A stretch of DNA of 33,465 bases from Polyangia bacterium (lineage in GTDB: Bacteria; Myxococcota_A; Polyangia; Polyangiales; Sandaracinaceae), in assembly GCA_030426845.1 (NCBI GenBank), contig JAUHXR010000064.1, positions 1 through 33,465 of the forward strand. Direction: 5' to 3'. The translations under genes were made by a program, and so were the position numbers. The notes beneath the pieces are model-generated. The model made no database searches and had not been told where the DNA came from. It saw only the letters and a list, made by a program, of their open reading frames with translations. Below, one piece after another: positions 1-33,465 of the stretch (positions within the stretch are counted from its first letter, which is position 1; each line of letters begins with the position of its first letter).

Positions 1-1760
<1,760 letters not shown>

Positions 1761-1797
1761 TCGCCAGCTCCGGGCAACGGGGTCTCTGCGGCCCGCT

Positions 1798-1827
1798 ACT
1801 CTACCTCCCGGGGCCCTGCGATCACAA
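1798..1827 (-). promoter_or_regulatory. Candidate sigma70-type promoter for the PilZ/PEGA gene
   Basis: On the minus strand, TTGTGA (1827-1822) and TAGAGT (1803-1798) are separated by 18 nt. Each matches the consensus at four of six positions. The predicted transcript would start about 30 nt before the ATG at 1760. The -35 element overlaps the folK stop codon. This is a motif match only. Confidence 0.35.
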
Positions 1828-2595
1828 CAACTTGGCCGCCGTCACGCGACTGACTCCGCGCTCCGTCACGACCGTCGCGCGGTCCGCGCGCCGCGGGCCC
1901 CGCGCCCCGATCAGCCAGCGCCCCGTGGCGCCCGCCTCGTCCAGCCGATCGAGCACCGCCCGGGCCCCGGCAAGGGCCTCGTCGAGGGCCTCCTCGAGGA
2001 CCCCGGCCGAGGGGATCGCGAACGGTACCACCGCCTCGATCGGGCCGGGATCGCCGCGCCACGCGCTCGCCGCGAGGGCCCACGCGTCGAGGTCGTCGAG
2101 CGCCCGGACCTCCAGGCGGTCGTCTCCGGTCCAGCTCGGCTCGGTCCAGGCCAGGCGGGTCGGCGGGGCGAGGGCGGGCGCGTCGACGTCCAGCTCGGGG
2201 GCGACATCGGCCAGCGGCTGGCGCGCGAAGGGGCGCCCGGCGAGCTCGGCGTGAGGGACCGTGAGGCGTTCGCTCCGCACCGCGCCGCCGCTCCACGCGA
2301 GCAGGTCGAGGTCGATCGTGCGCGGGCCCCAGCGCACGCGGCGCACCCGGCCGAGCGCGGCCTCGATCGCGAGGAGCCGGTCGAGCACGTCGTGGGGCGC
2401 GTCGTCGGTCTCGACCCGAAGCGCGGCGTTGAGGAAGTCGGGCTGGGGCGGGCCCACGGCGGCGCTCCGGTAGAGGCCGCTGCGCGCGGTCACCCGCCAG
2501 CCCGGCTCGCTCGCGACGAGCGCCTCGGCCGCGCGGAGGTAGGCCTCGCGCGAGCCGAGGTTGCCGCCGAGGCCGACCACGAAGTAGCGCGTCAC
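1822..2595 (-). CDS. folK: 6-hydroxymethyl-7,8-dihydropterin pyrophosphokinase (HPPK) with C-terminal extension
   Basis: HPPK transfers pyrophosphate from ATP to 6-hydroxymethyl-dihydropterin in folate synthesis. The GTG at 2595 is chosen because it gives the usual HPPK N-terminus, with the GGNLG motif at 10-14. The family signature WGPRTIDLDLL lies at 89-99, and its metal-binding aspartates fall at D95 and D97. Residues FLNAA (54-58) also fit the family. Typical HPPKs are about 160 residues; this one has 257. The last ~95 residues (from about 160) match no part of HPPK that I recognise. The start lies 31 bp from the divergently oriented xseA start, so promoters would be back to back. The function is secure; the extension is unexplained. 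Confidence 0.9.
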   Translation of the reverse strand: MTRYFVVGLGGNLGSREAYLRAAEALVASEPGWRVTARSGLYRSAAVGPPQPDFLNAALRVETDDAPHDVLDRLLAIEAALGRVRRVRWGPRTIDLDLLAWSGGAVRSERLTVPHAELAGRPFARQPLADVAPELDVDAPALAPPTRLAWTEPSWTGDDRLEVRALDDLDAWALAASAWRGDPGPIEAVVPFAIPSAGVLEEALDEALAGARAVLDRLDEAGATGRWLIGARGPRRADRATVVTERGVSRVTAAKLL

Positions 2596-2626
2596 CCGCC
2601 GCAGCTTGGGTGTAGGGTCGGGCGTC

Positions 2627-4057
2627 GTGCAAGGCCGGCCGCCGCCGCGCGTGTACAGCGTCGCGCAGCTCAACCAGAAGATCGTGCAGAAGCTCGATCG
2701 CTGGGGCGAGGTCTGGGTCGAGGGCGAGGTGAGCGACGTGACCGAGGCCGCGAGCGGGCACGTCTACTTCACCCTGAACGACAGCGTCCGCCCGGCCCAG
2801 CTCCGCCTCGTGATGTTCTCGGGCGACGCACGCCGACGCCGCGCGCGGCTGTCCGAGGGCGAGCGGGTCCGGGTGCGTGGCGGCTTCACCCTCTACGAGC
2901 CGCGCGGCTCGTTCCAGCTCGTGGCCCGGGTCGCGCTCCCCGCGGGCGAGGGCGACCGGCGCGAGCAGCTCGAGCGCCTCAAGAAGAAGCTCCACGCCGA
3001 GGGCCTGTTCGACCCCGCGCGAAAGCGCCGCCTGCCCCGCGTCCCTTCGGTGATCGGGCTCGTCACCAGCCGCGCGGGCGCGGCGTGGCGTGACGTGGTG
3101 CGGGTGGCCCGCGGGCGCGCCCCTGTGCGCCTCGTGCTGAGCGACTGCCGTGTCCAGGGCCCCGACGCGCCGAGCACGATCGTGGCCGCGCTCCGACGGA
3201 TCGCGAAGGTGCCGGGGATCGAGGTGGTGATCCTGACGCGCGGCGGCGGCGCGAGCGACGACCTCGGCGCGTTCAACGACGAGCGGGTCGCCCGCGCGGT
3301 CGCGGCCTGTCCGGTGCCCGTCGTCTCGGGCGTTGGCCACGAGGTGGACGACACGATCGCCGATCTCGTGGCGGACGTGCGGGCGGCGACGCCGTCGAAC
3401 GCGGCCGAGCTCGTGGTCCCGGAGCGCGACGCGCTGGTGGCCGAGCTCCAGGCGATGCACCGCCGGATGGAGCGCGCCCTCGAGCGCGACCTCGGGAGCC
3501 AGCGCCTCGCCCTCGAGCGTCTCGCGCGTCAGCTCCGTGACCCGAGGCGCGCGGCCCACGCGGCGCGGCGTAGCCTCGACCAGGCGCGCGGGCGGCTGCT
3601 CGACGGGGCGCGCGCGTCGCTGCGGGACGCCCACGCGCGGCTGCGGGCCCTCGAGGCGCGGCTGCATCGACAGGCTCCCGGCGCCCGCCTCGCCGCGCAG
3701 CGCGCCCGCTTCGACGCGCTCGCCCAGCGCCTCGCCCGCGTCGGCCCGACCCTCGGCGCGACCGAGCGCCGCGCCCTCGAGGCGGCGACCGGTCGCCTGC
3801 TCCAGGTCACGCGGGCTCGCCTCGAGCGGGAGCGCTCGGGCCTCGGCGCGCGGGTGGCCCGGCTCGACGCGCTGTCGCCGCTCGCGGTGCTGGGGCGCGG
3901 CTACGCGATCGCGCTCAAGGACGGCCGCGCGCTCGTGCGCGCCGGGGACGCGCGGGCCGGCGACCGCCTCGTCCTGCGCCTCGCGGAGGGTCGCCTCGAG
4001 GCCGAGGTCGTGGCGTCGTCCGGGGCGGCCTCGCCCGCGGCGCCGGAGGAGCCGTGA
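2627..4057 (+). CDS. xseA: Exodeoxyribonuclease VII large subunit
   Basis: This is the large subunit of the single-strand-specific exonuclease VII, which trims single-stranded DNA in repair. With the GTG start at 2627 it has 476 residues, close to the family length of about 450. An in-frame TTG at 2606 is an alternative start. The order is as expected. There is an N-terminal OB fold (about 10-105), then the catalytic region with GLVTSRAGAAWRDV, TRGGGASDDLGAFND and SGVGHEVDDTIAD, including the PSNAAE stretch. A long Arg/Leu-rich coiled coil (about 270-400) follows, and finally the LSPLAVLGRGYA element. No small subunit gene (xseB) is visible nearby. The 3' end overlaps aroE by 4 bp (GTGA), so the two are probably translationally coupled. 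Confidence 0.95.
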   Translation: MQGRPPPRVYSVAQLNQKIVQKLDRWGEVWVEGEVSDVTEAASGHVYFTLNDSVRPAQLRLVMFSGDARRRRARLSEGERVRVRGGFTLYEPRGSFQLVARVALPAGEGDRREQLERLKKKLHAEGLFDPARKRRLPRVPSVIGLVTSRAGAAWRDVVRVARGRAPVRLVLSDCRVQGPDAPSTIVAALRRIAKVPGIEVVILTRGGGASDDLGAFNDERVARAVAACPVPVVSGVGHEVDDTIADLVADVRAATPSNAAELVVPERDALVAELQAMHRRMERALERDLGSQRLALERLARQLRDPRRAAHAARRSLDQARGRLLDGARASLRDAHARLRALEARLHRQAPGARLAAQRARFDALAQRLARVGPTLGATERRALEAATGRLLQVTRARLERERSGLGARVARLDALSPLAVLGRGYAIALKDGRALVRAGDARAGDRLVLRLAEGRLEAEVVASSGAASPAAPEEP

Positions 4058-4899
4058 GCGCCGCGTCGACCGCGCTCTTCGGGCTCCTCGGACACCCGGT
4101 CGCCCACTCGCGATCGCCGCTCATCCACACCGCCGCGCTCGAGGCGCTCGGCGAGGACGCCGTCTACCTCGCGTTCGACGTCGCGCCGGCGGACCTCGCG
4201 GACGCGCTCCGGGGGCTCCGAGCGCTCGGGGTCCGCGGCTTCAACGTCACCGTGCCGCACAAGGTCGCGATCCTGCCGCTCCTCGACGTGGTGGACGCGG
4301 CGGCCGTGCGCATCGGCGCAGTGAACACCGTGGTCGTCGAGGGCGGCCGCCTCGTCGGCACGAACACCGACGCGCCGGGGCTCGCGCGCGCGCTCGTCGA
4401 CTCGCACGTGAGCTTGACGGGTGTCGCGCCGCTCGTGATCGGCGCTGGCGGGGCGGCGCGCGCGTCGGTCGTGGGGCTCGACGACGCGGGCTGCGCGCCG
4501 GGGGTGGTGGCCGCGCGCCGGATCGAGGAGGCAAGCGAGGTAGCGCGGCTCGCGCCGGGGTGGCGCGCGATCGGGCTCGGCGACGCCAGCGCGCTCGAGG
4601 CCGCGGCCTCCGGCTCGGGGCTGCTCGTCCAGGCGACCAGCGCGACCATGACCTCCGCCGCCGTGGCGTTCGCCGCGGCCCTGCCGATCGCCGCGCTGCC
4701 CGCCGACGCGGCGGTGGTGGACCTCGTCTACGCGCCCCTCGAGACAACCGTGCTGGCGGCGGCGCGCGCCCGGGGGCTCCGCGCGATCGATGGCCTTGGC
4801 ATGCTGGTGTGGCAGGCCGCGCTCGCGCTCGAGCGGTGGACGGGCCGAGCGCCCCCGATCGCGCCGATGCGCGCGGCCGCGCGGCCGCCTACGCGTTGA
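4054..4899 (+). CDS. aroE: Shikimate 5-dehydrogenase
   Basis: AroE reduces 3-dehydroshikimate to shikimate with NADPH in the cytoplasmic aromatic amino acid pathway. The substrate-binding SRSP lies near the start, the catalytic lysine is K70 in NVTVPHK, and D106 is in GTNTDAPG. GAVNT, the nucleotide-binding GAGGAARA and the C-terminal DGLGMLVWQAALA are also present. The 281-residue length is normal. The usual NATS-x-GM loop reads QATSATM here, a conservative oddity in the NADP domain. The GTG start overlaps the xseA stop, and GGAGGA lies at 4045-4050. The last 11 bp overlap the convergent Mpo1-like gene. Confidence 0.95.
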   Translation: MSAASTALFGLLGHPVAHSRSPLIHTAALEALGEDAVYLAFDVAPADLADALRGLRALGVRGFNVTVPHKVAILPLLDVVDAAAVRIGAVNTVVVEGGRLVGTNTDAPGLARALVDSHVSLTGVAPLVIGAGGAARASVVGLDDAGCAPGVVAARRIEEASEVARLAPGWRAIGLGDASALEAAASGSGLLVQATSATMTSAAVAFAAALPIAALPADAAVVDLVYAPLETTVLAAARARGLRAIDGLGMLVWQAALALERWTGRAPPIAPMRAAARPPTR

Positions 4900-5404
4900 C
4901 GCGCGCGCCGGTGATCTCCGGCTCGGGCTCGGCGTGCGGATCCTCGAGGCCGAGCTCCTCGAGCGGGTCGCCGCTCCAGAGCTGGCCGCGGAGCATGTGC
5001 GACCACATCTTGAAGTCGCTCGCGAGCGACCAGAGGGGGTACTTGAAGGTCGCCGGGGTGTTGCTCTCGAAGCCGTAGTGGCCGACCCACGCGCAGCCGT
5101 AGGCGAACACCACGCCGGCCGGGAAGAGCACCGGCGAGCCGGCGGTCCCGAGGCCGAGCATGCCCGCGACGTGCTTGAACGAGGGGCTCTCGGACTCGCC
5201 CTTCTTGAGGCCGTCGCGGAGCACCGCGCCGAAGCCCGCGAGCGCGGGCAGGAACGTCGCGGGCTGGGTCACCGCGCTGCCGACCACCGCGGCGAGGAAG
5301 CCGGTGGTGCCCACGAAGTGGAGCCGCCGCGAGACCGGGTCCCGGTGCTCCGACAGGTAGAAGGGCCAGAACTCCTCGTACGACTGGATGCGCTCGTCGG
5401 TCAT
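4889..5404 (-). CDS. Mpo1-like (DUF962) membrane protein
   Basis: This 171-residue protein opens with the DUF962 signature SYEEFWPFYLSEHRDP, followed by RRLHFVGT (H20, H29). It later carries WVGHYGFESNTPATF (H109, E113), and it has hydrophobic segments near 33-60 and 90-110. Yeast Mpo1, in the same family, is an iron-dependent dioxygenase that alpha-oxidises 2-hydroxy fatty acids derived from phytosphingosine. The conserved histidines could bind metal, but the bacterial substrate is unknown. It lies 12 nt downstream of the PiT-like gene on the same strand, so the two are probably one transcript. The family call is strong and the enzymatic role is an extrapolation. Confidence 0.85.
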   Translation of the reverse strand: MTDERIQSYEEFWPFYLSEHRDPVSRRLHFVGTTGFLAAVVGSAVTQPATFLPALAGFGAVLRDGLKKGESESPSFKHVAGMLGLGTAGSPVLFPAGVVFAYGCAWVGHYGFESNTPATFKYPLWSLASDFKMWSHMLRGQLWSGDPLEELGLEDPHAEPEPEITGARVNA

Positions 5405-5416
5405 GCGCGGAGCATT

Positions 5417-6553
5417 CTAGAGACCGAGCAGTCTAGCAACCTCGGCGCGGAACGCGTCGTTGACCGCGAACGCGAGGAGCATGCTGATCGCGAGCCCGAT
5501 CGAGACGACCAAGAGGTCCTTGCCCATCATCCGGGCGGCCTTCTTGAGGGTCAGCTCCGAGGTGCCGCGGATCGCCATCGCGAGCTCGCGCCCGCCGAGC
5601 AGCCCGATGAAGACCCAAGTGGTGCTCATCGGGACGTTGGACTGGACCTTGAACACCCAGAGGATCGCGGCGTAGACGAGGTTGATCATCGCGGCCGAGC
5701 GGAGGTCGACCACCCCCGACTTCTCGTCGACCACCTCCTGCACCTTCTCGCCACCAAGGCGGAAGAGCAGCCCGAGCCCGACGAAGATCACGCCCGCGAA
5801 GGCGACGAGCTGCCACAGCGAGAGCTGCCGCGGCAGGTACACGGCGATGTTGGCCGCGTCCTGCATGATCCAGACGCTCCAGAGCAGGCCGCTCGTGATC
5901 CACTGCGCGCCGCGCCACGCGGGGTGCGGGGTGCCCTTGAACCAGCGCTTGAAGACCTTCGCGAACGCGAGCCACACGAGGATCGAGGTGACGAAGGCGA
6001 CCAGCCAGCCGGACACGCTCTTGAGGAGCACGCCGCCGATGCCGCTCGCCGAGGTGCTGAAGCTCGACAGCAGGAGGAAGGTCGTGGACACCGGCATCTT
6101 GAGCCGGGTGAGGATGAGCAGGAACAGCGGCGCTGCGACCTGGAGGAACGAGAACTCGGTCGGCGCCTCGGCGAAGCCCTTGGCCGCGAGCCGCTCGTAG
6201 GTGACGTCGCCGTCGTAGGCGTAGAAGGAGTAGCCCACGGTCGCGACGAAGATGCCGCCGATGAACAGCCAGAGGACCCACCACTTCTGGTCGCGGTTGG
6301 ACGCGATGAAGGTCCCGATCGTCTGGATGCTGTCGTTGGCGACCGCCGAGTAGCCGGCGAGCGCGAAGCCGACCCACATCGCGATCCACGGCGTCTGGTA
6401 GGTGAGCGCCGAGACGACGAAGCCGGCGAGGAGGACCAGGAGGAACGCGCGCTCGCGGGTGACCAGCTCGAGGAACTGGCGCCCCAGGGTCGCGAGCCCC
6501 CCGGTTCCGGGGGAGCTTCCGTCGGTAGGCTCGGCGGGAGGTTCGGCGCTCAA
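5417..6553 (-). CDS. PiT/PHO4-like inorganic phosphate transporter family protein
   Basis: A polytopic membrane protein of 378 residues with about ten hydrophobic segments. Two PHO4-like repeats can be seen: VANDSIQTIGTFIAS (71-85) corresponds to the GANDVANA-GT signature, and PVSTTF (near 154) with PMSTTWVFIGLLGGRE near the C-terminus correspond to the PVSTTH-type motifs. PiT carriers bring in phosphate with a cation. The signatures here diverge (ANDSIQT rather than NDVANA), so substrate and direction are uncertain. The start is a TTG at 6553: an in-frame stop lies upstream and no ATG or GTG intervenes. A five-codon ATG mini-ORF just upstream ends in a TGA overlapping this TTG. Confidence 0.75.
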   Translation of the reverse strand: MSAEPPAEPTDGSSPGTGGLATLGRQFLELVTRERAFLLVLLAGFVVSALTYQTPWIAMWVGFALAGYSAVANDSIQTIGTFIASNRDQKWWVLWLFIGGIFVATVGYSFYAYDGDVTYERLAAKGFAEAPTEFSFLQVAAPLFLLILTRLKMPVSTTFLLLSSFSTSASGIGGVLLKSVSGWLVAFVTSILVWLAFAKVFKRWFKGTPHPAWRGAQWITSGLLWSVWIMQDAANIAVYLPRQLSLWQLVAFAGVIFVGLGLLFRLGGEKVQEVVDEKSGVVDLRSAAMINLVYAAILWVFKVQSNVPMSTTWVFIGLLGGRELAMAIRGTSELTLKKAARMMGKDLLVVSIGLAISMLLAFAVNDAFRAEVARLLGL

Positions 6554-6653
6554 GTCACGCCGACCATGCCCTCCACGAGGCCGAGATCAACGGGCCTGGC
6601 GGTGACCGTCACACAACCGGCACGCGGTCGACGAGCGGTCGGAACGCGGCGGC

Positions 6654-7091
6654 TCAGCGCACGCGGAGCGAGGTCACGAGCCAGCCCTGGCCGCTGCGGC
6701 TGAGGCGCAGGTTCGCGTCGATCAGCTCGCCGTCGACGCGGGCCCGGAGCGCGATCGTGCCGCGGTCGCCGCGCACCTCGACCGAGCGCTGCACGACGTC
6801 GACCTCGCCGCGTCCGAGAGGGGCGAGCGCGTCGGTCACCGCGTCCGCGAGGGCGCCGTCCTCACCCTCCTCGAGCTCGCGGTCGCGCCGGTCGTCCCGG
6901 ACGGTCACCGGCTCACGGGCCAGGTCGGTCCAGCGGAGCACTCCGTCGACCGCGGCCGGCCCGCCCTCCTCGAGCTCGTCGGCGAGGGCCTCGAGGCGCT
7001 CCTCGTCGGTCTCCACGAGCGCGTCCGCGGTGACCGCGGTGCCGCCGATCGCGAGGGCGCCGAGGAGCGAGTACAGGACGATGCGGGTCAT
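6654..7091 (-). CDS. Small exported or membrane-anchored protein of unknown function
   Basis: The ATG at 7091 gives 145 residues, beginning with a signal-like helix (MTRIVLYSLLGALAIGGTAV) followed by an acidic soluble region. The frame is open further upstream, but that part is Pro/Gly-rich and unconvincing. The C-terminal part (DVVQRSVEVRGDRGTIALRARV to the end) alternates hydrophobic and polar residues as in a beta sheet. I recognise no family. It lies downstream of lgt on the same strand with a 151-bp gap, so it may have its own transcript. Confidence 0.6.
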   Translation of the reverse strand: MTRIVLYSLLGALAIGGTAVTADALVETDEERLEALADELEEGGPAAVDGVLRWTDLAREPVTVRDDRRDRELEEGEDGALADAVTDALAPLGRGEVDVVQRSVEVRGDRGTIALRARVDGELIDANLRLSRSGQGWLVTSLRVR

Positions 7092-7131
7092 GGTCCCGGA
7101 CAGTGCAGCCGGCGTGCCGAGGGAGCGCAGG

Positions 7132-7152
7132 CCGGATCCGTTCGGGATCCGG
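7132..7152. other. Perfect 8-bp inverted repeat upstream of the small exported-protein gene
   Basis: CCGGATCC and GGATCCGG flank a 5-nt loop. The element sits between lgt and the gene at 6654-7091. No T-run follows on either strand, so a terminator is doubtful. It could be an operator or an mRNA hairpin. The rest of the 151-bp gap holds the 14-bp repeats at its right end and nothing else I can identify. Confidence 0.35.
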
Positions 7153-7215
7153 GGTGCCCCGACCGGCGGCGCTTGCCGTTCTGTCAAACGCCCGCGCGGA
7201 GCCCGGACACCGTGT

Positions 7216-7254
7216 CAGCGCCGCTTCTTCAGCGCCGCTTCTTCAGCGCTTCTT
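7216..7254. repeat. 14-bp tandem repeat across the lgt stop codon
   Basis: Two exact copies of CAGCGCCGCTTCTT (7216-7229, 7230-7243) are followed by a shortened third copy (7244-7254). On the minus strand the short copy supplies the lgt stop codon and the lysine-rich end. The other two lie just after the stop. Confidence 0.8.
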
Positions 7255-8166
7255 CTTCTTGCGCGCGCGCTTCTTGGTCGACGCCGGCGCCGAGTCGGGC
7301 GCTGCTTCCTCATCGGTCTCGTCGGCCGCGCTGGGCGCACGGCCCTTCGCGCGCGCCGCCTTCGACAGCGCGTGGTAGGCGAAGCCGACCGCGGGGACGA
7401 GCGCGAGCGAGATGAGCTGCGACGTCGAGAAGCCGAAGTAGAAGCCGCGCTCCGGGTCGTCGCGGACGTACTCGATGAGGAACCGCCAGGTTCCGTAGAG
7501 GCCGGTGACCGCGAGGATCACCTGACCGCGGAAGCGCCGCCGGCTCCACAGCCAGAACGCGAAGCCCGCGAGCGCGAACCCGAACGCCGACTCGTAGAGC
7601 TGGGTCGGGTGGACGGGCAGGCTGTAGTTGGAGAGGGGGGAGTGATCGTAGGTCGTGACGTGGTGGACCCACGCCGGCGACTCGCGCGGGAAGGTGCCCC
7701 AGTCGCGCAGGAGCTTCGGCGCGTCGGCCGAGAGCGTGGCCCCGAAGTCGCAGCCGAACAGGTAGCAGCCGATGCGCGTCAGCCCGAGGCCGAGCCCGAG
7801 GGTCGGGGCGGTGACGTCCGCCCAGCCGTTGAGCGAGACGTTGGGGTGACGGCGCAGGACGAGCCACGAGCCGAGCAGCCCGCCGAGGAACCCGCCGTAG
7901 GCGACGAGCCCGCCCTTGCGGAGGTCGAGCCACTCCAGCGGGTCGCCCATCTCCTCGAGGTTCGTGACGATGTACAGCACGCGCGAGAAGACGATGGCGA
8001 CGATCGCGGTCACGATGAAGGTGGTCGCCATGACCTCGCGCGACAGGCCCTCGCGCCGCTCGCCGAGCTCCATGATCACGAACCACGCGACGACCAGCGA
8101 GAGGCCGAGCATCACGCCGTACGAGTAGATCTCGCGGCCGCCGATCTCGAAGAGGACGGGGTGCAT
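7243..8166 (-). CDS. lgt: Prolipoprotein diacylglyceryl transferase, variant motif type
   Basis: Lgt moves a diacylglyceryl group from phosphatidylglycerol to the lipobox cysteine of prolipoproteins in the inner membrane. The 307-residue protein starts MHPVLFEIGGREIYSYG and has about seven membrane helices. It contains KGGLVAYGGFLGG (84-96), the Lgt-signature equivalent TRIGCYLFGCDFG (130-142, R131), and HPTQLYES. The E. coli essential-histidine motif (FHGG) reads AYGG here, and the GNF-N-E part of the signature reads GCYLFGCD; this looks like a recognisable variant branch. The C-terminus is a Lys/Arg tail ending in a 14-bp repeat. The ATG at 8166 is chosen because the sequence upstream has no Lgt character. 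A lipoprotein gene diverges next to it. Confidence 0.88.
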   Translation of the reverse strand: MHPVLFEIGGREIYSYGVMLGLSLVVAWFVIMELGERREGLSREVMATTFIVTAIVAIVFSRVLYIVTNLEEMGDPLEWLDLRKGGLVAYGGFLGGLLGSWLVLRRHPNVSLNGWADVTAPTLGLGLGLTRIGCYLFGCDFGATLSADAPKLLRDWGTFPRESPAWVHHVTTYDHSPLSNYSLPVHPTQLYESAFGFALAGFAFWLWSRRRFRGQVILAVTGLYGTWRFLIEYVRDDPERGFYFGFSTSQLISLALVPAVGFAYHALSKAARAKGRAPSAADETDEEAAPDSAPASTKKRARKKKKR

Positions 8167-8247
8167 CGCGCCGCAAGGTAGCAGTGTCCGGCCGAGACGC
8201 CGGGCGGGCGCTCGCCGACGCGGGCGGGCGTGGCTACCCTGCCGGGC

Positions 8248-8739
8248 GTGGACGGGGCGCGCGCGCGAGGGTGGCGGCGAAGCACGTGGGCGCTCGGCCT
8301 GCTCGCGACCCTGCTTCCCACCGCCGCCGGGTGCGGCGGAGCGCGTCCGGCCGGGACCGCGTCGGTCGCCCGCGAAGGCGACGCGCCCGCCTCCGAGGCC
8401 TCCCCGGCTGCCCGGTGCGCGCCCGATCAGGCCGAGGTCGAGGGCGGCTGCTTCAGCGCGGCGGGCACCGTGTGGTGGTTCGCCACCGACCTGCCGGTGG
8501 GCGGGCACCGCGAGTTCGAGATCGAGCTGCTCCCCGGCGGGCGCGCCCGCGTGGGCGACCCGGTCGACACCACGCCGAACAACGACGCGTGGACGCAGGA
8601 GGGCGCCGAGCTCGTCATCACGATGAACGACCGCTACGTGACCTACCGCGCGACGGTCACGAGCACCGCGCAGCTCCGCGGCCGCGGGCTCAACGTGCGC
8701 GGGCTCAAGTGGGACTTCGTGATGCGGCGGACCCGGTAG
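8248..8739 (+). CDS. Putative lipoprotein of unknown function
   Basis: The GTG at 8248 gives 163 residues; an in-frame GTG at 8230 is possible. A twin-Arg/Trp n-region and a hydrophobic stretch lead into LLPTAAGC, a weak lipobox with Ala at -3. An Ala/Glu-rich linker follows, then a compact domain (about 65-163) with WWFATDLPVGG and TPNNDAWTQEGAELVITMNDRYV. The domain looks beta-rich, perhaps lipocalin-like, but I recognise no family. It is divergent from lgt. Confidence 0.65.
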   Translation: MDGARARGWRRSTWALGLLATLLPTAAGCGGARPAGTASVAREGDAPASEASPAARCAPDQAEVEGGCFSAAGTVWWFATDLPVGGHREFEIELLPGGRARVGDPVDTTPNNDAWTQEGAELVITMNDRYVTYRATVTSTAQLRGRGLNVRGLKWDFVMRRTR

Positions 8740-8769
8740 CTCAGTCCGTATCGCTCACCGTGGCAGCGC

Positions 8770-9324
8770 TCACTCCGGCGCGGCGAACGCGCGGAGCGCC
8801 TCGACGGTCGGCGGCGCGCAGGGCGGCTCCAGGGGGACCTCGAGGCAGCCCGCGGCGAGCTCGCGGCCGAGCGCGTCCTCGCGCGCCCAGAGCTTCGCGA
8901 GGTCCTTCACGAGCGCGTCGGGGCGGCCGCGCCAGCCGCCGAACGCGCCCCGCAGCCGCGCGGGGAAGCGCTCGCGCACGATCGCGTCCCAGATCGCGAA
9001 GACGATCTGACCGCCCAGCGCGTCGCCCGCGCCCTCGAGCACCCCGAGCACCACGTCCTCGAACATCGCCACCTGCTCGGGGCGGCGGTTGGGATCGAAG
9101 CGGCTCAAGAGGTAGCGCTCGGTGAGGAAGACCTCCCAGCCGAACGGCCGCGGATCGTCGAGGTCCTCGACCTCCTCGCGGATGCGGTCGACGTCGATCG
9201 CGAAGGCCGCGAGGTGGACGTAGGGGACGCCGTGCTTCGACGCGAGCCCACGGTCCATGATCGTGCTCCGGCCCAGCCCGTCGACCGCGCCCTCGGCGCG
9301 TGGGAGGCTCTTCTTCGTGACCAC
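8770..9324 (-). CDS. Conserved-looking cytoplasmic protein of unknown function
   Basis: The GTG at 9324 gives 184 residues, with VTKKSLP near the start. It has no signal peptide and no membrane segment. The body appears alpha-helical, with FLTERYLLSRFDPNRRPEQ, GGQIVFAIWDAIVRERFP and a Cys-containing tail. Codon use matches the neighbouring genes and supports a real gene. It diverges from the DUF167 gene only 24 bp away and converges on the lipoprotein gene 30 bp away. I recognise no domain. Confidence 0.6.
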   Translation of the reverse strand: MVTKKSLPRAEGAVDGLGRSTIMDRGLASKHGVPYVHLAAFAIDVDRIREEVEDLDDPRPFGWEVFLTERYLLSRFDPNRRPEQVAMFEDVVLGVLEGAGDALGGQIVFAIWDAIVRERFPARLRGAFGGWRGRPDALVKDLAKLWAREDALGRELAAGCLEVPLEPPCAPPTVEALRAFAAPE

Positions 9325-9348
9325 CGGCCGAGCATGCGCGAGGGCGCT

Positions 9349-9639
9349 GTGACTGACCAGCTCCAGGTGGAAGCGCGCGACGGCGCGGTGCGTTTCCCCG
9401 TGCGCGTCTCGCCGCGCGCGAGCCGCGACGCGGTCGGCGGCGTCCACGACGGCGCGCTCCGGGTGCGGGTCACCGCCCCGCCGGTGGACGGCGCGGCCAA
9501 CGCCGCGATCCAGCGCCTGATCGCGCGCCGCCTCGGGGTCGCCAAGGGGAGCGTCCGCATCGTGGCCGGCGAGACCTCCAAGACCAAGACGATCGAGGTC
9601 GACGGCGTCAGCCCCGACGCGGTGCGCGCGCTCGCGTGA
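9349..9639 (+). CDS. DUF167 (YggU) family protein
   Basis: The 96-residue product matches the usual length of the DUF167/YggU family. It has the family pattern VRVSPRASRDAV, then LRVRVTAPPVDGAANAA and AKGSVRIVAGETSKTKTIEV. The molecular function is unknown across the family, which is a small alpha/beta fold. The GTG at 9349 is preferred over an ATG at 9334 because a GAGGG lies at 9340-9344 and the length fits. Its stop abuts the convergent stop of the next gene with no intervening base. Confidence 0.88.
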   Translation: MTDQLQVEARDGAVRFPVRVSPRASRDAVGGVHDGALRVRVTAPPVDGAANAAIQRLIARRLGVAKGSVRIVAGETSKTKTIEVDGVSPDAVRALA

Positions 9640-9936
9640 TCAGCCGCGCCACCAGCCTTGTCGTTGGCCCACGAGGAACACCGCGAGGGTCGTGACCGCG
9701 CAGGAGAGGAGCGCGGCGCCGGCGACGCCGCTGAACAGGCTGACCAGCCCTCCGAGGATCGTCAGCGCGAGCACCACGCCGCCCGCGATCTTCTGCGCGG
9801 CGAGCGTCCCCTGCTCACGGTGATCTTGCTGCGTCAGCGAGGTGGCGGGCGCGCAGGTGGGGCAGAAGGTCCGTCCGTCTACGCCCACTCCGTCGAAGGG
9901 ACTGAGCGGCTTGGAGCACGCGAAACACGCCGTCAT
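9640..9936 (-). CDS. Zinc-ribbon, two-helix membrane protein
   Basis: The ATG at 9936 gives 98 residues. The N-terminus carries CFACSKPL and, about 20 residues on, FCPTCAP, a CxxC...CxxC pair typical of a small zinc ribbon. Two hydrophobic segments follow (about 50-70 and 72-90), ending in GQRQGWWRG. Such ribbon-plus-membrane proteins are common and mostly uncharacterised. The ribbon should face the cytoplasm. It lies 27 bp downstream of the PLP enzyme gene... in genomic order to its left and on the same strand, so it could be the fourth gene of that transcript. Confidence 0.7.
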   Translation of the reverse strand: MTACFACSKPLSPFDGVGVDGRTFCPTCAPATSLTQQDHREQGTLAAQKIAGGVVLALTILGGLVSLFSGVAGAALLSCAVTTLAVFLVGQRQGWWRG

Positions 9937-9963
9937 GGCGGGCACCGTAACCACCCGCGGCGT

Positions 9964-11025
9964 TCACGCCAGATCGGCGGCCTCCGCGCGCTCGACCCAC
10001 CTCCGGATCCGCCGCGGCGCCCACGCCCAGTCGGTCCGCGCGACGTCGGGGAGCGGCGCGGTGCTCTTGGTGGACCAGAACACCACCGGGCCCTCGTCCT
10101 CGCGGATCGCGGCCGCGGCCTTCGCGCTGTAGGTCGTGTCGAGCTCGAAGCCGGCGTGCTCGCGCCACCACGCGATCGCGCGCCGGCCCGCTTCCGTCGG
10201 CTCGCCGTAGCCGCGGCCGAGCTGAGCGCCGTCCACCTCGAGCCCCGCGCCGAGCGCGCGTCGGTCGAACGCGAGGGATCGATCGGCCGTGAGCTCCGCG
10301 AGCCGCGCGGCGGTGCGCTGCGCCAGCCCGACGATCCGGTAGGCGCTCGTCACGGGCCAGGGCGTGACGCGGACGCTGCTCAGCCGCGGGGGGGTGCGCC
10401 AGCCGATCCCCCGGGTCGCGGCCGCGCGCAGGCCGAGGAGGAGCCCCGCGCTCGTGCAGGTCGAGCCGACGCCGACGACCACGCGCTCGGGCGCGGGCAG
10501 CTCGCCCGCCTCGACCTGGAGCGCCAGCTCGAGGCCCGCCGACACGTAGGCGAGCGCTCCGGTCACCGTCGCGCCGCCCGGGACCATCACGGCGGCGTCG
10601 CGGGCGCGGGCCTGCTCCAGCGCGATCGCGAACGGGAGCACCGACCAGTGCGGCAGGTCGACGAGCGCGGGGCGCGCGGCGAGGATCACCCGGCAGTTCT
10701 CGAGCGCGGCCGGGGAGGCCGGCTGTGGGAAGAGGATCGCGCCCACGTCGAGGCCGACCCGCGGCGCGTGGAGCACCGTCGCGACCGCGTGGTTGCTCCC
10801 GTAGGCGCCCGTCGCGTAGATCCGCCGCTTGCCCCGGGCCCGCGCGTCCCCGAGGAGCGCCTCGAGGGTGCGAACCTTGTTGCCGCCGTAGATCGGCGAG
10901 CTGAGGTCGTCGCGCTTCACCCACACGTCTCCGCGGACGTGCCGCGTCGGCGTGGGGAAGTCGCCGAGCTCGACCCAGGGCAGGCGCGCCCGGGGCCACA
11001 GCGTAGGCAGCGCGCGGGCGCTCAC
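9964..11025 (-). CDS. PLP enzyme of the D-cysteine desulfhydrase / ACC deaminase family
   Basis: A 353-residue fold-type II PLP enzyme. GGNKVRTLE places the Schiff-base lysine at K50. GAYGSNHA supplies S77-N78-H79, equivalent to the ACC deaminase S78 region, and TYSAKA near the C-terminus supplies the conserved tyrosine. Family members release ammonia from D-cysteine (with sulfide and pyruvate) or from 1-aminocyclopropane-1-carboxylate. I cannot tell which substrate applies; SNH instead of SNQ disfavours a classical ACC deaminase. The GTG start overlaps the stop of the LysM gene (GTGA). Placement behind a kinase and a LysM protein hints at D-amino-acid or wall-related metabolism, which is an inference. 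Confidence 0.85.
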   Translation of the reverse strand: MSARALPTLWPRARLPWVELGDFPTPTRHVRGDVWVKRDDLSSPIYGGNKVRTLEALLGDARARGKRRIYATGAYGSNHAVATVLHAPRVGLDVGAILFPQPASPAALENCRVILAARPALVDLPHWSVLPFAIALEQARARDAAVMVPGGATVTGALAYVSAGLELALQVEAGELPAPERVVVGVGSTCTSAGLLLGLRAAATRGIGWRTPPRLSSVRVTPWPVTSAYRIVGLAQRTAARLAELTADRSLAFDRRALGAGLEVDGAQLGRGYGEPTEAGRRAIAWWREHAGFELDTTYSAKAAAAIREDEGPVVFWSTKSTAPLPDVARTDWAWAPRRIRRWVERAEAADLA

Positions 11026-12041
11026 TCCGCCGGCGCGGGCCCGGCGTCCGCGTCCGTCACGCCCCCGTCGTCGGGTGCCGTCGCCGCCGCGGCCGCCGCT
11101 TCGTCGCGCCGCGTCACCGCGCGCTCGTAGGCCGCGAGCACGGTGGGTGAGGTGTCGCGCTGATCGGGCCGGAAGTCGGGCTGCCGCTCGAGCACCCGCG
11201 CGAAGGCGTCGGTCGCGAGGTCGCCGCGGTCGAGCGCGACGTAGCCCACCGCGAGCTCGGAGAAGATGCGCACGATCTGGATGTCGGTGAGCTCGCCGAC
11301 CCCGAGCAGCCGGTTGCCGAGCGCGACCGCCTCCGCGTAGCGCCCACGCCGCACGTGCTCGCGGAGCTGAGGGAGCTGCTCGTCGATCTCGTGCTGCATG
11401 TCCCGGGTCGCGCCGACCTCGACGTCGTCCCCGGTGGTGCGCTCGATCAGCGCGCGGCCCTCGTCGCTCAACAGCAGGTCGGCGAGCGGCACGAGGACGA
11501 TCTGCCCGCGCGCGAGCCGCTGGCGGCGCATCGAGTTGAAGCGCATCAGGCGCGACGCCTCGCCCTGGTCGTCGTAGTAGAGCTGCGCGACGCGCCGCAT
11601 CGTGTCGCCCTGTCGCGCGACGTGGCGGAGCGGGTACGGGATCAAGAGCTCCGCGCCGACGTTGGGCGTGTTGCCGCCCGCGTCCGGGTTGGCCTCGATC
11701 AGCGCGGAGACGCGGCGCGGATCGCCGTAGTGCTGGGTCGCGATCTGGGCCCAGCTCTCGCCCTCCTGCACGCGGTGGTAGGAGACCCGCGGGATCGCGA
11801 GCCGGAGGCCGACCACGATCGCGGCGCCGCCCTGGGTCGTCAGCCCGTTCTCGGCCACCAGCACGCTCTCGCGCCGCGGGTCGCCGTAGTAGCGCTGGGC
11901 GATCGAGGCGAGGGTCTCGCCCGGCCGCACGACGTGCATGTACGAGGAGCTGCCGCCCGTCCCGTCGCCCTGGGCCGCGGCCGACGCGGCGGACGACACG
12001 AGGAGCGCGGCGCAGATCGAGAGTACCCGCGTCGCCGTCAC
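11022..12041 (-). CDS. Exported protein with three LysM domains and a helical C-terminal region
   Basis: The GTG at 12041 gives 339 residues and overlaps the kinase stop codon. A signal peptide ending SAASAAAQ (to about residue 24) is followed by three LysM domains (about 35-84, 86-134, 138-185). Each has the pattern V-x-GE/D-T/S...YGD/YDD...N...L-I/V-P. The remainder is helical, with EAVALGNRLLGVGEL and DRGDLATDAFARVLERQPDF resembling TPR repeats, and it ends in an Asp/Ala/Gly-rich tail. LysM modules bind N-acetylglucosamine in peptidoglycan, so the protein is probably held at the wall. It is the middle gene of a three-gene coupled operon. Confidence 0.88.
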   Translation of the reverse strand: MTATRVLSICAALLVSSAASAAAQGDGTGGSSSYMHVVRPGETLASIAQRYYGDPRRESVLVAENGLTTQGGAAIVVGLRLAIPRVSYHRVQEGESWAQIATQHYGDPRRVSALIEANPDAGGNTPNVGAELLIPYPLRHVARQGDTMRRVAQLYYDDQGEASRLMRFNSMRRQRLARGQIVLVPLADLLLSDEGRALIERTTGDDVEVGATRDMQHEIDEQLPQLREHVRRGRYAEAVALGNRLLGVGELTDIQIVRIFSELAVGYVALDRGDLATDAFARVLERQPDFRPDQRDTSPTVLAAYERAVTRRDEAAAAAATAPDDGGVTDADAGPAPAE

Positions 12042-13414
12042 GGCTGGGCCTCCTCCGGCTCCTCGGGCGTCGCGCCTTCGCCGCCCGAGAGGTCGACGTC
12101 GATCGGCTGGGTCTCGCCGTCGACGATCCACACCTCACGGTTCACCTCCGGGAAGTGCGGGTTCTGGAGCTTGAGCCAGTGCCGGCCGGGCTCGAGCGCG
12201 ATCGCGCGCGCCGACGGCGTGGTCATGACGTGCTCGCCGTCGATGTAGACCTCGGCCCAGGGGTAGACGATGAAGCGCAGGTAGCCCGCGCGCTCGAGCA
12301 CCACCCCGCCGGTGTCCTCCCGGGTGAAGCTCTCCGCGTCTGGCGCGAGCGTGCCCGTCGCGGCCTGGATCGCCCCGCCGGTCCCCACGATCGCGAGGAA
12401 CAGCACGAGGTTCACGAGCCAGTTCACCCGCAGCGCCGAGCCGTCCCCGGTGCGCCGCGTCCGGTTGGGCGTGCTCGCGGCGAGGATCTCGGTGGCCTCG
12501 TCCTCCGACACCACCCCGAGCTCGCGCAGGTACATCACCACGCGCGCGTTGTGGTTGATCGGCACGCGCGCGCTGAGGAAGTCCATCAGGTCGTCGATCA
12601 GCGCCTGCGTGGTCGGGTACCGGTTGGCCGGCATCTTCTCCATGCAGCGCGCCATGATGTGCTCGAGCGCGCGCGGGACCTTCGGGTTGAGCTTGCGCGG
12701 GCTCACGTAGCGGTCGAGGCGGATCTTCTGCATCACCGTGCGCGCCTCGTCCTCGACGAACGGCTTCTGCCCGGTGGCCATCTGGTAGAGCACGATGCCG
12801 AGCGAGAAGATGTCGCTGCGGAAGTCGAGCTTGTCGCCGAGGATCTGCTCCGGGCTCATGTAGCTCGGCGTGCCGAGGCCGGTGCCCGTCTCGGTCAGGT
12901 CGCTCAGCTTGTCGTCGCGAGCGATCCCGAAGTCCATCAGCTTCACCTCGCCGTGCTTGCTGATCATGATGTTCGCCGGCTTGATGTCGCGGTGGATGAC
13001 GCCCCGGAAGTGGGCGTAGTCCAGCGCGCGGGCGACCTGCAGGGCGATGATGGCGGCGATCTCGACCGGGAGTCGGGGGGTGATCTCCAGGAGGTCGTAC
13101 AGGTCGATGCCCTGCACGTACTCCATGATGATGTGCATCGTCCCGCGGTCTTTGGCGAAGTCGTAGACGTGCAGGATGTTCTCGTGCTGCAGCGAGGCCA
13201 TGAAGTGGGCCTCGCGCTCGAAGCGCTTGGCGAACCCGCTGTCCACCGCGATCGAGGGCTTGAGGGACTTGATCGCCACCTCGCGCCCGAGCGGCTCCTG
13301 CACGGCTCGGTAGACGACCGCCATGCCTCCGCTGCCGATCTCGGAGACGACCCTGCAGTTGGCAATCCGGTCCAAACCGGCCGGGATCGTGTCAGTGCGC
13401 TCGTGGACTGTCAA
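12038..13414 (-). CDS. Eukaryote-like Ser/Thr protein kinase with membrane helix and PEGA domain
   Basis: The start is read as a TTG at 13414 with AGGGG 5 nt upstream, giving 458 residues. The kinase domain (about 20-285) is intact: glycine loop GSGGMAVV (27-34), VAIK with K49, helix-C E68, HRDIKPAN (141-148), DFG (161-163), and a GTPSYMSPEQ activation segment. A spacer leads to one membrane helix (about 329-350) and a C-terminal PEGA domain (about 373-445) on the far side. Such kinases are abundant in myxobacteria. The PEGA domain may sense wall or polysaccharide state. It is first in a GTGA-coupled operon with the LysM protein and the PLP enzyme. An ATG at 13537 would add about 41 poorly conserved-looking residues. 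Confidence 0.92.
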   Translation of the reverse strand: MTVHERTDTIPAGLDRIANCRVVSEIGSGGMAVVYRAVQEPLGREVAIKSLKPSIAVDSGFAKRFEREAHFMASLQHENILHVYDFAKDRGTMHIIMEYVQGIDLYDLLEITPRLPVEIAAIIALQVARALDYAHFRGVIHRDIKPANIMISKHGEVKLMDFGIARDDKLSDLTETGTGLGTPSYMSPEQILGDKLDFRSDIFSLGIVLYQMATGQKPFVEDEARTVMQKIRLDRYVSPRKLNPKVPRALEHIMARCMEKMPANRYPTTQALIDDLMDFLSARVPINHNARVVMYLRELGVVSEDEATEILAASTPNRTRRTGDGSALRVNWLVNLVLFLAIVGTGGAIQAATGTLAPDAESFTREDTGGVVLERAGYLRFIVYPWAEVYIDGEHVMTTPSARAIALEPGRHWLKLQNPHFPEVNREVWIVDGETQPIDVDLSGGEGATPEEPEEAQP

Positions 13415-13563
13415 CGAAGCCCCTGATTTCGTGCGTTTGTCCCCACCCGCGCCTCGCCGGATCGGAGCGCGCGACGCGCCAGGTGGCGCCTCTACCCTCC
13501 ACCTGCCGCGCCAAAGCGACACGATCCGTCCACCCATAGCGTCATGTTCCACCACCCTGAACG

Positions 13564-13578
13564 TTGGCACAGCACCTG
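13564..13578 (+). promoter_or_regulatory. Candidate sigma54 (-24/-12) promoter
   Basis: TTGGCAC at 13563-13569 is followed after AGCAC by CTGC. This gives the GG-N10-GC spacing of sigma54 promoters, with one mismatch from the TGGCAC-N5-TTGC consensus. Transcription would start close to the ATG at 13594, leaving almost no leader, which weakens the call. The rest of the 179-bp divergent gap (13415-13593) shows nothing else identifiable. Confidence 0.25.
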
Positions 13579-13593
13579 CGAGGCCAGGCGCGC

Positions 13594-14208
13594 ATGCGAC
13601 GCGCGCCCCGCACCATCAAGCAGCTTCAGAAGGTCGGGCTCCTCCACGGGCTGGAGGGCGACGAGGCCTGGCGCCTCTACGACGCGGTCGGCCGCGGCGC
13701 CCCCATCACCGACCTGCTTCGCCTCTACTACGCGGCCGACGGCGACGCGGTCGAGTCGCTGTGGCGCCGCCAGTCGGACGCCTACGCGGAGGCGCACAAG
13801 ACCGAGCGCCCGTCGGAGGTCGCTCAGGCGCTGCTCCACGCCATGCCTGACATCGGCTCGCTCAAGCTCACGCTCAGCCGCGAGGCGCTCGCGGTCGCGA
13901 ACGACCGGCACACCGTGACGGTCTCCCAGGTGGTGCGTCACTCGCGTGTCAGGACGCGCGTCCATCGGGTCGCGCTGACATCGCCGCGTCACGTGGTGCA
14001 GGCGGTCAACGCGCTGCTGGCCCACGACGATCACCCCCGCCGCTTCGTCGAGCTGGCCTGCCAGCGCGGGCTCCGCGTGTTCGTCGGGCTCGAGGCGGAG
14101 GCTGCGCGCACGGTGCTCGAGTGGCGCGCGACCACCCACCCGGACGTCGAGGCGATGTACGCCTTCGCGTGCTGGGATCGCGCTCCGTCCGTCCGCGCGG
14201 TCGGCTGA
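13594..14208 (+). CDS. Protein of unknown function
   Basis: The ATG at 13594 gives 204 residues; an in-frame TTG lies at 13564. The protein is soluble, with a basic N-terminus (RRAPRTIKQLQKVG), then a helical segment (LYDAVGRGAPITDLLRLYYAADGDAVESLW). The second half looks alpha/beta, with HTVTVSQVVRHSRVRTRVHRVAL and RGLRVFVGLEAEAART. There is no signal peptide, membrane helix or known motif. It is divergent from the kinase gene and upstream of the TonB cluster, from which a 153-bp gap separates it. Confidence 0.6.
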   Translation: MRRAPRTIKQLQKVGLLHGLEGDEAWRLYDAVGRGAPITDLLRLYYAADGDAVESLWRRQSDAYAEAHKTERPSEVAQALLHAMPDIGSLKLTLSREALAVANDRHTVTVSQVVRHSRVRTRVHRVALTSPRHVVQAVNALLAHDDHPRRFVELACQRGLRVFVGLEAEAARTVLEWRATTHPDVEAMYAFACWDRAPSVRAVG

Positions 14209-14312
14209 GCGCGCGCGAGCGAGGCCGCGCGCGGCGGGGCGTGTTTCCGTCCCGTTGCTGGCGCGCCATGTTCCGACACGGATCCGCCCGTAGACCGACC
14301 CTCGACTGACAC

Positions 14313-14329
14313 AGGCGGGAAACCTGCCT
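14313..14329 (+). other. Short hairpin ahead of tonB
   Basis: AGGCGGG and CCTGCCT pair around an AAA loop (7 bp, one G-T wobble). No T-run follows, so a classical terminator is unlikely. It lies 33 bp before tonB, inside a 153-bp gap where I see no good promoter and no metal-regulator box. It may be a leader-RNA structure. Confidence 0.3.
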
Positions 14330-14361
14330 GGCTTAGCTCTGGGGTCGTCCAGGTACGGGCG

Positions 14362-15126
14362 ATGTTCAGCGACTTCGACAAGAGCAAGGCGCCGCAGGAG
14401 GGCCGCGGTCGTCGGACCGCGTCGGCGGTGATCGCGGGGGGCATCTTCGCCCTCCTCGCGGTGGCGCTCGCCGCGGCGCTCGCGATCCGCCACGAGATCC
14501 AGCGGCGCGAGGAGGAGCTCGCGGTCCAGTTCGCCACCCTCGACGCGCCCGAGGTCGAGCCGGAGCCCGAGCCCGAGCCCGAGCCGGAGCCCGAGCCGCA
14601 GCCCCGACGCGCCGCGCCCGCGGCCGCGAGCGACGGTCCCCCGACCGAGATCCCGGATCAGCGCCCCGATGAGTCGGACGGCGAGCTCACCGACCCCGGC
14701 GACGTCGGGCCGGTCGGCGGGACGCTCGACGGAGTCGAGGGCGGCGCCGACATCGCGCCGCCCGAGCCGGTCGCGCCGCCCCCGCCCGAGCCTCCGCCGG
14801 GCCCGCCGCGCCGGCCGCGCCCGCCGCCCCAGCAGGAGCGTGTCGAGGTCACGCCGCCGCGGCGCCTCAGCGGCTGCGACACCCCCGAGCGGCCGTCGAG
14901 CCTCGACGGCGCCACCGCGGAGACGATCCGCGTCCGCGTCCGCGTCGTGATCGGCGCGGACGGCCGGGTGATGCGCGCGACGATCACCGAGGGTCACCCG
15001 CTGATCCCCGAGCCCACGATCTTGAGCTGCGTCGAGTCCCGGCTCTACGAGCCCGCGAGCCTCGAAGGCACGCCCGTCCCTTACGTCCTCTCCTACGTCT
15101 TCACCTTCCGCCCCGACATCCTCTAG
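14362..15126 (+). CDS. TonB-type energy-transducing protein
   Basis: 254 residues: a short cytoplasmic N-terminus, one membrane helix (about 20-43), a Glu-Pro repeat (about 66-79), a long Pro-rich periplasmic spacer, and a TonB C-terminal domain (about 165-254). That domain includes VRVVIGADGRVMRATITEGHP and a final YVFTFRP. TonB carries proton-motive energy from ExbB/ExbD to outer-membrane receptors. It is the first gene of a dedicated plus-strand operon, 14 bp before exbB. Two cysteines in the C-terminal domain (SGCDTP and SCVES) could form a disulfide, as in TonB domains of some related proteins. I give no gene symbol because several TonB paralogues are likely in such a genome. Confidence 0.88.
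   Translation: MFSDFDKSKAPQEGRGRRTASAVIAGGIFALLAVALAAALAIRHEIQRREEELAVQFATLDAPEVEPEPEPEPEPEPEPQPRRAAPAAASDGPPTEIPDQRPDESDGELTDPGDVGPVGGTLDGVEGGADIAPPEPVAPPPPEPPPGPPRRPRPPPQQERVEVTPPRRLSGCDTPERPSSLDGATAETIRVRVRVVIGADGRVMRATITEGHPLIPEPTILSCVESRLYEPASLEGTPVPYVLSYVFTFRPDIL
14557..14598. repeat. (Glu-Pro)7 hexamer repeat in tonB
   Basis: Seven GAGCCN hexamers encode the EP run of TonB. Such runs are rigid and help the protein span the periplasm. Confidence 0.8.
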
Positions 15127-15140
15127 CACCGGAATCAACG

Positions 15141-15890
15141 ATGGAAATCGATCTTGTCGAGCTCTGGGCCAACATGCCGGCCCTCGTGAAGGCGGTGGTG
15201 GTCGTCCTCACGCTGCAGGCGCTCGCCACCATCTACGTGCTGGTCGACCGGCTCATCCTCCTGATGAGCAGCCAGTCGCGCTCTCGCGCCTTCGCCGCCG
15301 AGGCGGGCGCCAAGCTCGCGGCGGGTCGCTTCTCCGAGGTCGCCGCGATCGCGAAGAAGCACGACAAGAGCCACCTCGCGAGCTTCATCGAGACGGGCGT
15401 CGAGGTCTTCCTCGCGCGCGCGGAGGACGGTCACGACCGCGAGAAGGCGGCCGAGTTCGCCAAGCGCGCGCTCGAGCGCAAGGGCGAGAACCTCTCGGAG
15501 AGCCTCAACCGCGGCCTCAACATCCTCGCGTCGACCGGGTCGACGGCGCCGTTCATCGGCCTGCTCGGCACGGTGCTCGGCATCCTCAACGCCTTCCGCC
15601 TCATCGGCGAGGAGTCGTCGGGCGGGATGGCGACCATCGGCCCGGCGATCTCCGAGGCGCTGGTGGTCACCGGCTACGGCCTCCTGGTCGCGATCCCGAC
15701 GGTGCTGGTGTTCAACTGGCTCAGCGGGAAGATCGCGAAGTACGAGGCGGGCCTCGCCAACGCGGGGAGCGAGCTCGTCGACCAGCTCGAGGCGGACGTC
15801 GCGGTCCAGCCGAAGCAGGGCGCCAAGAAGAACGGCAGCGACGCGAAGGTCCCGGCGGGCACGGGCGCGCCGGCGACCGCGATGGCCTGA
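15141..15890 (+). CDS. exbB: ExbB/TolQ/MotA-family proton channel protein
   Basis: 249 residues with three predicted membrane helices (about 14-38, 130-155 and 175-200). The conserved ExbB/TolQ stretch reads ASTGSTAPFIGLLGTVLGI, followed by TIGPAISEALVVTGYGLLVAIP. A cytoplasmic helical loop lies between helices 1 and 2. The C-terminal tail is Lys/Ala-rich. ExbB forms the pentameric scaffold around ExbD that uses the proton gradient to energise TonB. It lies between tonB and two exbD genes, so the name ExbB is preferred over TolQ. Confidence 0.92.
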   Translation: MEIDLVELWANMPALVKAVVVVLTLQALATIYVLVDRLILLMSSQSRSRAFAAEAGAKLAAGRFSEVAAIAKKHDKSHLASFIETGVEVFLARAEDGHDREKAAEFAKRALERKGENLSESLNRGLNILASTGSTAPFIGLLGTVLGILNAFRLIGEESSGGMATIGPAISEALVVTGYGLLVAIPTVLVFNWLSGKIAKYEAGLANAGSELVDQLEADVAVQPKQGAKKNGSDAKVPAGTGAPATAMA

Positions 15891-15897
15891 GGGACCC

Positions 15898-16344
15898 ATG
15901 GGCCTCGGTCGCAAATCTCGCCAGAAGGCGAGGCCGGAGATGAACGTCACGCCGCTCGTCGACGTGGTGCTGGTGCTCTTGATCATCTTCATGATCGTGA
16001 TCCCGGCGTCGCAGGGCGTGTCGCTCGAGCTCCCCGCGATCGAGAACCCGGACGAGGAGACGGAGGACGGCGTCGAGCCGATCGTCCTGTCGATCACGCG
16101 GAGCGGCGGGCTGTTCCTCGACGACGGGCTGGTCCCCGAGGACGAGCTCGAGGCGCACCTCGTCGCGGCCCACCGCCGCGCGCCGCGGGCCCGCCTGGTG
16201 CTGCGCGGTGACCGCGGCGTCGACTACGTCCGCGCGCGCGAGGCCTTCGCGGCCGCCCAGACCGTCGGCTTCCCCGGGATCTCGCTCCGCGTGAACCACG
16301 ACGAGGGCGACGTCCGCGTCGGCGCCCCCCAGGGGCAGGAGTAG
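15898..16344 (+). CDS. exbD: ExbD/TolR-family protein (first copy)
   Basis: 148 residues with the family hallmark MNVTPLVDVVLVLLIIFM directly after a basic N-terminus. D22 is the proton-carrying aspartate equivalent to E. coli ExbD D25. After one membrane helix comes a periplasmic domain (about 45-140) ending in a charged tail. GAGGGA precedes the start by a few bases. The start lies 7 bp after exbB. Confidence 0.92.
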   Translation: MGLGRKSRQKARPEMNVTPLVDVVLVLLIIFMIVIPASQGVSLELPAIENPDEETEDGVEPIVLSITRSGGLFLDDGLVPEDELEAHLVAAHRRAPRARLVLRGDRGVDYVRAREAFAAAQTVGFPGISLRVNHDEGDVRVGAPQGQE

Positions 16345-16349
16345 CCGCC

Positions 16350-16778
16350 ATGGCGATGGACGTACAGACCGGACCGAAGAAGAAGGGCGCGTCGGCGCCG
16401 CACATGAACGTCACGCCGCTCGTCGACGTGGTGCTCGTGCTGCTGATCATCTTCATGGTCGCGATGCCGGCGATGATGAAGTTCTTCTGGATCCACGTCC
16501 CGCCGGCGAGCCAGGGGCGGGTCGAGCCGAACCCGGACCAGCAGCCGCCGATCGTCGTGACGGTGAACGAAGAGGGGCGGATCCGGATCAACCAGGACGT
16601 CTACGAGGACGCGGTCTTCCCGACCCGGCTCCGCCGCGCGCTGGTCGCGGCCAACGAGCGCAAGATCTACTTCGACGCCGCCGACAACGTCCCTTACGAC
16701 CGCGCGATCGACGCGATGGACCTCGCCCGCGGGGCGGGGGCCGCGCACATCGCGGTGATGACCGAGCGGCTGCGCTGA
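16350..16778 (+). CDS. exbD: ExbD/TolR-family protein (second copy)
   Basis: 142 residues, with the same MNVTPLVDVVLVLLIIFM element as the previous gene; the proton-carrying residue is D26. The periplasmic domain differs clearly from the first copy (DQQPPIVVTVNEEGRI, YEDAVFPTRL), so this is an old duplication, not a recent one. CAGGAG precedes the start. Two ExbD proteins with one ExbB may assemble as a hetero-dimer in the channel, as inferred for other exbBDD operons. Confidence 0.92.
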   Translation: MAMDVQTGPKKKGASAPHMNVTPLVDVVLVLLIIFMVAMPAMMKFFWIHVPPASQGRVEPNPDQQPPIVVTVNEEGRIRINQDVYEDAVFPTRLRRALVAANERKIYFDAADNVPYDRAIDAMDLARGAGAAHIAVMTERLR

Positions 16779-16788
16779 GAGGCTCCTC

Positions 16789-19700
16789 ATGTCTGCGAGA
16801 ACCACCATCGCCCTCCTCGCCTGGGCCGTCGCGCTCCTCCACGCGGCGAGCGCCGCGGCGCAGGACGCCGGCGTGCCGGACGCCGACGCGGGCTACACGG
16901 ACGAGGCGCCCGAGGGCGGCGCGCCGGCCGGCGATGATCCGGGCGAGGGCGACGCCGATGACGCTGACTCCGACGACGCTGACTCCGATGACGCTGACTC
17001 CGACGACGAGGGCGGCGACGACGAGGGCGGCGACTACGGCGACGAGGGCGACGGCGACGTGGTGGACGACCCCGACGCGCCGACCGCCGACACGGGGATC
17101 CGCGGCCGCATCGTCGACGCCCACACCGGCGAGGGGCTCCCGGACGCGGTGGTCATCGCGCGCCGCGAGGGGCAGGTCGAGAACACGGTCACCAACGAGA
17201 CCGGCGGCTACGTCCTCGTGGTCCCGCCCGGGACCTACTCGGTCCTCTCGTACACGGACCTGTACCACGGCGCGCGCATGCGCCGCGTGGTGGTCCGGAG
17301 CGCGCGGTGGCGTGACCTCACCCTGACCCTCGAGCCGATCGACGCCGACGCGGTCGCCGAAGAGGTCGAGATCGTCTACCGCGCCGACACCGCGAGCGCG
17401 GCCGCCCAGGACCAGCTCCGCGCGGCGTCGAGCGGCATCGGCGAGGGCATGGGCTCCGAGCAGATGTCCCAGTCCGGCGCGTCCGACGCGGGGTCCGCGG
17501 CGCGGAACGTCGCGGGCGTGAGCCTCGAGGGCACGAACCTCAACATCCGGGGCCTCGGCGGCGCCTACACCCTCGTGCTCCTCAACGGCGTCCAGCTCCC
17601 GAGCACCGATCCCGACAGCCCGTCGGTCGACCTCGACCTCTTCCCGACGAGCATCATCGACAACCTCTTCGTCTCGAAGGCGTTCCTGCCCAACCTGCCG
17701 GGGAACTTCGCGGGCGGTGTGCTCGACATTCGCACGGTGCGTTTCCCTCGCGAGTTCACGCTCCAGCTCGGGATCGGGACCGGCGCGAACACGCTCAGCA
17801 CGTTCCAGGACCAGCTCACCTACCGCGGCGGCGGCCTCGACGTGCTCGGCATCGACGACGGCACCCGCGCGATGCCGGATGGGCTCGACCAGCGGCTGAC
17901 CGTGTCGGGGCGGTTCGACCCGAACCCCGGCCCCTACATGAGCGACGCCGACATCGAGCCGATCGCCGAGCGATTCCCCAACATCTGGCAGTTCGGCCGC
18001 GCGATGGGCGTCCCCGACGTGGACGTCGAGGCGGTCATGGGGGACTCGTTCGACCTGGGCGGCGACAACCGCTTCGGCTACCTCGTCACCGCGGGGTACG
18101 AGTACCAGCAGCGCCGCGCGGTTGGCGTGAGTCGGCCCCGGCCGACCGCCGTGGTCGAGAACGACCGGCTCCAGGACCTCGTCCAGACGAACGACTACAA
18201 CTACGAGGTCGGCGGCGAGGAGGTGCGGCTCTTCGGCCTCGGGACGGCGAGCCTCGAGCTCGGTCAGGAGCACCTGATCAGCTTCCTGAGCCTCTTCAAC
18301 CGGACCACCACCGACGAGACGAGCCGGACGACCGGCTACGACCAGGACCTCGAGGGCCCGCTCGAGCGTTGGCAGCTCCAGATGGTCTCCCGGACGATGT
18401 GGTTCAACCAGCTCCGCGGAGATCACCGCAACCTGTTCGGTGAGCGGCTCCGACTCCGCTGGAGCGCCTACGGCGCGTACGCGGCGCGCGACGAGCCCGA
18501 CCGCCGGACGGTGGCCTACGGCCAGCAGGGTGACATCAGCGACCGCTGGCTCGAGAAGTCGCAGTCGGGTGAGCGCTTCTACAGCGAGCTCGGGCAGCTG
18601 GACTTCGGCGGGACGCTGGACCTGCGGTTCCCGCTCTGGACGCAGGCCTTCGGTTCGGTCGGCGGGCACCTTCGGACCTCGAGCCGCGACTTCGCGAACC
18701 GTCGCTTCCGCTTCCAGCAGTCGCCGAGCGCAACCGATCAGAACGCCTACACCGCGCCGGTCGAAGAGCTCCTCGGCCCCGACGGCAACGGTCCGCTCAC
18801 GCGGCTGCGCGAGTTCACCCGCGACAACGACAGCTACAGCTCCCAGCAGGACTACTACGCCGGCTACCTGATGCTCGAGACGCCGCTCGGCGACGCGCTC
18901 AGCCTGACCGCGGGCGCGCGGTTCGAGGCGTTTCGGCAGCTCGTCGCGAGCGCGAGCCCCATCGAGGCCGAGCAGCAGATCGACCCCGACCCGGCCGACC
19001 TCACGGACCGGACCGACATGGACGTCCTCCCGGGGGCCTCGCTCCGGCTCGAGGTGGCTGACGGGATGTTCCTGCGCGCCGCCTACGGGATGACCGCGCG
19101 GCGCCCGAACATCCGCGAGCTCGCGCCCTACCAGTACTACGACTTCGTCCGGGACCGGAACATCAACGGGAACCCGATGCTCCAGCGCACGCTGATCCAG
19201 AACGCGGACCTGCGCTGGGAGTGGTTCTTCGACGAGGGCGAGATCCTCGCGTTCAGTGTGTTCTACAAGTACCTCGATCAGCCGATCGAGCTGCAGATCC
19301 AGAACCCGACGACGTACGACTCGGCATTCGTCAACGCGTCCTATGCTCACAATCTGGGTGGCGAGGCCGAGCTTCGGTTCAATTTCCGTCACCTCGCGCC
19401 CGAGCTCAGCTTCCTGAGCTTCTCGGGAACATTCGCGGTGGTGTGGTCGCAGGTGACCTTGCCCGACAGCGTCTCAGGCGCGGTCACCTCGAGCCGGCAG
19501 CTCTTCGGCCAGTCCCCCTACGTCGCGAACCTGTCACTCGTCCTTGACGAGCCCGAGACGGGAATCAGCGCGAGCGTGGTCTACAATCTCACCGGTCCGA
19601 GGTTGACGGATGTCGGGACCCGACAGAACACCGTGCTCCTTCCAAACATCGAGCGATCCGCGTTTCACTCGCTGGACGTGATCCTCGGCTGGCGATTCGA

Positions 19701-19854
19701 AGAGCACTGGCGTCTTCGGCTGAAGTTTCGAAATCTGCTCTTCCAGGCTCAGGAGTTCGTCTTCCAATCCAATGACGACTACGAAGGTGGGTTCCTCACC
19801 CAGAGGATCGACCCCGGAATGTCGGCGAGCCTGAGCCTCGGTTTCGAGTACTGA
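16789..19854 (+). CDS. TonB-dependent outer-membrane receptor with carboxypeptidase-regulatory-like domain
   Basis: 1021 residues. A signal peptide ends ASAAAQ (about residue 25). An Asp/Glu-rich repeat region spans about 28-100. A carboxypeptidase-D regulatory-like beta domain (about 103-185) precedes the plug (about 208-320), which contains NIRGLGGAYTLVLLNGVQLP and NFAGGVLDIRT. The 22-strand barrel fills the rest and ends in the aromatic LSLGFEY typical of outer-membrane proteins. It would import a large or scarce ligand using the TonB-ExbBDD genes directly upstream. The substrate cannot be read from the sequence, and no SusD-like gene is present. Its last ~500 bp have lower GC at third positions than the rest. 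GAGAGG precedes the start. Confidence 0.92.
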   Translation: MSARTTIALLAWAVALLHAASAAAQDAGVPDADAGYTDEAPEGGAPAGDDPGEGDADDADSDDADSDDADSDDEGGDDEGGDYGDEGDGDVVDDPDAPTADTGIRGRIVDAHTGEGLPDAVVIARREGQVENTVTNETGGYVLVVPPGTYSVLSYTDLYHGARMRRVVVRSARWRDLTLTLEPIDADAVAEEVEIVYRADTASAAAQDQLRAASSGIGEGMGSEQMSQSGASDAGSAARNVAGVSLEGTNLNIRGLGGAYTLVLLNGVQLPSTDPDSPSVDLDLFPTSIIDNLFVSKAFLPNLPGNFAGGVLDIRTVRFPREFTLQLGIGTGANTLSTFQDQLTYRGGGLDVLGIDDGTRAMPDGLDQRLTVSGRFDPNPGPYMSDADIEPIAERFPNIWQFGRAMGVPDVDVEAVMGDSFDLGGDNRFGYLVTAGYEYQQRRAVGVSRPRPTAVVENDRLQDLVQTNDYNYEVGGEEVRLFGLGTASLELGQEHLISFLSLFNRTTTDETSRTTGYDQDLEGPLERWQLQMVSRTMWFNQLRGDHRNLFGERLRLRWSAYGAYAARDEPDRRTVAYGQQGDISDRWLEKSQSGERFYSELGQLDFGGTLDLRFPLWTQAFGSVGGHLRTSSRDFANRRFRFQQSPSATDQNAYTAPVEELLGPDGNGPLTRLREFTRDNDSYSSQQDYYAGYLMLETPLGDALSLTAGARFEAFRQLVASASPIEAEQQIDPDPADLTDRTDMDVLPGASLRLEVADGMFLRAAYGMTARRPNIRELAPYQYYDFVRDRNINGNPMLQRTLIQNADLRWEWFFDEGEILAFSVFYKYLDQPIELQIQNPTTYDSAFVNASYAHNLGGEAELRFNFRHLAPELSFLSFSGTFAVVWSQVTLPDSVSGAVTSSRQLFGQSPYVANLSLVLDEPETGISASVVYNLTGPRLTDVGTRQNTVLLPNIERSAFHSLDVILGWRFEEHWRLRLKFRNLLFQAQEFVFQSNDDYEGGFLTQRIDPGMSASLSLGFEY
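16957..17001. repeat. 15-bp tandem repeat in the receptor's acidic region
   Basis: Three 15-bp units (16957-16971, 16972-16986, 16987-17001) read GATGACGCTGACTCC, with GAC for GAT in the middle unit. They encode DDADS repeats. The units use GCT and TCC codons that are rare in neighbouring genes. The copy number can change in frame. Confidence 0.8.
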
Positions 19855-19884
19855 AAAGACGATTGATCCAGCGGTAGACCCGCG

Positions 19885-19890
19885 AGGAGG
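19885..19890 (+). promoter_or_regulatory. Strong ribosome-binding site of the beta-helix lipoprotein gene
   Basis: A full AGGAGG lies 4 nt before the ATG at 19895. It is among the best matches to the anti-Shine-Dalgarno sequence in the window and suggests higher output than from the receptor gene 40 bp upstream. Confidence 0.75.
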
Positions 19891-19894
19891 AACA

Positions 19895-21484
19895 ATGAAA
19901 CGGTTCATTAGCGTGGCGCTTATTTGCGGCCTCGGAGGGCTGGTTGCGGCCGGCTGCGACGACGGCGACGGTGGGACGGACTCCGGCCCGCCCGACGGCA
20001 CGGACGCGGGTCCGCTGCCTCCCGGTGTGGACGGCGGACCTGGCACGGACGCGGGCCCCGGCGGAGGGGGCTCGTGCTCCAGCCCGTCCAACCTCGTCAT
20101 GGTCACGGGCGAGATCGACGCCGACACGACGTGGGAGTGTCCGAACCTGTACATCCTCCAGGGCAACGTGTTCGTCACCAACGGCGCGACCCTCACCATC
20201 ACCGAGGGTGTCGAGATCGTCGGCGACACCGGCGGCAGCGAGGCGGCCGCGCTCATCGTGACCCGCGGCTCCCAGATCGACGCGCAGGGTACGGCGGCCT
20301 CTCCCATCGTCTTCACCTCGGGCGCCAACCTCGGCGCGCGGGCGACCGGTGACTGGGCGGGCGTCGCGCTCCTCGGGGCGGCCGGGACCAACTCGGGCAC
20401 CGACTGCAACACCGCGGGCGCGTGCACCGGCGGCGACGGGGACTACTTCGAGAACAACATCGAGGGCATCCCGGTCACCGATCCGCGCGGTCGCTACGGC
20501 GGAACGGACGACGCGTCGAGCTGCGGCACGCTCCGCTACGTCCGCATCGAGTTCGCGGGTCGCGAGCTGAGCCCCAACAACGAGCTCAACGGCCTCACGG
20601 TCGGCGGCTGCGGCAGCGGCACGACCCTCGACTACGTCCAGGTCCACCGCGGCAAGGACGACGGAATCGAGTTCTTCGGCGGGACGGCGAGCCTGTCGCA
20701 CATCGTCATCAGCGGCGCGTCCGACGACTCGCTCGACTTCGACGAGGGCTGGCGTGGCAACGGTCAGTGGATCGTGATCCACCAGTTCGAGGGCCTCGGC
20801 GACCGTGGGATCGAGTCGGACAACCTCGGGAGCAACGAGGCGGCGACCCCGCGCACCGAGGTCAACCTCTGGAATGTCACGATGATCGGCACCACCGACA
20901 ACAAGTGGGCCCTCCACCGCGAGGGGATGCTCGGGATCATGGGCAACTTCCTCGTTCACAACTACGGCGCGCCCGTGGATGTGCGCGGGAACACCGAGGA
21001 CCCGAACAACTACTGGCCGGCGCGCTTCGTCTACCAGAACAGCGTGTTCAACGAGGTTGGCGCCTTCGCGGCCGAGGACCTCGACGAGGCGGCCGTGTGC
21101 GCCGAGGCGATGAGCTCCTGGACCGGCAGCCCGGCGTGGGTCGACGCGACCTGTGCGGACCTCTCGGCCGAGTCGGCTCAGGAGGACCACTACGACGACG
21201 TCGCGGGTGAGCGCCTCAACGACGACTTCGGCTTCGACGAGTCGATGGAGCTGATGGACGCCGCGCGCAACAACACCTTCGGCGTCGACCCGATGTTCAG
21301 CTCGATCACCGCGAGCGCGCCGAGCTACGTGCCGGGCAACGCGAGCCTCCCGGCCGGTGGAACGCCGGTGTTCAACTCGAACGCCCCCAGCGGCTTCGGC
21401 GACACGAGCGCGACCTATGTGGGCGCGATCGACCCCGCCGGCACCGACTGGACCGAGGGCTGGACCGCGTATCCGGCCAACTGA
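19895..21484 (+). CDS. Lipoprotein with predicted right-handed beta-helix, partner of the TonB receptor
   Basis: 529 residues. The lipobox LVAAGC gives C21 as the modified cysteine, followed by DDGDGG and a long Gly/Pro/Asp linker with TDAG and DGG motifs. From about 65 onward the sequence has short turn-rich repeats (GATLTITEGVEIVGD, SPIVFTSGANLGARATGDWAGVALLG, NELNGLTVGGCGSGTTLDYVQVHRGKDDGIEF) characteristic of parallel beta-helices. Later parts contain DPMFSSI and end in WTEGWTAYPAN. Proteins of this type sit beside TonB-dependent receptors in several phyla and may bind the ligand at the cell surface; that role is not proven. Asp at +2 and +3 after the cysteine would mean inner-membrane retention by the E. 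coli rule, at odds with a surface partner. Confidence 0.82.
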   Translation: MKRFISVALICGLGGLVAAGCDDGDGGTDSGPPDGTDAGPLPPGVDGGPGTDAGPGGGGSCSSPSNLVMVTGEIDADTTWECPNLYILQGNVFVTNGATLTITEGVEIVGDTGGSEAAALIVTRGSQIDAQGTAASPIVFTSGANLGARATGDWAGVALLGAAGTNSGTDCNTAGACTGGDGDYFENNIEGIPVTDPRGRYGGTDDASSCGTLRYVRIEFAGRELSPNNELNGLTVGGCGSGTTLDYVQVHRGKDDGIEFFGGTASLSHIVISGASDDSLDFDEGWRGNGQWIVIHQFEGLGDRGIESDNLGSNEAATPRTEVNLWNVTMIGTTDNKWALHREGMLGIMGNFLVHNYGAPVDVRGNTEDPNNYWPARFVYQNSVFNEVGAFAAEDLDEAAVCAEAMSSWTGSPAWVDATCADLSAESAQEDHYDDVAGERLNDDFGFDESMELMDAARNNTFGVDPMFSSITASAPSYVPGNASLPAGGTPVFNSNAPSGFGDTSATYVGAIDPAGTDWTEGWTAYPAN

Positions 21485-21504
21485 TCCTCCTCCCCCCCAC
21501 TCGA

Positions 21505-21547
21505 CGCGGCCGTCGCCCTTCGGGGCGGCGGCCGCGCGTTTGTTTGG
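21505..21547 (+). terminator. Rho-independent terminator ending the TonB operon
   Basis: A 14-bp stem (21505-21518 with 21523-21536, one G-T wobble) closes on a TTCG tetraloop, which is extra stable in RNA. GTTTGTTT follows. It lies 20 bp after the lipoprotein stop and is the clearest terminator in the window. It could also protect the convergent gene ending at 21552. Confidence 0.85.
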
Positions 21548-21551
21548 GCCT

Positions 21552-22217
21552 TCAGTTGGCGGTCGCGCCGAGGGCACCGCAGAGCGGGCCGGTCATGAGC
21601 GATACCGCGGCGCCGACGCCGAGGATCACGGCCTCGTCTTCGGTGGCGGCGGCGATGGGGGAGAGGATCCCGAGGACTATGTAGCCGAGCAAGGTGCCGA
21701 GGACCGTCCATCCGACGTCGGCGTCCTCGCCGGCGAGGTCGTTGCCCACCAGGACGCCCGCGATGACTCCGAGCGGGGTCGCCGCGGCGGCCGAGAAGAA
21801 CGCGGCTTCGCTCAGCGCGGTCTCGCAGTCCTGCTCCGGCGCGCCCGGCGCGGGGGAACACAGCGCGGTGCTCCCCACCGTGAGCGCGGCGAGGGACGCG
21901 AAAGCGATCGCGGCGAGCTCGCCGACGAGGCCGCCCACGATGCCGTAGCCGAGCGCCCGGCCGCTGCCGTTCTGCGTCGCGCGGTCCCGGCGTTCCTCGG
22001 ACGCGTGCAGCTCGTGCGGACGCCAGTCCGGCGGCGGCGCGATCAGGATGTCCGGCGGCGCGGGCAGCGTGAGCGTGTCCAGCGGGGGCAGCGGGTTGCC
22101 GGCGGCGTCCGCCTCGAGCCCGTCACTGAGCTCCTGCGGCTCGGGGGCCTGGGCGGCGGCCCGCGGCGCGAGAGCCGCGAGCGAGAGCAGCCACAGACCG
22201 AGGGCGCGCCCGAGCAT
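21552..22217 (-). CDS. Exported polytopic membrane protein of unknown function
   Basis: The ATG at 22217 gives 221 residues. A signal peptide (LGLWLLSLAALAPRAAAQ) precedes a Pro/Leu-rich segment (about 25-85). Three to four hydrophobic segments rich in Gly and Ala follow (GYGIVGGLVGELAAIAFASLAAL, AATPLGVIAGVLVGNDLAG, GWTVLGTLLGYIVLGILSPI). Two cysteines (CSPAPGAPEQDC) probably face the periplasm. I recognise no family; the glycine-rich helices resemble those of small inserted-membrane or glycine-zipper proteins. It follows the murein endopeptidase gene by 28 bp on the same strand, so the two are probably co-transcribed. Confidence 0.65.
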   Translation of the reverse strand: MLGRALGLWLLSLAALAPRAAAQAPEPQELSDGLEADAAGNPLPPLDTLTLPAPPDILIAPPPDWRPHELHASEERRDRATQNGSGRALGYGIVGGLVGELAAIAFASLAALTVGSTALCSPAPGAPEQDCETALSEAAFFSAAAATPLGVIAGVLVGNDLAGEDADVGWTVLGTLLGYIVLGILSPIAAATEDEAVILGVGAAVSLMTGPLCGALGATAN

Positions 22218-22245
22218 GGGGGACTCGGACGGATCAGCCGCGTGG

Positions 22246-23109
22246 CTATTCAACCGGCTGCGGCGCGAGGTCCTCGGGGATCGTCAGGTGGAAGTGGAAG
22301 CGGTGCAGGTCGTTGTGCATCCGCATCGGCCGGCCGACGTCGGAGTGGTAGCCACGCTCCTCGAACCAGGCGCGGAACGGCCGGATGAGGTCGGGGTCGT
22401 TGTAGTAGATGCGGATCTGGCCGCCCGCGCAGGTCGCGATGATCTTGGCGAGGTCCATCACGCGGGCGCGGAGCATCCGCACCTCGGAGCGAGGCCGGCC
22501 CTCGTAGTTGTCGGGGTAGCGACCGCCGCCCTCGTTGCGCGCGATCATCGCCTCGGTGAGGTAGAGGTCGACGTCGACCCCGCGGTCGTGGGTCTGGTGG
22601 CGCGGCCCCGGCGCGTCGAGGTCGCCGACCGTGAGGTGGTGACCGGGCCAGCGCCGGCCGTACTCGGTGGCCACCGCGAGGATCAGCGAGACCAGTCCGG
22701 GCCGCGCCCAGCGGTGCTCGTCGGTGGTGTTGCGCCAGATCTCCCACGGGTCGCCCTCGCCGGGCTCGGGGAGCTGCCAGCGGCACGCCGGGTACGGACG
22801 CCCGCGCTCGCACGCGTCGGCCTGCGGCACCGCGATCGAAGCGAGCTGCACGCAGCGGAAGTCCTCGTCGGCCGGCGGCCGGGCGAGCTCGCCCCGGCGG
22901 TCGTAGCGCCACGACGCGTCCGGCCCCGGCCCCGCGTCGGGCGCGCCCTCCGGCTCCGGCGCCCCCGCGTCGAGCCCCTCGGCGGCGGCGACCGCGTCGT
23001 CGGCCCGGTTCACTCGCGCCTCGCCCGCGAGCTGGCTGAACACCACCAACCCCAGCGCGGCCGCCCCGAGCGCCGCGATCGGGATCGCCGCTTTCCACCG
23101 ACCGCCCAT
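22246..23109 (-). CDS. LAS-family murein endopeptidase (MepA-like, peptidase M74 type)
   Basis: 287 residues with a single N-terminal membrane anchor (about 8-26), a Pro/Asp/Ala linker (about 45-66) and a catalytic domain. The LAS zinc motifs are present: H174-x6-D181 within RHQTHDRGVDVDLYL, and H272-x-H274 within HRFHFHLTIP. Penicillin-insensitive murein endopeptidases of this class cut D-Ala-meso-DAP crosslinks in peptidoglycan. Four cysteines in the first part of the domain (C86, C100, C109, C227) suggest disulfides and a periplasmic site. E. coli MepA is soluble and periplasmic; here the enzyme seems anchored. It shares its strand with the gene downstream. Confidence 0.82.
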   Translation of the reverse strand: MGGRWKAAIPIAALGAAALGLVVFSQLAGEARVNRADDAVAAAEGLDAGAPEPEGAPDAGPGPDASWRYDRRGELARPPADEDFRCVQLASIAVPQADACERGRPYPACRWQLPEPGEGDPWEIWRNTTDEHRWARPGLVSLILAVATEYGRRWPGHHLTVGDLDAPGPRHQTHDRGVDVDLYLTEAMIARNEGGGRYPDNYEGRPRSEVRMLRARVMDLAKIIATCAGGQIRIYYNDPDLIRPFRAWFEERGYHSDVGRPMRMHNDLHRFHFHLTIPEDLAPQPVE

Positions 23110-23165
23110 CTCGCGCGAGGGCTAACAGACGCGGCCGCCTCGATCCATTCCTCGGCGAAGGCGGG

Positions 23166-23603
23166 TCAGTCGCAGAGCCTGCACGCGGGGCGGTCGAGGA
23201 TGACGTCCGCCGGGAGCGCGAGGTTCCCCTCGTCGAGGAGCTCGGCCACGCACGCGTCGAGCCGGGCTCGGTGCGGGGGCGCGCAGGACAGCTGGGCGTC
23301 GGGGCACCCCGAGGTCCGTTCGGCGACGCATGCGTCCAGGTCGTCCATGGGCAAGCGCCCGACGGCCACGTCCCGCTGACAGATCGCGGTGAGCACGCGC
23401 AGGCAGACTTCGGGCCCCGTCACCACGCCCGCGTCGGGGGCGGGCCCGGCGTCGCGGGCACGAACCGGAGGTCCCGCATCGAACCCCGGTCGTGGAGCCC
23501 CGGCGTCGTCGGCGGGGCTGGCATCTCGCTCGCCGTTCGACGCGTAGCAGCCGCCGAGCAGCGAGGCGACGAGGAGGAATGCGGGGAAGGTCGTCCGATT
23601 CAC
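23166..23603 (-). CDS. Cysteine-rich putative lipoprotein
   Basis: The GTG at 23603 gives 145 residues. The signal sequence FPAFLLVASLLGGC has a perfect lipobox (LGGC). A linker rich in Asp, Ala, Gly and Pro (DASPADDAG, GFDAGPP, PDAG) precedes a C-terminal domain with eight cysteines, spaced like a small disulfide-rich module (CLRVLTAICQRD, CVAERTSGCPDAQLSC, CVAEL, CRLCD). I know of this layout as a recurrent but uncharacterised myxobacterial lipoprotein type. The gene lies 56 bp before the endopeptidase gene on the same strand. Confidence 0.7.
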   Translation of the reverse strand: MNRTTFPAFLLVASLLGGCYASNGERDASPADDAGAPRPGFDAGPPVRARDAGPAPDAGVVTGPEVCLRVLTAICQRDVAVGRLPMDDLDACVAERTSGCPDAQLSCAPPHRARLDACVAELLDEGNLALPADVILDRPACRLCD

Positions 23604-23770
23604 GCTGAGCTCGATTCTCCTGGGAGGTGGCGAGGCGACACCGCCGCGCCGAGCCCGGTAGTGGGGACCGCGGCGCCACGCGTTGCAGCCCACCGGGGGG
23701 AGGCCGCGGCCCCGGCTCGCGCCTCCTCTTGGGCCTCCACGGCCCCTGCGAGCGGGGGTCCCTGGGCCCG

Positions 23771-23799
23771 TTGACAGGCCGCGATCGGTCGCGAATAAT
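23771..23799 (+). promoter_or_regulatory. Sigma70 promoter of the tRNA gene
   Basis: A perfect TTGACA (23771-23776) and AATAAT (23794-23799) are separated by 17 nt. The predicted start is only a few bases before the tRNA at 23810. It is the best housekeeping promoter in the window and stands out in the GC-rich background. The rest of the 206-bp gap (23604-23809) holds nothing else I can name. Confidence 0.85.
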
Positions 23800-23809
23800 C
23801 CGCCACCCT

Positions 23810-23883
23810 GCCGATGTAGCTCAGGTGGCCAGAGCGGGCGTTTCATACGCGCTAGGTCAGTGGTTCGACTCCACTCATCGGCA
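23810..23883 (+). tRNA. tRNA-Met (anticodon CAT), probably elongator
   Basis: The cloverleaf folds completely: acceptor GCCGATG with CATCGGC (7 perfect pairs), D stem GCTC/GAGC, anticodon stem with loop TTCATAC (CAT at 34-36), variable loop AGGTC, T arm AGTGG-TTCGACT-CCACT, and discriminator A. The G1-C72 pair excludes a typical bacterial initiator tRNA. A CAT anticodon could also be a lysidine-modified tRNA-Ile2, which cannot be excluded by eye. The 3' CCA is not encoded. Confidence 0.93.
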
Positions 23884-23907
23884 CTCGATCCCCCGGCGGA
23901 CCCCGTA

Positions 23908-23931
23908 GACCTCCTTCCCCGGAAGGGGGTC
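23908..23931 (+). terminator. Hairpin terminator downstream of the tRNA
   Basis: A 10-bp stem (23908-23917 with 23922-23931, one wobble) with a CCCG loop is followed by TTCGCGTCT. It lies 24 bp after the tRNA. The T-run is short, so efficiency is uncertain. Confidence 0.55.
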
Positions 23932-23949
23932 TTCGCGTCTCTGGGGCCG

Positions 23950-24867
23950 TCAGGGGGATGTGTGCGCGCCCACCCGACGCTGCAGATCGAGGGCGCTCCC
24001 GGCGAAGGTGCGCAGCACGCGCATCGCGATGTCGGGGTGGTCCTCCCAGATGTCGATCGTGACGTCGCGCCGGAGCGAGAGGCCGACCACGCCGTCCAGC
24101 ACCTCCGCGCGGAACCAGCGCGGGCGCTGGGCGAGCGACCCGAGGCCGCCGATCATGTCGTTGGCGCCCATGATCCACTCGGCCCCCGCGGGCGTGGTGC
24201 AGCGGACCCGGCCGCACACGAGGGTCACGAAGTGGCTCGCCGGCTCGCCCGCCTCCCAGATCACGTGGCCCGGGTCGTAGCGCAGCTCGTGCGCGTAGCG
24301 CGCGATGACCGCGAGGCTGTCGACCTGCCCGCCCATCGCGAGGTTGTCCCCGAGCGTCAGGATGCGCTCGACCAGATCGAGCGGCCGCGCGGGGCACACC
24401 GGGCCCACCTCCGCCTCGTGGTCGAAGCCCGCGCGGGGCAGCTGAAGCCTCAGGTCGACGCACATCCCGGCCATCGCGCGGAGCACGCGCAGCAACAGGC
24501 CGAAGCGCTCCTCGAAGACCTCCTCCATGTCGGCCGAGGTGATCTCGAGGGCGACCGTGTCCTCGAGCGCCGAGATCTCGTAGCCCTGCTCTCGACCGGA
24601 GAACGCGGCGAGGCCGCCGACCGCGCTCTGCTCGCCGAAGCGCCCCGTCTCGACGCCGTCGGCCACGACCCGGACCTCCCCCGAGACGATCATCCACAGC
24701 CGGGCGGCGGGGTCGTCGGCCGGCTGAAGGATCTCGCCGCGAGCGAACGCGCGCACCCGGGTCGCGCTCGCGAGGATCGCGAGGTCACCCGCCGAGGCGT
24801 CGCTCCAGCCGGGGAAGCCGCGCATCGTGACCATGCGCTCGACGCGTCCGAGCGTGACGTCAGGCAC
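23950..24867 (-). CDS. Protein with two cyclic-nucleotide-binding-like domains
   Basis: The GTG at 24867 gives 305 residues; an ATG at 24834 is an alternative. Two CRP-like beta-roll domains are seen at about 27-130 (VRAFARGEILQPADDPAARLWMIVSGEVRVV) and about 184-290 (ELRYDPGHVIWEAGEPASHFVTLVCGRVR). There is no helix-turn-helix or catalytic domain. The phosphate-binding cassettes lack the canonical Glu...Arg arrangement, most clearly in the first domain, so cAMP binding is uncertain. The start overlaps the last 8 bp of the NTT/HEAT gene, implying tight co-translation. It may be a regulatory subunit of that carrier. Confidence 0.85.
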   Translation of the reverse strand: MPDVTLGRVERMVTMRGFPGWSDASAGDLAILASATRVRAFARGEILQPADDPAARLWMIVSGEVRVVADGVETGRFGEQSAVGGLAAFSGREQGYEISALEDTVALEITSADMEEVFEERFGLLLRVLRAMAGMCVDLRLQLPRAGFDHEAEVGPVCPARPLDLVERILTLGDNLAMGGQVDSLAVIARYAHELRYDPGHVIWEAGEPASHFVTLVCGRVRCTTPAGAEWIMGANDMIGGLGSLAQRPRWFRAEVLDGVVGLSLRRDVTIDIWEDHPDIAMRVLRTFAGSALDLQRRVGAHTSP

Positions 24868-27580
24868 CGCGGGCCTCCGGCTCCGGCCGCAGCGTCTCGA
24901 TCGCGCGCTCCAGCACCTCCGCCACGTGGACGTCCGCCGCGGCGAGCAGCGGCCCGAGGTGGTCGGCGACCTCGGCCGCGCCCACCTCGGCCGCGTGGTA
25001 CGCGGTGATGCAGCGCACCGCCTCGCTGTGGTCCGACACCAGCTCGACGAGGAGCGCCTCGTAGCGCTCGGGGAGCGGCTCGTCCGGGAGCACCGCCCGC
25101 GCCCGCGCCAGGCGAACGGCGTCGTCCCCGTCACCGAGCAGCGCGTCGAGCGCCGGCGCGAGCGCGCCGTCCACCAGCGCGGTCACCAGCTCGCGCCCCT
25201 CCGCGCGACGGCGCCGATCCTGGTGGCGGAGCGAATGGCTGATGGTGCGCAGGTCCTCGCCCGGGTGATAGAGCGCGATCAGGCGCACGGTGCGGTCGAT
25301 GGCCTGCCACTCCTTCTCGGCGAGCACCCGCGCGAGCAGGGCGCCGCCGCGCGTCGGTCGCTCGGCCCCGCGGGCCTCCACCGCGAGGCGGATGCCCAGC
25401 ACGCGGACCGCGCGCCGGAGGTTCTTCTCCCAGAGCGCGCGCACCTCGGCGTAGGGGAAGCGCAGCTCGAGCTCGGCCTCTCGGAGGGCGCGCAGGCCGC
25501 GCAGGCACTTGTAGCGGATCCAGCCGTCGGGCTCGTGCGCGAGGTGGGCGAAGAGGACGTCCGCTGCTTCGGGCGTCGCGAAGCGGCTGATCGAGCGCGG
25601 CAGGTGGCCGCGGACCCCACGCGGGAGCGACGCCGACGTCAGGCCGTCGCGCAGCGCGGTGAAGGCGGGCGCGCCGATGGCGATCAGGGCGTCGCGCGCG
25701 TCGGCCCGCGCCCCGCGCGGACCGAGCCAACCGATCAGGGTGGGGATCGCCGCCTCGAGCCTCAGCGCGCCGAACGCCCGGGCGAGCTCGCGCCGCACCT
25801 CGGCGGACGCGTCCTGCCCGGCGATCTGGAGGAGCCGCGAGCCGTGCGACGGATCCCGCTGCAGGCGGACCGCGCGCGCGAGGGCGAGGTGGGTGCGGTC
25901 GTCCCCCGAGGCGACGCACTCGTCGAGCTCGGACGTGGCCGCGCCGTCGTCGTCCAGCCCGCGCGAGACGAGGGCGACGAGGACCGCCGCGCGGATCGGG
26001 CGGCCGTGTCCGTGCTCGAGCTCGCCCCGCAGCTCGGCCGGGCCGAGCAGGCTCGCGAGCGCGTGCATCGCCGCCGCCTGGATCTCCTCGTCGTCCAGCT
26101 CGAGGAGCCGGCGCGCGATGGGGAGGTGATCGGTGCGCCTATGGTCGGCGAAGATCTCGAGCGCGCGCAGCACCACCGCGCGCGACGGGTGGTAGAGCAG
26201 GAGCGCGGGGATCAGGTTGGCGCGCCGGTAGTCCACGAGGACCTCGAGCGTCGCGAGCACCTCGTCGTCGCGCTGGCTGTTGAGCGCGCCGATGAGCGAC
26301 TCGAGCGAGCCGAGGTCGAGCGCGGGCACCTCGACGCGGGTCTCCACCGCGCCGCGGCGGAGGTTCTCGCGGAACAGGTCGAGGTAGCGGCCGCGCAGGC
26401 TCAGCGCGAGGGCCGCGCCGGCCGCGCCGAGGGCGAGGGCCGCCGCGGCGAGCCCGCTCGAGCCGACCCCGGCCGCGGTCACCGCGAGGATCGCGAGGGA
26501 GCCCGCCGCCTGACCGCCTCGCTGGCCGAGCGCGTCGATGAGGGTCTTGTAGCGATCGCGGACCGCCTTCTGCAGCGGCAGGTACATCAGCTCGAAGGCG
26601 CTCCGGTGCAGCGAGTGGCGGAGCGCGCCGTCGGCCCCTCGGAGGACGGCCGCGGCGATGAGCCCTCCGCTCACCAGCACGCCGACCGAGCCGAGCGCGA
26701 ACGAGGCGGGCAAGACGGCCAGCGCCCGGGTCGCGCCGAGCGAGCTGAGGAGGCGCGGGGCGACGAAGAGCTGGACGAGGAGCGAGACCGCGTTGAGGAC
26801 CACGTAGTAGACGCCGAAGAACTCGGCGAGCTGGCCCGGCTCCAGCGTCCGATCGATCGTCGCCTTGAACAGGTAGTCGACGAGGACCGCGGTGACCGAG
26901 GTGATCGCGACGAGCGCGAGCAGCCGGTAGACGTAGGTGACCTGCGCGCGGTCGCCGCCCTCGCGCGCGGGGCGAGCGCCGCGGGCCGACGCGTCGGGCG
27001 GGGGCACCCTGGGGAAGACGAGGACGGGCACGACGCCGGTGAGCGCGAGGAGCGCGCCGCCGAAGAGCAGCAGCGTCCGGGCGTCGAGCGCGTCCTGCGC
27101 GAAGGCGGCCACGGCGGCCCCCGAGACCGCGCCGAGCGAGCCGCCCGCCGCGATCCGCGAGTAGAGCTGCTTGGCCTCGGCGACGGTGAAGATGTCGGCG
27201 AGGAGGCGCCAGAACTGGGCGACCGCGAAGGTCGCGACGAGGCCTGTCCACACGTAGAAGGCGTGGGGCACCCACGTCGCGGCGCTGCCAAAGAGGACGT
27301 AGAACCCGGCCGTGCCGGCGGCGGAGAGCGCGAGGGTGGCGGCGGCGAGGCGCCGGCCGTCGAAGCGGCGCGCGAGGCGCTGGTCGAGCTGGGCGGCGAG
27401 CCACGCCGCGAGCGCGATCGCGAGGTAGGTGAACGGGAGCTGGTCGGCCGAGAGCTGCGACAGGAACAGCGCGTCGCGCGCGACCTCGAGGATGGTGTGC
27501 CCGGCGAGGAGCAGGAACAGCGTGGCGCCGGCCCCCACCGCGTGGCGCATGTTCTGGACCTCGATGTCGAGCCAGCGCAT
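24860..27580 (-). CDS. NTT/MFS-type nucleotide-transporter-like protein fused to HEAT-like repeats
   Basis: 906 residues. The first ~405 form a twelve-helix membrane domain resembling the ADP/ATP (NTT, TLC) carriers of obligate intracellular bacteria and plastids; indicative stretches are FWRLLADIFTVAEAKQLYSRIAAGGSLGA and LHRSAFELMYLPLQKAVRDRYKTLIDALGQRGGQ. The C-terminal half (about 415-890) is soluble and helical with HEAT-like repeats (RRELARAFGALRLEAAIPTLIGWLG, DARDALIAIGAPAFTALRDGL). A free-living myxobacterium has no obvious need for ATP import, so the transported molecule is open. The following CNB-domain gene overlaps its stop. The architecture is clear; the substrate is not. Confidence 0.82.
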   Translation of the reverse strand: MRWLDIEVQNMRHAVGAGATLFLLLAGHTILEVARDALFLSQLSADQLPFTYLAIALAAWLAAQLDQRLARRFDGRRLAAATLALSAAGTAGFYVLFGSAATWVPHAFYVWTGLVATFAVAQFWRLLADIFTVAEAKQLYSRIAAGGSLGAVSGAAVAAFAQDALDARTLLLFGGALLALTGVVPVLVFPRVPPPDASARGARPAREGGDRAQVTYVYRLLALVAITSVTAVLVDYLFKATIDRTLEPGQLAEFFGVYYVVLNAVSLLVQLFVAPRLLSSLGATRALAVLPASFALGSVGVLVSGGLIAAAVLRGADGALRHSLHRSAFELMYLPLQKAVRDRYKTLIDALGQRGGQAAGSLAILAVTAAGVGSSGLAAAALALGAAGAALALSLRGRYLDLFRENLRRGAVETRVEVPALDLGSLESLIGALNSQRDDEVLATLEVLVDYRRANLIPALLLYHPSRAVVLRALEIFADHRRTDHLPIARRLLELDDEEIQAAAMHALASLLGPAELRGELEHGHGRPIRAAVLVALVSRGLDDDGAATSELDECVASGDDRTHLALARAVRLQRDPSHGSRLLQIAGQDASAEVRRELARAFGALRLEAAIPTLIGWLGPRGARADARDALIAIGAPAFTALRDGLTSASLPRGVRGHLPRSISRFATPEAADVLFAHLAHEPDGWIRYKCLRGLRALREAELELRFPYAEVRALWEKNLRRAVRVLGIRLAVEARGAERPTRGGALLARVLAEKEWQAIDRTVRLIALYHPGEDLRTISHSLRHQDRRRRAEGRELVTALVDGALAPALDALLGDGDDAVRLARARAVLPDEPLPERYEALLVELVSDHSEAVRCITAYHAAEVGAAEVADHLGPLLAAADVHVAEVLERAIETLRPEPEARGA

Positions 27581-27628
27581 CCCCGACGCGGATGATATCC
27601 CGGCCGCGGGCGCGCGCGGCCGGCGCGA

Positions 27629-28249
27629 TCAGGGGGTCGGGCGCAGGCGGACGGTCGAGCCGTTCGCCTCGACGACCTCGAACACCTCGACGGTGTCCTC
27701 GCTCGCGTCGCGGAGCCGGTAGGTCAGCGTCAGCGTCTGGCCGGAGACCGACCAGGTGCCCTGGACCTCGTAGTGCGCGTCGTTCGGCGCGAGCACGTTG
27801 GTGGTCACGGTCGGAGGTCCGTCCTCGGTCGCGTCGTAGAAGGCGAGCGTCCGGCGGAAGCGCGCGGGACCCAGCTCGCGGTCCGCGGGCACGAACGTGA
27901 GGTCCGAGCCCTGGCTCGCCGAGGCGTCGTGCTGCCAGCGCCCGAGGATCTGCACGTCGGTGGAGCAGGTGGGCGCCGACGGGTTGGCCGGTCCGATGCA
28001 GTAGGTGTCCATCATGCAGCCCGTCGCGCACTCGCCCCCCGTCCAGTTGCACCCGTCGGCGCCGAGGCACGAGGTGCAGTCGGTGTGGGCCCCGCAGCCG
28101 GTGGCCGACCCGGTCTCGGTCGACCCGGTCTCGGTCGACCCGGTCTCGGTCGTCTCGGTCTCGGTCGTCTCGGTAGGGGCGGGATCCTGCTGCGATCCGC
28201 ACGCGGCGAGCAGGCTGAGCAGGGCGATCGTGGCGAAGAGGTGGCGCAT
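27629..28249 (-). CDS. Lipoprotein with PSI/plexin-like cysteine module
   Basis: The ATG at 28249 gives 206 residues. The lipobox LLAAC places the lipidated cysteine at C17. A Thr/Glu/Ser repeat linker (TETTETETTETGSTETGS) runs to about residue 48. A cysteine cluster at about 52-85 (CGAHTDCTSCLGADGCNW and C-x3-C...C) follows the PSI-domain spacing found in extracellular eukaryotic proteins such as plexins and integrins. The C-terminal domain (about 95-206) begins ILGRWQHD and looks like a small beta barrel or lipocalin-like fold. The frame continues open into the antisense of the next gene, but the lipobox marks the true start. Confidence 0.78.
   Translation of the reverse strand: MRHLFATIALLSLLAACGSQQDPAPTETTETETTETGSTETGSTETGSATGCGAHTDCTSCLGADGCNWTGGECATGCMMDTYCIGPANPSAPTCSTDVQILGRWQHDASASQGSDLTFVPADRELGPARFRRTLAFYDATEDGPPTVTTNVLAPNDAHYEVQGTWSVSGQTLTLTYRLRDASEDTVEVFEVVEANGSTVRLRPTP
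28107..28174. repeat. 15-bp and shorter tandem repeats encoding the TET/GST linker
   Basis: Three 15-bp units GACCCGGTCTCGGTC (28107-28121, 28122-28136, 28137-28151) are followed by shorter GTCTCGGTC copies. Together they encode a Thr/Glu/Ser/Gly linker just after the lipidated cysteine of the PSI-like lipoprotein. Confidence 0.8.
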
Positions 28250-28372
28250 GGGGGTTGGACCGGCTCCAGGGGGATGTCTTGGTGGCGGAGGGTACACGGG
28301 TTGGGTGAGCGTGTGCTGTCCGTCCTTCCGCGGCGACCTGGTCTCACGGCAGCCTGCTAGACTCCGCGCCCC

Positions 28373-31300
28373 ATGGAAGCACGCGGCGACTACATCGGAG
28401 GCCGGTTCCACCCCCCCACGGGCGAGGCCTTCACCAGCCATGATCCGGCCCACGACCACCGGGTCGTCCTCGAGAGCGCGGGGGCGCCCGAGCGGGTGGC
28501 GCTCGCCTGCGAGGCGGCGGCCGAGGCCCAGCCCGCGTGGGCCGCGCTCTCGATGGCCGATCGGCTCGAGGCGCTGCGTCGCTTCCGCGCCGCGATCGCC
28601 GCGCGCGCGGACGAGCTCTCCGAGGCGATCACGCGCGAGATGGGCAAGATCCGCAGCGAGGCGCGCGTCGAGGTGGGCGCGCTCGTCGGTCGGTTCGCGC
28701 TCGTGGAGGGCCAGGTCCAGCGCGACCTCGCGGGCGGCCCGCTCGCCGGCTTCGATCGGGAGGTCGTCCGCTACCGTCCGCACGGCGTGGTCGGGGTGCT
28801 CGGGCCGTTCAACTTCCCGCTCCACCTCTGCCACGCGCACGCGCTCCCCGCGCTCGCGCTCGGCAACGCGGTCGTGATCAAGCCGAGCGAGGTCACCCCC
28901 CTCGCCGGCCAGCGCTACGCCGAGGCGGCCGACGCCGCGGGCCTGCCGGCCGGCGTGCTCAACGTCGTGCAGGGCGGCGGCGCGGTCGGCGCGGCGCTGA
29001 CCGCCGACCCGCGCGTGCACGGCCTCGCGTTCACCGGCTCCTGGGAGACGGGCCGCCGAATTCGCGCCGCCACCGTCGATCGGCCCGACGTCCTCGTCGC
29101 GCTCGAGATGGGGGGCAAGAACATGTGCGTCGTCCGCGAGGACGCGGAGCTGCGGCAGGCGATCCACGAGGTCGTCACGAGCGGCTACCTCACGACCGGC
29201 CAGCGCTGCACCTGCTCGGACCGGGTGCTCGTGCACGCCTCGCGCGCGGACGCGCTGATCGACGGCCTCCGCGCCGCGCTGGACGCGCTGTCGTTCGGTG
29301 ACCCCGAGGACCCCGCGAGCTTCGCCGGGCCCCTCGCCCACCGCGCCTCGGCCGAGCGGTTCCTCGCCGCGCTCGAGGTCGCGCGGGCCGGCGGCGCCGA
29401 GCCGATCGTGGCCGGCGGCGCGCGCCCGGGCGGCGCCTTCGTCGCGCCCTCGCTCCACCGCCTCCCCGCGGGCCAGCACCACGTCGCGGGCTACACCGAC
29501 ACCGAGCTGTTCGGGCCCGACCTCTGCGTCGAGGTCTTCGACGACGACGACGAGGCGATCGCGGCCCTCAACGGGACGCCCTTCGGCTTCGCGATCAGCG
29601 TGTTCACCCGGGACCTCGAGGCGTTCGGCCGCTACGAGCGCGAGGTGCGGACGGGGATCCTCAACCGCAACCGCAGCACCAACAAGGCGAGCCCGCGGCT
29701 GCCCTTCGGCGGGGTGAAGAAGAGCGGCAACTTCCGCCCGGCCGGCGCGTGGGCGGGGCGCAACCTCGTCTACGTCATGTCGCAGATCCACAACGACGCG
29801 GGCGTCTACGACCGGCACGACATGATCGAGCCCACGCTGCCCGCGGCCGATCTGGACCGGCTCGAGGCGCAGCACGACGCGGAGGAGCGGGCCGAGGCGG
29901 CGCGCACCCTGCTCGACGCGCCGCGGCCGCTGAAGGTGAGCCTCCCGCCGGGCGGCGCGCTCCCGGACAGCGACGCGTGGCTCGAGCGCTACTACGCGGG
30001 CGGGCGGTACGTGCGCGGCGAGAAGAAGCCGCCGGTGTTCGACCACCTCCGGAGCGCGGGCCCGTGGCTCACCTCGATCGACGAGCCGCCGCTGTCGGTG
30101 CTCGACGCGATGAGCCAGACCGCGACCCTCCCGGCCGGCTTCGCGCCCGACGCGGTGGTGAAGGCCTACGTCGAGGGCGGCTTCGGCGACGCGCTGCTCG
30201 CCAACACCGATACGACCCTGCCGGGTGATCCCTACGTCGAGGCCTACGCCGAGACCCTGCGCCGGATCGCGCCCGGCCTGCCCACGGTCTGCTTCGCGAA
30301 CAGCGGCGCGGAGGCCAACGAGAAGGCCTACGCGCTCTGCGCGCTCCAGGCGCCCGCGTTGGCCCGCAAGCTCCTCGCGTTCGAGGGGAGCTTCCACGGC
30401 CGGACGCTGCTCGCGCTCTACGCGAGCCACAACCCGTCCAAGCGCGCGCCGTTCGAGATCGCGGGCTACGAGGTCGACTTCGCGCCGGCCCCGGCCCGCG
30501 CGCACTTCGAGGACGGCGAGCCGGCCGAGCCGGCGGAGTGGACCGCGGTGTGGGGCGCGGGCGACGCGGCCGGGGCGCGGGCGCGCTGGGCCGAGAGCGA
30601 GGACCCGGGCCTCGCGGCCGAGACGCGGGCCCTCGCCGAGGTCGCCGACGCGCTCGCGTTGGGCGAGCACTTCGCGGTGGTGGTCGAGCCGATGCAGTCC
30701 GAGGGCGGCGACCGCTACCTCACCGCGCGCTTCCACCGCGCGCTCCGGCTGCTCACGCGCGCCCGCCACGTCGCGCTCGTGATGGACGAGGTCCAGTGTG
30801 GCCACGGCCTCGGCGGCACGTTCCTCTGGCACCCCCGCTTCGGCTACGTGACGGCCGACGGCGGCGAGGACGGGCCCGACTGCGTCTGCTTCGCGAAGCG
30901 CGCGCAGGTCGGCGTGTGCCTGAGCCGCTTCGAGGACCCGGAGCCGACGAGCGCCTTCGCGGCGTCGCTGGTGCGCGGCCGCCTCCACGCCGAGGGGATC
31001 GACCCGGCCGACGCGCGCCGCGTCGAGGAGCTCGTCGCGCCGCGGCTGCGCGAGCTCGAGCGGCGCTGGGGCCACCGCATCGGCAACCCGCGGAGCCTCG
31101 GCTACGCGCTCGCGTTCGACCTCGCCGACGCCGACGAGCTCAACGCCTACCTCGGCCAGCGCTTCTGGCGCGGCGTGGTGGTGTTCGGCGCGGGCAGCCG
31201 GACGGTGCGCTACCGCCTCAGCTCGAGCTTCGGAGAGCGCGAGATCGCGCTGCTCTTCGAGAGCATCCACCGCTCCCTCGCGTGGCTCGACGCGCACCCG

Positions 31301-32956
31301 CGCAAGCGCCCGCCCGCGTGGGAGGACCTCGAGCCGGCCCCGCGCGAGGATCGCGTCCGCGCGCCCTACCGGGTGCGCGTCGCGTCGCCCGACGAGGTGG
31401 ACGCGCTGATGCCCGACGTGCTCGCGCTCGAGGCGCGGGTCTACGAGCCGGCGCGCCGCGACTCGGAAGAGACGTTGCGCAAGGCCTTCGGCCCGGGCGG
31501 GGTCGCCGCGGTGGCCGAGCTGACCGAGGGCGACGCCACCCGCCTCGTCGGGATCGCCTTCGCCGCGCCGGCCGACGCGATGGCCCACGTCGAGGGCGTG
31601 GCCGAGGATCCGCTCCGCGCCGACACGCTCTACTCGCTCTCGATCACCGTCGACCCGGAGCTCCAGGGGCACGGCATCGGGCGCGCGCTGAAGCTCGCGC
31701 AGCTCCGCGCCGCGCGTGACCTGACGCGGGACGACGGCGCGCCGCGCTACCACCACGCGAGCGGGCGCAACCGGCTGCCCGACGCGTCCACGATGTCCCG
31801 CCTCAACGACTCGCTCGGCGCCTACACCGTCGCGACCCTCGCCGGTCAGTACGAGGGCGACGGGGTGGCCCGCTACTACCGCCTGCCGCTGCGGGCCTTC
31901 GTCCCGGCCGCGCCCATCGACGACGCGCCGCGCCCCGTCGACGTCGCCTCGGGCCTGGCTCGGCCGCTCGCCGCGCCGCCGGCGTCGCTCCGCGCGCTCC
32001 GCGACGCGGGCGGCCTCTACGGGCCCGCGGTCACCAAGGTGACGCTGCTCAACTACCTCACCCCGGCCGCGGTCCGCGCGACCGAGCACGTCGCGGCGCT
32101 CGTGCCGGAGCTGCCCCACGCGTTCCTCTGCTCGAGCCGCGACGAGACGGTCGACAAGTCGATCAAGATGCTGCGTCACCACCGCACCGAGGCGAGCGTC
32201 GTCATCGGCTTCGAGGGCGCCTACCACGGGCACACCGCGGCCGGCGCGCGGTCGCTGAGCGATCCGTCCACCCACGCCCAGGGGCGCCCCTACTTCGACT
32301 GGCCGCGCGTGCCGCATCCGGCCGACGGAGTCGACGCCGCGGTGGAGGGGCTCCGCGCCGCGATCGCGAGCGCGGGCGGGGCCGAGCGCGTCCTCGGGGT
32401 CTACGTGGCGCCGGTCCAGGAGCGGACGGGGCGCGTGATCCCGGCGGCGTTCTGGGACGCCCTCCAGGCGCTGCGCGCCGAGACCTCGATCCCGGTGGTC
32501 GTCGACGAGACCGCGTCGGCCTACTACCGCTCGGGCCGCGGCGCCTTCGCGGCGAGCGGCGGCGGCTTCCTGCCGGACGCGATGATCTGGTGGACCGGCG
32601 GCCAGGCGGGCTTCGTGCACTGCTCGAGCGCGCTCAACGTCGACAAGCCCTTCACGCTCGTGAGCACGTGGGACGGCGACGAGCTGAGCCTCGTGCAGAT
32701 GCACCACCAGCTCCGCGCGGCCCGTCGGATCGACGTCGGCGCGGCGTCCGCGGCGCTGGAAGACGCCTTGTCGACTGTCACGAGCGACGGGCTCGGCCTC
32801 TACCGGGTGATCGACGATCCGGACGGCGAGGTCCTGGCGCGGCTGAAGGCGGCGGGCGTCGTCGCGCGCCGGTTCGCCAACGGGCGGGTCCCGATCGTGC
32901 CGGCGCTCGACGCCGCGGCCGAGGTCGCGGACGCGCTCCGCGCCGCGCTCGCGTGA
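28373..32956 (+). CDS. Four-module fusion: aldehyde dehydrogenase, class III aminotransferase, GNAT acetyltransferase, degenerate aminotransferase
   Basis: 1527 residues. Module 1 (about 1-475) is an AstD-like aldehyde dehydrogenase with GPFNFP, KPSE, E245 in LEMGGKN and catalytic C279 in TTGQRCTC. Module 2 (about 560-985) is a class III aminotransferase resembling lysine 6-aminotransferases: NSGAEA (643-648), D805 in VMDEVQ, and Schiff-base K842 in CFAKRAQVG. Module 3 (about 999-1178) is a GNAT with acetyl-CoA motif LQGHGIGRAL (from 1097). Module 4 (about 1210-1527) aligns with module 2, but its lysine is T1408 (WWTGGQAG), its SGAEA is SRDET, and D1378 remains. Together these would acylate, transaminate and oxidise a diamine or basic amino acid, as separate enzymes do in the AST pathway. 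The real substrate is unknown. It is divergent from the PSI-like lipoprotein gene. Confidence 0.9.
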   Translation: MEARGDYIGGRFHPPTGEAFTSHDPAHDHRVVLESAGAPERVALACEAAAEAQPAWAALSMADRLEALRRFRAAIAARADELSEAITREMGKIRSEARVEVGALVGRFALVEGQVQRDLAGGPLAGFDREVVRYRPHGVVGVLGPFNFPLHLCHAHALPALALGNAVVIKPSEVTPLAGQRYAEAADAAGLPAGVLNVVQGGGAVGAALTADPRVHGLAFTGSWETGRRIRAATVDRPDVLVALEMGGKNMCVVREDAELRQAIHEVVTSGYLTTGQRCTCSDRVLVHASRADALIDGLRAALDALSFGDPEDPASFAGPLAHRASAERFLAALEVARAGGAEPIVAGGARPGGAFVAPSLHRLPAGQHHVAGYTDTELFGPDLCVEVFDDDDEAIAALNGTPFGFAISVFTRDLEAFGRYEREVRTGILNRNRSTNKASPRLPFGGVKKSGNFRPAGAWAGRNLVYVMSQIHNDAGVYDRHDMIEPTLPAADLDRLEAQHDAEERAEAARTLLDAPRPLKVSLPPGGALPDSDAWLERYYAGGRYVRGEKKPPVFDHLRSAGPWLTSIDEPPLSVLDAMSQTATLPAGFAPDAVVKAYVEGGFGDALLANTDTTLPGDPYVEAYAETLRRIAPGLPTVCFANSGAEANEKAYALCALQAPALARKLLAFEGSFHGRTLLALYASHNPSKRAPFEIAGYEVDFAPAPARAHFEDGEPAEPAEWTAVWGAGDAAGARARWAESEDPGLAAETRALAEVADALALGEHFAVVVEPMQSEGGDRYLTARFHRALRLLTRARHVALVMDEVQCGHGLGGTFLWHPRFGYVTADGGEDGPDCVCFAKRAQVGVCLSRFEDPEPTSAFAASLVRGRLHAEGIDPADARRVEELVAPRLRELERRWGHRIGNPRSLGYALAFDLADADELNAYLGQRFWRGVVVFGAGSRTVRYRLSSSFGEREIALLFESIHRSLAWLDAHPRKRPPAWEDLEPAPREDRVRAPYRVRVASPDEVDALMPDVLALEARVYEPARRDSEETLRKAFGPGGVAAVAELTEGDATRLVGIAFAAPADAMAHVEGVAEDPLRADTLYSLSITVDPELQGHGIGRALKLAQLRAARDLTRDDGAPRYHHASGRNRLPDASTMSRLNDSLGAYTVATLAGQYEGDGVARYYRLPLRAFVPAAPIDDAPRPVDVASGLARPLAAPPASLRALRDAGGLYGPAVTKVTLLNYLTPAAVRATEHVAALVPELPHAFLCSSRDETVDKSIKMLRHHRTEASVVIGFEGAYHGHTAAGARSLSDPSTHAQGRPYFDWPRVPHPADGVDAAVEGLRAAIASAGGAERVLGVYVAPVQERTGRVIPAAFWDALQALRAETSIPVVVDETASAYYRSGRGAFAASGGGFLPDAMIWWTGGQAGFVHCSSALNVDKPFTLVSTWDGDELSLVQMHHQLRAARRIDVGAASAALEDALSTVTSDGLGLYRVIDDPDGEVLARLKAAGVVARRFANGRVPIVPALDAAAEVADALRAALA

Positions 32957-32968
32957 CCCGATCGCGGC

Positions 32969-33465
32969 TCAGATCACGAGGTGGAGCCGGCGCGCCGCGC
33001 AGGTGAGCTTCACCGCCGCGCCGTAGCGCAGCTCGATCGCGTCGGCCTCGATGCCGTCGCCGAACACCACGCCGCCGTCGTTCATCTCCGAGCGGATGAC
33101 GAGCGGCTCGCGCTCCTCGAGGAGGCCGGCGGTCAGCTCGGTGGAGGTGGCGACGCTCGGCCAGGCCTCGCGCACGAGGTAGGCGAGGCGCCGCGCGCCC
33201 GGGCTCGGCAGCGACCAGTCGAGCCCGCGCTCGCGGTGGATGCTGCAGGCCCAGCCGCTCGCGCCGGTGCCGGTGGCCACGATCACCCCGCTCGAGGAGT
33301 GCCGCGCCTCGGCGCCGGCGCAGGCGATGCGGTAGCGCGCGCTCTGGTGGGTGCGGTGGCCGACGAAGATCTCGTTGAGCGCGGCGAGCCGCTGCCCGTC
33401 GTCGGTGCGCGCCTCCACCATCGTGCGCTCCTCGACCGGGGCCTCGCCGGCCGCGGCGGCGTGGA
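32969..33465 (-). CDS. NAD(+) kinase-like protein (5' part beyond window)
   Basis: The frame is open through the right edge, so only the C-terminal ~165 residues are seen. VEERTM, ALNEIFVGH and SSGVIVATGTGASGW match the ATP-NAD kinase fold. The usual motif there is DGVIVATPTGSTAY; this variant (GTGASGW) resembles divergent NAD-kinase or NADK2-type proteins. Such enzymes phosphorylate NAD to NADP. The ATG at 33421 lies inside a conserved stretch and is not the start. It converges on the fusion-enzyme gene, with 12 bp between the stops. Confidence 0.75.
   Translation of the reverse strand, partial: HAAAAGEAPVEERTMVEARTDDGQRLAALNEIFVGHRTHQSARYRIACAGAEARHSSSGVIVATGTGASGWACSIHRERGLDWSLPSPGARRLAYLVREAWPSVATSTELTAGLLEEREPLVIRSEMNDGGVVFGDGIEADAIELRYGAAVKLTCAARRLHLVI

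Follow-up and report, generated by a model that had tools for sequence, protein, structure and literature searches.

A transmembrane Ser/Thr kinase gene and the LysM protein gene that follows it are an old pair in Sandaracinaceae and their relatives, and we moderately favour the view that their products make up a two-piece envelope-sensing receptor kinase. The gene for a PLP enzyme that comes next does not form one old unit with these two; it is a neighbour of the pair that was probably no part of the ancestral unit. The DNA is from a Polyangia bacterium of the Sandaracinaceae (GCA_030426845.1, contig JAUHXR010000064.1), 'the window' means the whole stretch of 33,465 nt that was analysed and 'the order' means that of the host. 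The receptor reading has its observed basis in gene order, overlap, conservation, co-occurrence and domain make-up. A literature search covering titles and the starts of abstracts, with most subscription journals outside its coverage, turned up no recognised account of the kinase-LysM pair.

The three genes and their junctions

In the window sequence, the three genes, and every feature located below, lie on the minus strand and are joined by two GTGA overlaps. The kinase gene (12038..13375), PknB-like with a PEGA ectodomain by Pfam, orthologue alignment, AlphaFold2 and fold search, shares GTGA at 12038..12041 with the gene for the LysM protein (11022..12041, 339 aa; Pfam, alignment, AlphaFold2 and Foldseek), the letters serving as kinase stop TGA and LysM gene GTG start. 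At a second GTGA, 11022..11025, the LysM gene stop overlaps the GTG with which the PLP enzyme gene begins (9964..11025; PALP fold and relatives of ACC deaminase and D-cysteine desulfhydrase, by Pfam, NCBIfam and motifs). The preliminary description had both 4-bp junctions right, and its kinase, PEGA, LysM and PALP domain calls hold (Pfam 1.1e-57, 24.3 bits against a cut-off of 20.8, 1.3e-14 and 1.2e-20, respectively). It was mistaken in calling the genes fused, as they are separate genes that overlap, and in starting the kinase gene at 13414: relatives align near the TTG at 13375, which is probably the start, the TTG at 13414 being the alternative.

The catalytic K, HRD and D-x-G of the kinase are invariant in an alignment of 27 orthologues, as are the PWA, P and G positions of the PEGA ectodomain (12089..12286; the Pfam PEGA match in a search of the host's own genome spans 12089-12256). 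The AlphaFold2 model (mean pLDDT 84.8) has a helix at residues 313-341 followed by a beta domain, and the top fold matches are PknB kinase domains. The helix coincides with a hydrophobic stretch and is the predicted membrane helix (12356..12442); on this reading of the sequence, the beta domain would lie outside the membrane. Model NF033483 matches at 325.9 bits against a cut-off of 450, over profile positions 10-300 of 563 only, and a Pfam scan found no PASTA family in the kinase. PADLOC matches, mostly PD-T4-6 (25 of 35 families listed), fall largely over the kinase domain, and a defence-system reading was rejected as unspecific. A search confined to the eight window proteins scanned and two further protein sets found no cognate phosphatase.

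The LysM protein model (mean pLDDT 91.8) shows three LysM repeats (residues about 33-186; 11484..11945), corresponding to three stretches of the Pfam match, and C-terminal TPR-like helices (residues about 211-321; 11079..11411); Foldseek matches include both LysM and TPR folds. A hydrophobic, signal-peptide-like N-terminus, judged by eye, is kept across the alignment and may reflect export, and the repeats make the protein a putative glycan binder. The best sequence match among solved structures is Kbp, named as a potassium-binding protein. LysM occurs also in proteins with other ligands, an observation that counts against a glycan-binding receptor.

Conservation of the kinase-LysM pair

A PEGA kinase lies directly upstream of the LysM gene in 78 of 100 loci. 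A pair was counted only if the kinase match extended into the ectodomain, some of the matches being incomplete at cut contigs; the count covers all but 15 of the 108 genomes of the order that have the LysM protein. In 18 loci (17 from a single family of the order) the kinase is not adjacent, and in the remaining four the sequence available before the LysM gene is shorter than 1.3 kb. One of these four, G048, has 1.2 kb upstream and no kinase there; because of this, and because its ectodomain and that of G108 are on other contigs, these two pairs are probably unlinked too. Outside the order, each of the seven loci has a kinase match immediately before the LysM gene, two of these matches being partial.

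The overlap is exactly 4 bp in 66 of the 78 pairs, with the LysM start codon ATG in 37, GTG in 27 and TTG in 2, and the junction differs in the other 12. At other same-frame offsets, from -13 to +29, a LysM-frame start codon occurs in 0 to 12 pairs against 66 of 78 at -4, and the overlap thus exceeds chance. Crude clustering of open frames into families around 80 loci gave noisy results, the DNA being GC-rich, and the counts make no use of it.

Searches of 282 genomes of the phylum (sets judged identical from equal numbers and matching listings) found the LysM protein in 47 (1e-20), the kinase ectodomain in 51 (1e-14) and both in 47, counts that are not phylogenetically independent and that derive from the best candidates per genome, at most 7 for the LysM protein and at most 21 for the ectodomain. 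Forty of the order genomes searched have both and three near-complete ones have neither; in G036, G054 and G068 all candidates were scored, and absence is firmer there than outside the order. Two of the 47, G152 and G333, barely pass the ectodomain cut-off, the passing match of G333 being on another contig. For the 18 genomes without adjacency, one with unclear adjacency and one outside the adjacency count, the ectodomain is present elsewhere in the genome in 20 of 20. Four genomes have the ectodomain and no strong LysM-protein match; in each of these, the gene that overlaps the end of the kinase gene by 1 or 4 bp codes for a protein whose N-terminus looks like that of an exported protein, and three of the four downstream proteins show no LysM. 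The LysM-less partner in G338 retains the TPR-like part at 64 bits. Mirror-tree correlations with kinase-domain divergence removed (relatedness not otherwise removed) are weak, partial r being 0.21 for ectodomain and LysM and 0.34 for ectodomain and TPR-like part.

With gene order, overlap and co-occurrence all conserved, there is good support for translational coupling between the kinase and LysM genes. The preliminary description had extended coupling to all three genes, and for the trio the claim is not borne out by the distribution of the PLP gene.

The PLP enzyme and its place behind the pair

Of the 22 genomes of the order that have a close homologue of the PLP enzyme, 4 carry its gene linked to the pair. 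These four belong to a single clade, with support 1.0 in a tree of 61 of the 64 pairs; the other three pairs were dropped because the kinase was short or contained an internal stop. The 4-bp LysM/PLP overlap is present in the window and G003 only; G005 and G008 keep the same order and strand with ~1.4 kb between the LysM and PLP genes. G001, G002, G006 and G007, all sister genomes within the same family, have the pair and no PLP homologue at the close-homologue level, and most genomes with the pair have no PLP gene behind it. The trio as an ancestral operon is therefore rejected, the PLP gene being absent or unlinked in most relatives; within the one Sandaracinaceae clade it is probably co-expressed with the pair. 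Among 18 loci with unlinked PLP genes, no neighbour family recurs in more than four, besides the PLP gene itself and overlapping frames.

The enzyme family carries GGNK (21 of 22 loci), (S/T)NH and GYG motifs, and motifs of its own, GS(T/N)CT (20 of 22) and W(S/A/T)T(K/R) (22 of 22); the G003 homologue P0004 gave no PALP match. Its sequence relatives among solved structures are 1j0a and 7ysk. The closest named models, XcbE, CuyA, D-cysteine desulfhydrase and ACC deaminase, are all far below their cut-offs (best NCBIfam score 104.3 against 450, and below every listed cut-off), which leaves no basis for assigning a D-amino-acid activity. A literature search, whose top results matched other terms, found nothing on the enzyme.

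These results bear on the proposal in the preliminary description that the trio is one pathway leading from wall sensing to D-amino-acid turnover. That proposal had been tied to gene order outside this strain, and the order is indeed conserved in G003, with both GTGA overlaps; the colinear genes of G005 and G008, and the retention of the PLP-enzyme motifs in most close homologues, also speak for it. The restriction of the linkage to four genomes of a single clade and the four sister genomes with the pair but no close PLP homologue leave it very improbable. The absence of the PLP gene beside most pairs had already weakened it, and the sequence does not allow a substrate to be assigned.

A proposed two-piece receptor and its alternatives

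The domain make-up suggests how the two proteins may work together. The kinase would span the inner membrane, the catalytic domain lying on the inner side and the small PEGA domain on the outer. Ribosomes re-starting at the overlapping stop/start would make the LysM protein, which would be exported; its repeats may bind peptidoglycan or a related glycan, and the TPR-like domain may dock on the kinase ectodomain. Wall binding would then alter the assembly or activity of the kinase, so that the state of the envelope is reported to cytoplasmic targets. The topology, the contact between both proteins, the direction of the signal and its targets, ligand and output are all inferred. We hold this reading to be somewhat probable and put it no higher because two short loci are probably unlinked and two of the co-occurring genomes barely pass.

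The overlap could instead fix co-expression only, the kinase and the LysM protein serving a shared envelope process without ever touching, for instance if the LysM protein were a wall-anchoring structural scaffold and the kinase responded to another cue. According to the accessible part of PMC10666635, gene pairs for heteromeric complexes in E. coli are enriched for short overlaps (30.4% versus 6.8%); the same text also has 4- or 1-bp overlaps as by far the commonest prokaryotic spacings and 69.6% of E. coli short-distance pairs as other than complex subunits, figures that lend themselves to co-expression alone. The family in which the genes are separated and both kept points the same way. The joint presence and absence of the two across the phylum, and the TPR-like domain retained where LysM is missing, fit a partner role better, and we consider co-expression alone rather unlikely. 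Less likely still is neutral inertia: a shift of the overlap requires coordinated changes, so that a 4-bp overlap, once formed, would be hard to lose, and the pair may simply be old, its conservation saying little on function. Against this, 12 of the 78 pairs have a changed junction, and in other genomes both genes persist with the pair broken.

Possible split receptors in the Myxococcota

It is conceivable, though doubtful, that the two-piece receptor is one instance of a wider arrangement, in which the PEGA-type membrane kinases of Myxococcota are split receptors. The kinase would provide the general signalling half, and the interchangeable sensing half would be an exported, co-translated protein of the TPR type, LysM being one option for sensing; lineages would swap the sensing part and keep the TPR-like dock, and several such pairs may run in one genome. 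Forty regions around PEGA matches in the host's own genome held 34 kinase-domain frames, 10 of them followed at -4 by a frame of 100 aa or more, a count affected by the chance frames common in GC-rich DNA and by a survey bias to such neighbours, the PEGA match that drew the region lying in the downstream protein in L263, L275, L278, L283 and L291. The -4 frame of L271 overlaps an opposite-strand kinase frame and is probably spurious. On re-checking ten kinase tails (L291 in, L271 out), PEGA was over the cut-off in four (L252, L277, L279 and L288), below it in three (L263, L275 and L291) and absent in three (L278, L283 and L285), and our estimate of the wider arrangement was lowered because of this.

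To our knowledge, the signal sensed by most such eukaryotic-like kinases has not been established. A conserved, coupled partner is a concrete handle on the problem, as the sensing half of the kinase, the likely class of ligand and a binding interface are all predicted from it, and the kinase-LysM coupling gives a rule by which the partners of further membrane kinases can be sought. The accessible part of PMC2887360 gives Myxococcus xanthus and Sorangium cellulosum the most eukaryotic-like kinases among the genomes compared.

Comparison with known systems

The PLP enzyme shares with the D-cysteine desulfhydrase/ACC deaminase group the PALP fold, the relatives 1j0a and 7ysk and the GGNK, (S/T)NH and GYG motifs, but differs in its own two motifs and in scoring below the cut-offs. 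Exported LysM scaffold proteins have a signal-peptide-like start and LysM repeats, as does the LysM protein here, whereas the latter has a TPR-like domain as well, and its gene is coupled to that of a kinase. In plants, CEBiP and CERK1 are a case of LysM repeats working with a transmembrane kinase. Both are among the PDB fold matches of the LysM protein (CEBiP at rank 1, a CERK1 ectodomain at rank 8), but the global match is weak (TM-score by query length 0.14-0.17) and the kinase here is without LysM, so the likeness would be one of analogy only. The PASTA kinases (PknB, PrkC and Stk1) have in common with the kinase a PknB-like catalytic domain, one predicted membrane helix and a predicted extracytoplasmic module, and the likeness may include probable wall sensing, going by the accessible part of PMC6213207. 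The kinase differs from them in having a PEGA ectodomain, with no PASTA found, and in having the putative wall-binding repeats on a separate protein; by analogy, it may follow the receptor logic of the PASTA kinases without being a member of that group.

Gene order and domain architecture

Three genes lie head to tail on the minus strand of the window: a kinase gene (stop at 12038), a LysM protein gene with a GTG start (11022-12041) and a PLP enzyme gene, also with a GTG start (9964-11025). At each junction the upstream TGA and the next GTG share four bases. The two GTGA overlaps of the preliminary description are confirmed, at 12038-12041 (kinase/LysM) and 11022-11025 (LysM/PLP), and its coordinates are correct overall except for the kinase start, where orthologue alignment favours a start probably near TTG 13375 over 13414; this start stays uncertain because N-terminal length differs among relatives. 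Divergent from the kinase, at 13564-15890, are a 214-aa ORF without a Pfam match, a protein matching TonB_C only weakly and under the cut-off, and a MotA/TolQ/ExbB gene; TonB-like and TolQ-like genes also lie upstream in G003, G005 and G008.

The kinase matches Pfam Pkinase at 1.1e-57 and PEGA weakly yet above the cut-off (24.3 bits against 20.8), and an alignment of 27 sequences shows no variation in its catalytic lysine, HRD and D-x-G. Its model (mean pLDDT 84.8) comprises a kinase domain, for which PknB kinase domains are the top fold matches, a long helix (313-341) and a beta domain. The LysM protein begins with a hydrophobic stretch resembling a signal peptide, followed by three LysM and, at the C-terminus, a helical domain (mean pLDDT of the model 91.8). 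Foldseek matched it to TPR proteins and to LysM proteins, among them the ectodomains of plant CEBiP and CERK1, for which TM-scores were low.

Conservation of the kinase-LysM pair

The distribution of the kinase-LysM pair indicates that it is old. The LysM protein occurs in 108 of the 115 Polyangiales genomes searched, the window's own counted, with a best E of 4.7e-21 or lower in each. Adjacency was inspected at 100 loci (the window plus sets of 79 and 20; 93 from genomes of the order and 7 from outside it). A PEGA kinase lies directly upstream of LysM on the same strand in 78, is absent there in 18, and four have <1.3 kb of upstream sequence, two of these with <20 bases and one, in G048, with 1.2 kb and no kinase in it. 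All seven loci outside the order show a kinase match just upstream of LysM, partial in two. The overlap is exactly 4 bp in 66 of the 78 pairs, with start codons ATG (37), GTG (27) or TTG (2); the remaining junctions are at -11 (seven), -8, -1 and 0 (one each) or lack a clear start (two). As a control, a start codon in the LysM frame fell at -4 in 66 loci, versus 0 to 12 at each remaining offset of that frame between -13 and +29. Four Sorangium and Polyangium loci (L180, L183, L184, L189) have a different kinase frame within 44-80 bp after LysM, with no PEGA kinase seen to adjoin, and in L239 the LysM gene is flanked by kinases on both sides.

Ectodomain and LysM protein also co-occur where they are apart. 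Twenty genomes were checked for the ectodomain, adjacency being missing in 18, unclear in G108 and not examined in G044; all 20 have it at another site, matching at 2.2e-22 or better, and in G062, G077 and G059 that site is about 5 kb away from LysM. Because the ectodomain sits on contigs other than the LysM contig in G048 and G108, both among the four loci with little upstream sequence, these two pairs are probably unlinked. Across 282 genomes of the phylum the ectodomain profile matches 51 at 1e-14 and the LysM-protein profile 47 at 1e-20, all 47 being among the 51; G152 and G333 barely clear the ectodomain cut-off (8e-15), and the match in G333 is off the LysM contig. Of 43 genomes from the order in this set, 40 have both and three (G036, G054 and G068, 97-100% complete) have neither. 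These three fall in two genera, so the two were probably lost together on two or more occasions. A single LysM-type match, confined to profile positions 6-79, is present in G054. Fisher tests on these counts take no account of relatedness among the genomes. Among the seven of 115 order genomes lacking the LysM protein, the ectodomain match is strong in G095 only (88% complete) and weak in G004, G014 and G102.

The PLP enzyme gene

The PLP enzyme matches Pfam PALP (1.2e-20) and falls far under the cut-off of all eight NCBIfam models listed; among solved structures it is closest to D-cysteine desulfhydrases and to a homologue of ACC deaminase. Close homologues (E <=4.3e-62) occur in 22 of the 115 order genomes and share the motifs W-(S/A/T)-T-(K/R) (22/22), (S/T)NH (22/22), GGNK (21/22) and GS(T/N)CT (20/22). 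The homologue of G003 (L071:7981-9084), which shares 66% identity with the window enzyme across the aligned region, gave no Pfam PALP match at E 1, which places the subfamily at the edge of that family model.

The preliminary description proposed that kinase, LysM protein and PLP enzyme form a trio that could link wall sensing to D-amino-acid turnover. Their gene order recurs in G003, which has the same trio with both overlaps (LysM/PLP GTGA at L071:7981-7984), but the PLP gene lies beside the pair in only four of the 22 genomes (the window, G003, G005 and G008), all from a single clade (support 1.0). The remaining 18 genomes have their PLP and LysM genes on different contigs or, in G084, ~1 Mb apart. 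About 1.4 kb separates LysM from PLP in G005 and G008, an interval that in G005 (L069:8007-9308) holds a 433-aa open frame with no Pfam match and, by eye, a lipobox-like start. The sister genomes G001, G002, G006 and G007 have the pair, and no PLP homologue was found in them at E <=4.3e-62. Since linkage is restricted to one clade and its sisters keep the pair without a homologue, comparison of the loci indicates either a single arrival of the PLP gene next to the pair or its loss from that position in other lineages, most pairs being without PLP there. In the window's clade it may be co-expressed with the pair.

Downstream of the PLP gene the window has a 225-aa ORF (8770-9447), overlapped on the opposite strand by a DUF167 gene (9214-9639), and lgt (7243-8220; Pfam LGT). 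In G001 and G006 lgt (prolipoprotein diacylglyceryl transferase) follows LysM; across 80 loci the distance between lgt and LysM is at most ~1.2 kb in at least 21, these two included, and DUF167 is near LysM in at least 14 besides the window's clade.

Partner proteins and possible further pairs

Four genomes (G338, G248, G144 and G339) have the ectodomain without a strong LysM-protein match. In all four the ectodomain-bearing frame contains a kinase domain and is followed by a protein with an export-like start, overlapping by 1 bp in G338 and 4 bp in the others. This partner has two LysM in G248, no LysM and a TPR-like profile match at 64 bits in G338, and no LysM and only weak matches (~12 bits, in a 13-sequence search) in G144 and G339. 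These partners suggest a division in which the TPR-like domain stays constant and faces the kinase, while LysM varies.

The window's genome has 77 PEGA matches. Forty regions around such matches contained 34 kinase-domain frames, and in ten cases a downstream frame of >=100 aa begins at -4. Pfam domains were identified in five of the proteins encoded there: PEGA in L263, TPR and PEGA in L275, L278 and L283, and an FHA-sigma54 activator in L279; in L291 a TPR and PEGA protein follows the kinase at -14. PEGA in the kinases themselves is above cut-off in L252, L277, L279 and L288, weak in L263, L275 and L291, and absent in L278, L283 and L285. L263, L275, L278, L283 and L291, whose downstream proteins have export-like starts and whose kinases are membrane or possibly membrane proteins, are possible further pairs. 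They were drawn by the PEGA match in the downstream protein, which biases the sample, and frames of this kind often arise by chance; the wider pattern is therefore tentatively offered as a lead, not a system count. An open-ended protein at 3-1760 (minus strand) matches PEGA close to the C-terminus (285-485) and has a start that looks PilZ-like by eye.

A putative two-piece receptor

Published accounts describe wall sensing by PASTA kinases as a task of the kinase's own ectodomain (PMC6213207), list PEGA among peptidoglycan-associating domains (PMC7159879) and report complex-forming pairs to be enriched in short overlaps, although most E. coli pairs with such overlaps form no complex (PMC10666635). 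From this background, together with the anatomy, gene order, overlap and co-occurrence observed here, we infer that the kinase and LysM protein form a two-piece receptor. The LysM protein would be exported, its LysM part would bind wall glycan and its TPR-like part would dock on the PEGA ectodomain, and the kinase would report to the cell inside, signalling to its targets. The interpretation in the preliminary description survives as regards kinase-LysM coupling (order, overlap, co-occurrence) and not as regards PLP as a constant third member. A literature search of titles and abstract openings found no description of the pair. It would belong to a known sort, the envelope-sensing Hanks-type kinases, set apart by the location of the putative sensing domain, which PASTA kinases carry on the kinase itself, whereas here it would reside on a separate, coupled protein.

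Follow-up and report, generated by a model that had tools for sequence, protein, structure and literature searches.

The gene at positions 28373-32956 (+) of the window (the whole stretch of DNA that was analysed, a 33,465-nucleotide contig of a Polyangia bacterium) encodes a fusion protein that is real, conserved and undescribed as far as the open literature shows, its component families being known. What is new is the architecture, which includes a dead aminotransferase half, and the logic of the operon to which the gene belongs. Judging from sequence, we put at roughly 40% the probability that this is the four-module enzyme of an AST-like catabolic operon acting on beta-lysine. The fuller claim is more tentative: an undescribed aerobic pathway from lysine through beta-lysine to 3-oxoadipate, with N-acyl protection, that would occur in two phyla and be run by a multi-enzyme whose aminotransferase is a single-chain pseudo-heterodimer, a live half and a dead half together building its one live site. 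The open-access literature yielded nothing relevant on the fusion, on 3-aminoadipate together with beta-lysine, on an acetamidobutyryl-CoA deacetylase or on lysine degradation in Bdellovibrio; since most subscription papers lay outside its scope, this absence is weak evidence.

The fusion gene and its modules

The frame opens with ATG, runs without interruption for 1527 codons and closes with a stop codon at 32954-32956. The single 1527-residue polypeptide proposed by the first-pass annotation is thus borne out as one uninterrupted gene, and the residues it named all lie where it placed them: E245 (LEMGG), C279 (GQRC), D805 (DEVQ), K842 (FAKRAQ) and the QGHGIG loop (1098). Its module list, comprising an aldehyde dehydrogenase (ALDH), an aminotransferase and a GNAT acyltransferase in one chain, stands as far as it goes but overlooked a fourth module, a degenerate second aminotransferase. 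The order is ALDH (1-480), AT1 (493-980), GNAT (1005-1181) and AT2 (1190-1527), with the following coordinates:

28373-29812 (+): ALDH module, residues 1-480; Pfam Aldedh, AstD-like, with catalytic Glu245 and Cys279
29849-31312 (+): AT1, class-III aminotransferase, residues 493-980; Aminotran_3, catalytically complete
30896-30898 (+): Lys842, the PLP Schiff-base lysine of AT1, conserved in 26/26 sequences
31385-31915 (+): GNAT module, residues 1005-1181; QGHGIG acyl-CoA loop and predicted structure
31940-32953 (+): AT2, degenerate aminotransferase, residues 1190-1527; Aminotran_3 (7.9e-14), conservation and alignments
32666-32668 (+): Thr1432 of STWDGDE in AT2, invariant in 26/26; its motif suggests correspondence to the GabT Thr

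An architecture search with the full-length protein, the check suggested at first pass, recovered the same chain elsewhere. Four other genomes encode full-length orthologues (71, 59, 54 and 56% identity), one of these genomes being a single 10.3 Mb contig, and further full-length chains lie on additional named contigs. A misassembly or chance frame is therefore excluded, as is the possibility of an assembly artefact joining separate genes.

Users of simple gene finders should be aware that these can be misled by a minus-strand ORF of 1692 codons (27629-32707). The part of it that is antisense to the fusion gene translates as Arg-rich sequence, and it looks like a high-GC shadow frame; it was rejected as a true gene because the plus frame has the full-length orthologues.

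The ALDH module belongs to its superfamily by profile (Pfam Aldedh, E 4.5e-113) and by catalytic Cys279 and Glu245. Its closest PDB relative is 3ju8, an N-succinylglutamate semialdehyde dehydrogenase (AstD), and the AstD models are also its best NCBIfam matches, both below the curated cut-off (TIGR03240, 356.6 of 579.3 bits; PRK09457, 372.5 of 514 bits), so that membership of AstD itself is not reached. The GNAT module has the fold and acyl-CoA loop of its superfamily, with a Pfam Acetyltransf_1 score just under the cut-off (20.1 against 20.7 bits). Its predicted structure (pLDDT 93) matches Ard1/RimI-type N-alpha-acetyltransferases with Z of about 17 over about 144 residues (rmsd 2.0-2.4), and besides QGHGIG it carries invariant GRNR (at 1131) and YE..R motifs.

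A 685-aa ALDH-GNAT fusion without aminotransferase modules is encoded in another genome, G010 (L070:6733-8790, -), where it lies next to an ABC importer of the betaine/choline type. G010 does not encode the 462-aa KamA paralogue discussed below, and its ALDH-GNAT pair may have a different substrate.

The two aminotransferase domains

Conservation was assessed in an alignment of 26 sequences from Myxococcota and Bdellovibrionota. AT1 is a class-III aminotransferase by profile (Aminotran_3, E 1.6e-47; 121 bits against a cut-off of 30.5), and all 26 sequences keep Lys842, Asp805, Gln808, Arg677, Glu772, Glu777 and Arg946/948. Among NCBIfam models LAT_fam is the best for AT1, with a score that lies far below the LAT cut-off (TIGR03251, 96 of 520.8 bits). 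The closest structural match of AT1 is the lysine epsilon-aminotransferase of M. tuberculosis (2cin/2jjh), which aligns with residues 39-481 of the AT1 model over 400 residues (Z 35.6, rmsd 2.4); GABA aminotransferases score lower, with Z of about 32-34.

AT2 also scores above the Aminotran_3 cut-off (E 7.9e-14; 51.6 against 30.5 bits), but it does not qualify as an active class-III aminotransferase: the PLP lysine position is never Lys (26/26) and the pyridine Asp is gone in 25/26. What AT2 does keep, in all 26 sequences, is the STWDGDE motif. In E. coli GabT (GABA aminotransferase), the PLP phosphate of one subunit is contacted by Thr297 of the other (PMC9309667). We infer that STWDGDE marks the place of this Thr, with which a subunit in this class binds the phosphate of its partner's PLP, and we predict that Thr1432 extends in trans to the phosphate of the PLP bound by AT1.

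At the phosphate-binding Thr position AT1 has Ala, Val, Leu or Ser. Across the 26 sequences the losses are thus complementary, AT1 lacking the Thr and AT2 the PLP lysine, so that AT2 can supply what AT1 lacks. We read AT1 and AT2 as a putative single-chain pseudo-heterodimer with one active site. The predicted AT1-GNAT-AT2 model (1035 residues; pLDDT 90.4, pTM 0.92) places the domains in a fixed arrangement and would fit a fixed AT1-AT2 packing.

Several known proteins are worth comparing. With LAT (M. tuberculosis Rv3290c) and type-I GABA aminotransferases, AT1 shares the fold, the Lys, Asp and Arg residues, and the EPxQSEGGD and DEVQ motifs, but the Thr that acts in trans is missing from it, and its partner within the chain is a dead AT2. 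Serine palmitoyltransferase LCB1/LCB2 is likewise a PLP fold-type-I pair of which one partner has no catalytic lysine; it belongs, however, to another enzyme class and is made of separate subunits, whereas the fusion carries both halves on a single polypeptide, separated by the GNAT. We know of no GNAT-AT2 arrangement reported for PigE of prodigiosin synthesis. PigE resembles the fusion in being large and containing a class-III aminotransferase domain (4ppm), but its solved part has a single intact aminotransferase domain. If correct, our reading would provide a clear case of a fold-type-I aminotransferase that has become a pseudo-dimer with a single chain and a single site, its halves flanking a second enzyme.

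Distribution and gene neighbourhood

GTDB genomes were scanned with the AT1-GNAT-AT2 alignment. Among the best 80 matches, whole-length relatives come from Myxococcota (Sandaracinus, Nannocystis, Enhygromyxa, Kofleriaceae and many MAGs) and Bdellovibrionota (Bdellovibrio, Bacteriovorax, Halobacteriovorax), the other rows being weak and mostly partial aminotransferase matches. Of 53 loci (some species are represented in both collections), 22 have the ALDH fused to the rest and 7 have it as a neighbouring gene of its own; in 21 it is absent within 700 bp, and 3 are cut off by a contig edge. AT1-GNAT-AT2 should therefore be regarded as the core, to which the ALDH has been joined in some lineages, and the hand-over of the aldehyde within one chain proposed at first pass would not be a property of the whole family. 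Several Myxococcota with an unfused core encode an AstD-like ALDH elsewhere in the genome (42-44% identical), while no ALDH was found at E<=1e-85 anywhere in the genomes of Nannocystis and most core-bearing Bdellovibrionota. In the genomes of family f26, the neighbourhood of the stand-alone AstD-like ALDH holds no relatives of the other operon genes, and hence no split version there.

Length variants of 1700-1760 aa (L075, L076, L103, L109, L110, L117) contain an additional stretch of about 70-100 residues between the ALDH and AT1; some have one between AT1 and GNAT as well.

Where the downstream genes are present, the order is constant across both phyla: [ALDH>]AT1>GNAT>AT2>C45>AT3>ScoA>ScoB. 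Counted over those of the 53 loci that could be tested, a C45 autoproteolytic acyltransferase/hydrolase is found in 34/49, a further class-III aminotransferase (AT3) in 30/47, and the 3-oxoacid CoA-transferase subunits ScoA and ScoB in 30/46 and 15/41, ScoB sometimes on the opposite strand. The C45 and CoA-transferase families pass curated cut-offs; the Gly-Cys nucleophile region of C45 aligns with 2x1d, and the closest match of AT3 is a taurine:2-oxoglutarate aminotransferase. The window ends 509 bp past the fusion gene, and the draft genome it comes from has the fusion, C45 and CoA-transferase genes on three contigs; in the closest relative, 3 kb separate the fusion from the C45 and aminotransferase genes downstream.

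The operon contains no thiolase, the neighbours examined include no AstA or AstE relative, and the conserved neighbourhood holds neither a transporter nor a biosynthetic partner. Eight loci, mostly from Bdellovibrionota (L099, L100, L102, L104, L105, L106, L108, L112), carry a D-Ala-D-Ala-ligase-like ATP-grasp gene immediately ahead of the operon, in several behind threonyl-tRNA synthetase. A divergent AraC regulator with a cupin domain (L092:8898-9878) and a divergent helix-turn-helix protein with a cupin-like end (L103:7339-8034) adjoin the operon at two loci and may sense its substrate.

A lysine 2,3-aminomutase (KamA) homologue occurs in 29/31 core-positive and 54/206 core-negative Myxococcota (Fisher p 3.6e-13, uncorrected for phylogeny). 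It is also present in 22/26 further core-bearing genomes, a few of them from the same species as the first set, including 7/9 titled as Bdellovibrionota or genera thereof. The protein, of 462 aa, scores 232 bits against the solved aminomutase 2a5h and keeps its radical-SAM CxxxCxxC, GVND and VVDAPGGGG motifs. It passes the general model TIGR00238 (241.5 against 199.2 bits) and falls short of the lysine 2,3-aminomutase model TIGR03820 (251.9 of 525.4 bits), so its lysine specificity is not proven. KamA was not found beside the operon in any locus examined.

Proposed pathway

A 3-oxoacid CoA-transferase implies a beta-oxo acid, and this in turn a beta-amino acid before it, for which lysine 2,3-aminomutase would be the obvious source. 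In the scheme that we prefer, the KamA homologue would convert lysine to beta-lysine, and the GNAT would acylate one amino group (probably N3), preventing later cyclisation of the aldehyde. AT1, with Thr1432 of AT2 completing its PLP site, would then remove the N6 amine, and the ALDH would oxidise the semialdehyde to 3-acylaminoadipate. Deacylation by the C45 enzyme and transamination by AT3 would give 3-oxoadipate, which the CoA-transferase would activate for thiolysis to succinyl-CoA and acetyl-CoA.

The scheme resembles the AST pathway (AstA, AstC, AstD, AstE). Both would combine acyltransfer, transamination, semialdehyde oxidation and deacylation, the ALDH is closest to AstD, and the C45, second aminotransferase and CoA-transferase genes downstream make an AST-like catabolic logic plausible. 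The differences should also be kept in mind: AST uses separate proteins where here there is one chain, the GNAT and C45 come from families other than AstA and AstE, the aminotransferase is LAT/GABA-T-like, a 3-oxoacid CoA-transferase follows and the AstD cut-offs are not reached. By curated tests the fusion falls outside AstD and LAT, and it probably works like AST.

The first-pass annotation had read the protein as an assembly line of AST type, with alpha-lysine, ornithine or a polyamine as its substrate. The fusion is genuine, and the AstD-like ALDH, LAT-like AT1 and GNAT offer the same module chemistry, but the reading was incomplete and its choice of substrates now appears distinctly unlikely. 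Products of the glutamate, 2-aminoadipate or GABA type need no 3-oxoacid CoA-transferase, and the co-occurrence with KamA would go unexplained; against ornithine or a polyamine, these two features point to a beta-amino acid derived from lysine.

Somewhat better placed, if still unlikely, is an N6-acetyl-beta-lysine/GABA route, reportedly described by the Barker laboratory around 1980 in a Pseudomonas. Here the GNAT would acetylate N6, AT1 would remove N3 to give 3-oxo-6-acetamidohexanoate, and cleavage would lead to 4-acetamidobutyryl-CoA, which C45 would deacetylate, leaving AT3 as GABA transaminase and the ALDH as succinate-semialdehyde dehydrogenase (SSADH). Every operon gene finds a role, KamA co-occurrence fits equally well, the C45 relative 2x1d is an acyl-CoA/amide enzyme and AT1 also resembles GABA transaminases. 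Family scores, however, make the ALDH AstD-like and not SSADH-like. The module has LCHAH and LTTGQRC in place of ITRK and FRNAGQTC, the SSADH segments that we take to hold two carboxylate-binding arginines, and thus appears to lack both; none of the ALDHs of its own genome that were checked as an SSADH reference was suitable. The fused steps would moreover be non-consecutive, and the ALDH stands at the operon head next to AT1 and GNAT. Both beta-lysine schemes fit. We prefer the AST-like one, in which the fused modules would catalyse three successive steps, the ALDH would serve as an AstD-like N-acylamino semialdehyde dehydrogenase, and the order of the downstream genes would match that of the reactions. 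BKACE (PF05853), considered as a discriminator between the two, is present in 178/237 Myxococcota and uninformative.

We regard as improbable a biosynthetic or detoxifying role, in which C45 would transfer the acyl group and the product would be an N-acyl beta-amino acid serving as an osmolyte or secondary metabolite. C45 does include acyl-CoA:6-aminopenicillanate acyltransferase, and N-acetyl-beta-lysine is a known compatible solute (PMC12776343). Oxidation, a CoA-transferase and two aminotransferases look degradative, however, and the lack of a conserved transporter or biosynthetic partner nearby speaks against such a role.

The AST-like route on beta-lysine has its own points against it. 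These are the unlinked KamA and its score below TIGR03820, the 54 genomes with KamA and no core, the core genomes without a close ALDH, the G010 fusion, the missing operon thiolase and the scatter of the fusion, C45 and CoA-transferase over three contigs in the window's own genome. Known beta-lysine catabolism, that is, lysine 2,3-aminomutase routes and lysine fermentation (PMC3149608), shares the aminomutase homologue, a CoA-transferase and an aminotransferase; it differs in that acyl protection, the ALDH and C45 are found here and no beta-lysine 5,6-aminomutase occurs in the conserved neighbourhood. If the route is correct, it would be a new lysine-degradation pathway for Myxococcota and Bdellovibrionota, which live largely on the protein of other cells, shared by predatory and social bacteria of two phyla, and steps of beta-lysine metabolism that have no assigned gene would gain candidates.

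Elsewhere in the window, the divergent neighbour of the fusion gene (24860-27580, -) encodes a 906-aa protein with an MFS/ADP-ATP translocase-like N-terminus and HEAT repeats. ExbB, ExbD and a 1021-aa TonB-dependent receptor with a carboxypeptidase-regulatory domain (15141-19854, +) are likely to form an uptake unit, and the Exonuclease VII large subunit (xseA) is encoded at 2606-4057 (+).
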